Source: Mycobacterium sp. SMC-4
GTDB lineage: Bacteria > Actinomycetota > Actinomycetes > Mycobacteriales > Mycobacteriaceae
Assembly (NCBI RefSeq): GCF_025263265.1
Contig: NZ_CP079869.1
Span: forward strand, 5,332,001 to 5,396,000
Length of the DNA stretch: 64,000 nucleotides
Reading direction: 5' to 3'
The position numbers were made by a program, and so were the translations under genes. The notes under the pieces were generated by a model, which saw only the letters and a program-made list of their open reading frames with translations, was not told the DNA's origin and made no database searches. This document shows, in pieces, positions 1 to 64,000 of the stretch. The stretch's first letter is position 1, and the number at the start of each line of letters is the position of its first letter.

Positions 1-1493
1 CCCACATCGGTGAGCACGCCGACAGTGTCGAAAGCCCCCAGTTCCTGTAGCAGCACCACTCCGTCACGGACGCTGCGCGCCTCCGGCGGATCGAGGAACC
101 CGAATCGTTCGATGTCACCGAATCCGAGCGCGGCCATCTGCAGGATCACCGCGGCAAGGTTGGTGCGCAGGATCTCCGGATCGGTGTAGCGCGGCCGCGC
201 CGCGAAGTCCTGCTCGGAGTACAACCGGATACACACCCCCGGCGCGGTGCGGCCGGCCCGACCGGCGCGCTGGGCCGCCGAAGCCTGCGAGATCGGCTCG
301 ATGGGCAGCCGCTGCACCTTAGTCCGGCGGCTGTAACGGGAGATACGCGCGGTGCCGGGGTCGACGACGTAGCGGATACCGGGCACGGTCAGCGACGTCT
401 CGGCGACATTGGTCGCCAGCACCACACGCCGGTTCTGGTGCGGGGCAAACACTTTCTGTTGCTCGGCGGTCGGCAATCGGGCATAGAGCGGCAGCACCTC
501 GGTGGGGGGCCGGGCATCGGCCAGCGCAGCACGCAGCGCTTCGGCGGTGTCGCGGATCTCGCGTTCGCCGGACAGGAACACCAGGACGTCGCCGTCAGGC
601 TCGGCCTCCAGCTCGCGCACCGCGTCGACGATCGCGTCGGTCTGGTCGCGCAGTTCGCTGCGCACCACGTCGTGGTCCGGATCGTCGGGATCGTCGTCAT
701 CCTCGGCGTCGAGAACGACTTCCAATGGGCGGTACCGGATTTCGACCGGGTAGGTGCGTCCCGACACCGAAACTATCGGCGCGGGCACACCTTCGTGCGC
801 GAAGTGCGCCGCGAAGCGCTCCGGCTCGATGGTCGCCGAGGTGATGATGACCTTCAGGTCCGGCCGGCGCGGCAAGAGTTCCCGCACATAGCCGAGCAGG
901 AAATCGATGTTGAGGCTGCGTTCGTGGGCCTCGTCGATGATCAGCGTGTCGTAGCGCAGCAGCCGGCGGTCGCGCTGGATGTCGGCCAACAGGATGCCGT
1001 CGGTCATCAACTTGACCAGCGTGCGCTCGGAGGCCTGGTCGGTGAAACGGACGGTGTAGCCGACCGCTTCACCGAGCGGGGTCCCGAGTTCGTCGGCGAT
1101 GCGCTGCGCGACGGTGCGTGCGGCCAGCCGCCGCGGCTGGGTGTGACCGATCGTGCCGCGGATGCCGCGGCCGAGTTCGAGGCAGATCTTGGGCAGCTGC
1201 GTGGTCTTTCCCGAGCCGGTCTCGCCGGCGACGATCACCACCTGGTGGGCCGAGATGGCTGCGGAGATCTCGTCGCGATGCTCGCTGACCGGCAGGTCCG
1301 GGTAACTGATGGCCGGCAGCGCGGCGGTCCGCGTCGCGACCAGCGCTTCAGCCGAGGCGAACTGGCGCTGCAGCCGCTCGAGTTGTTCGGCGGTGGGCGA
1401 CCGCAGTTGACGCAGCCGGCGGCCCAGCCGCGCGGCGTCGCGGAGGGTCAGCCCGTCGAGGCGCGCACGCAGCGACTCAGACACTTCGGCCAC
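1..1493 (-). CDS. hrpA: ATP-dependent RNA helicase HrpA, C-terminal part beyond the window
   Basis: DEAH-box superfamily 2 helicase, expected to unwind or remodel RNA with ATP. The visible N-terminal ~497 residues carry Walker A GETGSGKTT (about 90-98), the DEAH box (about 187-190), an SAT motif and the late motif QRAGRAGR. Family members reach about 1300 residues, so most of the C-terminal region lies off the left edge. The start is taken as GTG at 1493; another in-frame GTG lies at 1484 and neither has a strong ribosome binding site. It sits 15 bases downstream of the VOC gene, so it is probably the last gene of an MTHFR-VOC-hrpA operon. Long open frames on the opposite strand here are codon-bias shadows. 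Confidence 0.93.
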   Translation of the reverse strand, partial: MAEVSESLRARLDGLTLRDAARLGRRLRQLRSPTAEQLERLQRQFASAEALVATRTAALPAISYPDLPVSEHRDEISAAISAHQVVIVAGETGSGKTTQLPKICLELGRGIRGTIGHTQPRRLAARTVAQRIADELGTPLGEAVGYTVRFTDQASERTLVKLMTDGILLADIQRDRRLLRYDTLIIDEAHERSLNIDFLLGYVRELLPRRPDLKVIITSATIEPERFAAHFAHEGVPAPIVSVSGRTYPVEIRYRPLEVVLDAEDDDDPDDPDHDVVRSELRDQTDAIVDAVRELEAEPDGDVLVFLSGEREIRDTAEALRAALADARPPTEVLPLYARLPTAEQQKVFAPHQNRRVVLATNVAETSLTVPGIRYVVDPGTARISRYSRRTKVQRLPIEPISQASAAQRAGRAGRTAPGVCIRLYSEQDFAARPRYTDPEILRTNLAAVILQMAALGFGDIERFGFLDPPEARSVRDGVVLLQELGAFDTVGVLTDV

Positions 1494-1508
1494 GATAGGC
1501 GCGGTTGC

Positions 1509-1898
1509 TCAGTCCGCGCCGAAGGTCGTGAGGCAGAACGGATGGCCGGCCGGGTCGATCATCACCCGCCACATCTGAGGGTGCGGCTGCTGGGCTGCGC
1601 GCCGAGCGCCAAGCGCTTCGGCGCGCGCGACGGCATGGTCGAGGTCGTCAACCGAGACGTCGAGGTGCATCTGTTGCAGCTGACCGGGTTCGGGCCACGT
1701 CGGCGCGACGTAATGATCGACGCGCAGCATGGCCAGCGTTTGACTGCCGTCGCTGATCGCCACGACGCTGCCGTCGGGCCGTTCGACGATGCGCCGCATC
1801 CCGAGCAGCTGCTCGTAGAAGTCGGCGAGTGCGCGCGGGTCGGGGCAGTCGATCGAGGTCGCACCCAACCGCCCGATCGGTACCTGGTCCTGTGTCAT
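1509..1898 (-). CDS. VOC (glyoxalase/bleomycin resistance) family protein
   Basis: A 129-residue single-domain vicinal oxygen chelate protein. The typical repeat is visible: an N-terminal strand followed by DPRALADFYEQLLG, a central HLDVSVDDLDHAVARA helix region, and the C-terminal DPAGHPFCL signature. Substrate cannot be told from sequence; actinobacterial members include glyoxalase-like and ring-cleavage-like proteins, many uncharacterised. ATG at 1898 has GAGGTG 5 bases upstream. The gene lies 16 bases after the MTHFR-like gene and 15 bases before hrpA on the same strand, which suggests cotranscription without revealing a shared function. Confidence 0.85.
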   Translation of the reverse strand: MTQDQVPIGRLGATSIDCPDPRALADFYEQLLGMRRIVERPDGSVVAISDGSQTLAMLRVDHYVAPTWPEPGQLQQMHLDVSVDDLDHAVARAEALGARRAAQQPHPQMWRVMIDPAGHPFCLTTFGAD

Positions 1899-1914
1899 GA
1901 CGTCACCTCGGTCG

Positions 1915-2808
1915 TCACACCCGGTCCGGTGACCAGAACGCGAGCATCTCGGCGAATGTCTCGAACGCTGCGGTATTGACGCCGTAGGTGGCCTCGAAGT
2001 GCACGCTCAGCGGAAAGCCGAGTTCACCGACACCGTCGATGACCCGCTTGTAGAGCTCGAGCATCAGCGCCCGCCGGTTGGCCGGATCGGTGTCGGCCAG
2101 CGTCCGGACGAACTCCTGCTCACGCGCCACCGCCTCGTTACCCGGATCCTGGATGAGCCAGTGGATCAGGCCGACCCGGCTCTCCACCTTCGGCACGAAA
2201 CCGAAGGACAGCAGGATCTCGGGGCGGTGCTCGGTGGTCGCGGCGAATTCGGTGAGGAAGTCGACGATCGCATCGGAGTACAGCAGCTGCGTCATACCGT
2301 AGGTCGCGCCGCGGTCGCACTTGAAGTTGAAACGGCCCTGCTCACCCTCCCTGGTCGGGATCAGGATGACGCCGCGGTGGTCGACGACCTCGTCGAACAT
2401 CGACAACGCGTCGGTCGGAGCCACGCCGGAGCCCTGGCCGTCGCTGAGTGTGCGCGGCACACCGACGAACGCGATGCCCTCGAAACCGCTGTCGCGCAGT
2501 GCGGTGAGTCGGCTGCGCAGCGCAACCTGGTCGGTGAATGCGGTGACCTGGGTGCACAACCCCTTGATCCCGGGCAACCGGGGTTTGATGATCTCCCAGA
2601 AGTCCAGGACGTCGAGCTTGGGCTTCATCTCGATCGGACGGTCGCCGTCCTCCTCGATCATGCCCGGGATCATGACGTGCCGGACCCGGTCGGCCAGCCC
2701 GGCTTCCGCCGAACAGCGCAGCACCTTCTCGGCGTCCTCGAGGGCCCGCTCGCGTCCACCGTCGACGTTGGGCGGCACCAGCTCCAGGGCGATGGTGTTC
2801 AAGCTCAC
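1915..2808 (-). CDS. Non-canonical mycobacterial 5,10-methylenetetrahydrofolate reductase
   Basis: A 297-residue protein that I recognise as the Rv2172c/MSMEG_6649 type. Those proteins were reported to supply the MTHFR activity (methylene-THF to methyl-THF for methionine synthesis) in mycobacteria lacking a normal MetF. Conserved stretches include ALELVPPN at the N-terminus, GIKGLCTQVTAFTDQ, IAFVGVPRTLSDGQGSG, ILIPTREGEQGRFNFK and LSFGFVPK. The start is GTG at 2808 because GGAG lies about 8 bases upstream; the longer open frame to 2937 adds a non-conserved tail. It heads an apparent operon with the VOC protein and hrpA, and is divergent from the lipoprotein gene at 2988. Confidence 0.85.
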   Translation of the reverse strand: MSLNTIALELVPPNVDGGRERALEDAEKVLRCSAEAGLADRVRHVMIPGMIEEDGDRPIEMKPKLDVLDFWEIIKPRLPGIKGLCTQVTAFTDQVALRSRLTALRDSGFEGIAFVGVPRTLSDGQGSGVAPTDALSMFDEVVDHRGVILIPTREGEQGRFNFKCDRGATYGMTQLLYSDAIVDFLTEFAATTEHRPEILLSFGFVPKVESRVGLIHWLIQDPGNEAVAREQEFVRTLADTDPANRRALMLELYKRVIDGVGELGFPLSVHFEATYGVNTAAFETFAEMLAFWSPDRV

Positions 2809-2987
2809 AGCGATTGCTCCACATCTGTCATGCGACGTCAGCAGGTTTTCCCAAACCCGCGCGTCGGCTCCGGATTGCCCCCGCTCCCGGCGGGCATCAC
2901 CATACCCAGTCGGCCCGTTCACTCGCGCAGCACGCACTACCGGGCGGCGGCATCACCGGCGCGGGTGAGCTTTCATGGGAAGGAGCC

Positions 2988-4133
2988 ATGCATACACAAA
3001 CAATGTCCCTGACGCGGTCCCGATCGCTGGTGCTGGCGCTGACCCTGGTGGTCATCGCCGCCTTGGTCGCGGCCTGCACCGGAGTCGATCCGGCACCCGA
3101 ACCGACGAACACCGCCGACCCGGAGCCGACCACCACCACCACGGCGCCGCCGCCTGCGGGACCCCTGTTGGCCTACCGGGCGGCCGACGAGATTGGTGTG
3201 GTCGACGGTGGCCGTGTGGTCGCGACGGTGTCGGGAACGTTCCCAACGTCCAACGATCTGATCACCACCGAGGACCGGCGATTCGTGTTCGCCCGCACCG
3301 CGGACAACCAGCTCGCCGTCCTCGACGTCGAGGCGCGGCGCGGGACCATCCGATCGGTCCCCGTCGGGCCCACCCTGGGCACCATCGGAGACAGCGACGT
3401 GGTGTGGTGGGAACAACCCAACAGGCTGATGCGCCTGGACCTGTCGGACCCGGACGCCGTTCCCGAGGTTGCCCAGGAGGTCGAATTCCCCCCGGTGGCC
3501 GGAGTCCGGCCCGGTGAACCGCGGCTGGTCGTGGCCCGGGGCGGCACCACGGTGCTGGCCCGGGTCGAGGCGCCGCCGTCGCCGTTCGGCGGACCGGACA
3601 CCCTCTATGCGGTACGTGGGACGGGCCCGCCCACACTGCTCGGCCAGGCCGACGCCAACAGTCCGGTCACAGTGGCCCGGCTCAGCCCCGACGGTGCGGT
3701 GCTGGCCTACGCGCTCTACCGCGCCACCGATGGCGGGTGCGGGACCGCGGCGGTGGCCCAGTCCAACGCCGACGGCTCCCAGGAGATGTTCGAGGTCGCA
3801 GGCCCCGACCCCGACGCCGGCTCCCGCATCACCCGGCTGTGGTGGCCGACCGAGGGCCAACCGCAGCTGAGTCTGTCGACGTGGCGGTGCGGCGAGCCGC
3901 AAACCAGCCCGCCGCTGGTCTGGCAACTCGCCGATCAGGGCATCACCCAGGTCACGCCGCCCACCGCGGCGTTGCAGACCGCCGAGTTGGCGCCCGGTCA
4001 GCGGGCGCTGCTGGTGCCGCAGCCCGAACACTTCGGTGATCCGGCCGGAACACTGGTCTTCGAGGACGAGGGGCAGCAGTTCCCGGTCCGCGACGACGTG
4101 GACGGCATCGCGGTGTTGCCGCAGGCTCCGTAG
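2988..4133 (+). CDS. Lipoprotein with proline/threonine-rich linker, function unknown
   Basis: A 381-residue exported protein. A hydrophobic segment (residues 13-29) ends in a lipobox LVAAC with Cys30 as the acylation site, so it should be anchored to the outer face of the plasma membrane. Residues 33-58 form a Pro/Thr/Glu-rich linker. The rest has repeated strand-like units ([26 protein letters not shown]) that resemble a beta-propeller, but I cannot assign a family. The AGGAG at 2981 is too close to ATG 2988 and far from ATG 3003, so the exact start is uncertain. The selO-like gene begins 10 bases after its stop. Confidence 0.75.
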
Positions 4134-4143
4134 TCTGGATGAG

Positions 4144-5601
4144 GTGACGCTCGCACTGCACAGCCGGTTCGCCGGCGAGCTGCCCGAGCTGGCGGTGGAC
4201 TGGAAGGCCGAGGAGGCCCCGGAGCCGACACTGCTGGTGCTCAACGAGCCGCTGGCTGCCGAGCTGGGGCTGGATCCGCACTGGTTGCGCAGCCCCGACG
4301 GAATCGGGCTACTCGTCGGCACCGCGCTTCCGGCCGGCGCCGCCCCGGTGGCTCAGGCCTACGCCGGTCACCAGTTCGGCGGGTTCACCCCCCGGCTCGG
4401 CGACGGCCGCGCATTGCTGCTCGGCGAGGTCGTCGATGCCGAGGGCCGGCTGCGTGATCTGCACCTCAAGGGTTCCGGACGGACCCCGTTCGCCCGGGGT
4501 GGGGACGGACTGGCCGCGGTCGGTCCGATGTTGCGCGAGTACCTGATCAGTGAGGCCATCCACGCGCTGGGCGTTCCGACCGCGCGGGCGCTGGCCGTGG
4601 TGGCCACCGGGCGCCCGGTCTATCGCGAGACGATCCAGCCCGGCGCGGTGCTGGCCCGCGTCGCCGACAGCCACCTGCGAGTCGGCAGCTTCCAATACGC
4701 GGCGCTGGTGTCCCAGTCCACCGGGGATCCGACGGTGTTGCGGCGGTTGGCCGACCACGCCATCGCCCGTCACCACCCGGGGGCTGCGGACGCCGAGAAT
4801 CCCTACCTGGCGCTGCTGGACGGGGTTGTCGCGGTGCAGGCGAAATTGGTCGCGCATTGGATGCTGGTCGGGTTCGTGCACGGCGTGATGAACACCGACA
4901 ACACCACGATCTCCGGGCAGACCATCGACTACGGGCCGTGCGCGTTCATGGAGGCCTTCGACCCGGCCACGGTGTACAGCTCGATCGACAGCTGGGGCCG
5001 CTACGCCTACGGCAATCAACCGTCGGTGGCGCTGTGGAATCTGGCCCGGTTCGCCGAGACACTGCTGCCGCTGTTCGCAGACGACACCGACGCCGCCATC
5101 CGGCTGGCCGAAGGGCACCTCGGCGCCTTTCAGATGCACTACGAAGATCGCTGGTCGGCCGGTATGCGCGCCAAGCTGGGTGTGCCCGACGCCGCGGTCC
5201 CGACCGTCGCACCGCTGATCACCGATCTGCTGGAGCAGATGCAGCAGAGCCAGGTCGACCACACCCTGTTCTATCGCCGGCTGGCCGCGGCGGCGCGTGG
5301 GGACGCCGAACCGGTGCGCGGGGAGTTCATCGACCTCGCCCGGTTCGACGACTGGATGCAGCGGTGGCGGGCGCTGGGTCCCGATGCAGAGACGATGGAC
5401 GCGGTCAACCCGGTCTACGTCCCGCGCAATCACCTGGTCGAGGAGGCGTTGAACGCCGCGACCGAGGGCGATCTGGCGCCGTTCGAGGCGCTGCTGGCGG
5501 TGGTCGGGCAGCCGTTCACCGAACGCGACGGTCTTGCGCGCTACGCCGAGCCCGCCGACAAGGAGTTCACGGCCGGTTTCCGGACCTTCTGTGGAACCTG
5601 A
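4144..5601 (+). CDS. selO: SelO/YdiU family protein AMPylator (pseudokinase fold)
   Basis: A 485-residue SelO-family protein. The characterised members transfer AMP from ATP to Ser/Thr/Tyr of target proteins using an inverted kinase active site. Visible motifs are [16 protein letters not shown] (about 75-90), [16 protein letters not shown] with Lys109, HGVMNTDN (246-253) and the metal-binding DYG (262-264). The C-terminus ends Phe-Cys-Gly-Thr, the place where animal SelO has its selenocysteine motif. GTG 4144 is the only start that avoids long overlap with the lipoprotein gene. It lies 10 bases from that gene and 20 from the WS/DGAT gene, so cotranscription is likely. Confidence 0.92.
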
Positions 5602-5621
5602 GGTCCCCGGCGTAACGTGAC

Positions 5622-7052
5622 GTGGTGACCACCAGACGGCTCGGGCTGGAAGACCTTCTCTTCATCTACGGCGAGACGCCGAGCTCGAAGATGCACGTGG
5701 CCGGCCTGCTGCCGTTCGCACCGCCCGCCGGCGCGTCCGCCGACTTCCTGCGCACGATGATCGACGACGCACGCAGCCTGGAAGTCGTCGCCCCGTGGAA
5801 CCTCAAATTGGCCCACCCGCGATTGCAATTCAGTCCGCTGCACAGCTGGGTTCCCGACGAGAACTTCGATTTCGATTACCACGTGCGGCGCTCCGCTCTG
5901 GCCAGCCCGGGTGATCAACGCGAGCTCGGGATTCTGGTGTCGCGGCTGCACAGCAATCACCTCGACCTGACCCGGCCGCCGTGGGAACTGCACGTCATCG
6001 AGGGCCTCGAGGACGGCCGCTTCGCGCTCTACGCGAAGGTCCACCACGCCCTCGTCGACGGGTACAGCGCCATGCGCATGCTCGCGCGCAGCCTGTCCCG
6101 GGATCCGGACTGCCGCGACCCTCGCCTGTTCTTCAACATCGCGCCACCGCCACGATCGCCACGGGAGCCACAGCCAGGCCCCGACAGCCCGTCGAACCCA
6201 CTGACCTTCGCGCTGCGGACACTGACCGGCCTGGGCAACACCGTCACCTCGGGCCTCGGCGCAGCCGCGAGCTTGACCTCCGCACTGGTGAACACCCAGA
6301 TCCGGCGTGACGGCGACTACCGCCACATCGCCGGGTCGGCGTCAGCGCCACACAGCATCCTCAACGCCCGCATCAGTCGCAATCGCCGGTTCGCCACCCA
6401 GCAGTACGACTTCGACCGGCTCAAGAAGCTCAGCTCCCAGCACAGCGCCACCATCAACGATGTGGCGCTGGCGATCATGGGCGGCGGGCTGCGGACGTTC
6501 CTCGGCGAGGTCGACAAACTGCCGGACCGGTCCTTGGTGGCGTTCCTGCCGGTGAACGTGCGGCCCAATGGCGACGAGGGCGGCGGTAACTCCGTCGGCG
6601 CGATCCTGACGCCGATGGGCACCGACATCGCCGACCCAGTCGAGCGGCTCGCGGTGATCAGCACCGCCACCCGGGCCGCGAAGGCCGAGCTGCAGAAGAT
6701 GTCCCCGGCGGCGATCATCGCCTACAGCGCAGCGCTGCTCGCGCCGGCCGGTAGCCAGATCGCCGGCGCGCTGACCGGGATCGAACCGCCGTGGCCCTAC
6801 ACCTTCAACCTGTGCGTGTCCAATGTGCCCGGACCACGGGAACCGTTGTATTTCAACGGTTCCCGTCTGGAGGCGACATTCCCGGTGTCGATCCCGATCC
6901 ACGGCATGGCGTTGAACATCACTCTGCAGAGCTATGCCGACACCATCAACGTCGGCTTCGTGGGCTGTCGGGACCGGATTCCGCACCTGCAGCGGTTGGC
7001 CGTCCACACCGGTGAGGCCCTCGAAGCGCTGGAAGACGCGTCGCAGCGCTGA
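5622..7052 (+). CDS. Wax ester synthase/diacylglycerol O-acyltransferase (WS/DGAT)
   Basis: A 476-residue member of the mycobacterial Tgs-like acyltransferases that make triacylglycerol or wax ester from acyl-CoA. The catalytic motif HHALVDG is at 141-147, and the C-terminal half carries the PGP-type signature NVPGPREPLYFNG. Length matches the family (450-480). The start is GTG 5622, with a second GTG directly after it. Substrate choice among the many mycobacterial paralogues cannot be read from sequence. It converges on the membrane protein gene at 7071, with a hairpin between them. Confidence 0.93.
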   Translation: MVTTRRLGLEDLLFIYGETPSSKMHVAGLLPFAPPAGASADFLRTMIDDARSLEVVAPWNLKLAHPRLQFSPLHSWVPDENFDFDYHVRRSALASPGDQRELGILVSRLHSNHLDLTRPPWELHVIEGLEDGRFALYAKVHHALVDGYSAMRMLARSLSRDPDCRDPRLFFNIAPPPRSPREPQPGPDSPSNPLTFALRTLTGLGNTVTSGLGAAASLTSALVNTQIRRDGDYRHIAGSASAPHSILNARISRNRRFATQQYDFDRLKKLSSQHSATINDVALAIMGGGLRTFLGEVDKLPDRSLVAFLPVNVRPNGDEGGGNSVGAILTPMGTDIADPVERLAVISTATRAAKAELQKMSPAAIIAYSAALLAPAGSQIAGALTGIEPPWPYTFNLCVSNVPGPREPLYFNGSRLEATFPVSIPIHGMALNITLQSYADTINVGFVGCRDRIPHLQRLAVHTGEALEALEDASQR

Positions 7053-7068
7053 GGCTCTGCAGCGCTGC
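7043..7068. terminator. Hairpin between convergent genes
   Basis: GCAGCGCTG and CAGCGCTGC are perfect 9-bp arms around an 8-base loop. It overlaps the WS/DGAT stop codon and ends just before the stop of the opposing gene. There is no U-tract, which is common for mycobacterial terminators. A bidirectional terminator is likely but unproven. Confidence 0.5.
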
Positions 7069-7070
7069 GG

Positions 7071-7709
7071 TCAGTCCCCGAGTTCTCCGGTGATGTTGCG
7101 TTCCAGGGCGGCACGGGCGCGCTGCGGGAGCACCACCAGGCCGTCGAGTTCGCGCCGAGCCAGCCGGTAGGCACGTTCGCGCTCCTGCGGGGTGGCCGCA
7201 TCATCGGCGGCGACCCGCAACAGCCGCTGCGCGCGCGTCAAGCGGTGCTGCTCCTCGACGGAGTACCCACCGTGGCGGCGCCGCATGGCTTCGGCCTCGG
7301 CGATGTCGAATGCCGTCACGTACTCGCCGACCGCGTCGAGGTACTCCTGCGTCGCCGACCGATCACCGAGCAGATCCTCGACGTCGGCGGGCCGATGGAA
7401 GTCGGCGCGCAGCTTGGCCCGGTGAAATCTCTCGGTCCGCGGGTCGGCCATATCCGTCATCAACGGATACTCGAGAAGCTTGGCCACGTCGAGTTCGTAA
7501 TCCAGCCAACGCGTGTCGGTGCGGTCGTGCTCCTCGACCGCACGACCGACGGCGCGGCGCTGGGCCGCCGCGGGGTCGACCGCCGGACCTGGGTCCACCG
7601 GCGCGGACCGGGAGCGCACCGCGACGATGCCGCGCCACGTGGCGTAACCCACACCGGCCAGCGGCACCAGCAACAGCATCAGCTCGAGCAGCCGCAACAC
7701 CAACCCCAT
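7071..7709 (-). CDS. Single-pass membrane protein of unknown function
   Basis: A 212-residue protein with one N-terminal transmembrane segment (LRLLELMLLLVPLAGVGYAT, about 5-24) followed by a charged, helical cytoplasmic or periplasmic region rich in Arg and Glu. I recognise no catalytic motif. ATG 7709 places the hydrophobic segment right at the N-terminus; the open frame to 7802 would add a non-conserved extension across the promoter region. It is divergent from the secreted Gly-rich gene at 7823. Confidence 0.65.
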   Translation of the reverse strand: MGLVLRLLELMLLLVPLAGVGYATWRGIVAVRSRSAPVDPGPAVDPAAAQRRAVGRAVEEHDRTDTRWLDYELDVAKLLEYPLMTDMADPRTERFHRAKLRADFHRPADVEDLLGDRSATQEYLDAVGEYVTAFDIAEAEAMRRRHGGYSVEEQHRLTRAQRLLRVAADDAATPQERERAYRLARRELDGLVVLPQRARAALERNITGELGD

Positions 7710-7787
7710 TGGGCCAGGATGCCACCGCCCGCCGAGTGTCCGGTGCCGGGCGGTATCGAAAATTTCATTAGCAACGCCAAGTAAAGA

Positions 7788-7812
7788 GTTTCGTTCCGAC
7801 ATCCACGGGCAA
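7788..7812 (+). promoter_or_regulatory. Candidate SigF-type promoter of the Gly-rich protein gene
   Basis: GTTT at 7788-7791 and GGGCAA at 7807-7812 are 15 bases apart, close to the mycobacterial SigF form GTTT-N15/17-GGGTAT (4 of 6 in the -10). The -10 ends 10 bases before the ATG, so the transcript would be nearly leaderless. A short palindrome, AACAG-AA-CTGTT, lies between the -10 and the start codon. Confidence 0.4.
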
Positions 7813-7822
7813 CAGAACTGTT

Positions 7823-8302
7823 ATGCGACACAAGACATCGAAACTCGGAGCAATTGGATCCCTGGTCTTTGCGGGTGCCGCGGCGACTGCCATCGCTACC
7901 GCACCGATGACCTTCGCGCAGCCGGCCCCGCCGCCGTGCTTCAACCCGGATGGCACGCCGTGCGCGGTCACCGGTGAGGCCGGCCCAGGTGGCGTCAGCG
8001 GTGGTGTGCCCGGTGGGCCGGTCGGTGAGGCCGGACCCGGCGGTGCGGCCGGAGCCATTCCCGGCGGACCTGCCGGCGAAGCCGGACCGGACGGCGCCAG
8101 CGGTGTGATCCCGGGTGGTCCCGGCGGCGCAGCCGGACCCGATGGTGCCACCGGCGTCATTCCCGGCGGTCCCGAAGGCACTGCCGGTCCCGGTGGTGCC
8201 AGCGGCAGCCTGAGCCCCGGCGGCATCGGCGGATCGGCCGGTCCGGACGGCGCATCGGGCTGCATCCCCGGAGTGGGATGCGCGACCATCCCCGCACCCT
8301 GA
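7823..8302 (+). CDS. Secreted glycine/proline-rich repeat protein
   Basis: A 159-residue exported protein. Residues 1-32 form a Sec signal peptide (charged RHKTSK, hydrophobic core, cleavage near TFA-QP). The mature part is about 35-40% Gly and consists of imperfect repeats of 15-17 residues built on GEAGPDGASGVIPGGP, five to six copies with Pro-Gly turns. Cys pairs bracket the repeat: CFNPDGTPC before it and CIPGVGC after it, which could make small disulfide loops. The repeat is not the GGA/GGN pattern of PE_PGRS proteins and there is no PE domain. Function unknown. A strong hairpin follows the gene. Confidence 0.75.
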   Translation: MRHKTSKLGAIGSLVFAGAAATAIATAPMTFAQPAPPPCFNPDGTPCAVTGEAGPGGVSGGVPGGPVGEAGPGGAAGAIPGGPAGEAGPDGASGVIPGGPGGAAGPDGATGVIPGGPEGTAGPGGASGSLSPGGIGGSAGPDGASGCIPGVGCATIPAP

Positions 8303-8343
8303 CCCAGTCCAGACGACCCTGACTCGAATTCCCTAGCGCCTAG

Positions 8344-8370
8344 GCCGGGCCTGACCTGTTCAGGCCCGGC
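8344..8370 (+). terminator. Strong intrinsic terminator hairpin
   Basis: Perfect 11-bp stem GCCGGGCCTGA / TCAGGCCCGGC with a 5-base loop, followed by TTT. It lies 41 bases after the Gly-rich gene stop and before the amidohydrolase, so it separates the two units. Confidence 0.8.
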
Positions 8371-8426
8371 TTTGGCGGTCTCGCGGCGGTCGTCGGGCTA
8401 ACCTGTGCGCAACGCAGGAGGTCACG

Positions 8427-9713
8427 ATGATGGGTGCGGCAGGCGATACCCCAGACCGTCTGTTGATCAAGAACGTGCGAATCTTCGACGGGCTGTCGCC
8501 GCGACGGGCCTACGGGAACGTGTTGATCGAGGGCCAGACGATCACCGCGGTCGAGGCCTCGCCGATCGCCGAAGCGCCTGACATGACGGTCGTCGACGGT
8601 GGTGACCGCACGCTGATGCCGGGGATGAGCGACGCGCATGTGCACCTGGTGGGAATGGCGAACGCGATGCTCGACCTGGCCATGGCCGGCCAGACCCTGT
8701 TGGCAGCCCGCACTCTGGCCAGAGCCAAGGACACGCTGTTGCGCGGCTTCACCACGGTGCGCGACATGGCCGGCGACGTCGCCGGCATCAAACAGGTCAT
8801 CGACGCCGAGCCCGAACTGGGCCCGCGGATCTACCCCAGCCAGGCGGCGGTCTCCCAGACAGCGGGCCACGGGGACTTCAGCTTCGTCTACGAGACCCCG
8901 ACCGCTCTCGGCGGCGAGCAGTCGCGGGCCGAGCAGATCGGGCTCATGCGGGTCGCCGACGGCCCGGACCGGGTCACGGCCGCGGTGCGCGAACAACTCA
9001 AACGCGGTGCCTCACAGATCAAGCTGATGGTGGGCGGCGGCGCCGCATCGTTGTACGACCCGCTCTACACCGTGCAGTTCACCCCGGCCGAACTGCAGGC
9101 CGCGGTGCAAGCGGCCCGTGACTACGACACATACGTCGCCGCGCACGTCTACAACGTCGCCGGTATCCGGCGTGCCGTCGAGGCCGGGGTGCTGTCCATC
9201 GAGCACGGGCACCTGGCCGACGAGGACACCGTCGCGATGCTCGCCGAGCGGGGCGTGTGGTTGTCCACCCAGCCCTTCGCCGAGCATGACCACGGTTTCC
9301 TCAGCCCGGACAGTGCGGCGAAGAACCGCGAGATCTGCGCTGGTACCGACCAGCTCTACCGGTGGGCCACCAAGCACGGTGTGAACGTCGCCTGGGGCAC
9401 CGACCTGCTGTTCGAACCCGCACTGAACCATCTGCAGAGCGACATGGTGGTCCGGCTCGGCGAGTACATGACGACGATCGACGCGCTGAAGATGGTGACC
9501 TCGGGCAACGCGGCGCTGTTCCGGCTGTCGGGCCAGCGCGACCCCTACCGGGCGGCCCGCCTGGGCGAGATCACCCCGGGTGCATGGGCCGATCTGCTGC
9601 TGGTCGACGGCGATCCCACCACCGACCTCACGGTGCTCAGAGACCCAGCGGCCAACCTGGCAGTCATCGTCAGAGACGGCCGGATCGTCAAGAACCAGCT
9701 GACTTCTCGGTAG
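8427..9713 (+). CDS. Metal-dependent amidohydrolase (imidazolonepropionase-like)
   Basis: A 428-residue member of the amidohydrolase superfamily. The metal motif HVH is at 71-73 (SDAHVHL), a likely bridging Lys199 is in QIKLMVGGG, further ligands are His240 (AHVYN) and His260 (IEHGH), and the catalytic Asp325 is in WGTDLL. This is the Xaa-Pro dipeptidase/aryldialkylphosphatase-like subgroup, whose substrates range from lactams to dipeptides, so the substrate is open. ATG 8427 follows a near-perfect AGGAGGT ribosome binding site; ATG 8430 is an alternative. The CobW-type gene starts 11 bases after the stop. Confidence 0.88.
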   Translation: MMGAAGDTPDRLLIKNVRIFDGLSPRRAYGNVLIEGQTITAVEASPIAEAPDMTVVDGGDRTLMPGMSDAHVHLVGMANAMLDLAMAGQTLLAARTLARAKDTLLRGFTTVRDMAGDVAGIKQVIDAEPELGPRIYPSQAAVSQTAGHGDFSFVYETPTALGGEQSRAEQIGLMRVADGPDRVTAAVREQLKRGASQIKLMVGGGAASLYDPLYTVQFTPAELQAAVQAARDYDTYVAAHVYNVAGIRRAVEAGVLSIEHGHLADEDTVAMLAERGVWLSTQPFAEHDHGFLSPDSAAKNREICAGTDQLYRWATKHGVNVAWGTDLLFEPALNHLQSDMVVRLGEYMTTIDALKMVTSGNAALFRLSGQRDPYRAARLGEITPGAWADLLLVDGDPTTDLTVLRDPAANLAVIVRDGRIVKNQLTSR

Positions 9714-9724
9714 GCTGTCGAGCC

Positions 9725-10756
9725 GTGCAGGCCGCCATCCCCGTCATCGCGCTGACCGGATACCTCGGCGCAGGCAAGACAACCCTGCTCAACCATGTGC
9801 TGCGCACCCCCGACGCCCGAATCGGCGTGGTGATCAACGACTTCGGCGAGCTCAACGTCGACGCGGCCCTGGTGACCGGGCAGGTCGACGAACCTGCGTC
9901 CATCGCGGGGGGCTGCATCTGCTGTCTGCCCGACGACGGCGGCCTCGACACCGCGCTGGCCCGGCTGGCGGACCCCAAACTACGACTCGATGCCATCATC
10001 GTCGAGGCCAGCGGGCTGGCCGATCCGGTGGCCCTCGCGCGCATCATCCGGTTCAGCGGAGTCGACCGGGTACGTCCGGGCGGGGTGATCGACGTCCTCG
10101 ACGCGGCCCGACACTTCGAGACCGTGGACCGCGATCAGAGCCCGCCCGCCCGCTACCGCGCGGCATCTCTGGTGGTGGTCAACAAGCTCGACCAGGTTGC
10201 CGAGGCCGGGCGGACCGCTTTGCTGCAGCGTGTCGCCGACCGGATCCATCCGTGCAATCCGCACGCCCGGGTGATCGGCGCCCAGGCCGGCCGAATCGAC
10301 CCGGCGCTGCTCTACGACGTGTCCGGCGGTGAAGAGACCGGGCAGCTGTCCTTTCGCGAATTGCTTTACCAGAGCGATGCTTCGGCCCACGCGGATCACC
10401 ACACCCACACCCACGCCGACTCGGTCACGGTGGTCACCGACGGGTGCGCAGATCCCGATGCAGTGATCGATCTGCTCGAGCAACCGCCGGCCGGGGTGTA
10501 CCGGATGAAGGGCACGATCACGGTGCGTTACCGGTCGGCGACGCGCAGCTACGTCGTCAACGTGGTCGGCCCTTCGGTGCATGTGGCTGCCGCGGCCGGT
10601 CCCCGAAGCCAGGGCAGTCATCTGGTGGCCATCGGGATGCATCTGGATGTCGAGGCGGTGCGCAGCCGACTGCGCGACGCGCTGGCCGTGACGACGGCGG
10701 CCGCTCCGGCGACCGGCATCCGGCGGATTCAACGCTATCGCCGGCTGAGCATCTGA
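9725..10756 (+). CDS. CobW/ZNG-family GTPase metallochaperone
   Basis: A 343-residue G3E-family GTPase. Walker A GYLGAGKTT is at 12-20, the metal-binding CxCC motif CICC at 64-67 (GGCICC), and the base-recognition NKLD at 153-156. A His-rich stretch (HADHHTHTH, 221-229) precedes the C-terminal CobW_C domain, as in zinc-handling members. Family knowledge suggests it delivers Zn (or Co) to target enzymes using GTP. The partner is unknown; the amidohydrolase 11 bases upstream is a metal enzyme and a possible client. I see no clear Zur box. Start GTG 9725. Confidence 0.9.
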   Translation: MQAAIPVIALTGYLGAGKTTLLNHVLRTPDARIGVVINDFGELNVDAALVTGQVDEPASIAGGCICCLPDDGGLDTALARLADPKLRLDAIIVEASGLADPVALARIIRFSGVDRVRPGGVIDVLDAARHFETVDRDQSPPARYRAASLVVVNKLDQVAEAGRTALLQRVADRIHPCNPHARVIGAQAGRIDPALLYDVSGGEETGQLSFRELLYQSDASAHADHHTHTHADSVTVVTDGCADPDAVIDLLEQPPAGVYRMKGTITVRYRSATRSYVVNVVGPSVHVAAAAGPRSQGSHLVAIGMHLDVEAVRSRLRDALAVTTAAAPATGIRRIQRYRRLSI

Positions 10757-10777
10757 GCCGGGCGCGATACTGAAGCG

Positions 10778-11164
10778 GTGCCTGAGCGAAATGTACTGGG
10801 TGGACCGCTGGATCCGTGTGGCACCGACCCCATGACCGGTTTCTTCCGCGACGGCTGCTGCAGCACCGGCACCGAGGATCTCGGGCGGCACACCATCTGT
10901 GCGGTGGTCACCGCGGAGTTCCTTTCCCACCAACGCAGCATCGGCAATGATCTGTCCGCCCCGATGCCCGCCTACCGGTTTCCGGGTCTGCGGCCGGGCG
11001 ACCGCTGGTGTGTCACCGCCCGCAACTGGCTGCGTGCGCATCAGGACGGTCGCGGTTGTCCGGTGGTGCTGGCCTCGACCCACGAGCGCACGCTCGACAT
11101 CGTGCCGCTGTCGGTGTTGCAGCAGTACGCTGTCGACGTTCCCGACGACTTGACCGGCCTCTAG
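10778..11164 (+). CDS. DUF2237 family protein
   Basis: A 128-residue conserved protein of unknown function recognisable by NVLGGPLDPCGTDPMTGFFR at the N-terminus and by its central CGxGxxT-like region GRHTICAVVTAEFL. The Cys-rich motif DGCCSTG and the motif GDRWCVTARNW are also typical. No catalytic role is established for the family. GTG 10778 lies 21 bases after the CobW gene, so the two may be cotranscribed. Confidence 0.85.
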   Translation: MPERNVLGGPLDPCGTDPMTGFFRDGCCSTGTEDLGRHTICAVVTAEFLSHQRSIGNDLSAPMPAYRFPGLRPGDRWCVTARNWLRAHQDGRGCPVVLASTHERTLDIVPLSVLQQYAVDVPDDLTGL

Positions 11165-11207
11165 CCCTATGATCTTGAAATCATCCGGACGAGAAGCGAG
11201 GCACACC

Positions 11208-11750
11208 ATGGCAGCCGCACTCCGATCCGCCACGCGCCCGGCACCGGCACTGCTGATCGCGGCCACGGCCGTCATCGTGTCGGCGTGCCAGATGTCGTTC
11301 TCGACCGGCGGGCTCGATTACGACAAGCTCGAAACCGCCATCACCGATGAGCTGAACACCACCTACGAGTCGGTGGGACAGCAGGTGTCGTCGCTGGAAT
11401 GTCCGCGTGAGTCTCCGTCACCAGGCAAGGGCGACAGCCTGATCTGCACCGCTGAGGTCGGTGACCAACAGGTTCGGGTCGAAGCCACCGTCACCGACGA
11501 GGATTACAACGTCGACTTCGTCACGCTCGACACCCTCTACGACCTGTCCCAGACCGGCGCAGTGCTGTCCGAGGAGATCTCCGCACAACTGGGCTTTCCG
11601 GTGACCGTGACCTGCGGCGAGGGTTTGCGCGCCGTGGAGGTCGGTTCGACTCTGGACTGCATGGCCGCCGACGAACTCGGAGCAGAACGCGTCGTACAGA
11701 TCACCGCCAGCCCGGTCGGCGAGGACGACCAGTGGGAGCTGCTCGAGTAG
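11208..11750 (+). CDS. DUF4333-type lipoprotein
   Basis: A 180-residue lipoprotein. The signal peptide ends in VSAC with Cys27 as the lipidation site. Two tandem DUF4333-like units follow: one around LETAITDELNTTYE..VSSLECP..LICTAEV and a second around LSEEISAQLGFPVTVTCGEG..LDCMA, each with a Cys pair. These domains are common in actinobacterial envelope proteins and have no known activity. ATG 11208 is chosen because GAGG sits 7 bases upstream; the longer frame from 11169 would put charged residues before the signal peptide. Confidence 0.82.
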   Translation: MAAALRSATRPAPALLIAATAVIVSACQMSFSTGGLDYDKLETAITDELNTTYESVGQQVSSLECPRESPSPGKGDSLICTAEVGDQQVRVEATVTDEDYNVDFVTLDTLYDLSQTGAVLSEEISAQLGFPVTVTCGEGLRAVEVGSTLDCMAADELGAERVVQITASPVGEDDQWELLE

Positions 11751-11760
11751 CTCCTCGAGC
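11741..11760 (+). terminator. Short hairpin after the DUF4333 gene
   Basis: GCTCGAG and CTCGAGC form a perfect 7-bp stem around a 6-base loop; the left arm overlaps the last codons and stop. It is followed by GGTTTG, without a real U-tract. Confidence 0.4.
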
Positions 11761-11801
11761 GGTTTGCGCCCAGCGCGACCGGATGCGGTTAGGTGATGAG
11801 C

Positions 11802-12449
11802 ATGGCTTGCGTGCTGACGGTGAACATCGCGACGACGCCCACCGAACTGGGCAGACTGCGCTCGGGAATCAACAAGCAGCCCAGCGCCGAACCGGTGGAG
11901 GTGCGCGCGCCCGGATCCGGGCGTGCAAGCCCGGGCAGCGGGCTGGCCGGGGACACCATCGGTAACCGCAGATTTCACGGTGGGGACGATCAGGCGGTGT
12001 ATGCCTACGCCCGCGAAGATCTCGACCGCTGGCAGACCCAATTGGGCCGGCACCTTCCGAACGGCGTATTCGGGGAGAACCTGACCACCTCCGGCGCAGA
12101 CCTGACCCAGTGCGTCATCGGCGAACGCTGGTCGGTGGGCGACGACGGACTGGTCCTGGAGGTGACCAGCCCCCGCACACCATGTCGCACCTTCACGATG
12201 TGGTTGGACCGCCCGGATTGGATGAAGACCTTCACTGCGGCCAATCTGCCCGGCGCCTATTTCCGGGTGATCGAGCCGGGGCCGGTCGCGGCCGGCTCCG
12301 ACATCACGGTGCTGGAGCGGCCAGGCCATGGAATCACCGTCGGCACCGTCTTCCGCGCGTTGATGACCGAACCGGAGCTGCTGGGGTCGCTGGCCGCCGC
12401 CGACGCGTTGCCCGAAAAGATCAAGAAGAAGATCGCCCGGCGGATGTGA
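11802..12449 (+). CDS. MOSC domain protein (YiiM-like)
   Basis: A 215-residue molybdenum-cofactor sulfurase C-terminal domain protein. The signature residues are visible: GDTIGNRRFHGGDDQAVYAY (50-69), GENLTTSG (91-98) and the conserved Cys128 in SPRTPCRTF, which in family members binds or reduces via the Mo cofactor. YiiM relatives reduce N-hydroxylated compounds. ATG 11802 is preferred because AGGTG lies 6 bases upstream; GTG 11793 and ATG 11796 are in frame too. A second MOSC protein is at 46630 and the two are not close paralogues. Confidence 0.85.
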   Translation: MACVLTVNIATTPTELGRLRSGINKQPSAEPVEVRAPGSGRASPGSGLAGDTIGNRRFHGGDDQAVYAYAREDLDRWQTQLGRHLPNGVFGENLTTSGADLTQCVIGERWSVGDDGLVLEVTSPRTPCRTFTMWLDRPDWMKTFTAANLPGAYFRVIEPGPVAAGSDITVLERPGHGITVGTVFRALMTEPELLGSLAAADALPEKIKKKIARRM

Positions 12450-12584
12450 ATTGGGTCGCAGTCCGCTGCACGGCAACCGAATCGGTTTCACGGCCGACGG
12501 GATGGGAAACGCGATGAGTTCAGGGCTCGCGCACCACGTACGTAGCCCCACATTCCCTGCACCCGATCACAGGAGTCATCGGTT

Positions 12585-13808
12585 ATGGACGATGCGATCG
12601 AGTCCCCGACAGCCACCGACCTCGCGGTCTCCGCAGCATGGGTCGCCGGCGCAGTCGCGGTTGCCTACGCGCTGGGGCTGACCGTGTCCTGGGTGCTGCA
12701 GCGCCTGGGACGACGCAGTGCGGTGCTGGCCGACGTCGCGCAACTGACACGCAGTCCGCTGCGGGCCACGCTGGTGGTGATCGCCGCGTCGGTGGCGGTC
12801 AACCGCACCACCGACGACGACGCCAGCTGGCGCGGCTGGGTGGACCACACGCTGGTGATCGCGCTCATCGCGTCGTTCACCTGGAGCGTGATCAGCCTGG
12901 TGCGGGTGGCCGAACGCCAGACCCTGTCGCGATTCGCCGGCGGCGATACCGGATTGACCGACGCCGACCGGCACCGTCGCAAGATCCGGACCCAGGTGAC
13001 CACGTTGCGGCGCATCGTGGTGGCGATCGTCGTGGTACTCGGTGGCGCGGCCGCGATGATGACGTTTCCGTCGTTCAGCGATATCGGAAGGACCATGTTC
13101 GCCTCGGCCGGTGTGCTGACCGTAGTAGCCGGCCTGGCCGCCCAGACCTCGCTGGGCGCGGCGTTCGCGGGCATTCAGATTGCCTTCTCCGATGCGATCC
13201 GGGTCGGCGATGTGGTTGTGCTCGAGGACGAATGGGGCCGCATCGAGGAGATCACGCTGACCTACGTGGTGGTGCACCTGTGGGATGAACGACGCCTGGT
13301 ACTGCCGTGCACGTACTTCACCACGTCGCCGTTCCAGAACTGGACGCGCAGCGCGACCGAACTGCTCGGCACTGCCGAACTCGACGTCGACTTCACGGTG
13401 CCGTTCGACGAGATGCGGGCCGAACTCGACCGGCTGCTGCATGCCAATGAGTTGTGGGACGGCCGAGTCGGCGTCCTGCAGGTCACCGACGCGGTCGAGG
13501 GACTGGTCCGGGTGCGCATGCTGGTCAGCGCGTCCAACGCCGGTGCGCTGTTCGATCTGCGCTGCCATGTCCGCGAAGGCATGATCACCTGGCTGCGCAA
13601 TGCCCACCCGGACGCGCTGCCGCGACAGCGGATCGAGCACCACTCCGAGCGCGGTCCGCACCCGCGCGGCAACCACTTCCCGGTCAGCGCAGCGCAGGCC
13701 GACGCCGGCCTGTTCAGCGGCAGCGCCCGCGGGCAGCAACGCAACCGCACCTTCCAGGCCGAGCAGCCTCGCGAAGAGGCCGCGGCGCCGGGACCTGCCC
13801 GCAACTAG
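12585..13808 (+). CDS. MscS-family mechanosensitive channel protein
   Basis: A 407-residue integral membrane protein. Hydrophobic segments lie near 14-36, 60-78, 88-105, 142-162 and 170-190, followed by the MscS signature GLAAQTSLGAAFAGIQIAFS and the beta-domain GDVVVLEDEWGRIEEITLTY. The C-terminal ~60 residues are charged and low complexity (HHSERGPHPRGNH onwards). It should gate ion flow on membrane tension. ATG 12585 follows a 135-base gap. The next gene starts 10 bases after its stop. Confidence 0.9.
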   Translation: MDDAIESPTATDLAVSAAWVAGAVAVAYALGLTVSWVLQRLGRRSAVLADVAQLTRSPLRATLVVIAASVAVNRTTDDDASWRGWVDHTLVIALIASFTWSVISLVRVAERQTLSRFAGGDTGLTDADRHRRKIRTQVTTLRRIVVAIVVVLGGAAAMMTFPSFSDIGRTMFASAGVLTVVAGLAAQTSLGAAFAGIQIAFSDAIRVGDVVVLEDEWGRIEEITLTYVVVHLWDERRLVLPCTYFTTSPFQNWTRSATELLGTAELDVDFTVPFDEMRAELDRLLHANELWDGRVGVLQVTDAVEGLVRVRMLVSASNAGALFDLRCHVREGMITWLRNAHPDALPRQRIEHHSERGPHPRGNHFPVSAAQADAGLFSGSARGQQRNRTFQAEQPREEAAAPGPARN

Positions 13809-13818
13809 GGTGGCCTCG

Positions 13819-14769
13819 GTGGCCACTCCGATGACCGCCCGACAACTGGCCGAACGAACCCGACGAGCCGGCGAGGCCGCCCTGCGGGCAGCGACCGACC
13901 TCGGGCTCGCCGCGCAGCGCGCGACGGTGCTGCACGACGCGTTTTCCGTCGTCGTCCACCTCGAACCGGAACCGGTGGTCGCCCGGATCCCCGTCGTGCT
14001 GACCGGCAGCACGCGCGCCGACCAACAGCACCGGCGCCAGCAGCGCGAACTCGACGTCGCGGCGTGGCTGGCCCAACGGGGCGTCCCGGTGGTCCGGCCG
14101 GCGCCGCAACTGCCACGAGCGCCGGTCCACCGTGACGGTTTTGCGATGACGTTCTGGCAACTGGTCGAGGTGGCCGGTGATCACCGGGCTTACCACGGAG
14201 TCGATCTGTCCTACAGTGCTCGGTTGCATGCTCACCTCGCCGACTACCGCGGCGCGCTGCCGTTCCTGGCGCCGTTCAATCAGGGCTTACCGGAGATGCT
14301 GGCCGCTCTGCAACCCGGCGATCTGCTGACCGCGGCCGATCTGGACCGGGTGTGGGCGGAGTACGACGCGATGCGCGCGGTGCTGTCCTGTGTCGAGGCG
14401 TTCCAGGCAGCCTTCCCGGCTGTCACAGTGCAACCGATCCAGGGGGACGTGCCCTCGCACAACGTGATTCGCGCGAAGAGCGGGATTCTGTTCAGTGACT
14501 TCGAGGACATCTGCCTGGGACCGGTGGAATGGGACATCGCGCTGCTGGGCCCAGCCGCCAACGCCGAGTACGACGCCGCGGCGGCCGAGCGGGGAGTGCG
14601 GGCGACCGACCCGGCAGTGCAGCGGCTGATGGACGCCGCACGACGGCTGCAATTTGTGGGATGTGTGGCTTTGGTCGACCAACTACCGTTGCTGGCAACG
14701 GGTTTGGCAGAAGCAGTGCGTGACTGGCGGGCACAGAGCCCCGGGTGGCCTGATCAGGCGGGCAGCTGA
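13819..14769 (+). CDS. Aminoglycoside phosphotransferase-fold kinase-like protein
   Basis: A 316-residue protein of the APH/choline kinase superfamily. The catalytic loop reads QGDVPSHN (208-215), where family members usually have HGD, and the metal-binding motif is SDFEDICLGPVEWD with Asp227. An N-terminal Lys-lobe is present but weakly defined. The natural substrate is unknown, and chromosomal members in mycobacteria mostly do not confer resistance. Starts GTG 13810, GTG 13819 and ATG 13831 are all in frame. It converges with the gene at 14754 and overlaps it by 16 bases. Confidence 0.72.
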   Translation: MATPMTARQLAERTRRAGEAALRAATDLGLAAQRATVLHDAFSVVVHLEPEPVVARIPVVLTGSTRADQQHRRQQRELDVAAWLAQRGVPVVRPAPQLPRAPVHRDGFAMTFWQLVEVAGDHRAYHGVDLSYSARLHAHLADYRGALPFLAPFNQGLPEMLAALQPGDLLTAADLDRVWAEYDAMRAVLSCVEAFQAAFPAVTVQPIQGDVPSHNVIRAKSGILFSDFEDICLGPVEWDIALLGPAANAEYDAAAAERGVRATDPAVQRLMDAARRLQFVGCVALVDQLPLLATGLAEAVRDWRAQSPGWPDQAGS

Positions 14770-15245
14770 TAATCCATCGGTGGGCCGTCGGGACCGACGG
14801 CACGCCGGTCGGCGATCGCGGTAGCGAACGCCACGCCCTCGTGGACGATGCCGAGCACCACCACGTTCTGGGCGGGGGTGAACACGTCTGCTCCCGGCAT
14901 GGTGATCCGGGCGGTCTGCGGTGTGATCCGGAACGTACTCAGCTGCCCGTCGGCGGCAGTGGTCAGCGCATCCGAGGACACCGAGACGATCTGACCGCTG
15001 CGCTCGAACTCGCGCGGAGCCACGCTCGCCTCGGGTGCGTGCGACATCGCCATCGATACCGGTGTCACCGAAGCGCCCGACCCGCCGTGCACCGGCGGCG
15101 CTGCCGACGGCGCAGCCGTGACCGTGGCGCCCAGCCATCCGGCGAAACCCGCCGCCACCATCGACGCGGTCAGCGCCAATCGGGGGCGGGTCCACACGCT
15201 GCCGCCGCTACGGCGGTGACGGCCGGTGAGCTGTGCAGATGGCAT
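14754..15245 (-). CDS. Exported or membrane-anchored protein of unknown function
   Basis: A 163-residue protein with an N-terminal basic region (GRHRRSGGSVWTRPR) and a hydrophobic segment (about 25-45), so it is secreted or anchored. The C-terminal half has strand-rich segments FERSGQIVSVSSDALTT and ADVFTPAQNVVVLG that suggest a small beta domain of the kind that modulates oxidation or binds ligand, but I recognise no family. ATG 15245 is taken as the start; TTG 15251 is in frame just upstream. Its 3' end overlaps the convergent kinase-like gene. Confidence 0.6.
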   Translation of the reverse strand: MPSAQLTGRHRRSGGSVWTRPRLALTASMVAAGFAGWLGATVTAAPSAAPPVHGGSGASVTPVSMAMSHAPEASVAPREFERSGQIVSVSSDALTTAADGQLSTFRITPQTARITMPGADVFTPAQNVVVLGIVHEGVAFATAIADRRAVGPDGPPMDYQLPA

Positions 15246-15326
15246 GATCAAAACTACCCCTGGTCAGGTTCGGGTCGGTCGAGGTCCGTCTACCCGAGCT
15301 GTCGAGCAAACAAACCGACTGCGGGG

Positions 15327-16043
15327 TCAACGCCACGCGAAGACCGGTTGTTCCATCCCGTCGACGGGGTCCGAGCGGCCTTCGAGCCCCAGCCACCTCA
15401 GCTGCAACAAGACAGCGCCGGTCGGCGCATGGATGAGGTCGTTTCCCAGCGGGATCTGGACGACCGGTCTCGGGCTCTCGGCGATCCGGATGTAGCGTGG
15501 CGAGTCCTCGCGTGTGAGCTGGTGAAGACCGACCCGGTACACCGCCACCACCTCCTCAGGTGCCGGGCGCGGATTCAGCCGGCCACCACCCCACAACACC
15601 ACCGGGGTGATCACATAGCCCGACCGGGTCGGATAGTCATCGAGTTGGCCCAGCACAGCCGACTCGGGCAATTCAACGTCGAGTTCCTCGTGGAGTTCGC
15701 GCAACGCGGCGTCGACGGCATTCTCGCCGGGGTCGAGGCGCCCGCCCGGCAGTGCCCACTGCGCCGAGTGAGTGGACAGCCGGGAAGCCCGGCGGCACAG
15801 GAAGAACGCTGCGCCGCCGGACACGTCGACCATCCGCCCGTCGAGATCCTCGGGCATCGGACGACCGGCGATCCAGTCCGCCACTGGCGCTGGGTCCACC
15901 CGATCCTCGCCGACCGACGAGTCCACCAGTACCACGGCGACCGCGGCACGCCGCTTGGCAGGATCGACGACCGACCGGCGACGGTGGCCTGCCAGCCGCT
16001 CGCGAATACTGTCGCGCAGCGCGTCGCTGTAGTCGATCGTCAC
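15327..16043 (-). CDS. NUDIX hydrolase
   Basis: A 238-residue NUDIX protein. The box is complete at 101-123: GRLDPGEN followed by ALRELHEELDV, matching GX5EX7REUXEEXGU. Such enzymes hydrolyse nucleoside diphosphate derivatives (X) with Mg2+. The extra N-terminal ~75 residues and the C-terminal extension resemble CoA/NAD pyrophosphatase-like NUDIX proteins, though the CoA motif is not evident, so the substrate is open. It ends 81 bases from the start of the exported protein gene on the same strand. Confidence 0.9.
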   Translation of the reverse strand: MTIDYSDALRDSIRERLAGHRRRSVVDPAKRRAAVAVVLVDSSVGEDRVDPAPVADWIAGRPMPEDLDGRMVDVSGGAAFFLCRRASRLSTHSAQWALPGGRLDPGENAVDAALRELHEELDVELPESAVLGQLDDYPTRSGYVITPVVLWGGGRLNPRPAPEEVVAVYRVGLHQLTREDSPRYIRIAESPRPVVQIPLGNDLIHAPTGAVLLQLRWLGLEGRSDPVDGMEQPVFAWR

Positions 16044-16123
16044 CGCGCCAGATTACGTACGGCGGGCAAACGGAGGTTTGCCGCGTCCAGTCCCGCCGGT
16101 GAGGCCGGTCGGGTCTGGGCGGC

Positions 16124-17368
16124 TCAGTACTTTCCGAACACCAGCGCCACGTTGTGGCCACCGAAGCCCAGGGTGGTGCTCAGCGCGTGGCGGTAGTCGC
16201 CGCGGCGGGCCTCCCCGGTCACCACGTCGAGGTCGATTTCGGGGTCGAGCGTCTGCAGATTCCTCGTCGGCGGGATGACGCCGTCGCGGACCGCCTGCAC
16301 GGTCAGCACCGCCTCGACCGCCCCCGCCGCACCCATCGAATGGCCCAGAGCGGCTTTGGCAGCCGTGACGGCCGGGTGGTGCCCGCCGAACACCTGATGC
16401 AGGGCGCGGGCTTCAGTCAGGTCGCCGATCTTGGTGCCGGCGGCGTGGGCGTTGACGTGGTCGATGTCGTCCGCGGTGACCCCGGACAGCGTGAGCGCCC
16501 GGCTGACCGCGGCGGCCGCGAGCTCACCGGAGGTGTCCGGTTCCAGCAGATCGTGCGCGTCGGACGTGGTGCCGACGCCCATCAGTCGCGCCAGCGGTGT
16601 CGCACCGCGTGCTGCGGCATGTTCCTCGGACTCGACGAGCAGCAACGCGCCAGCTTCCCCGAAGACCATGCCGGTGCGGTTCTGGTCGAACGGGCGGCAC
16701 GCGCCTTCAGGGTCGTCGTTGTCGGTTGCGAGCACGCCCATGTTGTTGAACGCCACAATCGGTACCGGTTCGATTCTGGATTCCACGCCGCCACAGATCG
16801 CCATGTCGGCCTCGCCGAGGGTGATCAATCGCCATGCCTCGGCGATCGCCGCGGCACCGGACGCATCGCCCGCGGTCGGGGCGATCACGCCGGCCTTGGC
16901 CTCACGGTCCAGCCCCACCGCGGCGGCCGGTGCGTTGGGCATGTGCATCTGCACCGCCAACGGTGAAATCGCCCGCAGTCCCCGTGATTTGAACTGCTCG
17001 TACCCGGTCCACAGGTCGCGGGTGCTGCCGAAGGCGTGGCTGATCGAGACCAGCAGTCGCCGCGTCTCCACCTCGGGTGAGCCGGCGGCTTCCCACAGTC
17101 GGCGGTTGAGGACCAGCGCCATCTTCTGGGTGTAGGACAGCCGACGCACCTCGACCCGACTCAGCTGAGCGTCAAAATCCTCGTTGACCCGCCCACCGAT
17201 GCGTACCGGCAGTTCCACGTCGTCGGGCAGGAACTCTGCGATCGAAGCGATACCGCTCTTACCCGCCTGCAGCTGCGTCCACGTGGACTCGGCGTCGGTC
17301 GCCAACGCCGTCGTGGAAGCGACCGCGGTCACCACGACCGCGGGTCGTCCGCCGTCGGTTGTCGCCAC
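16124..17368 (-). CDS. KasA/KasB-like 3-oxoacyl-ACP synthase with Asp at the catalytic Cys position
   Basis: A 414-residue beta-ketoacyl synthase close to mycobacterial KasA/KasB throughout (for example CGGVESRIEPVPI, NDDPEGACRPFD, TLGFGGHNVALVFGKY). The condensing residues His (NAHAAGT), Lys and His (KAALGHSMGAAG) are in place, but the nucleophile motif reads PTAGDASG where KasA has PVSACSSG: the Cys is Asp (codon GAT near 16872). It therefore should not load an acyl chain as a thioester. Roles as decarboxylase, subunit partner or regulator are possible. GTG 17368 is preferred since GGGAGGG lies 6 bases before it; ATG 17374 would abut the SD. Confidence 0.88.
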   Translation of the reverse strand: MATTDGGRPAVVVTAVASTTALATDAESTWTQLQAGKSGIASIAEFLPDDVELPVRIGGRVNEDFDAQLSRVEVRRLSYTQKMALVLNRRLWEAAGSPEVETRRLLVSISHAFGSTRDLWTGYEQFKSRGLRAISPLAVQMHMPNAPAAAVGLDREAKAGVIAPTAGDASGAAAIAEAWRLITLGEADMAICGGVESRIEPVPIVAFNNMGVLATDNDDPEGACRPFDQNRTGMVFGEAGALLLVESEEHAAARGATPLARLMGVGTTSDAHDLLEPDTSGELAAAAVSRALTLSGVTADDIDHVNAHAAGTKIGDLTEARALHQVFGGHHPAVTAAKAALGHSMGAAGAVEAVLTVQAVRDGVIPPTRNLQTLDPEIDLDVVTGEARRGDYRHALSTTLGFGGHNVALVFGKY

Positions 17369-17401
17369 GTTCATCCCTCCCGTGTCGTGTCCCGATCATC
17401 A

Positions 17402-17442
17402 CTGTCGTCAAGCAATTCTCTAATCGGCAGTTTGACACTTCG
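17402..17442 (-). promoter_or_regulatory. Candidate promoter and inverted repeat upstream of the ketosynthase-like gene
   Basis: Read on the minus strand, TTGACGAAGTGTCAA is an inverted repeat (TTGAC / GTCAA arms, 5-base spacer) that also contains a -35-like TTGACG; TAGAGA about 18 bases downstream could be the -10. A repressor site overlapping a promoter would fit, but no regulator is adjacent. Confidence 0.35.
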
Positions 17443-17744
17443 TCAAGGGAGCAACCTTCCAGCACCGTGGCTTGCGCAGGGCAATCAATGTCGCCTACAG
17501 CGCCTTCCACCATCTGACCGGTGACGACGGCTCGCCGCCCCATGTGGGCGGAGGGGGTTGTGGGGTCGCTCGCAAAGGCTCGGTGAAATGGCGCAATCGA
17601 CCCGTCAGCGTGCTGACCACGCCGGAATACCTGTGCCAGCTGATGGCCGAACGAGAAACCGACACCGCGCCTCCCCACCCGTGGGACCGGTCCTGCACCG
17701 GTCGAAGATCAGGCGGGTACCCGAAGTGCGGGCGTTCAAACGCC

Positions 17745-17780
17745 CCGCACCGGTGCAAGCGGGTGCTCACACCGGTGCGG
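17745..17780 (-). terminator. Hairpin downstream of the ferritin-like gene
   Basis: CCGCACCGGTG and CACCGGTGCGG are perfect 11-bp arms around a 14-base loop, starting 13 bases after the ferritin-like stop codon. A second hairpin at 17726-17750 (9-bp stem, one bulge) shares part of an arm, so the two cannot form together. There is no U-tract. Confidence 0.45.
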
Positions 17781-17793
17781 GTTCAGGTCGGGG

Positions 17794-18783
17794 TCAGCTG
17801 ATGCCGACAACTTCCTGGGCGATCGCGGCGAGCCGGGTCTGCGCCGCAGAGACGACCCGCTGGCGGTTCTTGTGGGCCTCCTCGTAGGCGATGATCGCGC
17901 GGATATCGGCCGGATCGCTCAGCTCCTTGACGGCATTGCCGGCTTCGGCGACCGTCATCTCGTCGTAGTCGCTGATCGGCAGCTCGTCAGCAGCCAGCAC
18001 GCCGGTAGCCGAGCGGGCGGCGTGGATCGCATCGGCGGCATCTTCGGCACCCTGTTCCCGGGTGATCCGCTCCGCGGCCTCCAGCGCTGAATCCCGGGCA
18101 CCGGCCAGCGCCTTGGCGGCGATGTCACCGGTGCGGGAGCTGCGCTCGGCCAGGTCGTCGATCGCCGGGCGCAGCGACCGCAGAGCCTCCGCGGCGCGCT
18201 CGGCACTACGCGTCGACCAGGTCAGCGGAAGGTTCACCAGCTTGACGGCCAATCCGGCAGCCGCCTGCATCGGGGTCCGGCGCAGCGCAGCCGGGCCGCC
18301 CAGCGCATCCTCGGCCAGCACGGTGGTCAACCATTCGACGGTCGCGGAGTGTGCGGTAATCAGCCGGGTCGCGAGTTCCTCGACGTCGGAATTCTTGGCT
18401 CCGACCGCCAGCGCCTTGACGTAGCGTGCCCGGTCGAGCAGCTGGCCTTCGAGCGCGAGGTCTCCCAGCAGCGCCTCATCGAACGGCTCGGCCTGTTCGG
18501 TGAGTGCCTTGACTGCCGCCGCCGCGCGACCCAGGAACGGGCCGATGATGTCGGGGAATCCCCCGAGGTTGCGGATGGCGTGCTCGATCGCCTCCGCGCG
18601 GATTCGCGCGTTCTCGGCATTCTCGGTGAGCTCACGCCGCACCGCATCGTTGCGTGCCTGCGCAATTCGCGTTTCCGCGACCTGGATCTCGGTGTGTGTG
18701 AGATCGAGGATGGTGCGAAGCTGGGCGATCAGAGTCGCCGTTTCGTTGGTTCGAGCCTGATTGGTGTTGACCGTGGTGGCCAT
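17794..18783 (-). CDS. Ferritin-like domain protein with C-terminal actinobacterial domain
   Basis: A 329-residue, almost all-helical protein. Residues 1-150 form a ferritin-like four-helix region (IAQLRTILDLTHTEIQVAETRIAQ..NDAVRRELTE) with Glu and His at intervals suited to metal binding. The middle is Ala/Arg-rich and helical, and the C-terminus SDYDEMTVAEAG..AIIAYEEAHKNRQ matches a short domain found at the ends of many actinobacterial proteins. Metal binding is inferred, not shown. ATG 18783 is chosen because GGAGGGG lies about 10 bases upstream. It is divergent from the diiron protein gene at 19013. Confidence 0.7.
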   Translation of the reverse strand: MATTVNTNQARTNETATLIAQLRTILDLTHTEIQVAETRIAQARNDAVRRELTENAENARIRAEAIEHAIRNLGGFPDIIGPFLGRAAAAVKALTEQAEPFDEALLGDLALEGQLLDRARYVKALAVGAKNSDVEELATRLITAHSATVEWLTTVLAEDALGGPAALRRTPMQAAAGLAVKLVNLPLTWSTRSAERAAEALRSLRPAIDDLAERSSRTGDIAAKALAGARDSALEAAERITREQGAEDAADAIHAARSATGVLAADELPISDYDEMTVAEAGNAVKELSDPADIRAIIAYEEAHKNRQRVVSAAQTRLAAIAQEVVGIS

Positions 18784-18974
18784 ATCTGTTTTCACCCCTC
18801 CGAAGTGGACTGCAGAAGATTTCGGTAAGCACATCTGCTCAGCGCTTGTCCCCTGGGTTACCCGTCCCGCCCGGTCACGATGGGCGATCGTGGCCACATG
18901 TGAGAAAGGCGGCAAGATGTGTAGAACCGGGCCCGTACTGGGTACCGTCGTGCACTGCTTTCGTTCGAAAGCCT

Positions 18975-18999
18975 GTTTGGTTTCGCCGCGTCGGGGTAC
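18975..18999 (+). promoter_or_regulatory. Candidate SigF promoter of the diiron protein gene
   Basis: GTTT at 18975-18978 and GGGTAC at 18994-18999 with a 15-base spacer, 5 of 6 matches to GGGTAT in the -10. The ATG at 19013 is 13 bases downstream, leaving a very short leader. Confidence 0.55.
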
Positions 19000-19012
19000 T
19001 TATTGGCCCGTG

Positions 19013-20023
19013 ATGCCGACCCTCACTGAGCCCGCGCTGCCCGAACCCCGAGGACCTGTGTCGTTGTCGGTGGTGCAGCTGCTGGCCGAGCGCGCGCCGC
19101 TGCGCTACCTGACCCGGGTCGAGACTTCGCTGGCCGACGCCGATCCAGTTGGCATCGACGTACAGCTGGCCCTCTACATCTGTTACGAGTTGCACTACCG
19201 CGGCTTCGCCGGCGTCGACGCCGGGTGGGAGTGGAACCCCGGATTGCTCTACCTGCGCAGCCGACTGGAGGAACTGTTCCTCGGGGACCTGCGTCGCGCC
19301 GTCGGAGAGATCGACCCGCACCTCAGCGCGCTGACCGAGCTGGACAATCTGTGCGTCGAGCCGGTCGGGGGCAACGGCCCGTCCTACTTCCTGCGCGACG
19401 AGGGCAGCTGGGACCAGATGCGCGAGTACTTCGTGCACCGGTCGCTGTACCACCTCAAGGAGGGTGACCCACACGCGTGGGCGATCCCCCGGCTGATCGG
19501 ACAGGCCAAGGCCTCGTTCGTGGCCGTGGAGTTCGACGAGTTCGGCGCAGGCAAAGGAACCCGGCTGCACCAGCAGCTGTTCGCCGATCTTCTGGCCGCT
19601 GCCGGGCTGGACACCACGTACCTCGGGTACCTGGACGTGGTTCCCGCCGAGTCGCTCGCCGTGGTCAACGTGATGTCGATGTTCGGTCTGCACCGCCGGT
19701 GGCGCGGCTGCGCGGTCGGTCATTTCGCCGCTACAGAGGTGACCTCCCCGCCCGGGTCGCGGCGGATGGTGCAGGCCCTGGAGCGTCTGGGCGCCCCTGA
19801 TGAGTGCGCGCAGTTCTACCGCGAGCACGTCGAGGCCGACGCGGTCCACGAGCAAGTGGTGCGGACCGACGTCGTCGGCGACCTCATCGCCCGCGAGCCC
19901 GAGCTCAACGACGACGTGGTCTTCGGGATCCGGGCCTTCGGGCTGGTGGAGGACCGCTTGGCCGAACACCTGATGAAGAACTGGGTCGACGGCCGCTCGT
20001 CGCTACGTCACCCGCTGGACTGA
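19013..20023 (+). CDS. Iron-containing redox enzyme family protein (heme-oxygenase-like diiron fold)
   Basis: A 336-residue protein of the heme-oxygenase-like diiron superfamily. Acid and His residues expected for two irons are visible in helices: YELHYRGF (Glu59, His61), VEFDEFGAG, GHFAATE and REHVEADAVHEQ. Characterised relatives oxidise or cleave small metabolites with O2, and this subgroup has no assigned substrate that I know. It is opposite the CDGSH-methyltransferase pair, which may act in the same process. ATG 19013 is preferred; GTG 19010 is in frame. A SigF-like promoter lies just upstream. Confidence 0.8.
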   Translation: MPTLTEPALPEPRGPVSLSVVQLLAERAPLRYLTRVETSLADADPVGIDVQLALYICYELHYRGFAGVDAGWEWNPGLLYLRSRLEELFLGDLRRAVGEIDPHLSALTELDNLCVEPVGGNGPSYFLRDEGSWDQMREYFVHRSLYHLKEGDPHAWAIPRLIGQAKASFVAVEFDEFGAGKGTRLHQQLFADLLAAAGLDTTYLGYLDVVPAESLAVVNVMSMFGLHRRWRGCAVGHFAATEVTSPPGSRRMVQALERLGAPDECAQFYREHVEADAVHEQVVRTDVVGDLIAREPELNDDVVFGIRAFGLVEDRLAEHLMKNWVDGRSSLRHPLD

Positions 20024-20054
20024 GCCCGGCACATCGGCACGGGCGCAAACTTTT

Positions 20055-20300
20055 TCAGTGGCCGCCCGCCGCGGGGGTCTGCTCGGGTACCCGCTCGCCG
20101 GACTCCTCGGTGCGTTGGCGGCGGCGGTGGCTGGTATCGCACAACGGATACGTCTTGGAGCGGCGGCACGCGCAGATCGCGACCATGAAGCGGTCCGACT
20201 CCACAGTGCTGCCATCAGGCAGCTCGATACACACCGGCCCCTCGACGAGTACCGGCCCGCCCGGTACGACACGTACCAGGCGGGCGGGTTGGTCGGTCAT
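20055..20300 (-). CDS. CDGSH-type iron-sulfur protein (CDTSH variant)
   Basis: An 81-residue protein with one mitoNEET-like 2Fe-2S site: Cys43, Cys45, Cys54 and His58 in CACRRSKTYPLCDTSH. The spacing C-x-C-x2-S-x3-P-x-C-D-x-S-H is canonical, but the Gly of CDGSH is Thr. It should carry a labile 3Cys-1His cluster for electron transfer or Fe-S handling in the cytoplasm. Its ATG overlaps the stop of the methyltransferase gene by ATGA, so the two proteins are translationally coupled. It converges with the diiron protein gene. Confidence 0.85.
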   Translation of the reverse strand: MTDQPARLVRVVPGGPVLVEGPVCIELPDGSTVESDRFMVAICACRRSKTYPLCDTSHRRRQRTEESGERVPEQTPAAGGH

Positions 20301-20989
20301 GGGGCGTCCGCGCGGATCACCACGATCCGCTCACAGCGTGCTCCCGGCGCCAGCAGCCCGGCCGCAGCCAGCCACTGCGCACGCGCGCTCATCACCGGGC
20401 CCAGGGGAATAACCTGCTGGGCAACGACTTCGGCGCGCATTCCGTTCGACCGCAGAGCTGCCAGCGTCTGACGTACGTTCGAGCACTCGGAATGCACGAT
20501 CAACATCGTGCCACCCTCGTCGAGCAACAGGGGCGCGGCCGCGCACATCGGGTCGAGCACCAGTCGACCGTCGGTGCCGGCGTTCCAGGCCTGCGCCGGC
20601 CCGGCCGTGGGCGGGATCTCGGCGGTGTCGTCGACGGGCGGATGGGGCACATAGGGCGGATTGGCCAGTACCACGTCGTAAGGACCGAATTCCACAGCGC
20701 GGGCCCATGATCCGCGGTGTACCGACACCTCGGCACCCGCCGCCGACGCCTTGGCCCTGGCATGGTGGACCGCCCGCGGACAGATGTCGAAGGCCGTCAC
20801 CTGCGATGCGCCCGCGGTGGCCGCCTCGACGGCGACAACGCCGCTGCCGGTGCACAGGTCAGCCACCCGCGCACCCGCCACCAGCCCCGTCGAACGCATC
20901 ACGTCGACCAGGAGAAAAGAGTCCTCCTGCGGCGGATAGACATCGACCGGTGTGGCGACGGCGTCGAAGTCGGTATATGCGGTCGTCAC
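20297..20989 (-). CDS. HemK/PrmC-like class I SAM methyltransferase
   Basis: A 230-residue Rossmann methyltransferase. Motif I is DLCTGSGVVAVEA (44-56), the acidic loop AFDICPRA follows, and the NPPY motif (LANPPYVPHP) marks the N- or Gln-methyltransferase group of PrmC/HemK. It lacks the PrmC N-terminal helical domain, so it is probably not the release-factor enzyme; small relatives methylate proteins or small molecules. GTG 20989 has AAGGAG 5 bases upstream. It heads a two-gene unit with the CDGSH-like gene. Confidence 0.85.
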   Translation of the reverse strand: MTTAYTDFDAVATPVDVYPPQEDSFLLVDVMRSTGLVAGARVADLCTGSGVVAVEAATAGASQVTAFDICPRAVHHARAKASAAGAEVSVHRGSWARAVEFGPYDVVLANPPYVPHPPVDDTAEIPPTAGPAQAWNAGTDGRLVLDPMCAAAPLLLDEGGTMLIVHSECSNVRQTLAALRSNGMRAEVVAQQVIPLGPVMSARAQWLAAAGLLAPGARCERIVVIRADAP

Positions 20990-21043
20990 GTGTACTCCTT
21001 GCTACTGCGCCTGCACGACGCGGTAGAACGTCGCTTCTCCTTT

Positions 21044-21068
21044 GTGCCCCATTCGTCGCAGGTCAAAC
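21044..21068 (-). promoter_or_regulatory. Candidate SigF promoter of the methyltransferase-CDGSH unit
   Basis: On the minus strand GTTT (21068-21065) and GGGCAC (21049-21044) are 15 bases apart, a 4 of 6 match in the -10. The GTG start at 20989 is 54 bases downstream. Confidence 0.4.
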
Positions 21069-21113
21069 CCCTTGATTGACAGGCCCTTCGTGCTCCTGGG
21101 GACCCAAGGAGAC

Positions 21114-21139
21114 GTTTGTGCGCGAGCTGACGCGGGAAG
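21114..21139 (+). promoter_or_regulatory. Candidate SigF promoter of the Cys-rich protein gene
   Basis: GTTT at 21114-21117 and GGGAAG at 21134-21139 with a 16-base spacer, 4 of 6 in the -10. The ATG at 21174 is 34 bases downstream. It lies 46 bases from the divergent methyltransferase promoter. Confidence 0.4.
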
Positions 21140-21173
21140 GCCAGAGTCCACAGTCGAAACGAAAGGGACTTCG

Positions 21174-21428
21174 ATGGCAATCTGCGACACCTGCGGCAAC
21201 GACTACGACAAGGCATTCACGGTCAAACGGCACGACGGCCGAACCTCGACGTTCGACAGCGTGGAATGCGCTGCCGTGGAACTGGCACCCGACTGCCGGC
21301 ACTGTGGCTGCCGCATCCTCGGTCACGGTATCGAGACCGACGAGGGCATCTTCTGCTGCGCCCACTGCGCCCGCAAGGACAGCAACGCCGACGTCAACGA
21401 CCGCTACCCGGTGCCGGCCGGGGCCTGA
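21174..21428 (+). CDS. Small Cys-rich metal-binding protein, metallothionein-like
   Basis: An 84-residue protein with nine Cys: CDTC (4, 7), Cys32, CRHCGC (41, 44, 46) and CCAHC (61, 62, 65), plus His residues nearby. This pattern resembles prokaryotic metallothionein-like proteins of mycobacteria and would bind Zn or Cu. The first CxxC could also form a zinc ribbon with the later pairs. ATG 21174 follows AAAGGGA at suitable distance. It is divergent from the methyltransferase-CDGSH unit and has its own SigF-like promoter. Confidence 0.75.
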   Translation: MAICDTCGNDYDKAFTVKRHDGRTSTFDSVECAAVELAPDCRHCGCRILGHGIETDEGIFCCAHCARKDSNADVNDRYPVPAGA

Positions 21429-21466
21429 CGCGCCGCCCCGGCGGCCGATCCGCGATCTGGGTGATC

Positions 21467-22171
21467 TCAGAGCCGCTCGACCGCGAACCGGGCACCTTCG
21501 GCGACCTGGCCATTGACCGGGTAGAGCGCGTGTGCCAGTGACGGTCCGCCACCGGGCTCACCCGAGCAGATGGCGTCGCCGGGAGCGCACAGCTGCAGAG
21601 TCTTGTCGGCATAGAGCGGCCCGATCGTGATGGCCGGTGCCTGGTACTTGCTGAGGAACTCACCCGAGGGGGTACCGAACAACACCACCGCGGCGACGTG
21701 GTCGGCGACCTCGGCAGGCATCGGTGCCGGCGCGATCGACGCGGGCACACTCGTAGGCACCACATCGGAGGTGACGAATCCGGAGACCACCGCCCCTTGC
21801 GAATACCCACCGAGAATCAGCTGGGTGTCGGGGCAGTTGGCGGCCATGGCCTCGACCCGGTCGGCACCGTCACGGATGCCGTCGATGACGGTACGGGCGA
21901 ACTCCTCACGCGCGGAAAAGTTGTTCGCTGCTGGATAATTCACCGCATAGACGCCGACACTGCGCGGCGCGGCCTGAGCCCGCACCGAGTCGACGAACGC
22001 CTGGCCCACCCCGCCCACCCCGGGCGCCTCGCCGGTGCCACGCGCGAAGATCACTTCCACGTCCGGACAGGCCTGTGCGGACACCACCGGCGCGGTCGCA
22101 GTCCCCGTCAACGCCGTCCAAGCGCCCAACGCCACTGCGGTGGCGACCCGGGCCACCCATCGACCTGCCAT
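21467..22171 (-). CDS. Cutinase family serine esterase (Culp-like), secreted
   Basis: A 234-residue exported alpha/beta hydrolase. The signal peptide (1-33) precedes mature QACPDVEVIFARGTGE. The catalytic triad is Ser124 in GGYSQGA, Asp199 in CAPGDAIC and His214 in SLAHALYP; Cys35-Cys113 and Cys195-Cys202 are the usual disulfides. Mycobacterial relatives hydrolyse lipid esters or phospholipids at the cell surface. ATG 22171 has GGAGGAG 5-8 bases upstream, which decides the start against the longer frame to 22348. Confidence 0.93.
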   Translation of the reverse strand: MAGRWVARVATAVALGAWTALTGTATAPVVSAQACPDVEVIFARGTGEAPGVGGVGQAFVDSVRAQAAPRSVGVYAVNYPAANNFSAREEFARTVIDGIRDGADRVEAMAANCPDTQLILGGYSQGAVVSGFVTSDVVPTSVPASIAPAPMPAEVADHVAAVVLFGTPSGEFLSKYQAPAITIGPLYADKTLQLCAPGDAICSGEPGGGPSLAHALYPVNGQVAEGARFAVERL

Positions 22172-22389
22172 GTGCTCTCCTCCTCGACCGAACGCGTCGT
22201 GCTCGACGCGATGTCGAGCATTACCCGTCGGCGGCCCGGCCAAACGCCGACCTGAGGCAGGTGTCCGACCGTGCCCGGCCGGAATTGTCGAACGCGCTGG
22301 GCCAGAACGCCATTGACCGCCTCTGGGATCATGGCTGGATTCCGGCACCCGATGTCCTCCGGTCTCCGTTTCTCGGATACGGTCGAGCG

Positions 22390-22662
22390 ATGTCCAACGT
22401 TTCGTCCAACGACCGCATCGAAGACGTCGCTCCCGGCGATCTCGTCGTCGTCGACCGCGGTTCCGGCCAACGGCCCTGCAAGGTCGTCCATGTCGACGAT
22501 CTGCAACCCGCCGGATCCGGGTTTCGCCTGACGTTCGAAGACCAGAACGCCGAGACGTTCCAGCTCGATCTGGCTGCGGGCACCCGGGTCACCCGTGCGC
22601 TGGAGTCGAAATGGGAGTCGACGCAGAGCCCGACTCCCAACACCGGCGGCCCGTCGGCGTAG
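22390..22662 (+). CDS. Small conserved hypothetical protein
   Basis: A 90-residue acidic protein whose first 65 residues look like one small beta domain (DVAPGDLVVVDRGSGQRPCKV, FRLTFEDQNAETFQLDL), followed by a Ser/Thr/Pro tail. I recognise no family, though the fold could be an SH3- or KOW-like barrel. The ATG at 22390 has no strong ribosome binding site, so the gene may be leaderless. It lies in the divergent gap opposite the cutinase gene. Confidence 0.6.
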   Translation: MSNVSSNDRIEDVAPGDLVVVDRGSGQRPCKVVHVDDLQPAGSGFRLTFEDQNAETFQLDLAAGTRVTRALESKWESTQSPTPNTGGPSA

Positions 22663-22725
22663 GCCCGCGAGGTTCGATCGGCGGGCAACGGGTAACCGGC
22701 AGCAGAGCTGATGAAAGGATCTGCC

Positions 22726-23283
22726 ATGCCGAACGAACTGCAAGGCCGAAAGATCGCGTTTCTCGCCGCAGACGGTGTCGAGAAGGTCGAGTTCGAACAA
22801 CCCCGTGACGCTGTGCTCGACGCCGGCGGTCAGATCGAGCTGCTGTCGCTGCAGACCGGCGAGATCGACGCGCGCAACCACGATCTGGAGCCGGCAGGCA
22901 CGCTTCCCGTCGACCGCGCGGTTGCCGATGCCAAGGTCGAGGAGTTCGACGCGCTGGTACTACCCGGCGGCACCGTCAACGGCGACAAACTGCGCCTCGA
23001 CGAGTCGGCCGTCGCCTTCGTCCGCGATTTCGTCCGTTCCGGGAAGCCGGTGGCGGCCATCTGCCACGGACCGTGGGCACTGGTCGAAGCCGATGTGGTC
23101 TCCGACCGCACGCTGACGTCCTACCCCAGCCTGCGTACCGACCTGCGCAATGCCGGCGCTACGGTGGTCGACCAGCAGGTGTGCATCGACGGCAACCTGA
23201 TCACCAGCCGCTCACCGAAGGACCTGCCGGCCTTCTGCCAGGCGATCACCGATCAGTTCGCCAACACCCCGGCCCACACCTGA
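22726..23283 (+). CDS. PfpI/DJ-1 family protein
   Basis: A 185-residue DJ-1/PfpI superfamily protein. The nucleophile elbow is AICHGPW with Cys113 and His114, and an N-terminal Glu lies in the GVEKVEFEQP region. Family members act as proteases, glyoxalase III or deglycase-type enzymes, or stress sensors, and the reaction here cannot be chosen. ATG 22726 follows AAAGGAT at 5-6 bases and is preferred over 22711. A weak SigF-like sequence (GGTT-N15-GGGTAA near 22690) precedes it. It converges on the SDR gene. Confidence 0.88.
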   Translation: MPNELQGRKIAFLAADGVEKVEFEQPRDAVLDAGGQIELLSLQTGEIDARNHDLEPAGTLPVDRAVADAKVEEFDALVLPGGTVNGDKLRLDESAVAFVRDFVRSGKPVAAICHGPWALVEADVVSDRTLTSYPSLRTDLRNAGATVVDQQVCIDGNLITSRSPKDLPAFCQAITDQFANTPAHT

Positions 23284-23289
23284 TCCGCG

Positions 23290-24153
23290 TTACGGCAGCC
23301 GGTCGGCGGTGGCACCGGTGTTGCCGCTGTCAGCCCGCGTGTGCTCGCCGGTGAACCCGATCAGCCGGACCAGCGGTTCGGCGTAGCGGTCGAACACCCG
23401 CGGTAGCAACCGGTAGACGACCCGCAGCGGCGCATTGACCACACCGACCTGCCGGTCGCGCGACCGGCGTCGGTAGGAAGCGTCGACGATCGTGGCCGCG
23501 ATCTTCTCCGGTGGATCGGCCAGCGGCGGCACCCGCGGCACCCGGGCCAGGTAGTTTGCCGCGTGTCGGTAGATGGCGGTGTTCACCGCCCCTGGATAAA
23601 TGCCGTGCACCGTGACACCGGGGTGGTCGCGGGTCTCCTGGCGGAGCACGCGCACCAGCGCGGTGACGGCGAACTTGCTGATCACGTACGGCCCGACCAG
23701 CGGCACCGCGACGTGTCCGAACAATGATCCGACGATCACCAAGGATCCCGATCCCCGCGCCGTGAATCGCTGTACGGCCGCGCGGGCCACGTAGATGACG
23801 CCCAGCACATCGGTCGCGATCAGCGCGTCGATGACCTCGGCGGGGATCTCGGTGAGGCGGCCGATCACGGCAACCGACGCGTTCTGCACCACCACGTCGG
23901 GCGTGCCGAGCTGGCGGGTCGCGTGATCGAACAACCGCTCGACCTGGCTCCGGTCGGCGATGTCGGTGGGTTGGGTCAGCACCTCGGCGGCGCCCCGGTC
24001 CCGGCACTGCGCTGCGACCTGCTCCAGCGATGCGCCGTCGCGCCCGGCCAGTGCCAGTCGTGCGCCCTCAGCGGCGAACCGCCAGGCGCTGACCCGGCCG
24101 ATCCCGGTCGATGCGCCGGTGATCAGAACGACGCGCGCAGAGGGCTCGTACAC
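23290..24153 (-). CDS. Short-chain dehydrogenase/reductase
   Basis: A 287-residue classical SDR. The cofactor motif TGASTGIG is at 12-19, the NAS motif (QNASVA) is near 90, and the catalytic triad is Ser143, Tyr156 and Lys160 (YVISK). Arg40 after the second strand suggests NADP(H). The C-terminal extension (VVYRLLPRVFDRYAEPLV) resembles mycobacterial membrane-associated SDRs. The substrate is unknown. Its start codon is 39 bases from the end of the DUF4383 gene. Confidence 0.9.
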   Translation of the reverse strand: MYEPSARVVLITGASTGIGRVSAWRFAAEGARLALAGRDGASLEQVAAQCRDRGAAEVLTQPTDIADRSQVERLFDHATRQLGTPDVVVQNASVAVIGRLTEIPAEVIDALIATDVLGVIYVARAAVQRFTARGSGSLVIVGSLFGHVAVPLVGPYVISKFAVTALVRVLRQETRDHPGVTVHGIYPGAVNTAIYRHAANYLARVPRVPPLADPPEKIAATIVDASYRRRSRDRQVGVVNAPLRVVYRLLPRVFDRYAEPLVRLIGFTGEHTRADSGNTGATADRLP

Positions 24154-24191
24154 GGTGAACCTCTACCCGCCGGTGTGCCGGACAAACGGGC

Positions 24192-24674
24192 TCAGGTGTG
24201 CCTGCGATCGTGTGCGACCCCGCGGGTGCGGCCCCAGATCAGCACCAGTATCAGCATGCCCAGCGCCAGGGTCAGGTGCAGCCAGTTGCCGGCGTTGTCC
24301 ACCGGGATCACATTGGCCGGCGAATCCCGCGCCACCACAAAGCCGTAGCCGGCCAGCAGCCCGTAGCCGGCCGCCCCGGCGATCAGGAATCCGCGGGCGC
24401 CGTTGAAGGTGCCCGACAACGCCACCCCCAGCACACCGAAGATCAGGTGGATGGCGTTGTGCAACCCGGACACCGCGAAGAGGCCGAACAGCGCGGCACC
24501 GGAGTGATGTCCGGCGAAGGCGAGCGCGTCGTAGTCGGTGGTGACGCCGGGAATGAAGCCCAGCACGCCGAGGGCGAGGAAGAGGCCACCGACGGCGACG
24601 GCGGCATGCTGCAGCGGCGCGCGTCCCGACGTCGGTGCGGCGGCGGGGCTGCCCTGGGTTCCTGGTGTGGCCAT
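24192..24674 (-). CDS. DUF4383 membrane protein
   Basis: A 160-residue protein with four transmembrane segments (about 24-42, 58-76, 92-112, 128-147) and a short polar N-terminus. The segment GLHNAIHLIFGVLGVALSG is the hallmark of DUF4383, a family of unknown function common in actinobacteria. ATG 24674 is chosen because a SigF-like -10 ends 9 bases upstream, making a nearly leaderless transcript; the frame to 24755 would cross that promoter. It is divergent from the marR gene and upstream of the SDR gene on the same strand. Confidence 0.82.
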   Translation of the reverse strand: MATPGTQGSPAAAPTSGRAPLQHAAVAVGGLFLALGVLGFIPGVTTDYDALAFAGHHSGAALFGLFAVSGLHNAIHLIFGVLGVALSGTFNGARGFLIAGAAGYGLLAGYGFVVARDSPANVIPVDNAGNWLHLTLALGMLILVLIWGRTRGVAHDRRHT

Positions 24675-24683
24675 GGGCCGGTG

Positions 24684-24708
24684 ATAGCCGCTGTGGCCGG
24701 CTCGAAAC
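24684..24708 (-). promoter_or_regulatory. Candidate SigF promoter of the DUF4383 gene
   Basis: On the minus strand GTTT (24708-24705) and GGCTAT (24689-24684) have a 15-base spacer and 5 of 6 matches in the -10. The ATG is 9 bases away, consistent with transcription starting at or next to the start codon. Confidence 0.5.
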
Positions 24709-24726
24709 GGTGTGCCGCGCGCGAAT

Positions 24727-24756
24727 TTGCCAGAACATTTATGTGTGCTATGCATA
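24727..24756 (+). promoter_or_regulatory. Candidate marR promoter with TATGCATA palindrome
   Basis: TTGCCA (24727-24732) and TATGCA (24749-24754) are 16 bases apart, and the -10 is part of the perfect palindrome TATGCATA (24749-24756). The GTG start follows 6 bases later. Autoregulation by the MarR protein at this site is an inference. Confidence 0.4.
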
Positions 24757-24760
24757 TTTG

Positions 24761-25228
24761 GTGCCGCCGTCTCCCCTCGATGCCCTCGACGACCTGTTGA
24801 CCCGCATCCACATTGCCCGGCTGCGGCCGAACTGGCGTCGCCGGCTGCTCGATGCGGCCGGTCCGGTCAGCACCATGTCCGCGCTACGGGTGTTGCGAGC
24901 CGTCGAACAGTGCGAGAACGCCGGGGCTGGGGCCAGCGTCCGTGACGTCGCCGACTTCCTGGGGGTCGAGCAATCCACGGCCAGCCGCACCGTCGCGACG
25001 GTGGTTGACGCCGGACTGCTCGACAAGACCATGGCCACCGATGACCAGCGCAGGTGCCGGCTCCTGCTGACCGAGAGCGGTCGCGCGGCGCTCGCCGAGG
25101 TCACCGACCGCCGCCGGGACCTCGTCGCCGAGGCGGTGGCCGACTGGCCGCACGCCGACGTCGCCACGCTGGTGTCACTGCTACAGCGGTTGGCCGAACG
25201 CTTCGAGACGGCGGCGCCGAGCCGATGA
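24761..25228 (+). CDS. MarR-family transcriptional regulator
   Basis: A 155-residue winged-helix protein. The DNA-binding core SVRDVADFLGVEQSTASRTVATVVDAGLLDK and the wing residues DDQRRCRLLLTESGRAAL are typical of MarR. It probably represses its own operon and the MFS pump gene that overlaps it by ATGA, with release by a small ligand. GTG 24761 fits a leaderless transcript from the promoter 6 bases upstream; no ribosome binding site is visible. Confidence 0.88.
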   Translation: MPPSPLDALDDLLTRIHIARLRPNWRRRLLDAAGPVSTMSALRVLRAVEQCENAGAGASVRDVADFLGVEQSTASRTVATVVDAGLLDKTMATDDQRRCRLLLTESGRAALAEVTDRRRDLVAEAVADWPHADVATLVSLLQRLAERFETAAPSR

Positions 25229-26505
25229 CCGCCGAGACCACACCCGCCGCACCCGCGCCAGAGCTGCGCAGCCGGGGTGCGCTCGGACTGATGTTCGACC
25301 CGGTGTTCGGTGCCCTGTTCTGGGGAAAGATGTTCTCGGTCGCGGCGGTGTGGACCCACGGGATCGTCGCCGCGATCGTCATGTACGACGCCACCCGCTC
25401 GGCACTGATGGTCGGGATGGTCGGCGTCGTGCAGTTCGCCCCGCAGCTGATCCTGTCCCCCACCAGCGGCAAGTGGGCCGACACCGGCAACCCGTTCCGG
25501 CAGATCCTGCTGGGCCGGGTGTTATGTGTGGTGGGCTCGGGCTCCATCGCGATCTGGTTCTTCGCCTCCCCGGAGATCGCCGGGATGGCCGCCGCGGTAC
25601 CGGTTCTGCTGGGCACGACGCTGGTCGGTTTCGGATTCGTCGTCGGCGGTCCGGCGCTGCAGTCGATCGTGCCGAACCTGATCCGGATGGGTGAGCTGCC
25701 CACCGCGATGGCGCTCAACAGCATGCCGATGACGGTCGGTCGCGTCGTCGGCCCGGCCACCGGCGCGTACCTGGCCGCGCACCTCGGACCGGCTTCGGCA
25801 TTCGCGGTCAGCGCAGCCCTGCATCTGGTCTTCGCGCTGGTGCTGATCGCGGTGCGTTTTCCCGCGCCACGGCAGCGGCGCGCCGGCGCCGACTACCGCG
25901 TCCGGGTCGCGGTGCGCTATGTGGTCCGCGACCGGCCGCTGCTGTTGGCCCTGGTCGGGGTGACCACCATCGGCGTCGCGTCGGACTCGTCGATCACGTT
26001 GGCGCCGTCGCTGGCCGATCGACTCGGCGGTGGCGCCACGCTGGTCGGGACCCTGTCGGCGGTGTTCGGTGTGGGCGCCGCGGTCGGCATGGGCGCGTTG
26101 GCGCTGCTGCGCGGGCGGATCAGCTCGGCGAGGGTGTCCTCGATCGGACTGGTCAGCCTCGGTGCCGGTTGCGCCGTGCTGGCGCTGAATTCGACCGTGG
26201 TGGTGGCGATGACCGGACTCGCGATTGCGGGGTTCGGGTTCGGATGCGCGATGACCGGGCTGAGCACCCTGGTGCAGGAACGCGCGCCCGAGGAACTGCG
26301 CGGTCGCATCATGGCGCTGTGGCTGGTCGGATTCCTGGGATCGCGCCCGATCGCCGCAGCGGTGCTCGGCGGTTCGGCGGACCTGTTCGGGGTGTCGGCC
26401 GGTTTCGCACTCGCCGCCGCGATGACCGCGGTGGTGGCGGTGGTGTGCCTTCCCCGCCGACTCACCGGTCCGCTGCCGGGCAGCTGGCCGGAATCGAGAT
26501 TATGA
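25225..26505 (+). CDS. MFS transporter, EntS-like exporter
   Basis: A 426-residue permease with 12 predicted transmembrane segments. The loop 2-3 motif is degenerate (SGKWADTGNPFRQ), and the sequence resembles the MFS_3/EntS group of exporters for siderophores or drugs. The gene overlaps marR by ATGA, the classic layout of a pump under its own MarR repressor, so efflux of the MarR ligand is likely. Substrate is unknown. Confidence 0.85.
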   Translation: MTAETTPAAPAPELRSRGALGLMFDPVFGALFWGKMFSVAAVWTHGIVAAIVMYDATRSALMVGMVGVVQFAPQLILSPTSGKWADTGNPFRQILLGRVLCVVGSGSIAIWFFASPEIAGMAAAVPVLLGTTLVGFGFVVGGPALQSIVPNLIRMGELPTAMALNSMPMTVGRVVGPATGAYLAAHLGPASAFAVSAALHLVFALVLIAVRFPAPRQRRAGADYRVRVAVRYVVRDRPLLLALVGVTTIGVASDSSITLAPSLADRLGGGATLVGTLSAVFGVGAAVGMGALALLRGRISSARVSSIGLVSLGAGCAVLALNSTVVVAMTGLAIAGFGFGCAMTGLSTLVQERAPEELRGRIMALWLVGFLGSRPIAAAVLGGSADLFGVSAGFALAAAMTAVVAVVCLPRRLTGPLPGSWPESRL

Positions 26506-26711
26506 CGTTCCGGTCGTCGCGCCGCTGACGTTTGCGCTGGTACGGCCAGTGTGGCGGGCACGATGTGACGGCGTCGCCGTAGACTGGCATGACCGCGATT
26601 TCCGCTGGACGGGGCCGAGCTGGGATGCTCCAGTCAGGGAGCGGGTGACTGTCGGGCGCGGTCGCACATCACGTGCAGCGGCCCCGGGCATCACCCGCGT
26701 GAGGAGGTGGT

Positions 26712-28340
26712 ATGAGGGACAACGCAGCCTCGGGCACCGGCACAGGGCTCGACGATCTGTGGACTGACGTGCCCCATCCCGTTCTGGTTGTCGATCCCGC
26801 CGGAGTGGTCCGCGCGCTGAGCGAATCCGTTCAACGGGTCCTGCCCGACGCGACCGTCGGCCGTGCCCTCGCCGACTGTGCGCCGGCGTGGCTGGCCGAA
26901 GCGCACCGCTGCGCTGCCCGTCCGGTGTCGGGTGTCCTGGACGGACACCGTTACACCGCGCAGCCCACCGCGCTGGCCGGCGCAGACCTCGCCTGGTGGC
27001 TGGTGGCCGAGAGCACGCCGGCTGTGCAGGAAATGCGCCAGGCGCTGGCCCGGGAACAGGAGCGTGCGGCGTTTCTCGACGAAGCGTCCGCGGTGCTGAT
27101 GGCGTCGCTGAACATCGACCGCTGCATGGAAGCCACCGTGCAGATGGCCGCGCGCCACATCGCCGACGCGGCGGTGGTGGTGGCACCGGTGGTCGGCGGC
27201 CGGTTACCGGTGGTGTGCTGCGACGACCAGGGCGTCGTCGAGCACCGCCAAATCACCGCCGACCCTGCCGAGGTGGCCGGGCTCAGCGAGGCGCTGCGCG
27301 GATTCCCCCCGGTGCCTTCCCGATGGATCGATCCGACCGCGGTCCCCGATTGGCTTGTCCCCCAAGAGTTCATCGGCTCGATCGGTTCAGTGGTCATCAC
27401 CCCGCTGCCCGGCCACGGCGTGCCGGCCGGCGCGCTGGTGTTGTTGCGACGCAACTCCCAGACCGTGTTCACCGCGGGCGAGGAGTTGTTCGCCCGGCTG
27501 TTCGCCGCACGTGCCGGGGCGGCGCTGTCGGCTGCCCGGCTCTATGCCGAGCAGTCAGCGATCACCCGCACCCTGATGCGCGATCTGTTGCCCCCGCAGC
27601 TGCATCGCCTCGACGGGATCGAGCTGGCCGGCGGCTACCGGGCCTCCGAGGACCACGAAGCCGTCGGCGGCGACTTCTACGACGTGCACCCCGCCGTCGG
27701 AGACGACGGGGAGACTCTGATCGTGCTCGGAGACGTCTGCGGCAAGGGTCTGGAGGCCGCGGTGATGTCGGGCAAGATCCGCAATACGTTGCAAGCCCTG
27801 GCTCCGTTGGCCGGCGACCACGCCGCGGTGCTGGGTCTGCTCAACAGTGCGCTGCTGTCCCCGCACGACACCCGATTCGTGACGCTGGTGCTGGCCTCGG
27901 TGGCGTGCCGGGACGGCCGTGTGACGCTACGGCTGACCAGCGCCGGTCATATGGCACCGCTGATCGTGCGGAGCGACGGCAGTGTCGAAGAGGCCGACAC
28001 CCGCGGCACCCTGGTCGGGGTGCTTCCGCACATCAACGCCCGCACCTTCGAGACGTCGCTGGCGCCTGGCGAAACCTGTCTGCTCTACACCGACGGCGTC
28101 ACCGAGGCGCACGGTGGCCCGCTGGGCACCGACATGTTCGGTGAGCAGCGGCTCTCGACCGCGCTGGCCCAGTGCGTTGGTCTGCCGGCCGAGGCCGTCG
28201 TCGAGCACGTGATGATGCTGACCTCACAGTGGGTGAACCGACGCAGCCACGACGACATCGCGGTGGTGGCCATCACATCTCCCCGTCGCACCCATCTAAG
28301 CGCGGTGGACGGGCACACAGCGGGTAGATACATCGCATGA
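26712..28340 (+). CDS. PAS-GAF-SpoIIE (PP2C-type) serine phosphatase, RsbU/RsbP-like
   Basis: A 542-residue signalling phosphatase. Residues 15-105 look like a PAS domain (HPVLVVDPAGVVRALSES), 125-280 a GAF domain, and 300-530 the SpoIIE PP2C domain with metal Asp in GGDFYDV (319-325), GDVCGKG (340-346), YTDGVTEA and HDDIAVV. Such enzymes dephosphorylate STAS anti-anti-sigma proteins so that they can free a sigma factor. ATG 26712 has GGAGGTG just upstream. Its stop overlaps the start of the B12-binding gene, and the STAS substrate is encoded two genes on, so the three are one module. Confidence 0.9.
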   Translation: MRDNAASGTGTGLDDLWTDVPHPVLVVDPAGVVRALSESVQRVLPDATVGRALADCAPAWLAEAHRCAARPVSGVLDGHRYTAQPTALAGADLAWWLVAESTPAVQEMRQALAREQERAAFLDEASAVLMASLNIDRCMEATVQMAARHIADAAVVVAPVVGGRLPVVCCDDQGVVEHRQITADPAEVAGLSEALRGFPPVPSRWIDPTAVPDWLVPQEFIGSIGSVVITPLPGHGVPAGALVLLRRNSQTVFTAGEELFARLFAARAGAALSAARLYAEQSAITRTLMRDLLPPQLHRLDGIELAGGYRASEDHEAVGGDFYDVHPAVGDDGETLIVLGDVCGKGLEAAVMSGKIRNTLQALAPLAGDHAAVLGLLNSALLSPHDTRFVTLVLASVACRDGRVTLRLTSAGHMAPLIVRSDGSVEEADTRGTLVGVLPHINARTFETSLAPGETCLLYTDGVTEAHGGPLGTDMFGEQRLSTALAQCVGLPAEAVVEHVMMLTSQWVNRRSHDDIAVVAITSPRRTHLSAVDGHTAGRYIA

Positions 28341-29422
28341 GCGCCGCCGGTGACCACTCGGGCCCGGCCGAAGACTTCCGGGAGCAGCTGTGGACCGCTG
28401 CCGTCGACGGTGACGAGTACACCGCGATCCAGGTCGTCTTCGGGGCACTCGAACGCGGTATGCCCGCCGAAGATGTCCTGCTCGAGGTGATCGCTCCGGT
28501 CCAGCAGCGGGTGGGTATGGAGTGGGCCGCCAACCGGATCACCGTCGCGCAGGAGCACGCGGCCACCGCGATCAACGATCGGGTGATCGCTGCGTTGGCC
28601 CATCACCCGGGCGTACACCGGCCTGCATCTGCCGGACGGGTGACCGTCGCGTGCGTCGACGGTGAATGGCATGCGATGCCCGCGCGCCTGCTCGCCGAGG
28701 TCCTGCGGTTGCACGGCTGGCGGGTCGACTTCCTGGGAGCCCAGGTACCGACGCCGCACCTGATCGCCCACATCAACCAGCACGGACCCGATGTCGTCGC
28801 CCTGTCGTGTTCCATTGCCACCGGGCTGCCCACCGCCCACGCGGCGATCACCGCCTGCCAGGCCGCCGGTGTGCCCGTCCTGGTCGGCGGTGCGGCCTTC
28901 GGGACGGACGGCCGGTTCGCCGCGCTGCTCAACGCCGACGCGTGGGCGCCCGACGCTCGCTCGGCAGCGGCCCGACTGGCGCAGGGGTTCGGGCCGGTCC
29001 GCATCGCACCCACCCACCAGGCCGTCGACGACCTCCCGCATCTGGCCGACCAGGAGTACACGATGGTCCGCGACTCGGCGGCGCGGCTGGTGCAGGCCAC
29101 CATGAGCGACCTCGAACAACGCCTGCCGGACGTGCGCGACTACACCGAGCAGCAACGCCAGCACACGACCGAGGACATCGCCCACACCATCGACTTTCTG
29201 GCCTGCGCGCTTTACACCGATGACGACCAACTGTTCACCCAGTTCGTCGCCTGGACCGCCGAGATCCTCAGCGCGCGCGACGTGCCCGCCGCGTCACTGC
29301 TGCCCTCCCTGGACTCGCTGGCCGCGCAACTAACCGAGTTCCCCCGCACCCAACGGCTGCTCCGCAATGCGCGTGCCGGCCTGCTCGTTCCGCTGTCCGC
29401 CGACCCCGAACTCCCCGTATGA
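28337..29422 (+). CDS. CarH-like cobalamin-binding sensor protein
   Basis: A 361-residue protein. Residues 10-90 form the helical bundle of B12 sensors with the signature VGMEWAANRITVAQEH: Trp63, Glu73, His74 at the spacing of CarH Trp131, Glu141, His142. Residues 100-215 are the Rossmann-like B12 domain with GEWHAMP (His112 as lower axial ligand) and VGGAAFG. The remaining ~140 residues are helical and of unknown role. CarH uses His132 next to its Trp after light exposure; here that residue is Ala64, so light sensing is uncertain. There is no DNA-binding domain. It overlaps the phosphatase and STAS genes by ATGA on both sides. Confidence 0.85.
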   Translation: MSAAGDHSGPAEDFREQLWTAAVDGDEYTAIQVVFGALERGMPAEDVLLEVIAPVQQRVGMEWAANRITVAQEHAATAINDRVIAALAHHPGVHRPASAGRVTVACVDGEWHAMPARLLAEVLRLHGWRVDFLGAQVPTPHLIAHINQHGPDVVALSCSIATGLPTAHAAITACQAAGVPVLVGGAAFGTDGRFAALLNADAWAPDARSAAARLAQGFGPVRIAPTHQAVDDLPHLADQEYTMVRDSAARLVQATMSDLEQRLPDVRDYTEQQRQHTTEDIAHTIDFLACALYTDDDQLFTQFVAWTAEILSARDVPAASLLPSLDSLAAQLTEFPRTQRLLRNARAGLLVPLSADPELPV

Positions 29423-29781
29423 ACAATCTCACCGTCACCATTGCCTCCGCGCCTCCGGCTACCTGCGTGCACGTCTGCGGCGACCTCGCCTACGGCTCGA
29501 CCGCCATATTGGTCGACGCGGTGGCCGCCCTCTGCACCCCCGGCGCCGGTGTCGAGCAGCTGCATCTGGACTTCACCGAGCTGACGTTCTGTGACTCGGC
29601 CGGCTTGTCGGCGTTGTTGCTCATCCACCGCCAGACGTGCGACGCAGGCATTCCGTTGCACCTCGATCACCGGCCTGCACACCTCCAACGGGTCCTGGAG
29701 ATCACCGGCCTGCTCGACCACCTGACCACCTCTGCGGTCCAGACGCCGGCCAACGACCCCGACGAGACCGAGATCGGCTGA
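29419..29781 (+). CDS. STAS-domain anti-anti-sigma factor
   Basis: A 120-residue STAS protein. The switch motif FCDSAGLSAL places the phosphorylatable Ser60 after Asp59, as in RsbV and SpoIIAA. It should bind an anti-sigma kinase when unphosphorylated and be reset by phosphorylation; the SpoIIE phosphatase upstream is the obvious activator. The anti-sigma kinase and sigma factor are not in the window. ATG 29419 overlaps the stop of the B12 protein gene. Confidence 0.9.
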   Translation: MNNLTVTIASAPPATCVHVCGDLAYGSTAILVDAVAALCTPGAGVEQLHLDFTELTFCDSAGLSALLLIHRQTCDAGIPLHLDHRPAHLQRVLEITGLLDHLTTSAVQTPANDPDETEIG

Positions 29782-29792
29782 ACGCCAGAGTC

Positions 29793-29818
29793 GTTTTCGC
29801 TTCCGGCAGACGGGGAAC
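29793..29818 (+). promoter_or_regulatory. Candidate SigF promoter of the epimerase gene
   Basis: GTTT at 29793-29796 followed after 16 bases by GGGAAC (29813-29818), or after 15 by GGGGAA. The -10 matches 4 of 6. The ATG is 9 bases downstream, again nearly leaderless. It is directly behind the phosphatase-B12-STAS module. Confidence 0.4.
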
Positions 29819-29827
29819 AGCACCGTT

Positions 29828-30832
29828 ATGTCTGTGCGTGTCGCCGTCACCGGCCCCACCGGGGAGATCGGCCTGTCGGCCATCAGCGCACTGGAAGCCC
29901 ACCCCGAGGTGTCCCAGATCGTCGGGATGGCCAGGCGACCGTTCGACCCGACCGGCCACGGCTGGACCAAGACCACCTATCGCCAGGGTGACATCCTCGA
30001 CCGCGACGCCGTCGAGTCCCTGGTCGCCGACGCCGACGTGGTGGTGCACCTGGCCTTCATCATCATGGGCTCCCGGGCGGAGAGCGCCCGGGTCAACCTC
30101 GCCGGCACTCGCAACGTCTTCGAAGCGACCCGTGACGCTTCGGCAGCCGGCGGCCCGCACCGCCTGGTCTATACCTCGTCGGTGGCCGCTTACGGGTACC
30201 ACTCCGACAATCCGGTCCCCATCACCGAGGACGTCGCGCCGCGCGGCTCTGCCGAGCACTACTACTCCGAACAGAAGGCAGCCTGCGAGGCGACCCTGGC
30301 CGAGATCACCGCCGGCTCCTCGCTGGAGGTGTACGTGCTGCGTCCATGCATCGTCGCCGGACCGAAAGCCACCGCGTTGGCCGACGCGATGCCGTGGAAC
30401 CAGCTGCCTGGTCCGGTCCGACGGATCTCCCAAGCACTGCCGCTGCTCAAGCCACCGTTTCCCGACCCTGGCACGCCGTTGCAGCTGGTGCATCATGACG
30501 ACGTCGCCAGCGCCATTGCACTGGCCGTCACCACCACGACGGCGCCGCCCGGGGCCTACAACATCGCCGGCGACGGGGTGTTGTCGATGTCGGATGTCGG
30601 TGATGCGCTGGGGGCGCGTCCGCTGAAAGTGCCGCACGCCGCGGCGGTCGCGACGTCGGAGGTGGTGTCGCGGCTACCGTTCGTCCCGTCCAGCCTGGAA
30701 TGGCTGCACGCCGGGCGTACCTCGGTGGTGATGGACACCACCAAGGCTCGTGAAGTGCTCGGTTGGAAGCCTAAATTCACTGCAGCACAGACTCTTTCAG
30801 CACTGGCGAGCACAATGGACCAGGATCGGTGA
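29828..30832 (+). CDS. NAD-dependent epimerase/dehydratase family protein
   Basis: A 334-residue extended SDR. The N-terminal cofactor motif is TGPTGEIG (8-15), a variant of TGxxGxxG, and the catalytic pair is Tyr146-x3-Lys150 (YSEQK) with SSVAAYG upstream. It resembles mycobacterial NAD(P)-dependent nucleotide-sugar or hydroxysteroid-type dehydratases; the substrate is not evident. The NDH-2-like gene begins 25 bases after its stop, so the two are probably cotranscribed. Confidence 0.88.
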   Translation: MSVRVAVTGPTGEIGLSAISALEAHPEVSQIVGMARRPFDPTGHGWTKTTYRQGDILDRDAVESLVADADVVVHLAFIIMGSRAESARVNLAGTRNVFEATRDASAAGGPHRLVYTSSVAAYGYHSDNPVPITEDVAPRGSAEHYYSEQKAACEATLAEITAGSSLEVYVLRPCIVAGPKATALADAMPWNQLPGPVRRISQALPLLKPPFPDPGTPLQLVHHDDVASAIALAVTTTTAPPGAYNIAGDGVLSMSDVGDALGARPLKVPHAAAVATSEVVSRLPFVPSSLEWLHAGRTSVVMDTTKAREVLGWKPKFTAAQTLSALASTMDQDR

Positions 30833-30857
30833 TCACCGGATGCGGAGGATGTGACCG

Positions 30858-32177
30858 ATGACCTCTGTCGTGATTGTCGGCAGCGGGTTTGCCGGCTTCG
30901 AGTGCGCCCGACGGCTGGTCCGGATACTCGGCAAAAACCAGCAGCACGGAGCCGATGTCGAGGTGACCGTGGTGTCGCCGGTCGACTACATGCTCTACAC
31001 GCCGTTGCTGCCCGACGTCGCCGGTGGTGTCGTCGACGGACGGTTCGTCACCATCCCGCTGGCCAACGCCCTACGAGGAGTCCGACTGGTCCGGGGCCGC
31101 GCCACCGACGTCGACTTCGACGGTAAAACCCTGAGCTACACCGATCCAGAGGGCCGCACCCGGCCGTTGTCCTGGGACCGGTTGGTGCTGACGCCGGGTT
31201 CGGTGACCCGGTTGTTCGACATTCCCGGGCTGGCCACCCACGCCCGTGGCCTGAAGTCCACCGCCGAAGCGTTGTATCTGCGCGACCACGTGCTCGAACA
31301 GCTTGAGCTCGCCCATGTCGACGACGACCCGCAGCGCATCCGAGCCCGCCGCACCATCGTGATCGTCGGTGCGTCCTACTCCGGAACCGAACTGGCGGTG
31401 CAGTTACGTGCGCTGGCCGATTCCGCGGCGCGGCAGCTGGGTTTCGACGGCTCCGAGGTGCGATTCGTACTGCTGGACATGGCCGAACAGGTGATGCCGG
31501 AGGTGGGCGAGAAGCTCGGCGCGGCCGCGATGCGGGTGCTGCGTGAACGCGGGATCGACGTTCGGCTGGGTATGACGCTGGACTCGGTGGCCGACGATCA
31601 CGTCATCCTCAGTGACGGCAGCCGGGTCGACACCCACACGGTCGCCTGGGTCACCGGCGTGACCGGTGCACCCCTGATCGAGGCCCTGGGGCTGGAGACC
31701 GAACGCGGCCGGCTGAAGGTGGGCCCGGATCTGCAGGTGCCAGGCCGGCCGGCGGTGTTCGCCGGCGGTGACGCCGCGGCGGTGCCCGACCTCACCAAAC
31801 CGGGCACCATCACCCCGCCCACCGCCCAGCACGCGACCCGGCAAGGAAAAGTGTTGGCCCGCAACGTCGCCGCCAGCCTCGGTTACGGCACCGCAAAGCA
31901 CTACAAGCATCGAGACATGGGCCTGGTGGTCGATCTGGGTCCACGCTACGCCGTGGCCAACCCGCTCAACATCCAGCTCTCCGGGCGACCGGCGAAATTC
32001 GTCACCCGCGCCTACCATCTGCTGGCGATTCCTCGGTTCGTCAACCGGTGGGCGGTGTCGTTGGCGTACCTGACCGATGCGGTGTTCGACCGGTCGGTGG
32101 TCTCGATGGGGTTGTCGACCAGTGAGGACGCCAATTTCGCTGCCAGCGAAGGTATTCCGCTGCCGAAGGCGAATTGA
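30858..32177 (+). CDS. NDH-2-like NAD(P)/FAD-dependent oxidoreductase
   Basis: A 439-residue two-dinucleotide-binding flavoprotein. The FAD motif GSGFAGFE (8-15), a second Rossmann motif VGASYSGTE and the C-terminal FAGGDAAAVPD (FAD-binding Asp) are clear. The hydrophobic C-terminal region (FVTRAYHLLAIPRFVNRWAVS) matches the membrane-associating end of type II NADH dehydrogenases. Quinone reduction with NADH is likely but mycobacteria have several such paralogues. GGAGGATG lies about 8 bases before ATG 30858. Confidence 0.88.
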   Translation: MTSVVIVGSGFAGFECARRLVRILGKNQQHGADVEVTVVSPVDYMLYTPLLPDVAGGVVDGRFVTIPLANALRGVRLVRGRATDVDFDGKTLSYTDPEGRTRPLSWDRLVLTPGSVTRLFDIPGLATHARGLKSTAEALYLRDHVLEQLELAHVDDDPQRIRARRTIVIVGASYSGTELAVQLRALADSAARQLGFDGSEVRFVLLDMAEQVMPEVGEKLGAAAMRVLRERGIDVRLGMTLDSVADDHVILSDGSRVDTHTVAWVTGVTGAPLIEALGLETERGRLKVGPDLQVPGRPAVFAGGDAAAVPDLTKPGTITPPTAQHATRQGKVLARNVAASLGYGTAKHYKHRDMGLVVDLGPRYAVANPLNIQLSGRPAKFVTRAYHLLAIPRFVNRWAVSLAYLTDAVFDRSVVSMGLSTSEDANFAASEGIPLPKAN

Positions 32178-32180
32178 GTC

Positions 32181-32617
<437 letters not shown>

Positions 32618-32621
<4 letters not shown>

Positions 32622-33925
32622 CAGTACCGCATCGCACGGGCGAAGGTGTCGGTCAGCAGCGCATGGTCGACGACCAGCGGCGCGTTGGACAGCAGGCGCT
32701 GTTGCGGCAGGGCGCCGTCGGCCAGCGCGGCGGCGTCGGAGCCACGGTAGCCGACCCCGGCCAGCCCATTGGGCATCGCGACCGCGCGCATGATCTCGAT
32801 CAGGTGATCGGCCAGGATGTCGCCGGCATCATCGGCGGGCACGGCATCGAGTACCTCGGCGCCGAGGGTGCGAGCGGCGTCGAGGTGGCGGACCGGGTCG
32901 GTCGACGCGGTGGCACGCAACGCCGCAGGCGCGTTGAGGATCACCGCCATGCCGTGCGGGACCAGCGGTTCGTCGCCGGGATAGCCCGACGGATGGTAGC
33001 GGCGGACCTGCCCGGCCACTGCATAGGACATCGCGTGTGGCAGATGCACTCCGGCGTTGCCGAAGGCGATACCTGCCAGCGTGGCGGCCCACATGACGCG
33101 TTCGCGCGCCTGTCGGTCCGATGCGTCGGTGACGGCCCGCACCAGGTACTTGCCCAGCAGCCGCAGCGCCTCTCTGCTGCCCAAATCGCTCCACGGGTTG
33201 GCGCCCTGGCTCATCGGGCGAAGGCTGGGCCGCTGGGCAGCGCTACGTCTGGAATAGGGCCGGGCGGTGTAGGACTCCAGCGCGTGTGCGAGCACGTCCA
33301 GTCCGCTGCAGGCCACAACGGGTCCTGGCAGCGTGTCGGTGGCATCGGGGTCGACCAGCGCCTCGGTGGGACGCAACCCCGGAGCCGCGATGCCGGTTTT
33401 GGCGCGCATGGCGAGCAGGTCGAAGATCGCGATACCGGTGACCTCGCTACCGGTTCCCGACGTGGTGGGGCAGGCGATGTGCGGGCGCAGCGGGCCCGGC
33501 ACCGGTGTGCCGGCCCCGATCGGGGCATTGACGTAGGCGAGGAAGTCCGCGGGATGGGTGGCATACAGATTGGCCGCCTTGGCGGTGTCGATCACCGAGC
33601 CCCCGCCCACGGACACATAACCGTCCACTGCTGCCTCGGTCGCGAAATCGATGGCGTGTCGGAATGATTCGTCGGTCGGCTCGACGTGCACGTCGGTGTA
33701 GGAGACGATGTCGATGCCGGCCTCGCGCAGCGATCGCGCCGCGGTGTCGAAGACGGCCAGCTGCGCGACACCCGGGTCGGAGAACAGGCCCACCCGGCTG
33801 ATCCCCAACGCCGCGGCGCGCTCCCCCACTTCGCGCAGGCACCCCCGCCCGAACGTCACGCGGGACGCATCGACGGTGAACGCGGTGTCCCAGCAGTCGC
33901 CGATGAGGTCGTGATCGCAGCCCAT
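32618..33925 (-). CDS. Iron-containing alcohol dehydrogenase, hydroxyacid-oxoacid transhydrogenase type
   Basis: A 435-residue group III dehydrogenase. It has [20 protein letters not shown] for NAD(P) binding, [18 protein letters not shown], and metal ligands in DVLAHALE and [12 protein letters not shown]. The inserted segment and overall length match the ADHFE1-like transhydrogenases that oxidise 4-hydroxybutyrate using 2-oxoglutarate. A general alcohol dehydrogenase cannot be excluded. ATG 33925 is chosen because the conserved N-terminus [18 protein letters not shown] follows directly. It is divergent from the hydrolase gene at 33980. Confidence 0.87.
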
Positions 33926-33979
33926 CCGTCGATTCTGCCTTTCGTGGCGTGAGGGGGGTCCATTCGGCACTCTGGAGGC

Positions 33980-34663
33980 ATGGATACCGTCGAGTACGCG
34001 CCCCGACGTCTGGCCGATGTGTTCGGCGACCCTGCCGGGCCGGCCATCCTGGTATGGCACGGCACCCAGACCGATGCCCGCGCCACGGTCGCCCCGCTGT
34101 GCGAGCTGCTGGCCCAACGCGGCTTCGGTGTAGTAGCGGCGGACTGGGACTCCCACGCCGCGGACAACGGCCGCGCCGACCTGCTGGCCTCGGCGCACTT
34201 CGCCCTGAATTGGTCGGTCGGGTCGGCGGGGCTTGCAGTGGTCGGCTGGTCACTCGGTGCGGTGGCCGCCGCGGGTCTGACGCTGCGAGCAGCGCACTAC
34301 GGCGTGGTGGTGACCCATACTGTCGGCCTGGCCGGCGCTTTCATGGCCTCCGACCCGATATCGGGTGAGCCGTTGCCCGCGCTGGTGGACACCGCGACCG
34401 GCGGTGCTGAGTTCACGCTGGTCCACGGGGTCGACGACGATGTGGTGCCGGCCGAGGCCAGCTATTCGTTCGCAGCCGACCTGCGGCGGGCCGGGTGGCC
34501 GGTACGGGTTGTGGAGTTGCCGACCGACCATGGCGCGATCGCCGGGGCTCGTTACGACCCCGCCGTCGACCGGTACTTTCCCGCTGACGACGACCACACC
34601 CGCACCGTCGCCACCGATGTGGCCGACCACATTGCGGCTGCCCTCGCCGCACGCCACGGATAG
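33980..34663 (+). CDS. Alpha/beta hydrolase
   Basis: A 227-residue hydrolase. The nucleophile elbow is GWSLGA with Ser91, the oxyanion region VWHGTQT is near residue 25, an acid residue lies in [11 protein letters not shown] and the catalytic His in PTDHGAIAG. It resembles dienelactone hydrolase-like or small esterase proteins; the substrate is unknown. It converges on the sulfotransferase gene with a 39-base gap. Confidence 0.85.
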
Positions 34664-34702
34664 GTCCGGCGCAGTGGAGCACCCGGGGAACAAGATCGGC
34701 GC

Positions 34703-35968
34703 CTACACGCTGCTCGAGTTCGACCGACCTCGGCGAGCGACGAACCGATCCCGATACGCCGACAGCCGGCACGCCACCTCCGCGGGATCCAGCCCGACAT
34801 CGGCCTCGTGGTAGGCGACACCACCGTGTCGGCCCCGCGGGTGCTCCCTGCGGAACCGCGCCATCGCCTCGTGCGCACGCGGCCCGAACGGTTGGCCGGC
34901 CAGGGCGTAGATCTGCGCGATGGTGCCCTCCTCGTCGGCCATGAAGTCCTCGAACCGGACGTCGAGCGACTGCTCGGCGGGTAGCACATCACGGTCCCGC
35001 AGGCAGCCGGCGAACAGATCTTCGACGCGGCTCAGCCAATAACGGCCCAGCGCGACAGGATCCGGGTGCCGCGACGCCATCCGGGAGGCGTAGGCGATCA
35101 TGGTGACCATCGACCGGGTTACCTCGACCGGGTCTCGATGGGTCACGACGAAGGTCGCGTCGGGGAACGTGGCGGCCAGCGTCGGGAACTGCTCAAGGTG
35201 CTGCGGGGACTTCAAGACCCACCGGCTGCCGCCGCGCAACCACTGCAGCGCCTGCAGGCTTCGTTTGAGGTACTCGTAGGACGGGCGCTGGTCGTGGGTC
35301 CGGTAATGCTGGGCGAAACTCGGCACATGGTAGGTGGTTTCGAACAGCATGCCCGAGATGTCGTTGGCCAGCAGCTGAATCTCTTCGTGCGCATGGTCGA
35401 CCGTCATCTCGTGCATGCGTTTGAAGTCGGGCATCGTGGTCTCGATCAGCTCCAGGCCCGCTGCGCAGCGATCGCGCCTGGGCTGTTCACCGTCCTCGTC
35501 GGGGTCGGGGAACGGTTCGAGGCTCTCCCAGTAGGGCAGGTAACGCAACCCCGGGTCGGCAGCGATCAGGTTGTGCAGGTGCGTGGTGCCGGTGCGGGGC
35601 AGGCCACAGATGATGATCGGTCGTTCGATCGGGATGTCGAGGATCTCGGGATGGGCCGCCAGCAGCGCCTCCAACCGCAACCGGTTGACCAGATTGCCCG
35701 CAAGTTGTTCGAACGCCACCGCGACGCCGGCGTCGGAGAGGCCGGCCTCGTCCCGCAAGGCCGCGCACAGCACGTCCAGACGTTCCCGAAAACCGTTGTC
35801 TCCCCAGTCGTCACATCCGGTGCGTGCAGCAGCTGTAGAGACCAGACAATCCGGTGTGAGCTCCAGCGTCTGCCCGTAGGCAGCCAGCGCCTCCCGCATC
35901 GGTTGCGCCGCCGCGGGATAGACCGGGTGGCTCAGGTCGGTAAACCGAACCGGCGCCGGGCTGGTCAT
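34703..35968 (-). CDS. Sulfotransferase family protein (Stf-like)
   Basis: A 421-residue PAPS-dependent sulfotransferase. The PAPS 5'-phosphosulfate loop GLPRTGTT is at 122-129, and the 3'-phosphate motif includes THRDPVEVTRSM. Mycobacterial members sulfate lipids, trehalose or phenols. Its ATG overlaps the stop of the DUF1214 gene (ATGA); this pair is recurrent in mycobacteria. ATG 35968 is used rather than the in-frame start at 36001 because of that coupling. Confidence 0.88.
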   Translation of the reverse strand: MTSPAPVRFTDLSHPVYPAAAQPMREALAAYGQTLELTPDCLVSTAAARTGCDDWGDNGFRERLDVLCAALRDEAGLSDAGVAVAFEQLAGNLVNRLRLEALLAAHPEILDIPIERPIIICGLPRTGTTHLHNLIAADPGLRYLPYWESLEPFPDPDEDGEQPRRDRCAAGLELIETTMPDFKRMHEMTVDHAHEEIQLLANDISGMLFETTYHVPSFAQHYRTHDQRPSYEYLKRSLQALQWLRGGSRWVLKSPQHLEQFPTLAATFPDATFVVTHRDPVEVTRSMVTMIAYASRMASRHPDPVALGRYWLSRVEDLFAGCLRDRDVLPAEQSLDVRFEDFMADEEGTIAQIYALAGQPFGPRAHEAMARFRREHPRGRHGGVAYHEADVGLDPAEVACRLSAYRDRFVARRGRSNSSSV

Positions 35969-37044
35969 TGCGACAGCTCTGAGAGCGAGACCACCCGGCA
36001 CTGCGGACGGGCCGGGGTCTGTTCCGGTAGGAACCAGCGCAACCAGATCAGTCCTTGAGACCGTCCGGCCGTCGACACCCAGTTCGGGTGGCCCGGATCG
36101 CGGTCACTGATCACGATCTGCCACGACCCGTCGGGCCGGTAGCTGACCTGTGCGCCGTTGATGGTCACCCGCTCGTAGGTGTAGTCGTAAGTGTGCAGGA
36201 ACGGGTTCCACAGGCACAGGTTCCAGAACACGCACTGCGGTGATGTGCCCTCGATGATCAGGGCCTGATCCGGTTGCAGTTCATAGGATCCCATCGCGTA
36301 CGCGGCGTCGGCGGCCGACCATCCGTAGGCGTGTTCTGGCACCGGGAACGGTTCGTGGATCTCGTTGGGCGGCTGCACCCGGGTCGGCAGGAACGACAGT
36401 TGTTCGCCGATCCAGGTGCGGGCGGCGCGCATTCGACGGATCAGGTCGGCGGCGTCGTCGCGACGCCGCGCCGGCGGGTCGAGCGCTTCGATCTTCCACT
36501 GCGGGCGACGGCCCGATCTCGGGTCCACCATGTAGTCGCGGGTCAGCGCGACCACGGCGTCCGGGTCGAGCTTCAGCCAGGTGCCGGTTTGCCGCGTCGG
36601 GCTCAGCAAGAATTCGAAGTTGCCGTCGGAGTCGAATTGCAGGGAGCGGTCGTTGAGCGTACCCACGATGCGGTTGCTGTAGCGGCCGTCATCGGGACCA
36701 CCGTAGACGGTCATCGACAGGTAGACCGCGTCGCCGCGGTTGCCGGTCACCCGGTAGGTCCGCGCCGGATCCACCGGCGCCAATTGATAGAACGCGTCGG
36801 AGTTGTCGCCGCCCCACTTCAGGTAGGGGCCGATGATGTCGACAAGATGCGGATTGTCCTTGTCGCCCCACACATACGCATCGACGGCGACGCGCAGCAG
36901 GCTGAACGTCAGCCGGTACCCGTCGAGGACGTCTGCTTCGGGCAGCGGCGGGTCGGCTTCGAGCAGCTTGCGTTCGATCGCACGCAACTCGTCGAGCAAT
37001 TCGCCGAAGGCGCGCGAAAGCTCTGCTCTCGGTGTGTCGTTCAC
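35965..37044 (-). CDS. DUF1214 domain protein
   Basis: A 359-residue protein with the DUF1214 region in its C-terminal half (YGWSAADAAYAMGSYELQPDQAL..VSYRPDGSWQIVISDRDPGHPNW). The N-terminal half contains a DUF1254-like region (YRVTGNRGDAVYLSMTVYGG). No activity is established. GTG 37044 has GAGGAGGG upstream. It is the first gene of a two-gene unit with the sulfotransferase and has an operator-like repeat 75-97 bases upstream. Confidence 0.85.
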   Translation of the reverse strand: MNDTPRAELSRAFGELLDELRAIERKLLEADPPLPEADVLDGYRLTFSLLRVAVDAYVWGDKDNPHLVDIIGPYLKWGGDNSDAFYQLAPVDPARTYRVTGNRGDAVYLSMTVYGGPDDGRYSNRIVGTLNDRSLQFDSDGNFEFLLSPTRQTGTWLKLDPDAVVALTRDYMVDPRSGRRPQWKIEALDPPARRRDDAADLIRRMRAARTWIGEQLSFLPTRVQPPNEIHEPFPVPEHAYGWSAADAAYAMGSYELQPDQALIIEGTSPQCVFWNLCLWNPFLHTYDYTYERVTINGAQVSYRPDGSWQIVISDRDPGHPNWVSTAGRSQGLIWLRWFLPEQTPARPQCRVVSLSELSQ

Positions 37045-37118
37045 GCGCCCTCCTCGACACTGGCTGAATCGACGGCCGGCTCGGGCGGGTCCGGAAGCGA
37101 CGTCGCTCGCACAGCGTT

Positions 37119-37141
37119 TTACGCTACGGAAGGTAACGTAA
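37119..37141 (-). promoter_or_regulatory. Operator-like 9-bp inverted repeat upstream of DUF1214-sulfotransferase
   Basis: TTACGCTAC and GTAACGTAA are 9-base arms with a 5-base spacer, one mismatch. Size and symmetry fit a TetR-family dimer site. No regulator gene is adjacent, so the cognate repressor is encoded elsewhere. Confidence 0.5.
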
Positions 37142-37154
37142 TGCCGTCAAGGGT

Positions 37155-37994
37155 TCACCCCTGCTGCGCGGCAACTCGGGCTCGTTCCCGCATCGATGCC
37201 ACCACGCCACCGTCGTTGAGGATGTCGGTTCCGGTCAGGTAGCCGGCCCGCTCGCTGACACAGAATGCCAGCAGGTCGGCCATTTCCTGCGCGGTCCCCC
37301 ACCGTGGGACAGCGGCGTCGGCGACCATCGCGCCCGCACCCGCCTGCTCCTCCAGTCGTCCCATCTCGGTGTCGGTCGAGCCCGGCGATACCGACACGAT
37401 GCGCTGCGAACGCGTGTTGAAGCGTTCGGCCGCAGCGCTGCTGTACCACTTCACGAACGCCTTGCTCACCGCATAGGCGATGCCGGAACGCAGATCCTCG
37501 GGCACGATCTCGCACGCCGTGCGCAGAGCGGCCAGAAACGCCGCCTCATCGTGTAGAGCCAGGGCGAATTGCGCTGTGGGGACGAAGTCTTCGGGAATCA
37601 GGTAGGCACCCATCGAGGCCACGTTGACGATGGCGGCCCCTTCGCCCGCGACCGCGTGGAATGCCTCGTTGACGTAGAGCGTGCCCAGCGTGTTGGTTCG
37701 CAGGACGTACTCCGCATCGCCCATGCTGGGACTGACACCCGCGGTGTGCACGACCGCACGCAGCACACCCCGTCCCGTCGCGCGCTCGAACAGCTCGTCC
37801 ACCGCGGCCCGGTCGGTGACATCGCAGTGCAGCCCGGTCGCGGTAACTCCGCGGCCGGCGAGCTCGGTGACGGCGGCGTCGAGCCGATCCTGCCGGACGT
37901 CGGCTAGCACCACGCTGTCATCACGCCCGACCACCTGGGCCGTTGCGAGACCCATCCCGCCGGCGCCTCCGGTGATCACGGTAACGTTCTGCAT
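37155..37994 (-). CDS. Short-chain dehydrogenase/reductase
   Basis: A 279-residue SDR. The cofactor motif TGGAGGMG is at 8-15, Asp32 (LADVR) suggests NAD(H), and the catalytic residues are Ser127, Tyr174 and Lys178 (YAVSK). The C-terminus YLTGTDILNDGGV is typical of the classical group. It resembles hydroxysteroid or alcohol dehydrogenases of mycobacteria. Its end is 110 bases from the DUF1214 start on the same strand. A -10-like TATATC lies just before the ATG. Confidence 0.88.
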   Translation of the reverse strand: MQNVTVITGGAGGMGLATAQVVGRDDSVVLADVRQDRLDAAVTELAGRGVTATGLHCDVTDRAAVDELFERATGRGVLRAVVHTAGVSPSMGDAEYVLRTNTLGTLYVNEAFHAVAGEGAAIVNVASMGAYLIPEDFVPTAQFALALHDEAAFLAALRTACEIVPEDLRSGIAYAVSKAFVKWYSSAAAERFNTRSQRIVSVSPGSTDTEMGRLEEQAGAGAMVADAAVPRWGTAQEMADLLAFCVSERAGYLTGTDILNDGGVVASMRERARVAAQQG

Positions 37995-38067
37995 TCTCGG
38001 AAGATATACCGAACCTGTTACCGGATGCGGCGCGGGTCTCGGCCGGCAGCCCGGTTTCCGTGCCAGC

Positions 38068-38502
38068 TCAGCCCTCGACCAGCTCCTTGAGCCGGTCCAC
38101 CGTCTGCTTCATGATGTGCGCTACCTGCCGCGCGGCCACGCGGTCGGCGATCAGTCCCAGCAGGCCGCCGGGGGCCTCATAGGCCAGCCGGAACGTCACC
38201 TTGGTCCGACCGTCGCCGGCGTCGCGCAACCGGAAGCGGCCGCGCAGCGACACACCGGTCAGCCCCACCCACGCCAGATCCCGGGCTGGGTCGAACTCGA
38301 CGACCTCGATGACGCCGCCGATCGGCACCGACCCGACCTTCCAGTGCACGGTGTAGCGCGAACCGACGCCGAGGACCCCTTCGGTGACGATCTCCCAGCG
38401 CTCCAGGCTGGCCATGAACTCCGGGTAACACCCCGGGTCGCTGACGTGCTTCCAGACGGCGTCCCGGTCGGCGTCGATGACCACGCTGCGTTGGAGCCTC
38501 AT
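38068..38502 (-). CDS. SRPBCC (START/Bet v1-like) family protein
   Basis: A 144-residue polyketide-cyclase/START-like protein. The first strand and helix VVIDADRDAVWKHVSDPGCYPEFM and the final helix are typical of a hydrophobic ligand pocket. No catalytic residues can be named. Its ATG overlaps the stop of the acyltransferase gene by ATGA, so it may bind a lipid or intermediate from that enzyme. Confidence 0.82.
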   Translation of the reverse strand: MRLQRSVVIDADRDAVWKHVSDPGCYPEFMASLERWEIVTEGVLGVGSRYTVHWKVGSVPIGGVIEVVEFDPARDLAWVGLTGVSLRGRFRLRDAGDGRTKVTFRLAYEAPGGLLGLIADRVAARQVAHIMKQTVDRLKELVEG

Positions 38503-39344
38503 CCGAGCACCGGGAATCGACGTTCGGCGGCAAGGCGGTCGACCGCAGCCTGCAATGCCCCCTCGACCCGGTCGTGCACGGCCTGGTCGTCACCGGCTTG
38601 GACGTCGTCGGCCGCTATCGGCTCCTGCACCTCGACAACGATCTTCGACGGCAGCGGGATATGGCCGGTCAGGTCGCTGATCACCAGTCCCCACGGTGGC
38701 GCGATCGCGATCGGCACGCTCTTGAGCCTCAGCAGTTTGTCGACGCCGAGCAGCTTGGCCAGCCATTGCCCGCGGCTGATGAAAAAGACACTTTCCTGAC
38801 CACCGACGCTGGCGATCGGGACGATCGGCACACCGGCTTCGCGGGCCAACTTCACGTATCCCATCCGGCCGCCGAAATCCACCGTGTTGCGTTCCCAGAA
38901 CGGACGGAACACCTCGTAGTCACCGCCGGGGTAGACCAACAGCGCGGCGCCGGACTCCAAGGCGAGCCGGGCGTTGTCGGGATTGGCCGCGACGGTGCCG
39001 AACTTGCGCAGCGACGCCAGCGGCGGCGCCGAGACGACAAGGTTGTGGGCGAGTTGATAGAAGGGCCGCTCAACGCCGAAGTACGAGCAGAACGCCAACG
39101 TAAACACAAAAGTGTCCGGCGGGACATTTCCCCCGGAGTGGTTGCCGACCAGCAGAACAGGCCCTTCGGCCGGTATCCGCTCGAGTCCGCGCACGTCGGC
39201 GCGGAAGTACAGCGAGGCCAGCAACCACAGGCCGGGGAGTTGCTCGCGGATGTAGTCGGCGTCGCGTTGGTCCAGGTCGGCCTTGGGCACCCGCGAGGAA
39301 ACCTGGTGCTTGACCCATTCGAGCGCATCGTCGAAGCCCGCCAT
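38499..39344 (-). CDS. Lysophospholipid acyltransferase family protein
   Basis: A 281-residue PlsC-like acyltransferase. The catalytic His is in VGNHSGGNVPPD; the spacing differs from the classical HX4D and matches a mycobacterial subgroup in which NHSGG is followed by a later Asp. Motif III appears as VYPGGDYEVFRP and the PIVPIASVGGQE stretch follows. It should acylate a lysophospholipid or related acceptor. ATG 39344 is chosen; no ribosome binding site is visible and a promoter-like TTGCCG-N17-TATCCC ends 4 bases before it, so the gene may be leaderless. Confidence 0.82.
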   Translation of the reverse strand: MAGFDDALEWVKHQVSSRVPKADLDQRDADYIREQLPGLWLLASLYFRADVRGLERIPAEGPVLLVGNHSGGNVPPDTFVFTLAFCSYFGVERPFYQLAHNLVVSAPPLASLRKFGTVAANPDNARLALESGAALLVYPGGDYEVFRPFWERNTVDFGGRMGYVKLAREAGVPIVPIASVGGQESVFFISRGQWLAKLLGVDKLLRLKSVPIAIAPPWGLVISDLTGHIPLPSKIVVEVQEPIAADDVQAGDDQAVHDRVEGALQAAVDRLAAERRFPVLG

Positions 39345-39565
39345 GCAGGGGATATTGACAATGCTGCGTTTCGGCAAACCTGGGTTGACGCACGGCGAGC
39401 TCAGCCGGTCGGGGTGGGCTCGCACCCCGGGTTGCTTTGCTCACTTCGCACATGTCGGCGGGGTTGGCAGTCTGGGCCTCTGAGAGACGATGCGCGTGTA
39501 CCGTGGGCAAACACAATCGAACGCTTTTTATGGTCGCTCGCAACGTTTCTTGGGGGATGCGGCGA

Positions 39566-40636
39566 ATGAACAGAATAGTCAGGTGGTGGAGCGCGCCGGA
39601 TCAGTTCGACTGGCTCGGCGGCTACTTGCAGGCCCGGGGGTTGGGCCGGCCGCTGCGACGCATGTTGGCGCTCGTCGCGGCGTCGTTGACGCTGGTCCCG
39701 ATCAACGCAGTGTGGGGCCCCGCCGCCGTGGACAGCGCATTCACCTTGCTGCTGGCCCTGGCCTCGGGGGTCGCGGGGCTCACTTTGGCGTTGTTGTGGA
39801 TGACTCGCTGGCCGACCCGGTCGGAATCGATCGTCTTCGCCGCCATCGGCAGCATCACCATTGCCGCGGGGTGTCTGTGGCAGACCGATCCGCTGATCGG
39901 TCTGCTGTTCTGCACCGCACTCGCAGTGTCCGGCGGCTACATCGCGTTGTTCCACAGTGCCCGATACATGCTGTTGAACTTCGCCCTGGCGATGGGAGTC
40001 GGTGCGTGGCAGGCCTACCGGGTGGCTGAGTCGGGTGAGTTGATGTTCGCGGCGACCGGCTTCTTCCTGGTGCTCGAACTCAATATCGGAGTGCCGTTTG
40101 CGATTCAGGTGGTGGTCCGTACCCTGGGCGCCGATCTGTTGCGCTCCGAGCGAGATCCGCTGACCGGGCTGCTGAACCGGCGGGCCTTCACCGACGCCGT
40201 GGTCGGCCGGATGATGACCCGGGGCGACCATGCTCAGTGCGCGCTGGCACTGCTCGATCTCGACCGATTCAAATCCATCAACGATGCATTCGGCCACGCA
40301 GCCGGAGACGAGGCACTGATCGAGGTGGCCGCGGCACTGACGGAAGCCTGCCCGGAGACTGCCCTGGTATGCCGGATGGGTGGCGAGGAGTTCCTGGTCG
40401 CCGAGGTTTTCACCACCTCGGTGCCGGCAGACTGGGCTCAATGCCTGTGTGCAGCGGTGGAATCGGTGTCCTACCGGGTGACAGCCAGTGTGGGGACGGC
40501 CACGGCGTCGTTGCGCAATGTCGATGCCGACCAGGCTGCGGCCACGTTTCACCAACTCGTCCGTCAGGCCGACATGGCGATGTATTCGGCCAAGCGCCGC
40601 GGTGGCAACCGGGTGCAACACGCGGGAGCGCCGTAG
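39566..40636 (+). CDS. Membrane-anchored diguanylate cyclase (GGDEF)
   Basis: A 356-residue protein. Five to six transmembrane helices (about 33-190) form an unnamed sensor region, followed by a GGDEF domain with RDPLTGLLNRRAF, DLDRFKSIND and the active motif GGEEF at 272-276, so c-di-GMP synthesis is expected. The RxxD inhibition site five residues before the motif is absent, so product feedback is unlikely. ATG 39566 is chosen because TTGGGGG lies about 9 bases upstream; earlier in-frame starts (39437, 39530, 39557) lack that support. Confidence 0.88.
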   Translation: MNRIVRWWSAPDQFDWLGGYLQARGLGRPLRRMLALVAASLTLVPINAVWGPAAVDSAFTLLLALASGVAGLTLALLWMTRWPTRSESIVFAAIGSITIAAGCLWQTDPLIGLLFCTALAVSGGYIALFHSARYMLLNFALAMGVGAWQAYRVAESGELMFAATGFFLVLELNIGVPFAIQVVVRTLGADLLRSERDPLTGLLNRRAFTDAVVGRMMTRGDHAQCALALLDLDRFKSINDAFGHAAGDEALIEVAAALTEACPETALVCRMGGEEFLVAEVFTTSVPADWAQCLCAAVESVSYRVTASVGTATASLRNVDADQAAATFHQLVRQADMAMYSAKRRGGNRVQHAGAP

Positions 40637-40759
40637 AGACCGCCCACTGTGCCTTCCGGGAGGAGAATCGGCCGGATTCTCGCCACTGACGCACGGTCGG
40701 CCTGGACATCGGGACATGGGCCTGATCGTCAAACCCGACGTTTTCCGATCGTTACCGAG

Positions 40760-40785
40760 GTTTGTCCCTTTCGCCACATGGGTAA
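40760..40785 (+). promoter_or_regulatory. Candidate SigF promoter of the hypothetical gene at 40855
   Basis: GTTT at 40760-40763 and GGGTAA at 40780-40785 with a 16-base spacer, 5 of 6 in the -10. A leader of roughly 60 bases would follow. Confidence 0.5.
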
Positions 40786-40854
40786 CTTCTGTCACAGGGC
40801 TCGCGATCCTCCGCCGAGCTTCACACCGAGAAAAGAGTCGAATGGATCACCACG

Positions 40855-41322
40855 ATGAATACAGTCCTCTACTTCAGCACCAACGGCGCCGTATATGAGA
40901 CGCGGGCCTACAGCACCGCCGATATCGACGCCCTCGTCTCCGATCACGCGCTGCAGTCCCTGAGCAGCGCCGACCACCAGTTCGACTTCTGGTTCAGCCC
41001 GACCACTCGACGGTGCCAGCGTCGGGTCAACCGTCGCGCAACCGAATTACTCCTGGCAACAACATCTTTCACTGCCAAGAATGTGCCTCTGCTCTACGGC
41101 TGTGTCGTCATCGCCAGCCATGACGAGGACGGCGACCTCGACGGCCTCAGCTGGCAGCAACTCGACCTGCTCGTCGCGCGCAGCCGTTCGCTGACCACAC
41201 GCGACGGGCGGGTGCTCAATCGGCGGATCAACCGCGAGGACGCCCGCGCCCAGCGCGCCGTGGCCGCGGTGGCCGCCACCGCGGTGAGCTGCGCGCGTAC
41301 GCGCACACCGGTGCGACACTGA
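40855..41322 (+). CDS. Hypothetical protein, possible SigF target
   Basis: A 155-residue protein I do not recognise. The N-terminal ~100 residues look like an ordered alpha/beta domain (NTVLYFSTNGAVYETRAYSTADIDAL, FDFWFSPTTRRCQRRVNRRATELLLA), and a highly basic C-terminal tail ends in RTRTPVRH. The gene has its own SigF-like promoter and is not coupled to neighbours. The basic tail might contact nucleic acid or membrane; that is speculation. Confidence 0.6.
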   Translation: MNTVLYFSTNGAVYETRAYSTADIDALVSDHALQSLSSADHQFDFWFSPTTRRCQRRVNRRATELLLATTSFTAKNVPLLYGCVVIASHDEDGDLDGLSWQQLDLLVARSRSLTTRDGRVLNRRINREDARAQRAVAAVAATAVSCARTRTPVRH

Positions 41323-41347
41323 CGCACACGCCAGAACCGCCGATCCG

Positions 41348-42838
41348 GTGACGTCAGGCCGGGTCCGCATTACCGTCGGCTGCGTGGCGGTGTCGGGCTT
41401 TGGCGTCGCGCGCGTCTGCGTCGCGGTAGTTCTGCTCCTCAGCCTCAGCGCGGTATCTTCGTGCGGACATCCGACGCCGCCGCCATCTCGCGCCCCGACG
41501 TCCACCCCGACGGCGACCGCACCGCAGGTGTCCCCGAGCGTAGATTTCGCCACGGTCTCCGCGCTGATCCGCGAGGCGATCGCCGAGAACCGACTGCCCG
41601 GGGCGGTGGTGCAGATAGGGCATGCCGGCAGGGTGGTCTTCCGGCAGGCGTTCGGCGTCCGCAAACTCCCCGGCGAGCCGGGGCTGGACGGCTCGCCCAC
41701 ACCCGCCGAGCCGATGACCGACGACACCATCTTCGACCTGGCGTCGCTGAGCAAGGGCATCGGGACTGCACCGGCCGTTCTCCAGCTCTACCAGCAGGGG
41801 CTGCTGCGCATCGATGATCCTGTGCAGACCCTCCTGCCCGATTTCAACCCGACCGGTGACCCACGACGCGCCCGGGTAACCGTGCGGATGTTGCTGACCC
41901 ACACCTCGGGGTTGGCAGGAGATCTGAGCCTGGACGGTCCGTGGGGGCTTCAGCGAGCCGCCCGAGCCGAAGGCATCCGCCGTGCGCTGGCTGCGTGGGT
42001 GGTCTACGACCCGGGCGAGGTCTTCCACTACTCCGACATCAACTTCATTCTTCTCGGCACGATCGTCGAGAGGATCACCGGCGAACCGCTGGATCGATAC
42101 CTGCACGAACATGTCTTCACGCCGCTGGGCATGACCGATACCCGCTACCTGCCGGCTTCGAAAGCCTGTGGACCGCATCGTGTTCGGGGTACTGCTGTCA
42201 CGCTCGCAGGCTATCCGCCCTGGGTCGGGGGGTGTCCGGCAGGGACGTGGAGCACCGGACTGCTGCCCCGCATCGCTCCCACCGCCCGAGACGGCGACAC
42301 CCCCGGCCGCAACCCCGATTACGGGTATCTGCTTCGCGGTACGGTGCACGACCCGACGGCACGTCGGATGGGGGGCGTGACCGGCAGTGCCGGCATCTTC
42401 TCGACGGTCGGTGATATCGGCCGGTTCGCCCATGCGCTGCTCGATCGTCTGGCCGATCGGCCGAGCACATTCCCGCTCAGCCGTGCCGCTGCGGTGCTGA
42501 TGACGACCCCGCAGCAGCCCGGACACCACCCCGGTCAACTCGACGCGGCCAACGGTGCGACATCGGGGGACTACCCGGCGGTGCCAGGACAGACTCTGCG
42601 CGGCTTCGGCTGGGACATCGATTCGATACATTCCCGACCGCGCGGCGAGGCCTTTCCCGTAGGGAGTTTCGGGCATGTCGGCTTCACCGGCGTGACGCTG
42701 TGGATCGATCCCGGATCGGACACCTATGTGGCCGTGCTCGCCAACGTGATCCACCAACCGGGCGGGCCACCGATCGTGAGCCTCAGCGGCGACATCGCCA
42801 CAGCTGTCGCACAGTCGCTGGGTCTGTACCAAAACTGA
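41348..42838 (+). CDS. Beta-lactamase-fold serine hydrolase, lipoprotein
   Basis: A 496-residue lipoprotein of the class C beta-lactamase/esterase family. The signal peptide ends in VSSC with Cys39 as lipidation site, followed by a Pro/Thr linker (40-62). The active site has SLSK (133-136), the tyrosine motif YSDIN (228-232) and HVGFTG as the third box. LpqK-like mycobacterial members act as esterases or peptidases on the cell surface rather than as drug resistance enzymes. GTG 41348 is the start. It follows the hypothetical gene by 25 bases. Confidence 0.88.
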   Translation: MTSGRVRITVGCVAVSGFGVARVCVAVVLLLSLSAVSSCGHPTPPPSRAPTSTPTATAPQVSPSVDFATVSALIREAIAENRLPGAVVQIGHAGRVVFRQAFGVRKLPGEPGLDGSPTPAEPMTDDTIFDLASLSKGIGTAPAVLQLYQQGLLRIDDPVQTLLPDFNPTGDPRRARVTVRMLLTHTSGLAGDLSLDGPWGLQRAARAEGIRRALAAWVVYDPGEVFHYSDINFILLGTIVERITGEPLDRYLHEHVFTPLGMTDTRYLPASKACGPHRVRGTAVTLAGYPPWVGGCPAGTWSTGLLPRIAPTARDGDTPGRNPDYGYLLRGTVHDPTARRMGGVTGSAGIFSTVGDIGRFAHALLDRLADRPSTFPLSRAAAVLMTTPQQPGHHPGQLDAANGATSGDYPAVPGQTLRGFGWDIDSIHSRPRGEAFPVGSFGHVGFTGVTLWIDPGSDTYVAVLANVIHQPGGPPIVSLSGDIATAVAQSLGLYQN

Positions 42839-42892
42839 TCCGAACCCGACGGTGCGGCCCACCTCGCCGCATCCGTTACGTACCGTCGAACC

Positions 42893-44362
42893 GTGGACTT
42901 CGACGAATACCGCAGCTACGACGCAACCGGACTGGCCGAGCTCGTCGCCGATGACCAGGTGAGCGCAGCCGAACTGCTCGAACTGGCTCGGCAGCGGGCG
43001 GCCGCGGTGAACCCCCGCCTGAACGCCATCGTCGCTGACGTCCCTGCCGAATCCGCGCCGCAGCGCGACGGGCCGTTCGCCGGGGTGCCGTTTCTGATCA
43101 AGGATCTGGCGCAGGATTACGCGGGTCTACCCACCTCGGCGGGCTGTCGCGCGCTGGCCCGCACACCGGCCGCCGAGCACGCCACCGTCGTGTCGCGCTG
43201 GCTCGACGCCGGCCTGGTGATCTTCGGTAAGACCAACACTCCGGAGTTCGGCGCCAAAGGCATCACCGAACCCGAGCTGTGGGGCCCGACACGCAACCCG
43301 TGGGACCTGACACGTTCTCCCGGCGGGTCATCGGGCGGTTCGGCCGCGGCGGTGGCCGCCGGTATCGTGCCGTGCGCGGGCGCCAACGACGGCGGCGGAT
43401 CGATCCGTATCCCGGCGGCGTGCTGCGGGCTCGTCGGCCTCAAACCCGGCCGCGGACTCACACCGTCGGGACCGGCGGTCGGGGAGTCGATGCACGGGGC
43501 TGCCGTGCAAGGAGTGGTCTCACGCACGGTTCGCGACACCGCGGCGATGCTCGACGTCATCGGTGGCGGTGAGCCGTGGGCACCCTATGCTCCGGCAGCG
43601 CCTGCCGCGTCGTTCGCCGGGAGCCTGGGCGTCGGTCCCGGCCGGTTACGCATCGGGGTCCGGGTTCCATCGGCGATCAATCCGCGACCGCACGCTGAGG
43701 CCCGTGCCGCGGTGGACACTACCGTAGCGGCGCTGACCGAGATGGGGCATCACGTCGAAGAGCTGGCCTCGGCGCCGTTCGACGACGCAGTGCTGGCTCG
43801 CGATTTCCTGTGCACCTGGTTCGTCTATACCGCTTGGGAAGTCGACGTGGCCAAGAGGCTGACCGGCGCCGGTGACGACGCGTTCGAGCGCGACACCCTG
43901 GTGCTGGCCGCGCTGGGGCGGGCCACCAGCAGCGTCGACTATCTCGACGCAGTGCAGCGGCGTCACGACCACACCCGCAGGCTGACCACGTACTTCGAGT
44001 CCTACGACCTTTTGATGACGCCGACGTTGGCCACTCCTGCGCCCAGGATCGGCGAGTTCGATCTCCCGGTGTTGCTGCAGCGCGCCTCCGATGTGTTGCT
44101 CAAGACCCGCACCGCCCAGTTGTTGCGTTTCACCAAGATCGTCGACGACATCGTCGACAAGAACCTCAACTGGGTTCCCTATACGCAGCTGGCCAATCTC
44201 ACTGGAAGGCCGGCCATCTCGCTTCCGTTGCACTGGACTGCCGACGGCCTGCCGCTGGGCGTGCAGTTCGTCGCGCCGTTGGCCGGTGAGTCGCTGTTGC
44301 TGCGGCTGGCCGCTCAACTGGAACAGGCCCTGCCGTGGGCCGACCGCACCGCTCCGATCTGA
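42893..44362 (+). CDS. Amidase signature family amidase
   Basis: A 489-residue amidase. The catalytic Ser-cisSer-Lys triad is visible: Lys70 in FLIKDLAQD, cis-Ser146 in [12 protein letters not shown], and nucleophile Ser170 in GGGSIRIPA, at the usual 24-residue spacing. It hydrolyses carboxamides to acids and ammonia; the substrate is unknown. GTG 42893 gives a full N-terminal domain. It lies 54 bases after the serine hydrolase gene. Confidence 0.92.
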
Positions 44363-44462
44363 TGGGCCCCCGGCAGTGGTTAGCTGTCTCACCATCGACA
44401 GCGGGCTCGTGACTCCCGGCGACACATATCGGTAACCTGGCCGCACGGCCCTCTTCCCGGGG

Positions 44463-44510
44463 GTCTGCGGACGAGGGAGCAGTACCCGCCCAAGCCAAGA
44501 CTGCCTTTTT
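44463..44510 (+). ncRNA. Guanidine-III (ykkC-III) riboswitch candidate
   Basis: The 5' leader of the SMR genes contains GGACGAGGGAGCAGTACCCG followed by CAAGCCAAGACTGCC, which matches the conserved blocks of the guanidine-III class (GACGAGG..GC..GUACCCG..CAAGAC.GC) in order. CTGC/GCAG segments can pair to build the class's pseudoknot. A run of five T and then the GGGAGG ribosome binding site follow, so ligand binding probably controls access to the site. Genes downstream encode Gdx-like guanidinium exporters, as expected for this class. Confidence 0.75.
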
Positions 44511-44527
44511 CGGGAGGTGGTGCTGTC

Positions 44528-44842
44528 GTGGCCTGGTTGATCCTCATCGGGTCCGGTCTGCTCGAAGCGGTGTGGGCGGTCGCGCTCGGAGCGTCGGACA
44601 ATTTTCGCCGCCTGCGCCCGACCGTCGTTTTCGCCGTGGCGATGCCCGCAAGTCTGGTGGGCCTGGCCATCGCGATGGGACCGCTGCCCACCGGGACGGC
44701 GTATGCCGTCTGGGTTGGTGTCGGCGCTTCGGTGACTGTGCTGTGGGCCATGTTCACCCGCCGGGAGTCGGCCTCAACTGCGCGCGTCGCGTTGCTGGTG
44801 CTGCTGGTGACATGCGTCGTCGGGCTCAAGGTGGTGAGCTAG
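44528..44842 (+). CDS. SMR-family transporter subunit, Gdx/SugE-like
   Basis: A 104-residue four-helix small multidrug resistance protein. The essential Glu13 is in LLEAVWA and the Gdx-type stretch MGPLPTGTAYAVWVGVGA is clear. Family knowledge and the upstream riboswitch candidate point to guanidinium/proton exchange. It is immediately followed by a second SMR gene; such pairs often form a heterodimer with fixed opposite topology. GTG 44528 has GGGAGG about 8-10 bases upstream. Confidence 0.92.
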   Translation: MAWLILIGSGLLEAVWAVALGASDNFRRLRPTVVFAVAMPASLVGLAIAMGPLPTGTAYAVWVGVGASVTVLWAMFTRRESASTARVALLVLLVTCVVGLKVVS

Positions 44843-44844
44843 CG

Positions 44845-45228
44845 ATGCCGGCAATGCCGTGGGTGGTCTTGATCGTCAGCGCAGTGCTCGAAGCGGTCTG
44901 GGCTACCGCGCTGGGCCAGACCGAGCAGTTCACCCGGTTCGCGCCCACCGTCGTCTTCCTGATCGCGATCGTGTTCAGCATGGCGGGCCTCGGGTGGGCC
45001 GCCCGGTGGATCCCGATCGGCACCGCCTACGCGGTGTGGACCGGGCTGGGGGCGGCGCTGACCGTTGGTTACGCGATGTGGACCGGCGCAGAGGCGGTGT
45101 CGGCGGTCAAGGTGCTGTTCCTGGCCGGGATCATTGCGGCGGTGGCCGGTCTGCGCTGGCTGCCTCCGCAGTCCCCGGCCCGACGCGTGGTTACCGGCCG
45201 CGCCGGCGGGGTATCGGGTTCGGCATGA
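44845..45228 (+). CDS. SMR-family transporter subunit, paired Gdx/SugE-like partner
   Basis: A 127-residue SMR protein with Glu16 in VLEAVWA and IPIGTAYAVWTGLGAALT. It starts 2 bases after the first SMR gene. A C-terminal cationic extension (about 105-127, PARRVVTGRAGG) is absent from the partner, which could fix its orientation by the positive-inside rule. The pair is expected to act together as a guanidinium exporter. Its stop overlaps a tiny downstream ORF by ATGA. Confidence 0.9.
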   Translation: MPAMPWVVLIVSAVLEAVWATALGQTEQFTRFAPTVVFLIAIVFSMAGLGWAARWIPIGTAYAVWTGLGAALTVGYAMWTGAEAVSAVKVLFLAGIIAAVAGLRWLPPQSPARRVVTGRAGGVSGSA

Positions 45229-45353
45229 CAACATCGAATGAAGATGTCACGCCGGAGCCCGCCAAGGATGACGAGGTGCTCGCGCCGGCCACCCCGGGCG
45301 CGGAAGGTCTGCCGCTGCCCGACGGCGCGGTGGACAAACCGTCCCAGACCTGA
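45225..45353 (+). CDS. Small acidic ORF coupled to the SMR pair
   Basis: A 42-residue open frame (MTTSNEDVTPEPAKDDEV at the N-terminus), acidic and Pro-rich, with no membrane segment. Its ATG overlaps the stop of the second SMR gene by ATGA, the coupling used by real gene pairs elsewhere in this window. It stops 9 bases before the convergent oxidoreductase gene. It is probably disordered, and I do not recognise it. Confidence 0.5.
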   Translation: MTTSNEDVTPEPAKDDEVLAPATPGAEGLPLPDGAVDKPSQT

Positions 45354-45362
45354 CCCTTCGGT

Positions 45363-46559
45363 TCACAGCCGGCCTTTGAGGATCTGGCGCCAGTACAGCC
45401 GGGGCAGGATGTAGCGGTCGAAAACCCAGGCGCTGCGGCGGGGTTTGGTGGAATCGACGAAGGACGGCAGCGACGACGCGATCGCACCGGAGCGGTAGAA
45501 CTCGCCGGCGATCAGGTGGCGAGCGTCGGTGGTGATCGGTGCGACGGAGTAGCCGTCATAGTGCGCCAACGCTTGTCCCCGGCGCGCGGCCAGCAGGTTG
45601 TGGACCAGCGTGGCGATCTGGCGCCGCAGCGCACCCCCGGATGGGTCGGTGTCGACCGCCGCGCCGTCACCCGCGGCCCAGACATCGGGCCGGGACCGGT
45701 GCCGCAGGGTGCCGGCGTCGATGTCGACCAATCCGTGGGGGTTCTGCCCGGCCAGTCCCGATTCGTGCACCCAGCTCGGTCCCCGGAAGGGCGGCACGAT
45801 GTGCAGCAGATCGAAGTCCAGCGTCTCGGCCGCACCGGAACTCGCGATCGTCAGCTCGCCGGCGTCGACGTCGACGGTCTCGACGCGCGAGTCGTACCGC
45901 ACGCGTACACCCAACTGCTGCAACGCTTCCGAGACCCGACTGTCGATCTCCGTAATGCCCAGCAGGCTGGGTCGGTCGACCACCAGGGTGAGGTCGAGTG
46001 CGGTTTGCCGGCCGGTGCGCCGCCAGTGATCGGCGGCCAGAAAGAGCGGTTTGACGGTGGTGCCGGTGCAGCTGACCGGCGGGCGAGGAACGGTGAAAAC
46101 CGCACGGCCGCCGGGAGGTAACGCTCGAACGAGCCGCCACGTCTTCTCGGCGTGGTCGAGGTAGTTGCTCGTGACGGTCGGGGCCTGGATCGCGGTGTCG
46201 ATGCCGGGCAGTTCGGCGGTGTCGGGCACCAGCCCGGTGCCGACGATGAGATCGGTGTAGCGGTAGGTCCGCCCGGAGTCGCAGTGCACGGTGGCCCGGT
46301 CGGCGTCCACGGCCAGCGCGTGATCCCGGATCCACGTGCATTCGCGCGGCGTCACCGATCGCTGGGTGCGTTCGGCAGCGCTCAGGTCGGCCTGCCCGCC
46401 GCCGACGTAGGACAGTAGCGGCCGGTAGGTGTGCACGGTCTGCGGTTCGATGACCGCGACGTCGCGCAGCCCCGCTCGGATCAGGCGGGCCGCAGCGCTG
46501 ATGCCGGCGTTGCCGCCGCCCAGGATAACGACGTCGAAGTGGCGGTCGCCATGAGACAT
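45363..46559 (-). CDS. SQR-like FAD-dependent oxidoreductase lacking the second active-site Cys
   Basis: A 398-residue flavoprotein, paralogous to the sulfide:quinone oxidoreductase at 54879. The FAD motif GGGNAGI is at 14-20 and Cys164 lies in PVSCTGTTVKP, aligning with Cys162 of the paralogue. At the position of the paralogue's Cys342 (GSCPIVT) this protein has VAPITTD, so the second redox Cys is lost. It may act on another substrate or need a different partner. It is not linked to the sulfur island and no CstR-type operator was seen upstream. Confidence 0.8.
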   Translation of the reverse strand: MSHGDRHFDVVILGGGNAGISAAARLIRAGLRDVAVIEPQTVHTYRPLLSYVGGGQADLSAAERTQRSVTPRECTWIRDHALAVDADRATVHCDSGRTYRYTDLIVGTGLVPDTAELPGIDTAIQAPTVTSNYLDHAEKTWRLVRALPPGGRAVFTVPRPPVSCTGTTVKPLFLAADHWRRTGRQTALDLTLVVDRPSLLGITEIDSRVSEALQQLGVRVRYDSRVETVDVDAGELTIASSGAAETLDFDLLHIVPPFRGPSWVHESGLAGQNPHGLVDIDAGTLRHRSRPDVWAAGDGAAVDTDPSGGALRRQIATLVHNLLAARRGQALAHYDGYSVAPITTDARHLIAGEFYRSGAIASSLPSFVDSTKPRRSAWVFDRYILPRLYWRQILKGRL

Positions 46560-46629
46560 TCCACGGCGTTACCCCCGCGGCGCGGTGGGTAACCGAGGTC
46601 GAATCTGAGCAACACATGACGGGACGGGC

Positions 46630-47454
46630 ATGACGCACAACGATGTTTCGGCCGGACAGGTCGCGGTGCTGCGCCGATATCCGGTGAAGTCGATGTTGGG
46701 CGAGTGGTGCCGGTCGCTCGACATCGGGCCGATGGGAGTGGTCGGTGACCGGCGCTACGCGGTGATCGACGGTGAGTCCGGTCGGGTGGCCACCGCCAAG
46801 AATCCGCGGCTGTGGCGCCGGCTGCTCGAATGCACGGCCACCACGTCATCGGGCGGTGTCGTGGTCACCTTGCCCGGCGGTGACGACGTGCCCGTCGCCG
46901 ATGCGGCCGGGCCGCTGTCGCGGCTCCTGGGCCGCGACGTCCACATCGCCGACGAGAGGTCCGCGGGCGCCGTCCTCGAGCGCCCCGACCCCGACGACGT
47001 CCTGACCCGGGGTTTGGACGCTGAGACCGAGATCGTGCTGCTCGAACTCGCCCAGGGCGCACCCGGGGGTGCCTTCGTCGATCATTCGCCGGTACATCTG
47101 GTCGCGACCTCGACCCTGGACGCACTCGGTTTCGACCTCGCCGAGTCGGTGCGCTACCGGCCCAACATCGTGGTCCAGACTCCTGACGGCACACCACCGT
47201 TCGTCGAGAATGACTGGGTCGGTGCCAGGATCCGCCTGGGTGAGGTGGTGTTGCGCGCGACGATGCCCACTCCGCGTTGCTCGGTGCCGACGCTCGAGCA
47301 CGGCACCCTCGGCCGCTGCCCGCACTCCGTGCGGTACCCGCAGGAGCACAACCACGTGCAGGCAGCCGGCTTCGGCGTCCTGCCGTGCGCCGGCCTCTAT
47401 GCCGAAGTCGTCACCGGCGGCACCGTGACAGCGGGCGATTCAGTGCAGATCTGA
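46630..47454 (+). CDS. MOSC domain protein with N-terminal beta-barrel
   Basis: A 274-residue mARC/YcbX-like protein. The N-terminal MOSC_N barrel has RRYPVKSMLGE (15-25) and GDRRYAVID, and the MOSC domain carries Cys217 in TMPTPRCSVPT, a likely Mo ligand. Relatives reduce N-hydroxylated compounds with an electron donor. It is larger than and distinct from the YiiM-like protein at 11802. It converges on the GH6 gene with a 3-base gap. Confidence 0.88.
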   Translation: MTHNDVSAGQVAVLRRYPVKSMLGEWCRSLDIGPMGVVGDRRYAVIDGESGRVATAKNPRLWRRLLECTATTSSGGVVVTLPGGDDVPVADAAGPLSRLLGRDVHIADERSAGAVLERPDPDDVLTRGLDAETEIVLLELAQGAPGGAFVDHSPVHLVATSTLDALGFDLAESVRYRPNIVVQTPDGTPPFVENDWVGARIRLGEVVLRATMPTPRCSVPTLEHGTLGRCPHSVRYPQEHNHVQAAGFGVLPCAGLYAEVVTGGTVTAGDSVQI

Positions 47455-47457
47455 GGG

Positions 47458-48450
47458 CTACCAGCCGGCGTTGCGCGCCAGGTCGATGGCGTTCTGGCTC
47501 ATGAACGTACCGGCACTCGGAAAGCCGCGGCAGGCGCCGTCGGATTCGCCGGGCCGCTTGACCCACAGGAACGCATCGATGCGCGGGTTTCCGGTGTCGG
47601 TGGTGGGTCGGGCACCCAGGGCCCGACCGCTCGGGTTGCACCAGTAGAGGTCGTCGCCCTCGACCGGTCCCGCGCCGTTGCGCGACGTGTCGATCACGAA
47701 GGGCTTGCCGCCGGTCATGTTCGAGATGGCGTCGCCGTAGCCGACGGACTCCGCGGTGGTGAAGAAGTTCGCGGTGTTCAGGCTGAATCCGCGGGCCTTG
47801 GCGACCCCGACCTGGTTGAGCCGGTCGGCCATCACGTCGGCTGCCACCCAGCGGGGGTGCCCGGCGTCGACGTAGACGGCGGTGCCGGGGTTGCGGGTGA
47901 GGGTGTCGACGGCGTAACCGATCGAATCGAGTCGTTGTTGCTGCTGGCCTGGTGACAGGCAGTCGATCATCGCGAGCGCGTCGGGTTCGAGGATCACCGC
48001 GGCACGGCCGGGCCCGATCGCGGCGGCGACGCCATCGATCCACGCCCGGTAGGCGCCGGCAGATCCGAAGCCGCCGGCGGCGTAGCTGCCGCAGTCCCGG
48101 TTCGGGATTCCGTACAGCGCCAGCACCGGAATGGTCCCGGCGGCCTGAGCGGTCTGGATGTACTTCGCATCGACGGCCGGGGTGGAGAGGTGGTCCATCC
48201 AGTACGCCGTGGGCGTGTTGACCACCGCTTCCAGGAGCGGGTCCGGGTTGTTCGCCAACGCCCGCATGCCCTTGGACTGCGGGTTGACGTAGAACGGCTG
48301 GCCCACCAGAGGGTTCGCATCGCTGGTCAGGCGGACCTGTGGAGCCGACATGGGCGTGGGCGCCACGAGCGTCCCGGCCGCGGCCACAGCCGCAACTGAC
48401 AGCACGGTCATGACCCACCGGGCGACTGCGCGCAAAGCAGAGGTCCTCAC
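47458..48450 (-). CDS. celA1: Glycoside hydrolase family 6 protein, CelA1-like, secreted
   Basis: A 330-residue exported GH6 enzyme. A signal or anchor segment (about 7-28) precedes the catalytic domain with GIPNRDCGSYAAGGF, the catalytic Asp region VILEPDALAMIDC, SRNGAGP and WVKRPGESDG. GH6 enzymes cleave beta-1,4-glucan with inversion; in M. tuberculosis CelA1 was linked to cellulose-type material. GTG 48450 is preferred as it removes a non-signal N-terminus; ATG 48411 would cut into the signal. It is divergent from the pirin gene. Confidence 0.88.
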   Translation of the reverse strand: MRTSALRAVARWVMTVLSVAAVAAAGTLVAPTPMSAPQVRLTSDANPLVGQPFYVNPQSKGMRALANNPDPLLEAVVNTPTAYWMDHLSTPAVDAKYIQTAQAAGTIPVLALYGIPNRDCGSYAAGGFGSAGAYRAWIDGVAAAIGPGRAAVILEPDALAMIDCLSPGQQQQRLDSIGYAVDTLTRNPGTAVYVDAGHPRWVAADVMADRLNQVGVAKARGFSLNTANFFTTAESVGYGDAISNMTGGKPFVIDTSRNGAGPVEGDDLYWCNPSGRALGARPTTDTGNPRIDAFLWVKRPGESDGACRGFPSAGTFMSQNAIDLARNAGW

Positions 48451-48542
48451 CCCTGGAGAACTTAGTGGTGCTTGGGACCGGGTGCCCACTCCGGGGGGTG
48501 AAACCCACGCCAACCGTTTGACGGACACAGCACGATGGAGTC

Positions 48543-49487
48543 ATGAGACCGGTCGAGGTCATCTCCAGTCGCTCCGTACCGCTCGGCGGACCACGGGCGA
48601 TGACAGTGCGACGCACGCTGCCGCAGCGGGCCCGCTCCCTGATCGGGGCGTGGTGCTTCCTCGACCACTACGGCCCCGATGACGTGGCGCGCACCGGCGG
48701 CATGGACGTTCCGCCACACCCCCATACCGGGTTGCAGACGGTCAGCTGGCTCTTCGAGGGCGAGATCGAGCACCGCGACAGCACCGGGGTGCATGCGCTG
48801 GTGCGGCCCGGTGAGCTCAACCTGATGACCGGTGGGCACGGTGTCGCCCACTCCGAGGTCTCGACGGCAGCCACCACCACTCTGCACGGCGTGCAGTTGT
48901 GGGTCGTCCTGCCCGAACACGCCCGGCACGGTCCGCGGCGATTCGAACACGCAGCGCCCGCACCGTTCTCGCTGGACAGCGCCTCCGCGCGGGTGCTGCT
49001 GGGCACCTTGGCCGGGCACAGCTCCACGGTCACAGCACACAGCCCGCTGCTCGGCGCCGAACTCGTGTTGGAGCCGCGCTCGGAGCTGACCCTCGACGTC
49101 GACACCGACTTCGAACACGGCGTCCTCGTCGACACCGGCACGGTCCTGGTCGAGCAGACCATGCTGGCCCCCGCAGATCTGGGTTATCTGGCGCCGGGAC
49201 CAGACCGGGTGACGCTGGCCAACTCCGGCGACGACCCGGCCCGGGTGATGCTGCTCGGCGGCACGCCGTTCACCGAGCCCGTCGTGATGTGGTGGAACTT
49301 CATCGGCCGCAGCCACGACGAGATCGCCGAGTTCCGGGCCGAGTGGGAAGCCGAGTCGGACCGGTTCGGCACCGTCGAGGGCTATCGCGGGCGTACTCAG
49401 CGGCTGCCCGCGCCACCGATGCCGTCGGTGCGTCTCAAGCCGCGGATGTCCCCGCCAGGTGACGGCGACCCCAGCGCGTGGGGGTAG
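48543..49487 (+). CDS. Pirin family protein
   Basis: A 314-residue bicupin. The four metal ligands of pirin are present: His59, His61 (PPHPHTG), His102 and Glu104 (GVAHSE). Some bacterial pirins have quercetinase activity, others bind partners; the role here is not set by sequence. The C-terminal cupin is intact. It is 102 bases before the TspO-like gene. Confidence 0.92.
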   Translation: MRPVEVISSRSVPLGGPRAMTVRRTLPQRARSLIGAWCFLDHYGPDDVARTGGMDVPPHPHTGLQTVSWLFEGEIEHRDSTGVHALVRPGELNLMTGGHGVAHSEVSTAATTTLHGVQLWVVLPEHARHGPRRFEHAAPAPFSLDSASARVLLGTLAGHSSTVTAHSPLLGAELVLEPRSELTLDVDTDFEHGVLVDTGTVLVEQTMLAPADLGYLAPGPDRVTLANSGDDPARVMLLGGTPFTEPVVMWWNFIGRSHDEIAEFRAEWEAESDRFGTVEGYRGRTQRLPAPPMPSVRLKPRMSPPGDGDPSAWG

Positions 49488-49589
49488 CAGCATGAGCCTG
49501 ACGGTCACGCCCGTCGCCCAGATTCAAGATCGTCCAATCGGGCTACCCGGTCTTCGACCGACGAGTGTCTCGGGCCGAAGGAGCACAGG

Positions 49590-50408
49590 GTGAACCAGAC
49601 CGACGCTGAGCAACGCAGCGCCTTGACTGTGCTCCTACCGGTCGCGGTCGCGCTGGCCACGACCGCCACGCTGGTGGTGAACTATCTGGCCAACACCCTG
49701 CCGATCAACGGACAGACCACCGGCGAGGTGACCCGTCGCGTCGACGTGTACTTCGTCCCGGCCGGTTACGTGTTCTCCATCTGGAGCGTCATCTATGCCG
49801 GGCTGATCGCCTTCAGCGTCTACGTGTTCCTGGCGCTGGCCAAAGGCCGCGCCGACAGCGGAGCGGCCCGCGCCATCGCCCCGTGGTATCTGCTGACCGC
49901 GGCGGCCAACTGCGGATGGCTGTTCGCCTGGCATCACAACGCCTTCCCGCTGAGCATGCTCGTGATGCTGGTGTTACTGAGCACGCTGATCGTCATCTAC
50001 CGCCTGCAAGCGGCGCGACCGGCCACGTCCACCCTCGAGCTGTGGACGGTGCATATCCCGTTCCGCGGCTATCTGGGGTGGATCTCGGTCGCCACCATCG
50101 CCAACGCCACCATCACGCTCGACGACGCCGGGTGGGCCGGTTTCGGGTTGTCCGAGCCGGCCTGGGGAGCGATCATGGTGGTGGCCGCCGCCGGGCTGGG
50201 CGTGCTGATGGCGTTGCGGCACAGCGATATCACGTTCATCCTGGTTCTCGTCTGGGCGCTGGTGGGTATTGCCGTTCGGCTGAGCGAGACGACGCCCGTC
50301 CTGGTTGCCGCGTTGGCCGGCGCTGCGGTATTGGTGGCGGCCGTGGTCGTGGTGGCATTGCGGCGCAACCGTTCCGAGCCCGCGGCGGCGCGCCGACGGC
50401 AGAGCTGA
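49590..50408 (+). CDS. TspO/MBR-like tryptophan-rich membrane protein
   Basis: A 272-residue membrane protein with eight or so hydrophobic segments. The segment YFVPAGYVFSIWSVIYAGLI matches the TspO/tryptophan-rich sensory protein signature. It is much longer than bacterial TspO (about 160 residues), with a different number of helices, so ligand (porphyrin or sterol) and function are uncertain. GTG 49590 has GGAG about 10 bases upstream (AAGGAGCACAGG). It converges on the AHSA1 gene. Confidence 0.65.
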   Translation: MNQTDAEQRSALTVLLPVAVALATTATLVVNYLANTLPINGQTTGEVTRRVDVYFVPAGYVFSIWSVIYAGLIAFSVYVFLALAKGRADSGAARAIAPWYLLTAAANCGWLFAWHHNAFPLSMLVMLVLLSTLIVIYRLQAARPATSTLELWTVHIPFRGYLGWISVATIANATITLDDAGWAGFGLSEPAWGAIMVVAAAGLGVLMALRHSDITFILVLVWALVGIAVRLSETTPVLVAALAGAAVLVAAVVVVALRRNRSEPAAARRRQS

Positions 50409-50430
50409 GTCTGCCGCGGCGCGCAGCGCG

Positions 50431-50916
50431 TCATGCGGTGATCAGGTCGTCGATCTGGTTGATCGCCGAGCTGGCCCCCTCGACCACACCCATGTCCAGG
50501 ACCTGCTGCAGCGCTTCGACGGACGAGTAGGTGCTGACGTAGGTGGCGCGGGTACCGCCGTTGTGTTCGGTGAAGGTGAACACACTGCGACCGGTCGGCA
50601 TGTTCGGGTCCGGTCGGAGGTCCGCGTCGGCGAACCCGTCGACGAACGAGAAGCTTGTCGGCTCGTCCACCGCGGTGATCTCCCAGTAGCCGCCGTGTTT
50701 GTCGCCCTGCGGTCCGGTCATGTAGTAGGTCACCCGCCCACCGGGGCGGAAATCATGATCCACCACGGTCGCAGGATATGTCGGTGGCCCCCAGATCTTT
50801 TCGAGTTGGCGCGGGTCGGCGTAAATCTGCCAGATGCGCTGCACCGGCGCGGCGAACTCCGCGGTGATGGTCAGGCTCAGGGCCTCGAGGTCGTGGGAGA
50901 CATCCGTCACAGGCAT
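50431..50916 (-). CDS. SRPBCC/AHSA1-like protein
   Basis: A 161-residue AHSA1-type START-like protein with TAEFAAPVQRIWQIYADPRQLEKIWGPP at the N-terminus (the first 19 residues shown are enough to place it). Such proteins next to an ArsR regulator are a recurrent pair in actinobacteria and may bind a hydrophobic ligand. Its start is 3 bases after the ArsR stop, so it is in the same autoregulated unit. Confidence 0.85.
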   Translation of the reverse strand: MPVTDVSHDLEALSLTITAEFAAPVQRIWQIYADPRQLEKIWGPPTYPATVVDHDFRPGGRVTYYMTGPQGDKHGGYWEITAVDEPTSFSFVDGFADADLRPDPNMPTGRSVFTFTEHNGGTRATYVSTYSSVEALQQVLDMGVVEGASSAINQIDDLITA

Positions 50917-50919
50917 GGG

Positions 50920-51261
50920 TCAATCCTCCTTGTTTCTTTCTGCTGAGATGAGCTGGTCGATACGGGCCACACGGCCGCGCCAGACCTGCTCGAGCTCTCC
51001 GAGCAGGACCGCCACCGACCGCACCGCCGCCACGTCACCGCTGGCCAGCTGCTCGCGGCCACTGCGCCGCTTGGTGAGCAGACCGGCCCTTTCGAGCACG
51101 GCGACATGTTTCTGCACCGCGGCGAAGCTCACGTCGTACTTCCCCGCGAGTGCGGAGACCGAGTGTTCACCTGCCAGCACCCGGCGCATGATGTCGCGTC
51201 TGGTCCGATCGGCGAGAGCGTGGAACAGGGCATCGGCCCGGTCCTCATCGATCACGGTCAC
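50920..51261 (-). CDS. ArsR-family transcriptional regulator
   Basis: A 113-residue winged-helix protein (ALADRTRRDIMRRVLAG, SVSALAGKYDVSFAAVQKHV) of the non-metal ArsR type: no ELCV(C/G)D metal motif is present, and its partner is an AHSA1-like protein. A perfect 24-bp palindrome overlaps its promoter, so it probably represses itself and the partner gene. GTG 51261 is preferred over TTG 51276: a -10 (TATATT) ends 6 bases before it, fitting a leaderless mRNA. Confidence 0.87.
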   Translation of the reverse strand: MTVIDEDRADALFHALADRTRRDIMRRVLAGEHSVSALAGKYDVSFAAVQKHVAVLERAGLLTKRRSGREQLASGDVAAVRSVAVLLGELEQVWRGRVARIDQLISAERNKED

Positions 51262-51268
51262 CGGGAAA

Positions 51269-51292
51269 ATATACAACCAATTGGTTGTATAT
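51269..51292. promoter_or_regulatory. Perfect 24-bp palindrome: ArsR operator
   Basis: ATATACAACCAA is followed directly by its exact reverse complement. On the minus strand TTGACA (-35) abuts it and TATATT (-10) lies at its other end, so a dimer bound here would block RNA polymerase. The TACAACCA/TGGTTGTA core is the kind of site bound by ArsR regulators of AHSA1-linked operons. Confidence 0.8.
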
Positions 51293-51441
51293 TGTCAAGA
51301 GACTTTTCGGTGAACTCGAGGACGGCCCTTCGAGCGGGATCACTGCGCACCTTGAAAAGGTTGTCTCCCATAGCTTTTCCGGCAATTTCCGGGTGGGGGT
51401 GCCAAGCGATCCGGCTGCGGCGGGACTCAGTATGGTGAGCG

Positions 51442-53043
51442 GTGATGAGTGCCGAACGGTCCGATGGACGGGCCCGCCGCCGCCGCGCCGTGAACTTCGC
51501 ACTGCGCGGCCGGCGCGACCCAGCTTCCGGTGCGGGACAGCGCAGGCGGCTGTCCCGCGGTCCGAGCGAGCAGCACACTCGCAAGGTGCTCGATCTGACC
51601 ATCCGGCTGGCCGAGGTGATGCTGTCGTCCGGCTCGGGCACCGCCGACGTCGTCGCCACCGCCCAGGACGTGGCCCAGGCGTACCAACTCACCGACTGTG
51701 TCGTCGACGTGTTCACCACCACGATTTTCGTCTCGGCGCCGCCGACCGCCGACGCCGCACCGATCACGATCGTGCGGTCGGTACAGGCCAGGTCGACGGA
51801 TTACACCCGCCTTTCTCATCTCGACGAGCTGGTCGGGCGGATCACGTCGGGCGGGGTGTCGGTCGACGAAGCCCACGAGGCGATGGACGACCTCAGCGAG
51901 CGCCCTCACCCGTATCCGCGCTGGGTCGCCACCGCCGGATGGGCCGGTTTTGCGCTCGGCATCGCGATGCTGATGGGCGGTTCGTGGCCGACCTGGATTC
52001 TGGCGCCAGTCACCTCGGTGTTGATCGATCGGACTCTTCGATGGCTGAATCGCCGGGGCACGCCGGTGTTCTTTCAGCAGGCCGCCGGGGCGGCGATCGC
52101 GACACTGGTCGCCGTGGCTGCGTACCTGTTCGCCGGTGTCGGCCCTACCGCGTTGGTGGCGACCGGGATCGTGATGCTGTTGGCCGGGATGACGCTGGTG
52201 GGCTCGGTTCAGGATGCCTTGACCGGCTATATGCTCACCGCGGTGGCCCGGCTCGGGGACGTCGTGTTCATGACCTTGGGCATCGTCGTCGGCATCCTTT
52301 TCGGACTTCAGGTTGCGTCGCTGGCCGGCGTCGAGATCCAGCTCCAGGTCGACGCCACCGAATTCTTCGTGCTGCCGACACAGCCGCTGGACGTCGCGCT
52401 GGCGGTGGCCGGCGCGGCGCTGGCCGGCGCGTGCCTGACCATCACCAGTTACGGCCGCCCACGCGCGATCGCCACCGCCGCGGCGGCGGCGGGAACCGCT
52501 CAAGCGGTGCTGCTGAGTTTGGGCACGGCAGGCTTCGGCCAGGTGGTGGCAACGGGAACCGCGGCAGTCGGCGTCGGGGTGCTGGCCACTCTGGTCTCGA
52601 TCCGGCGACAATCGCCGGCACTGGTCACCGCGACCGCCGGCATCACCCCGATGCTTCCCGGGATGGCCGTCTTCCGGGCGGTGTTCTATTTCGCCGTCGA
52701 GCGCGATTTCGGTGCCGGGATGGCGCAGGCGCTGGGGGCCGCAGCCACCGCCCTGGCCATCGGCGCCGGGGTGGTGATGGGCGAGTTGCTCGGCTCCCCG
52801 CTGCGCTACCGCGCGGGACGGATCGGCGACTTCTTGCGGGTCGAGGGTCCGCCCGGGTTGCGACGGGCCATCGGCACCGTGGTGGCGCTGCGACCGAGCG
52901 CCGATCAGGACGCGGCGCGGCCGCCCTATCAGCGGTCGTGGAGCGTCGCACTGGAACCGGAGTCCACCGAGTCACCCGCTGCCGAGCCCGACCAACCCGA
53001 CGACGCACAGGGGGGTGCCGCCGGGGAATCCGACGGCAGGTAA
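51442..53043 (+). CDS. ThrE-family threonine/serine exporter
   Basis: A 533-residue transporter. Residues 45-160 form the N-terminal ThrE hydrophilic domain (LDLTIRLAEVMLSSGSGTADV), followed by about ten transmembrane segments. The N- and C-terminal tails are basic and acidic respectively, and poorly conserved. It should export Thr/Ser by proton exchange. The GTG at 51442 is followed directly by an ATG. A longer fused frame across the whole region joins it to nothing real. Confidence 0.9.
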   Translation: MMSAERSDGRARRRRAVNFALRGRRDPASGAGQRRRLSRGPSEQHTRKVLDLTIRLAEVMLSSGSGTADVVATAQDVAQAYQLTDCVVDVFTTTIFVSAPPTADAAPITIVRSVQARSTDYTRLSHLDELVGRITSGGVSVDEAHEAMDDLSERPHPYPRWVATAGWAGFALGIAMLMGGSWPTWILAPVTSVLIDRTLRWLNRRGTPVFFQQAAGAAIATLVAVAAYLFAGVGPTALVATGIVMLLAGMTLVGSVQDALTGYMLTAVARLGDVVFMTLGIVVGILFGLQVASLAGVEIQLQVDATEFFVLPTQPLDVALAVAGAALAGACLTITSYGRPRAIATAAAAAGTAQAVLLSLGTAGFGQVVATGTAAVGVGVLATLVSIRRQSPALVTATAGITPMLPGMAVFRAVFYFAVERDFGAGMAQALGAAATALAIGAGVVMGELLGSPLRYRAGRIGDFLRVEGPPGLRRAIGTVVALRPSADQDAARPPYQRSWSVALEPESTESPAAEPDQPDDAQGGAAGESDGR

Positions 53044-53102
53044 CGTCGGCGTGCAGGCACCTCTTCCGAGCACGACGACGATCGAAGATCGAGGGGGACG
53101 AC

Positions 53103-54476
53103 GTGCAATCCGCAGACGGCCGCCCACCGGCCGGCCGCGACGAACCAGCACCGGGAGTGCTGAAGAAGGCCATCGCCGCCTCGGCGATCGGCAATGCGAC
53201 GGAGTGGTTCGACTACGGCATCTACGCCTACGGGGTCACCTACATCTCCGTGGCGATCTTTCCCGGCGATGCCGCCAACGCCACGCTGTTGGCCTTGATG
53301 ACGTTCGCGGTCTCCTTCCTGGTCCGTCCCCTGGGCGGCTTCGTCTGGGGTCCATTGGGCGACCGGCTGGGTCGCAAGCGCGTGCTGGCGATGACGATCC
53401 TGCTGATGGCCGGTGCCACGTTCTGTGTGGCGCTGGTACCGACCTACGACATGATCGGGATGTGGGCGCCGTTCCTGCTGGTGCTGCTCCGGATGGTTCA
53501 GGGTTTCTCCACCGGCGGTGAGTACGGCGGCGCGGCGACCTTCATGGCCGAGTACTCGCCGAACCGGCGTAGGGGCCTGCTCGGCAGTTTCCTGGAATTC
53601 GGTACTTTGGGCGGGTTTTCGGCGGGCGCGTTGCTCATGTTGGGTTGCTCTCTGGCCCTGGGCGATGAGCAGATGCAGTCGTGGGGCTGGCGGTTGCCGT
53701 TCCTGGTCGCCGCGCCGCTCGGAATCGTCGGTCTCTACCTGCGGTCACGGCTGGAGGACACCCCCGTGTTCCGGGAGCTGGAAGCCCAGGGCCAGAAAGA
53801 GGAGCACACCTCGACCCAGTTGCGCGACCTGATCGCGGGCTACTGGCGTCCGATCCTGCGGCTCGGCGGCCTGGTCGTAGCGTTGAACGTGGTGAACTAC
53901 ACGCTGCTCACCTACATGCCGACGTATCTGGAGACCCAGATCGGGTTGACCGCGGACCAGTCCCTCATCGTGCCGGTCATCGGCATGGTGTCGATGATGG
54001 TCTTTGTTCCGTTCGTCGGGCTGCTCAGCGACCGGGTCGGACGAAAACCGTTGTGGTGGTTCTCGTTGATCGGCCTGTTCATCGCTGGTGTGCCGATGTT
54101 CATGCTGATGGGCACGGGCGTAGCCGGGGCGTTGATCGGCTTCGCGGTGCTGGGCTTGCTCTACGTTCCGCAGTTGGCGACGATCTCGGCGACCTTCCCT
54201 GCCATGTTCCCCACCCACGTGCGCTACGCGGGCTTCGCGATCGCCTACAACGTCTCGACGTCGATCTTCGGTGGGACGGCACCGGCCATCAACGACTGGC
54301 TGACCAACCGCACCGGCGACATGCTCTTCCCGGCCTACTACATGATGGGTGCCTGCGTCATCGGTGCCATAGCGCTGATCAAGGTCCCCGAGACCGCGCG
54401 GTGCCCGATCGGCGGCACCGTCATCCCGGGCACCGCCGAAGCGCCCGGGCCGGTTGCGTACGCGAAGACCGGCTAA
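53103..54476 (+). CDS. MFS transporter of the MHS (ProP/KgtP-like) family
   Basis: A 457-residue permease with 12 transmembrane segments. The MHS signatures ASAIGNATEWFDYGIYAY, GPLGDRLGRKRVLAMTI and QGFSTGGEYGGAATF are intact. Family members import osmolytes (proline, betaine) or carboxylates with protons; the substrate is not set. GTG 53103 has GAGGGGG 5-6 bases upstream. The 3' end overlaps the convergent thioredoxin gene by 4 bases. Confidence 0.9.
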   Translation: MQSADGRPPAGRDEPAPGVLKKAIAASAIGNATEWFDYGIYAYGVTYISVAIFPGDAANATLLALMTFAVSFLVRPLGGFVWGPLGDRLGRKRVLAMTILLMAGATFCVALVPTYDMIGMWAPFLLVLLRMVQGFSTGGEYGGAATFMAEYSPNRRRGLLGSFLEFGTLGGFSAGALLMLGCSLALGDEQMQSWGWRLPFLVAAPLGIVGLYLRSRLEDTPVFRELEAQGQKEEHTSTQLRDLIAGYWRPILRLGGLVVALNVVNYTLLTYMPTYLETQIGLTADQSLIVPVIGMVSMMVFVPFVGLLSDRVGRKPLWWFSLIGLFIAGVPMFMLMGTGVAGALIGFAVLGLLYVPQLATISATFPAMFPTHVRYAGFAIAYNVSTSIFGGTAPAINDWLTNRTGDMLFPAYYMMGACVIGAIALIKVPETARCPIGGTVIPGTAEAPGPVAYAKTG

Positions 54477-54838
54477 CCCGCTTTTCGCGCCGCGATCTTG
54501 GCACGGACCTCGGCCATGTCGAGGGCCTTGACCCGGCCGATCAGGTCTTCCAGCGCTGCCGCAGGCATCGCACCGGGCGCCCGATAGACGAGCACGCCGT
54601 CACGGAAGGCCATCACCGTCGGGATCGAGCTGATCTCCAGAGTGGCAGCCAGATCACGCTCGTGCTCGGTGTCGACCTTGGCGTGTACCACGTCGGGATG
54701 GGCTTGCGCCGAGCGCTCGAACACCGGCGCGAACGCGCGGCATGGGCCACACCATGCCGCCCAGAAATCGACCAGCACGATCTCGCTGCCGACGATGGTG
54801 GACTCGAAGTCGTCGTAGGTGAGGTTCTTGGTGGCCAT
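54473..54838 (-). CDS. Thioredoxin
   Basis: A 121-residue thioredoxin with active site WCGPC (Cys30, Cys33) and the cis-Pro motif SSIPTVMAF. The C-terminal ~15 residues (MAEVRAKIAARKAG) extend beyond E. coli Trx. It lies 40 bases after the SQR gene on the same strand, so it may take persulfide sulfur or reduce enzymes of the sulfur island. ATG 54838 has AAAGGA 7 bases upstream. Confidence 0.92.
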   Translation of the reverse strand: MATKNLTYDDFESTIVGSEIVLVDFWAAWCGPCRAFAPVFERSAQAHPDVVHAKVDTEHERDLAATLEISSIPTVMAFRDGVLVYRAPGAMPAAALEDLIGRVKALDMAEVRAKIAARKAG

Positions 54839-54878
54839 CACGTTTCCTTTCTCATGGTGTTGTGCGATAGCGGAATTG

Positions 54879-56078
54879 CTACGCGAGGCCGCGCAGCATC
54901 AGGTTCCAGTACATGAACGGCAGTCCGTACTTCTTGAGGTACCAGTAGCCGCGGTGCGGTTTGGTCGGATCCAGCAGCGGCACCGACGGCGTGAGGTTGA
55001 GGTCATAGTCGAACTCCGCCAGCAGCATTGCGTGTGCGGACGTCACGATCGGACACGACCCGTAACCGTTGTAGGACGCGGCCAGCGGACGGCCGTTGAG
55101 CAACGCGTCGATGTTGTCCACCACCACCGGCGCCTGTTTGCGAATCGCGGCACCGGTTTTCGAGTTGGGTGAGGACCCCACATCGCCCAGACTGAACACG
55201 TTGGGATACCGCACGTGCTGCATCGTGTGCTTGTCGATCTCGACATAACCGCCGGCGGCACCGGTCGACAACGGGCTGAACTTGATCCAGTCCGGCGCCG
55301 ACTGTCTGGGTACGGCGTGCAGCAGGTCGTAGGACAACATGGTGCCGGATCCGCCGTCCCCGAGGTGCGTCACGGCGGCCTTGCGTGCTGTGGAGTCGAT
55401 GGCCGTCACCTCGGCGTTGGTGTGCACGGTGATGCCGTAGTCCGCGGCGACGGCGTCGAGGCTGTCGGCGATCGCCGGGATCCCGAACAGTCGCGGCGTC
55501 GGCACCACCAGGTGCACGTCGATGTCGTCGAGCACGCCCTGGGATCGCCAGTGATCAGCTGCCAGGTAGGCGATCTTCTGCGGCGCGCCGGCGCACTTGA
55601 TCGGGCCCGAGGGCATCGCGAACACCGCTGTGCCCGAACGGAGATCACGAATGAACTCCCAGGTTCGCGGAGCCAGGTCGAACCGGTAGTTCGAGGAGAC
55701 CCCGTCCTTACCGAGCGCGTCGGTCAGTCCCTCGGTGCGATCCCAGTCCAGCGCGATGCCGGGACAGACCACGAGCACGTCGTACTCGTAGTTCGTTCCG
55801 TCGGCACAGGTGATCCTGTTGTTGTCCGGATCCACCGCCACCGCTGCGCTCTTGACCCAGGTAGCCTTGCGGGGCATCACCGAAGCTTCTGGCCTCGCCG
55901 TCGCCGATGCCTTCGCCTGCCCTCCGCCGACCAGCGTCCACAGCGGTTGGTAGTAGTGCGTGTCGGATGGTTCGATCACCGCGACATCGCAGTAGCCCCG
56001 CCGCAACAGGCGAGCGGCCACCGAGATGCCGGCGGTGCCACCCCCGACGATGACGATCTGGTGCTTGTCGGTCAACAT
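54879..56078 (-). CDS. Sulfide:quinone oxidoreductase-like flavoprotein
   Basis: A 399-residue SQR. FAD motif GGGTAGIS at 12-19; redox cysteines Cys162 (IKCAGAPQK) and Cys342 (GSCPIVTS) are at the positions used by SQR to hold the polysulfide bridge. It would oxidise sulfide at the membrane, pass electrons to quinone and make persulfide, which the neighbouring dioxygenase removes. It lies 17 bases after that gene on the same strand and shares its promoter with CstR-type operators. Confidence 0.9.
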   Translation of the reverse strand: MLTDKHQIVIVGGGTAGISVAARLLRRGYCDVAVIEPSDTHYYQPLWTLVGGGQAKASATARPEASVMPRKATWVKSAAVAVDPDNNRITCADGTNYEYDVLVVCPGIALDWDRTEGLTDALGKDGVSSNYRFDLAPRTWEFIRDLRSGTAVFAMPSGPIKCAGAPQKIAYLAADHWRSQGVLDDIDVHLVVPTPRLFGIPAIADSLDAVAADYGITVHTNAEVTAIDSTARKAAVTHLGDGGSGTMLSYDLLHAVPRQSAPDWIKFSPLSTGAAGGYVEIDKHTMQHVRYPNVFSLGDVGSSPNSKTGAAIRKQAPVVVDNIDALLNGRPLAASYNGYGSCPIVTSAHAMLLAEFDYDLNLTPSVPLLDPTKPHRGYWYLKKYGLPFMYWNLMLRGLA

Positions 56079-56095
56079 TGCCCTCTCCTGCGCAC

Positions 56096-57475
56096 TCAGG
56101 CGTTCTGTCGGGATTCTTCCCAGGCGCCAAATCCACCCAGGATGTCACTGACGTCGGTGAAACCGTTGCGGCGCAGCAGACTTGCCGCGACCGAGGAGCG
56201 GTATCCGCCGGCGCAGTACACCACCGTCGGGCGCGCCGGATCCAACTCGCCCAGACGTGACGGGAGCTGCCCGACCGGGATGGCGACCGCGTTCGGAATG
56301 GTTCCGGCCGCAACCTCGCCAGGGTTGCGCACGTCGACGACCTGCAAGTCGGCGAGCTCAGCGGCGCGCTGATCGAATGCCTTGGCCGTCAGCCGCGACG
56401 CCATCTGCACGTCGTCACGGTGGTTGAACATCACCTCGAAGGGCTGGTCCAGGTAGCCGATCACCCGGTCGAAGCCGATGCGCGCCAACCGGGTTTTGGC
56501 CTCCAGTTCCTGACCGGGTTCGGTGAACAGCACGATATCGACGTCGGTGGGAACCACCGATCCGGCGAACTCGGCGTAACGCCCCTCCAGGCCGATGTTG
56601 ACCGCACCGCGCAAGTGGCCCAGGGCGAATTCCTCAGGCCCACGGCCGTCGACCAGGATCGCGCCGGCGGCCATCGCATCGCGAACCTGGTCGTAGGTCA
56701 TCGCGGTCGGCACCTTGGTCTCGTCCAACAGTTCGCGATCCTTGCGGTTGAGGATCGCGTCGTAGACGAAGTAGCTGGGCGCGGGCGGCTGGCCTTCGGT
56801 GACCAGCGCCATGAAGGTGGCCTTGTCCGGGGCGCGTAGCGCGTAGTTCGTCTCCTTCTGCTCGCCCATCGTCGACCACAGATCGGTGGACAGATTCTTG
56901 CCGCAGGCCGAGCCTGCGCCGTGCGCGGGGTACACCCGGGTGGCATCGGGCAGCGTCATCAGCTTGTTGTGTAGCGAGTCGTAGAGCTTGTCGGCCAGCT
57001 CCTCCCGAGTGAACCCGATCGAGGCCAACAGGTCGGGGCGTCCGACGTCACCGATGAACAACGCATCACCGGTCAGCACTCCATAGGGGACCTCGTCGTC
57101 GGCATGCTCGTAGACCACGATGCTCAGCGACTCCGGCGTGTGGCCGGGGGTGTGCCGGAACTCCAGCGTCACCTCACCCAGCGAGTAGCGCTCGCCGTCG
57201 GCGACCCCCATCGACTCGAACTCGGTCTCGGCGACCGAGGAGTAGACGATTCTGGCTCCGGTGGCTTGCGCCAGCTCCAGGTGCCCGGACAGAAAGTCGG
57301 CATGGAAGTGGGTCTCGATGACGAGCTCGATGGTGTAGCCGAACTCGCGGGCGTCGGAAAGATACTCGGCCACGTCGCGTTGCGGATCGACAACGACGGC
57401 ACGCCCGGTGGTTTCGTCGGCAATCAGATACGACGCGTGCGACAGGCAGTCCAGGTAGTACTGGATGAATTTCAT
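56096..57475 (-). CDS. Persulfide dioxygenase-rhodanese fusion (MBL fold)
   Basis: A 459-residue fusion. The MBL domain (1-240) has the iron ligands HFHAD (His56, His58, Asp60) and HTPGHT (His112). Two rhodanese domains follow: the first lacks the catalytic Cys (LFTEPGQE), while the second is active with Cys421 in YCAGGYRSS. It oxidises glutathione- or mycothiol-type persulfide to sulfite and transfers sulfur. It is first in the minus-strand arm of the sulfur island and its promoter contains the CstR-type operators. Confidence 0.92.
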   Translation of the reverse strand: MKFIQYYLDCLSHASYLIADETTGRAVVVDPQRDVAEYLSDAREFGYTIELVIETHFHADFLSGHLELAQATGARIVYSSVAETEFESMGVADGERYSLGEVTLEFRHTPGHTPESLSIVVYEHADDEVPYGVLTGDALFIGDVGRPDLLASIGFTREELADKLYDSLHNKLMTLPDATRVYPAHGAGSACGKNLSTDLWSTMGEQKETNYALRAPDKATFMALVTEGQPPAPSYFVYDAILNRKDRELLDETKVPTAMTYDQVRDAMAAGAILVDGRGPEEFALGHLRGAVNIGLEGRYAEFAGSVVPTDVDIVLFTEPGQELEAKTRLARIGFDRVIGYLDQPFEVMFNHRDDVQMASRLTAKAFDQRAAELADLQVVDVRNPGEVAAGTIPNAVAIPVGQLPSRLGELDPARPTVVYCAGGYRSSVAASLLRRNGFTDVSDILGGFGAWEESRQNA

Positions 57476-57530
57476 GGCGGTGGTCCTTTCTTCGGGTGCC
57501 TGGGTGGGCCTTCTGCAATCCAGACTGCCT

Positions 57531-57546
57531 ATACCCCTATGGGTAT
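57531..57546. promoter_or_regulatory. CstR-type operator 1
   Basis: ATACCCCTATGGGTAT, a palindrome with arms ATACCC/GGGTAT. Nearest of the four in the divergent promoter to the dioxygenase gene. Confidence 0.75.
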
Positions 57547-57551
57547 GTCAA

Positions 57552-57567
57552 GTACCCCATGGGGTAT
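57552..57567. promoter_or_regulatory. CstR-type operator 2
   Basis: GTACCCCATGGGGTAT; the inner 14 bases TACCCCATGGGGTA are a perfect palindrome. Confidence 0.75.
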
Positions 57568-57584
57568 AAATTCCTCCCTTGATA

Positions 57585-57600
57585 TTACCCCTGGGGGTAT
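57585..57600. promoter_or_regulatory. CstR-type operator 3
   Basis: TTACCCCTGGGGGTAT, near-palindrome with the same TACCC/GGGTA arms; lies on the side of the rhodanese gene. Confidence 0.7.
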
Positions 57601-57614
57601 GCTTTCCTTGAGGG

Positions 57615-57638
57615 GAAGATACCCCCGGCGGTATCTTC
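57615..57638. promoter_or_regulatory. CstR-type operator 4
   Basis: GAAGATACC and GGTATCTTC are perfect 9-bp arms around CCCGGC, a longer version of the same motif 34 bases before the rhodanese start. Confidence 0.75.
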
Positions 57639-57672
57639 GAGGGAAGCCCGCCCACCACCGAAAGGACCCCTG

Positions 57673-58266
57673 ATGACCGCGCCCGTCACCATCGACTCGC
57701 ACGACCTCCGCCAGATGCTCGGTTCCACCGCCCCTCCCCGGATACTCGACGTGCGCACGCCGGGCGAGTTCGAGACCGCCCACATCGCCGGGGCCTACAA
57801 CGTGCCGCTGGACCTCTTGCGTGAGCACCGCGACGAGATCGTCAAGCACCTCGATCAGGACGTGGTCCTGGTCTGCCGTTCCGGCCAGCGCGCTGCTCAG
57901 GCCGAAGAGACTCTGCGCACTGCCGGCCTGACCAATGTGCACATCCTCGACGGCGGCATCACCGCCTGGGAGGCCAAAGGGTTCGCGGTCAACCGCGGCG
58001 CTCAACGCTGGGATCTGGAACGCCAGGTCCGTCTGGTGGCCGGCTCGATCGTGCTGACCAGCATCCTGGGCAGCATCGCCGCACCCAAGCTCAAATGGGT
58101 GGCCGGGGCGGTCGGTGGCGGACTGACCTTCGCCGCGCTGTCCAACACCTGTGCGATGGGAATGTTGCTGGCCAAGCTGCCCTACAACCGGGGCGCCTCG
58201 TGCGACGCACAGACCGTCGTCTCGCAGCTGGTGGACGCCGATCCTGCCGGCAGCACGGCGGGCTAG
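57673..58266 (+). CDS. Rhodanese with C-terminal membrane domain (YgaP-like)
   Basis: A 197-residue sulfurtransferase. The rhodanese domain (8-110) has the active-site Cys68 in VLVCRSGQRA. A DUF2892-like region with two transmembrane segments follows (about 122-170), so the catalytic domain is held at the membrane, where it could collect SQR-made persulfide. ATG 57673 has GAAAGGA at 7-9 bases. It opens the plus-strand arm of the island, with the TauE gene 6 bases after the stop. Confidence 0.9.
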   Translation: MTAPVTIDSHDLRQMLGSTAPPRILDVRTPGEFETAHIAGAYNVPLDLLREHRDEIVKHLDQDVVLVCRSGQRAAQAEETLRTAGLTNVHILDGGITAWEAKGFAVNRGAQRWDLERQVRLVAGSIVLTSILGSIAAPKLKWVAGAVGGGLTFAALSNTCAMGMLLAKLPYNRGASCDAQTVVSQLVDADPAGSTAG

Positions 58267-58272
58267 CCGATC

Positions 58273-59148
58273 ATGATCGCTCTCGCCGTCGGCCTGGCCG
58301 TCTTCGTCGGCATCGCCCTGGGGTTGCTCGGCGGCGGTGGCTCGATCCTGACCGTCCCGCTGTTGGCCTATGTGGCCGGCATGGACGCCAAACAGGCCAT
58401 CGCCACCTCACTCCTGGTCGTCGGCGTCACCAGCGCGATCGGCGCCATCTCCCACGCGCGGGCCGGCCGGGTGCAGTGGCGTACCGGACTGATCTTCGGC
58501 GGTGCCGGAATGGCCGGCGCCTACGGCGGTGGACTGCTCGCCCGTTTCATTCCGGGCACTGTGCTGCTCATCGGATTCGCCGTGATGATGATCGCCACCG
58601 CGATCGCCATGCTGCGGGGACGCCAAGCGGTCGAGTCCACCGGCGGCCACCAACGCCTGCCGATGCCCAAGATTGTTGCCGAGGGGCTGGTGGTCGGACT
58701 GGTGACCGGTCTGGTCGGCGCCGGCGGCGGCTTCCTGGTGGTGCCTGCTCTGGTGCTGCTCGGCGGACTGTCGATGCCGGTCGCGGTCGGCACCTCGCTG
58801 ATCGTGATCGCGATGAAGTCGTTTGCCGGACTGGGCGGATACCTGTCCAGCGTGCAGATCGACTGGCCGGTGGCCCTGGCGGTGACCGCGGCGGCGGTGG
58901 TAGGCGCACTATTAGGCGCCCGACTGACCGCGCTGGTGAATCCAGACAGCCTCCGCAAGGGTTTCGGGTGGTTCGTCCTGGCGATGTCGTCAGTCATCCT
59001 GGCCCAGGAGATCCATCCGAGTGTCGGGATTGCTGCCGCGGCACTGACCGCCATCGCCGCGCTGGTGACGGTGGTGTGTTCCCGGTACGCCAGATGCCCG
59101 CTGCGCCGTCTCGCCCGAACCGGGAACGTCGGCGGCGCCCCCGCGTGA
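58273..59148 (+). CDS. TauE/SafE-family sulfite/sulfur-compound exporter
   Basis: A 291-residue membrane protein with eight or nine hydrophobic segments and the duplicated GLxGxGGG(F/S) motif (LGLLGGGGSILTVPLL, GLVGAGGGFLVVPAL) of TauE/SafE. In this context it likely exports sulfite made by the persulfide dioxygenases, or moves thiosulfate. It is second in the plus-strand arm and precedes the regulator gene by 66 bases. Confidence 0.9.
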   Translation: MIALAVGLAVFVGIALGLLGGGGSILTVPLLAYVAGMDAKQAIATSLLVVGVTSAIGAISHARAGRVQWRTGLIFGGAGMAGAYGGGLLARFIPGTVLLIGFAVMMIATAIAMLRGRQAVESTGGHQRLPMPKIVAEGLVVGLVTGLVGAGGGFLVVPALVLLGGLSMPVAVGTSLIVIAMKSFAGLGGYLSSVQIDWPVALAVTAAAVVGALLGARLTALVNPDSLRKGFGWFVLAMSSVILAQEIHPSVGIAAAALTAIAALVTVVCSRYARCPLRRLARTGNVGGAPA

Positions 59149-59154
59149 GGCTGA

Positions 59155-59484
<330 letters not shown>

Positions 59485-59532
59485 CCTGGCTGTCCAGGCC
59501 CGGTGCCGTCGAACAAGCACGTGGAGGAGACC

Positions 59533-59943
59533 ATGAGCTACGCGTTGTCCACAAAACTGCACACGTCGTTTCAGGATGCGGTCGAGCGCACCCGAAAAGC
59601 CCTGGCAGATGAGGGTTTCGGCGTGCTGACCGAAATCGATATGAAGGCCACGCTGAAGGCCAAGCTGGGTGAGGACATGGAGGACTATCTGATTCTCGGG
59701 GCCTGCAATCCGCCGCTGGCACACCGAGCGGTCAACGCCGACCGCCAGATCGGGTTGCTGTTGCCGTGCAACGTCGCCGTCCGTGCCGACACCGCAGACG
59801 ATGGCGCAGTCATCGTCGACGCGATGGACCCGCAGATCATGGTCCAGGTGTCCGATCAACCGGGGTTGCGTGACGTGGCCGACGAAGCGGCGGCCAAGCT
59901 GCGCTCCGCCATCCAAGCACTCGAATCATCCGAGATTGCATAG
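59533..59943 (+). CDS. DUF302 domain protein
   Basis: A 136-residue DUF302 protein (HTSFQDAVERTRKALADEGFGVLTEIDMKATLKAK is the hallmark region, here at residues 9-43). Such small alpha/beta domains recur in sulfur and metal stress loci and have no assigned activity. ATG 59533 has GGAGGAG upstream. It lies between the regulator and the second MBL-rhodanese gene, 13 bases before the latter. Confidence 0.88.
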   Translation: MSYALSTKLHTSFQDAVERTRKALADEGFGVLTEIDMKATLKAKLGEDMEDYLILGACNPPLAHRAVNADRQIGLLLPCNVAVRADTADDGAVIVDAMDPQIMVQVSDQPGLRDVADEAAAKLRSAIQALESSEIA

Positions 59944-59956
59944 GATTTCGATACAT

Positions 59957-61315
59957 ATGAGCTCCACCGCCGATATCGCCATCATCGAGACCTCAGGCCT
60001 GGGCGATCGCAGCTACCTGATCAGCGTCGACGACATCGCGGTGGTGGTGGACCCACAGCGTGACATCGACCGGGTGCTCGAACTGGCTCGTGACCGTGAT
60101 GTCCGGATCACCCACGTGCTGGAAACCCACCTGCACAACGACTATGTGACCGGCGGGCTTGAGTTGTCCCGCGTCACCGGCGCCGAGTACGCCGTACCGG
60201 CCGGCGACGAGGTGGGCTACGCGCGGCGCGCCGTGCGCGACGGCGACGTGATCGACGCCGGCCCGATGCGGCTGCAGGTGATGCACACCCCCGGTCACAC
60301 CCACCACCATGTCAGCTACGTCCTGCGTGACGACGCCGGATCAGTAGCCGCGGTGTTCACCGGCGGTTCGCTGCTGCACGGCACAACCGGGCGCACGGAT
60401 CTACTCGGCAGCGAACACACCGAGCAACTCAGTCATGCGCAGTTCCACTCGGTGCGGCGACTGGCCGCCGAGTTGCCCGATCACACCCAGATCTACCCCA
60501 CCCATGGTTTCGGTAGCTTCTGCTCAGCCACCCCCGCCAGCGGTGACTCGTCAACCATCGCCGAGGAACGCCACACCAATCCGGCACTCACCAAGGACGA
60601 ACAGAGCTACGTCGAGGAACTGATCGCCGGCTTGGGCGCCTACCCCGCCTACTACGCCCACATGGGCGTCATCAACAGTCAGGGACCCGAACCTGTCGAC
60701 CTGTCCCCGCCCGAACCGGTCGACGGCGAGGAACTGCGCCGGCGTATCGAGGCCGGTGAATGGGTGGTGGACCTGCGCAACCGCACCGCGTTCGCCGCCG
60801 GTCATCTCGGTGGCTCCCTCGGGTTCGAGTTGTCGGGCTCCTTCGTCACCTATCTCGGGTGGCTCTACTCGTGGGGGTCACCGATGACGCTCATCGGTGA
60901 CGATGTGGACCAGATCGCCGACGCCCGACGCGAACTCGTCCGCATCGGGGTCGACCACCTGGCCGGCGCCGCAGTCGGTGACATCCGGGCGTTGGCCGCC
61001 GACACCGAGCTGCGGTCCTATCGGGTCGCCGATTTCGCTGACCTGGCCGAAGCGATGAAGGATGCCCGCCCAACCGTCCTCGACGTCCGCCAGCACGGCG
61101 AGTATTCCGACAGACACATCCCGGATGCGGTCAACATCCCGCTGCATGAGCTCGGTGCGCGCCTCGACGAAGTTCCCCGCGGCCAGGTGTGGGTGCACTG
61201 CGAGTCCGGGTACCGCTCGTCGATCGCCGCGTCGATGATCGACGTACCCGGTCGCGACGTCATCCTGGTGGATGACAACTTCGATCGCGCAGACGAACTG
61301 GGCCTGGTCAGCTGA
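59957..61315 (+). CDS. MBL-fold/rhodanese protein, second persulfide dioxygenase-like
   Basis: A 452-residue protein with the same domain order as that at 56096. The MBL domain has HLHND (His58, His60, Asp62) and HTPGHTHHH. The middle rhodanese repeat lacks a Cys (SPMTLIGDD) and the C-terminal one has Cys415 in HCESGYRSS. Iron ligands differ in the following residues (NDYVTGG rather than ADFLSGH), so substrate preference may differ. It is last in the plus-strand arm; the DUF202 gene overlaps its end on the other strand by 8 bases. Confidence 0.88.
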   Translation: MSSTADIAIIETSGLGDRSYLISVDDIAVVVDPQRDIDRVLELARDRDVRITHVLETHLHNDYVTGGLELSRVTGAEYAVPAGDEVGYARRAVRDGDVIDAGPMRLQVMHTPGHTHHHVSYVLRDDAGSVAAVFTGGSLLHGTTGRTDLLGSEHTEQLSHAQFHSVRRLAAELPDHTQIYPTHGFGSFCSATPASGDSSTIAEERHTNPALTKDEQSYVEELIAGLGAYPAYYAHMGVINSQGPEPVDLSPPEPVDGEELRRRIEAGEWVVDLRNRTAFAAGHLGGSLGFELSGSFVTYLGWLYSWGSPMTLIGDDVDQIADARRELVRIGVDHLAGAAVGDIRALAADTELRSYRVADFADLAEAMKDARPTVLDVRQHGEYSDRHIPDAVNIPLHELGARLDEVPRGQVWVHCESGYRSSIAASMIDVPGRDVILVDDNFDRADELGLVS

Positions 61316-61664
61316 TCGAGAACAGCAGCGCACCGACCACGGCCGTCGCGAATGCCACAGTGGCTGCACCGATCATCAGCACCTCCGCACGCGGATCCGC
61401 TGTGACCATCCGGTCCGCGATGACCGGACTGTGCCGGATCTCCCGTGACCGGCGGTAGCCCAACGCGAGGACCAGCAACGCCAGCAGCGCCGCGGTGACC
61501 GCGAGCAACGTCCGCCCGGGCCCCAGTGGTCCGTGCTCCCGCAACAGGACCAGCGCCCCACCCACCAGGAATCCGAAAGAACTTCTCTCCCAGGACAACA
61601 GGGTACGCTCGGCAGGAAGCCCGGGCTTGGTCGGTACGCTGCGCCGGTTCGCTTCGCTGTTCAC
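61308..61664 (-). CDS. DUF202 membrane protein
   Basis: A 118-residue protein with three transmembrane segments (about 30-46, 52-70, 97-116) and the DUF202 signature PAERTLLSWERSSFGFLVGG. The family has no known activity. A second DUF202 gene, often adjacent, is not present here. GTG 61664 is the start. It is convergent with the MBL-rhodanese gene and 24 bases before the monooxygenase gene's end is reached, so it is probably transcribed with that gene. Confidence 0.85.
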   Translation of the reverse strand: MNSEANRRSVPTKPGLPAERTLLSWERSSFGFLVGGALVLLREHGPLGPGRTLLAVTAALLALLVLALGYRRSREIRHSPVIADRMVTADPRAEVLMIGAATVAFATAVVGALLFSIS

Positions 61665-61688
61665 GTCCTCATTGTGACCGACGGCCCC

Positions 61689-63503
61689 TCAACTCAGGTG
61701 GTGAACCTCCTGCAGTCCGTACACCGGGGTGGGGATGCCTTGGTGACGCGCCTTGAGTTGCAGAGCCAAGTACAGCGAATAATGCCGCGACTGGTGCAGA
61801 TTGCCACCGTGGAACCAGAGGTTGTCTTGCTGGGTCGGCTTCCACATGTTGCGCTGCTCGCCCTCCCACGGGCCCGGGTCCTTCGTGGTGTCCGAGCCCA
61901 GACCCCACACCTTGCCGACCTTGTCGGCCACCTCCTGGCCGATCAGGTCGGCCGCCCAGCCGTTCATCGAGCCGTATCCGGTAGCGTAGACCACGACATC
62001 GGCGGGTAATTCGGTGCCGTCGGCCAACACCACCGAGTTCTCGGTGAGGTGATCCACCTGACCGTGGGCCAGCTTGATCCGACCGTCGGCCACCAGCTCA
62101 CAGGCCCCGACGTCGATGTAGTAGCCCGAGCCGCGGCGCAGGTACTTCATGAACAGACCCGACCCGTCGTCGCCCCAGTCCAGCTCGAACCCCGCTGCGG
62201 TCAGCCGGTCGTAGAAGTCCTTGTCGCGTTCGCGCATCCGGTCATAGAGCGGGATCTGGAACTCATGCATGATCCGATAGGGCAGCGAGGCGAACGTCAG
62301 GTCGGCTTTCTCGGTGGTCATTCCCGCCGCCAGCGCACGCTCGGAGTACAGATCGCCCAACCCGATGTCCATCAGCGTGTCCGACTTGACGATGTGGGTC
62401 GAGGACCGCTGCACCATCGTCACGTCGACGCCGTTCTCGTACAACGCTTTACATATGTCGTGGGCAGAGTTGTTGGATCCGATGACCACCGCCCGCTTGC
62501 CCACGTAGGCATCCGGGCCCGGGTGGGCACTGGAATGGTGCTGGTCGCCGGTGAACACCTCCTGGCCCGGTAGCGTCGGCACGTTGGGCTTGCCCGACAT
62601 GCCGGTGGCCAGCACCAGATGGGTCGGATGCAGGGCCAGGTGTTCACCGTCGCGGTCCACCTCGACCGTCCAGGTCTTGGTCTCGTCGTCGAAGGACGCC
62701 GACAGGCACGTCGTCTTCGGCCAATACGGCACTTCCATCACCCGCGTGTAGAACTCCAGCCAGTCGCCGATCTTGTCTTTCGGAGCGAACACCGGCCAGT
62801 TCTGCGGGAAGGGCAGATACGGCAGGTGGTCGTACCAGACCGGGTCGTGCAGGCACAGCGACTTGTAGCGCTTGCGCCACTGATCACCCGGCCGTTCGTG
62901 GCGGTCCACGACAAGAGCAGGCACCTGCAGCTGCCGCAGCCGCGCCCCCAGGGCGATGCCACCCTGGCCACCGCCGACCACCAACACGTAGGGCTGTGTC
63001 GTGTAGCCGAGCGCCGCCTCTTCCTCGGCACGCTTCTCGGCCCACGACCGCGGGTCGGGATCGTCTCCGTGCACCGCACCCAGCACGCGAGACGGGCCCA
63101 TCGGCTCCTCGTGTCCCTTGAGTTCGCGCAGCGTGGTCAGGAAGGTCCAGGCTTGTTCGCCCTTGAGTCGGAGATGACCGAGGCCGCGTCCGGCCGCGGT
63201 CTCGAACTCGATGAATGCCGACGTCACGTCCCCGTCAACGGTCGGTTCCTCGGTGGTCCTGAAGCTCGACGGGTCGGTACCGGCCAGCCGGTCGGAGAGC
63301 ATGTGGGCGATCTGACCGCGCCCCTCGACGGTCTTGATGTTCCAGGTGAACGCAACCAAATCGCGCCAGAAACTGTCGGTGGCGAACATCGCCACGGCGC
63401 GATCGACGTCGCGTACCGCCAGAGCGGCTTCGAAGTCCGCCAGCCAAGCGTCCACCCGCTGCTGCGGTGAGCGGGCGGTGGTGGGTTGGAGTGTCTGTGT
63501 CAT
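61689..63503 (-). CDS. Flavin-containing monooxygenase with N-terminal SnoaL-like domain
   Basis: A 604-residue group B FMO. Residues 14-125 look like an NTF2/SnoaL-like domain, the FAD motif GGGQGG is at 177-182, a second Rossmann motif (GSNNSA) binds NADPH, and ATG-type motif YATGYGS follows. Such enzymes oxidise ketones or N/S compounds. ATG 63503 is chosen over 63578, which adds a non-conserved tail across the regulatory region. It is divergent from the zinc dehydrogenase gene; together they suggest ketone or diol catabolism. Confidence 0.85.
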   Translation of the reverse strand: MTQTLQPTTARSPQQRVDAWLADFEAALAVRDVDRAVAMFATDSFWRDLVAFTWNIKTVEGRGQIAHMLSDRLAGTDPSSFRTTEEPTVDGDVTSAFIEFETAAGRGLGHLRLKGEQAWTFLTTLRELKGHEEPMGPSRVLGAVHGDDPDPRSWAEKRAEEEAALGYTTQPYVLVVGGGQGGIALGARLRQLQVPALVVDRHERPGDQWRKRYKSLCLHDPVWYDHLPYLPFPQNWPVFAPKDKIGDWLEFYTRVMEVPYWPKTTCLSASFDDETKTWTVEVDRDGEHLALHPTHLVLATGMSGKPNVPTLPGQEVFTGDQHHSSAHPGPDAYVGKRAVVIGSNNSAHDICKALYENGVDVTMVQRSSTHIVKSDTLMDIGLGDLYSERALAAGMTTEKADLTFASLPYRIMHEFQIPLYDRMRERDKDFYDRLTAAGFELDWGDDGSGLFMKYLRRGSGYYIDVGACELVADGRIKLAHGQVDHLTENSVVLADGTELPADVVVYATGYGSMNGWAADLIGQEVADKVGKVWGLGSDTTKDPGPWEGEQRNMWKPTQQDNLWFHGGNLHQSRHYSLYLALQLKARHQGIPTPVYGLQEVHHLS

Positions 63504-63538
63504 GTGACCCAGGGCACACCCGGGCGCCCAGGCGCCGC

Positions 63539-63621
63539 AAGGGTTGCACCGGGTTGCACATCTCGTGATGGTGACCATCGGAAGCGCACCGAAACCAAAG
63601 ATGCAACGGTCTGCAACCCTT
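63539..63621. promoter_or_regulatory. Symmetric TTGCA half-sites between divergent catabolic genes
   Basis: GGGTTGCA occurs twice in direct repeat (63541-63548, 63551-63558), 10 bases apart, and TGCAAC occurs twice inverted (63602-63607, 63612-63617), also 10 bases apart. The outer arms AAGGGTTGCA and TGCAACCCTT (63539-63548, 63612-63621) are perfect mirrors. A regulator with two dimers on the same helix face would fit. Confidence 0.5.
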
Positions 63622-63655
63622 TCGCGTTGTGGTCGCGGTCACATACACAGGTCTC

Positions 63656-64000
63656 ATGAGAGCTGCGGTGTACCACGGTCCGAACAAGCTGGAGATCGCC
63701 GACGTCGAGGAGCCGACACCCACGCCGGGCACCGTGAAGGTCAAGGTCGGCTACAACGGCATCTGCGGAACCGATCTGCATGAGTATTACGCCGGTCCGA
63801 TCTTCGTGCCCACCGAGCCACATCCGCTGACACACCGGCAGATGCCACTGGTGATGGGGCATGAATTCGCCGGCGTCATCACCGACGTCGGCGCCGAGGT
63901 GAAGGGCTGGAGCGCAGGTGATCGGGTCGCGATCGAGCCGATCTACCGGTGTGGCCGCTGCGCTCCGTGCCGGGCGGGCAACTACAACATCTGCGTGCAG
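63656..64000 (+). CDS. Zinc-dependent alcohol dehydrogenase (butanediol dehydrogenase-like), truncated by window end
   Basis: The first 115 residues of a medium-chain dehydrogenase. The catalytic zinc ligands Cys37 (GICGTD) and His69-Glu70 (GHEF), and the structural zinc Cys99, Cys102, Cys105, Cys113 (CGRCAPCRAGNYNIC) are present. The sequence MRAAVYHGPNKLEIADVEEP and HEYYAGPIFVPT is typical of 2,3-butanediol dehydrogenases. The remainder lies past 64000. It is divergent from the FMO gene. Confidence 0.88.
   Translation, partial: MRAAVYHGPNKLEIADVEEPTPTPGTVKVKVGYNGICGTDLHEYYAGPIFVPTEPHPLTHRQMPLVMGHEFAGVITDVGAEVKGWSAGDRVAIEPIYRCGRCAPCRAGNYNICVQ

Follow-up and report, generated by a model that had tools for sequence, protein, structure and literature searches.

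A conserved phosphatase–photocobilin–STAS operon of actinobacteria as a probable light input to partner switching

Introduction

The closest described relative of the system analysed here is SasPcob, the stand-alone photocobilin of Saccharothrix syringae (PDB 8J2W/8J2X), whose light state is ligated by water or hydroxide and is not of the bis-His type (PMC10979010). According to the same work, light activates a fused diguanylate cyclase more than 10-fold through its photocobilin, separate photocobilin domains affect a separate cyclase, and binding of adenosylcobalamin (AdoCbl) alone brings the activity of the cyclase fusion below that of the apo form. SasPcob was said there to potentially interact with STAS, SpoIIE and PP2C-like phosphatases, a suggestion made without experiment (PMC10979010). 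The original statement on the locus studied here, that no described system with its exact trio of genes was known, is thus only partly true, since the association had already been proposed for SasPcob.

Here we analyse this trio in a 64,000-nucleotide stretch of Mycobacterium sp. SMC-4 DNA (hereafter referred to as the window), and report the family membership of its products, their key residues, their gene order and co-conservation, and their association with carotenoid genes.

Results

The three open reading frames, of 542, 361 and 120 amino acids, all lie on the + strand and are joined by an ATGA overlap at both junctions, as had been predicted. The features of the locus are as follows.

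26701..26707, + strand: Shine-Dalgarno-like sequence gaggagg ahead of the first gene (read from the sequence)
26712..28340, + strand: SpoIIE/PP2C-type serine phosphatase, 542 aa (Pfam SpoIIE, 2.2e-41)
28337..29422, + strand: photocobilin of the stand-alone type, 361 aa (Pfam B12-binding, 8.4e-21; B12-binding_2, 1.1e-15)
28358..28621, + strand: four-helix bundle capping the upper face of B12, with Trp63, Ala64, Glu73 and His74 (PF02607; mapping to SasPcob)
28622..28990, + strand: Rossmann B12-binding domain, with axial His112 (GEWHAMP) and His141 (PF02310; mapping to SasPcob)
29036..29401, + strand: C-terminal photoglobin domain (globin of the biliverdin-binding type), with Asp280 and Trp306
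29419..29781, + strand: STAS protein of the anti-anti-sigma type, 120 aa, with the candidate phospho-acceptor Ser60 (DSAG) (Pfam STAS_2, 6.1e-10)

The first protein had been described as a PAS-GAF-SpoIIE phosphatase. The SpoIIE part of this description is borne out by Pfam, whereas PAS_4 (E 0.0086) and GAF (E 0.033) are sub-threshold by sequence; in the structure model the PP2C domain is preceded by a pair of alpha/beta domains, and one orthologue (L005) scores just over the cut-off for GAF. The layout comprises a PAS-like region (residues ~12–99), a GAF-like region (~135–247), a long helix (255–291) and the PP2C domain (~300–522), and the best match of the model is Rv1364c. Asp321, Asp341, Asp461 and Asp514/515 of the PP2C domain are presumably metal-binding, and the catalytic Asp residues are kept in all 56 phosphatases at the orthologous loci described below. 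The STAS protein aligns with the anti-sigma-B factor antagonist 6m36_B and with TM1442 (1sbo_A); Ser60, present as predicted, would be the phosphorylatable residue and is kept in 48 of the 48 STAS proteins encoded directly downstream. Judged by sequence, the locus shares two hallmarks of RsbU/RsbV/RsbW systems, a SpoIIE/PP2C phosphatase with metal-site Asp residues and a STAS protein with a putatively phosphorylatable Ser.

The sequence, the residues and the structure model identify the B12 protein as a photocobilin, which is more than the CarH-like sensor originally proposed. Its four-helix bundle and Rossmann domain are followed by a C-terminal globin domain of the bilin-binding type (residues ~234–355 in the model), which the first reading had missed. 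Trp63, Glu73, His74 and axial His112, all found as claimed, correspond to Trp61, Glu71, His72 and His108 of SasPcob, and His141 to its His137. Asp280 and Trp306 align with the SasPcob biliverdin contacts Asp270 and Trp296, which suggests the same role here; Asp280 is kept in 55 of the 56 orthologues and Trp306 in every one. In agreement with the earlier statement that a DNA-binding domain is lacking, Pfam gave no MerR-type domain, only the two B12-binding families from residue 15 on. We rejected membership of the CarH class for want of this domain; the score against the CarH equivalog model was 53.8 bits, with a cut-off of 400.

The place of CarH His132, which serves the bis-His light state, is occupied by Ala64, and Ala is found there in 54 of the 56 orthologues. 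This residue had been taken to point away from light as the cue. We discarded the argument, because SasPcob has Gln at this place and its light state is not bis-His. The PDB titles include a light-adapted structure of the CarH H132A variant.

Conservation of the trio was assessed at 56 distinct orthologous loci, from mycobacteria to Streptomyces (49–82% identity). These loci are the 30 top-scoring matches from each search and hence not a random sample; for the 41 mycobacterial carriers, 30 loci were read and 11 left out. A SpoIIE gene lies directly upstream of the photocobilin gene in 56/56 loci, and the two overlap by 4 bases in 55/56. A STAS gene lies directly downstream in 48/56, with a 4-base overlap in 45 of these 48; some STAS gene is present in 53/56 and was not found in 3/56. 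Since SpoIIE adjoins throughout and the first overlap is kept in all loci but one, chance arrangement is excluded for practical purposes: that unrelated genes came to share an operon fortuitously is extremely improbable for an order and overlaps kept over several actinobacterial genera. The annotated trio also occurs on three named Streptomyces plasmids. Confinement of the trio to close relatives, which would have spoken against the original prediction, is thus not seen, and conservation lends good support to that prediction, a cobalamin-linked partner-switching module.

There are exceptions to the arrangement. The phosphatase gene does not adjoin a plasmid-borne orthologue (L081), and no STAS gene is annotated next to the orthologue on the S. 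fungicidicus plasmid, where an adenosylcobinamide amidohydrolase gene lies just upstream. Among 13 more distant photocobilin loci, two mycobacterial ones (L065 and L066) adjoin SpoIIE, with no STAS match in the 1.5-kb flanks. The laboratory species M. smegmatis has a 69% homologue; none from M. kansasii or M. marinum is named among the best 120 of 1948 and the best 120 of 278 matches listed, many of which are nameless. Three Streptomyces plasmid trios have a MarR gene; the one following one of these trios was compared with the MarR gene upstream in the window and showed no similarity to it.

We compared the occurrence of the trio with that of four gene families in 198 mycobacterial genomes, sampled evenly from a larger set; in three of the 41 carriers (G017, G075 and G148) the orthologue is present only in pieces. 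Phytoene synthase was found in 41/41 carriers and 100/157 other genomes, and phytoene desaturase in 41/41 and 97/157. Only these two carotenoid families associate with the trio, and they are not mutually independent, both being present in 137 genomes. The phytoene synthase family, PF00494, also covers squalene synthases; the desaturase gave the same answer. With kinship taken into account, p was ~1e-4 for the trio and phytoene synthase: on a tree of one gene, FtsZ, zero overlap was reached in 4 of 34,905 kept simulations. This tree held 120 of the 198 genomes, taken from those with FtsZ listed, namely 31 of the 41 carriers, 45 of the 57 genomes without phytoene synthase and 44 of the 100 others, some listed others being left out. 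A dependent-evolution model gave p=1.2e-4, a rough value because some rates ran into the set bounds. A test of independent pairs on starred branches was underpowered (median p 0.5): of 8 pairs, an average of 2.3 differed the same way, 0.0 differed the opposite way and 5.7 showed no difference.

Photolyase (39/41 versus 136/157, p=0.17) and heme oxygenase (13/41 versus 52/157, p=1; 10 observed versus 12.2 simulated on the FtsZ tree) showed no association. We therefore rejected heme oxygenase as the expected source of biliverdin; the classical enzyme was not found in 28 of the 41 carriers. One Streptomyces trio (L019) sits behind same-strand genes for a prenyl synthase, a crtI-family protein, phytoene synthase and a Rieske protein. 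When the L019 proteins were compared with 27 long loci and the window, L019 itself was the only case of such linkage.

An RsbW-type kinase is encoded in the cassette, on the same strand, in 16 of 22 loci with long flanks, including all 15 Amycolatopsis loci; none of the 16 is mycobacterial. For the kinases of L005 and L008, the HATPase_c_2 match exceeds the cut-off. A search for RsbW-like frames found none in the window and none flanking two long mycobacterial loci (L001 and L002), so any mycobacterial kinase would lie elsewhere; two whole genomes, G001 and G002, contain 19 and 22 HATPase_c_2 matches, respectively. No sigma factor was found among the scanned neighbours of the window trio. The accessible text of PMC4694148 gives the SigF box as GTTT-N14-19-GGGTA and reports that the crt locus is down in an M. 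smegmatis sigF mutant. Searched as GTTT-N14-18-GGGTA, the box occurs 6 times in the window versus 0.26 expected, with none upstream of the trio; autoregulation of the operon by SigF is unsupported.

Discussion

We consider it rather likely that the operon is a light-responsive input to partner switching, in which the photocobilin controls the phosphatase and the STAS protein switches its anti-sigma partner. In the dark, the photocobilin would hold AdoCbl, and a bilin where available, as a dimer. Light taken up by the B12, or relayed by the bilin, would cleave the Co–C bond, releasing the adenosyl group and altering the dimer. Its target in trans would be the product of the adjoining upstream gene, the PAS-GAF-SpoIIE phosphatase, which, on the simplest sign, the photocobilin would keep inactive in the dark and free in the light. 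The freed phosphatase would dephosphorylate Ser60 of the STAS protein, and the latter would then bind an RsbW-type kinase/anti-sigma factor and leave the sigma factor, in mycobacteria likely SigF, free; in M. smegmatis, carotenoid genes belong to the SigF regulon. Light as the cue, the contact in trans, its sign and the identity of the sigma factor are what we infer; a widespread module of this kind probably serves to induce stress and pigment genes in response to light.

Several observations count against this mechanism. M. smegmatis has the 69% homologue and yet is off-white in both dark and light, with no visible light pigmentation, in the accessible text of PMC9861118. The available part of a light transcriptome study of M. 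kansasii lists 14 changed genes and attributes the pigment to a MarR repressor. The absence of an RsbW-like frame from the window and of a SigF box upstream of the trio, the carriers devoid of classical heme oxygenase (28/41), and the incomplete neighbourhoods of L081, S. fungicidicus and the 3/56 loci without STAS belong here as well.

The B12 protein might instead gauge AdoCbl supply or redox/oxygen, AdoCbl loading alone setting the phosphatase activity. The lowered activity of the AdoCbl-bound cyclase fusion relative to apo (PMC10979010), the amidohydrolase gene at the S. fungicidicus locus and the missing heme oxygenases are in its favour. We regard it as unlikely, however, since the biliverdin-contact residues Asp280 (55/56) and Trp306 (56/56), needless for such a gauge, are kept, the nearest solved relative, SasPcob, is photoactive, and carotenoid genes are present in 41/41 carriers drawn. 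A likewise unlikely arrangement is that the direct target of the photocobilin is the STAS protein or the kinase while the phosphatase obeys its own PAS-GAF region, the two inputs meeting at STAS. The phosphatase does retain a sensor region of its own, and a 4-base overlap joins the STAS gene to the photocobilin gene in 45/48 loci; yet it is the phosphatase that is the invariant neighbour (56/56), STAS not being directly downstream in 8/56, and the distant loci L065 and L066 adjoin SpoIIE with no STAS match in their 1.5-kb flanks.

The output, too, may differ. STAS-only proteins have other targets, and the STAS protein could act on, for example, a nucleotide cyclase or a transporter, as would suit the lack of a sigma factor among the scanned neighbours and of an RsbW-like frame in the window. 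The RsbW-type kinases in 16/22 long-flank cassettes, two of them above the HATPase_c_2 cut-off, argue for a sigma factor and make a different partner quite unlikely.

As for pigment, the co-occurrence of the trio with phytoene synthase in mycobacteria and the Streptomyces trio behind crt genes are new. We raise the tentative possibility that light reaches mycobacterial carotenoid production through this trio by a hitherto unrecognised route, running from photocobilin through phosphatase and STAS to release of SigF, or of a similar sigma factor, and thence to induction of crt genes. Mycobilin is a bilin of heme breakdown; in carriers without heme oxygenase, the globin may hold such another heme-breakdown bilin or none. 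No photosensor is named in the available parts of two papers on pigments of mycobacteria, and the photocobilin, if the mechanism proposed above is right, would be a candidate photosensor for light-induced mycobacterial pigment. That mechanism would also mean vitamin B12-borne light control of a stress sigma-factor switch in many non-photosynthetic soil bacteria, and a natural phosphatase switch responsive to green or red light. The carotenoid co-occurrence makes the published guess (PMC10979010) directly testable.

Among known systems, SasPcob resembles the window protein over the full length (156 of 328 aligned residues identical), in domain order and in all seven B12 and biliverdin residues checked, and differs in having Gln where the window protein has Ala64. 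CarH/LitR proteins resemble it in the fold of the B12 domain and in the signature of Trp and Glu-His; the window protein differs from them in lacking both a DNA-binding domain and a His at the position of CarH His132, and in its additional bilin-binding-type globin. A SpoIIE-type phosphatase and a STAS protein with a conserved Ser are common to the trio, to RsbU/RsbP-RsbV-RsbW and Rv1364c of M. tuberculosis, and to SigF partner switching of M. smegmatis in the accessible text of PMC7693655. The RsbW kinase of partner switching is matched in all 15 Amycolatopsis cassettes, whereas no kinase was found in the operon at the long-flank mycobacterial loci; the trio also differs from RsbU/RsbV/RsbW in having its sensor, a photocobilin, encoded by a gene of its own. 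The Bacillus stressosome contains the LOV-STAS protein YtvA. Its flavin LOV domain is fused to STAS, whereas the trio places B12-bilin chemistry in a separate protein; what the two would share, as proposed here for the trio, is a light input to a STAS/phosphatase partner switch.

Organization and conservation of the trio

The photocobilin gene of the window lies between two genes on the same strand, assigned as follows from sequence and family matches.

26712–28340, + strand, SpoIIE/PP2C phosphatase, sensor region at its N terminus
28337–29422, + strand, B12-binding protein (photocobilin), 361 amino acids
29419–29781, + strand, STAS protein, 120 amino acids

Both joints read as ATGA overlaps. 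The coordinates, overlaps and domain matches agree with the original prediction of three ATGA-coupled genes encoding a phosphatase, a B12 protein and a STAS protein. Among the matches listed in the protein search, the closest named homologue of the B12 protein was from Mycolicibacterium duvalii (82%), which points to a mycobacterium as the probable source of the window.

To follow the unit across genomes, we read 58 orthologous loci. A single scan over contigs of named genomes gave 22, with long flanks; 198 genomes drawn from the genus to which G002 belongs (G002 carries the Mycolicibacterium locus L002) gave 30; and 396 genomes drawn from the phylum of G002 gave six. Nine of the 396 had a relative of at least 49% identity, only five candidates being scored in each genome. 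Two pairs represented the same place, leaving 56 distinct loci without further duplicates. The mycobacterial loci cover 30 of the 41 carriers (genomes of the 198 with the orthologue), the other 11 carrier genomes not being included. Neighbouring genes were called with profiles built for this analysis.

The neighbourhood search, proposed with the original prediction as a check, did not refute it, the trio being conserved beyond close relatives: a SpoIIE gene stood directly upstream of the photocobilin gene on the same strand at 56/56 loci, and a STAS gene directly downstream at 48/56 (53/56 had a STAS gene somewhere at the locus). All 30 mycobacterial loci of the 198-genome draw had both neighbours. 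Four-base overlaps joined phosphatase to photocobilin at 55 of the 56 loci and photocobilin to STAS at 45 of 48. The PP2C residues D321, D341, D461, D514 and D515 were kept in 56/56 phosphatases and D324 in 55/56; Ser60 was kept in all 48 downstream STAS proteins. The trio is thus an old unit.

Adjoining SpoIIE genes were present at 2 of the 13 loci of distant full-length relatives (31–42% identity, L059–L071). These two (L065:773–2505 and L066) represent a second mycobacterial photocobilin lineage, about 35% identical, paired with a SpoIIE phosphatase gene; STAS was not found within its 1.5-kb flanks. In the mycobacterial genomes G001, G008, G045, G069, G106 and G161, about 5.4 kb separate the photocobilin gene from ftsZ; G091 and G002 have it at another place.

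Kinase genes and plasmid-borne relatives

At 16 loci, all among the 22 with long flanks, an RsbW-type kinase gene was found no more than 3.5 kb away in the same orientation; this count is a lower bound because the remaining loci have only about 1.5 kb of flank. In Amycolatopsis the kinase was upstream at 15/15 loci, eight of which showed the complete order STAS-RsbW-SpoIIE-photocobilin-STAS. The kinases of L005 and L008 matched HATPase_c_2 above the cut-off. No RsbW-type kinase was found in the 64-kb window or the two long mycobacterial loci.

Relatives occurred on six plasmid records, five of which we examined. Three Streptomyces plasmids carry annotated genes for a PP2C phosphatase, a cobalamin-dependent protein and a STAS protein, followed by a MarR regulator; the S. 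xanthophaeus plasmid trio adjoins an ATP-binding protein and two additional STAS genes. On the S. fungicidicus plasmid (L084), the phosphatase-photocobilin pair has no STAS annotation beside it and is preceded by an adenosylcobinamide amidohydrolase gene (L084:12450–13130), a possible link to B12 salvage. A clear exception is the Streptomyces plasmid L081, where no phosphatase gene adjoins the photocobilin gene and gas-vesicle genes directly follow it (L081:14977–18946), an arrangement that could serve light-controlled buoyancy.

Association with carotenoid synthesis

The orthologue is patchy in mycobacteria, occurring in 41 of the 198 genomes (best segment 62–82% identity; in pieces only in three), with a further 24 having only a distant relative. 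Phytoene synthase (PF00494) was present in 41/41 carriers versus 100/157 others (Fisher 1.4e-7), and phytoene desaturase (TIGR02734, E≤1e-60) in 41/41 versus 97/157 (5.6e-8). Kinship was allowed for with an FtsZ tree of 120 of the 198 genomes. The best tree needs at least 16 changes of the trio, eight of them forced by its starred branches, and the trio was therefore gained or lost repeatedly. When the trio was evolved along the tree, 4 of 34,905 kept simulations placed no trio on phytoene-synthase-free genomes (12.3 expected on average); when phytoene synthase was evolved instead, zero overlap arose in 0/16,106. A dependent-evolution model beat independence (p=1.2e-4), with some rates at their set bounds. 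Heme oxygenase was not associated with the trio in the mycobacterial draw or the tree simulation, nor was photolyase in the draw.

On the FtsZ tree, G084 belongs to a clade of 11 sampled genomes, ten of which lack phytoene synthase; the sole possessor, G084, is also the sole photocobilin carrier, and has no photolyase match. In Streptomyces sp. NRRL S-31 (L019:865–9388), genes for a prenyl synthase, a crtI-family desaturase, a phytoene synthase-family protein and a Rieske/DUF5914 protein precede SpoIIE-photocobilin-STAS on one strand; probing with the L019 proteins did not find this linkage in the other 26 long loci or the window.

SigF is a candidate for the connection between trio and pigment: the available text of PMC4694148 reports the crt locus as down in an M. 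smegmatis sigF mutant, and that of PMC7693655 describes control of SigF by partner switching there. The pattern GTTT-N14-18-GGGTA matched the window six times versus 0.26 expected, and 0/100 shuffles reached six.

15291–15315, - strand, SigF-type box, ORF start within about 75 bases downstream
17718–17741, - strand, SigF-type box, pattern match
18975–18998, + strand, SigF-type box, pattern match
22222–22245, - strand, SigF-type box, pattern match
24164–24187, - strand, SigF-type box, ORF start within about 75 bases downstream
40760–40784, + strand, SigF-type box, ORF start within about 75 bases downstream

None of the six lies upstream of the trio.

Several observations speak against reading the trio as a light switch for pigment. 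M. smegmatis has a photocobilin homologue (69%; known here from that protein alone), yet it looked off-white in both dark and light according to the accessible part of PMC9861118. By the same account, M. kansasii has only 14 light-responsive genes, and its crt locus with the MarR regulator CrtR renders M. smegmatis light-pigmented. The last result shows that M. smegmatis has some light-responsive route but does not identify this route as the trio; in the authors' preferred explanation, CrtR responds to a product of photo-oxidation.

Possible mechanism and comparison with known systems

For the action of a photocobilin on an enzyme there is a precedent, by analogy, in the cyclase work of PMC10979010, whose available sections describe a fused cyclase with an apparent turnover more than 10-fold higher in light via its photocobilin, and a separate cyclase whose rate was altered by added photocobilin domains. 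The photocobilin of the trio may similarly act on the neighbouring phosphatase, whose substrate would be the neighbouring STAS protein. Inhibition in the dark and release in light would be the least certain step, its sign being borrowed from the cyclase. Also counting against the trio as a light switch for pigment, 28 of the 41 carrier genomes have no PF01126 heme oxygenase match, although biliverdin-contact residues are kept in the orthologues read; the bilin must then come from a different enzyme, unless B12 is all that many of these proteins use.

Among the matches listed, the open-licence literature on light and pigment yielded no named mycobacterial photosensor. The original prediction knew of no described system with this exact trio. 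That holds for experiment, in that we found no experimental study of it among the matches listed from the open-licence literature. The association itself had already been printed as a prediction: the accessible text of PMC10979010, whose authors analysed the gene neighbourhoods of 506 sequences, presents the photocobilin family together with a possible association with STAS, SpoIIE and PP2C phosphatase. The trio is an instance of that predicted association; relative to what is available of PMC10979010, the kinase cassettes, the 56/56 conservation and the carotenoid dependence are new.
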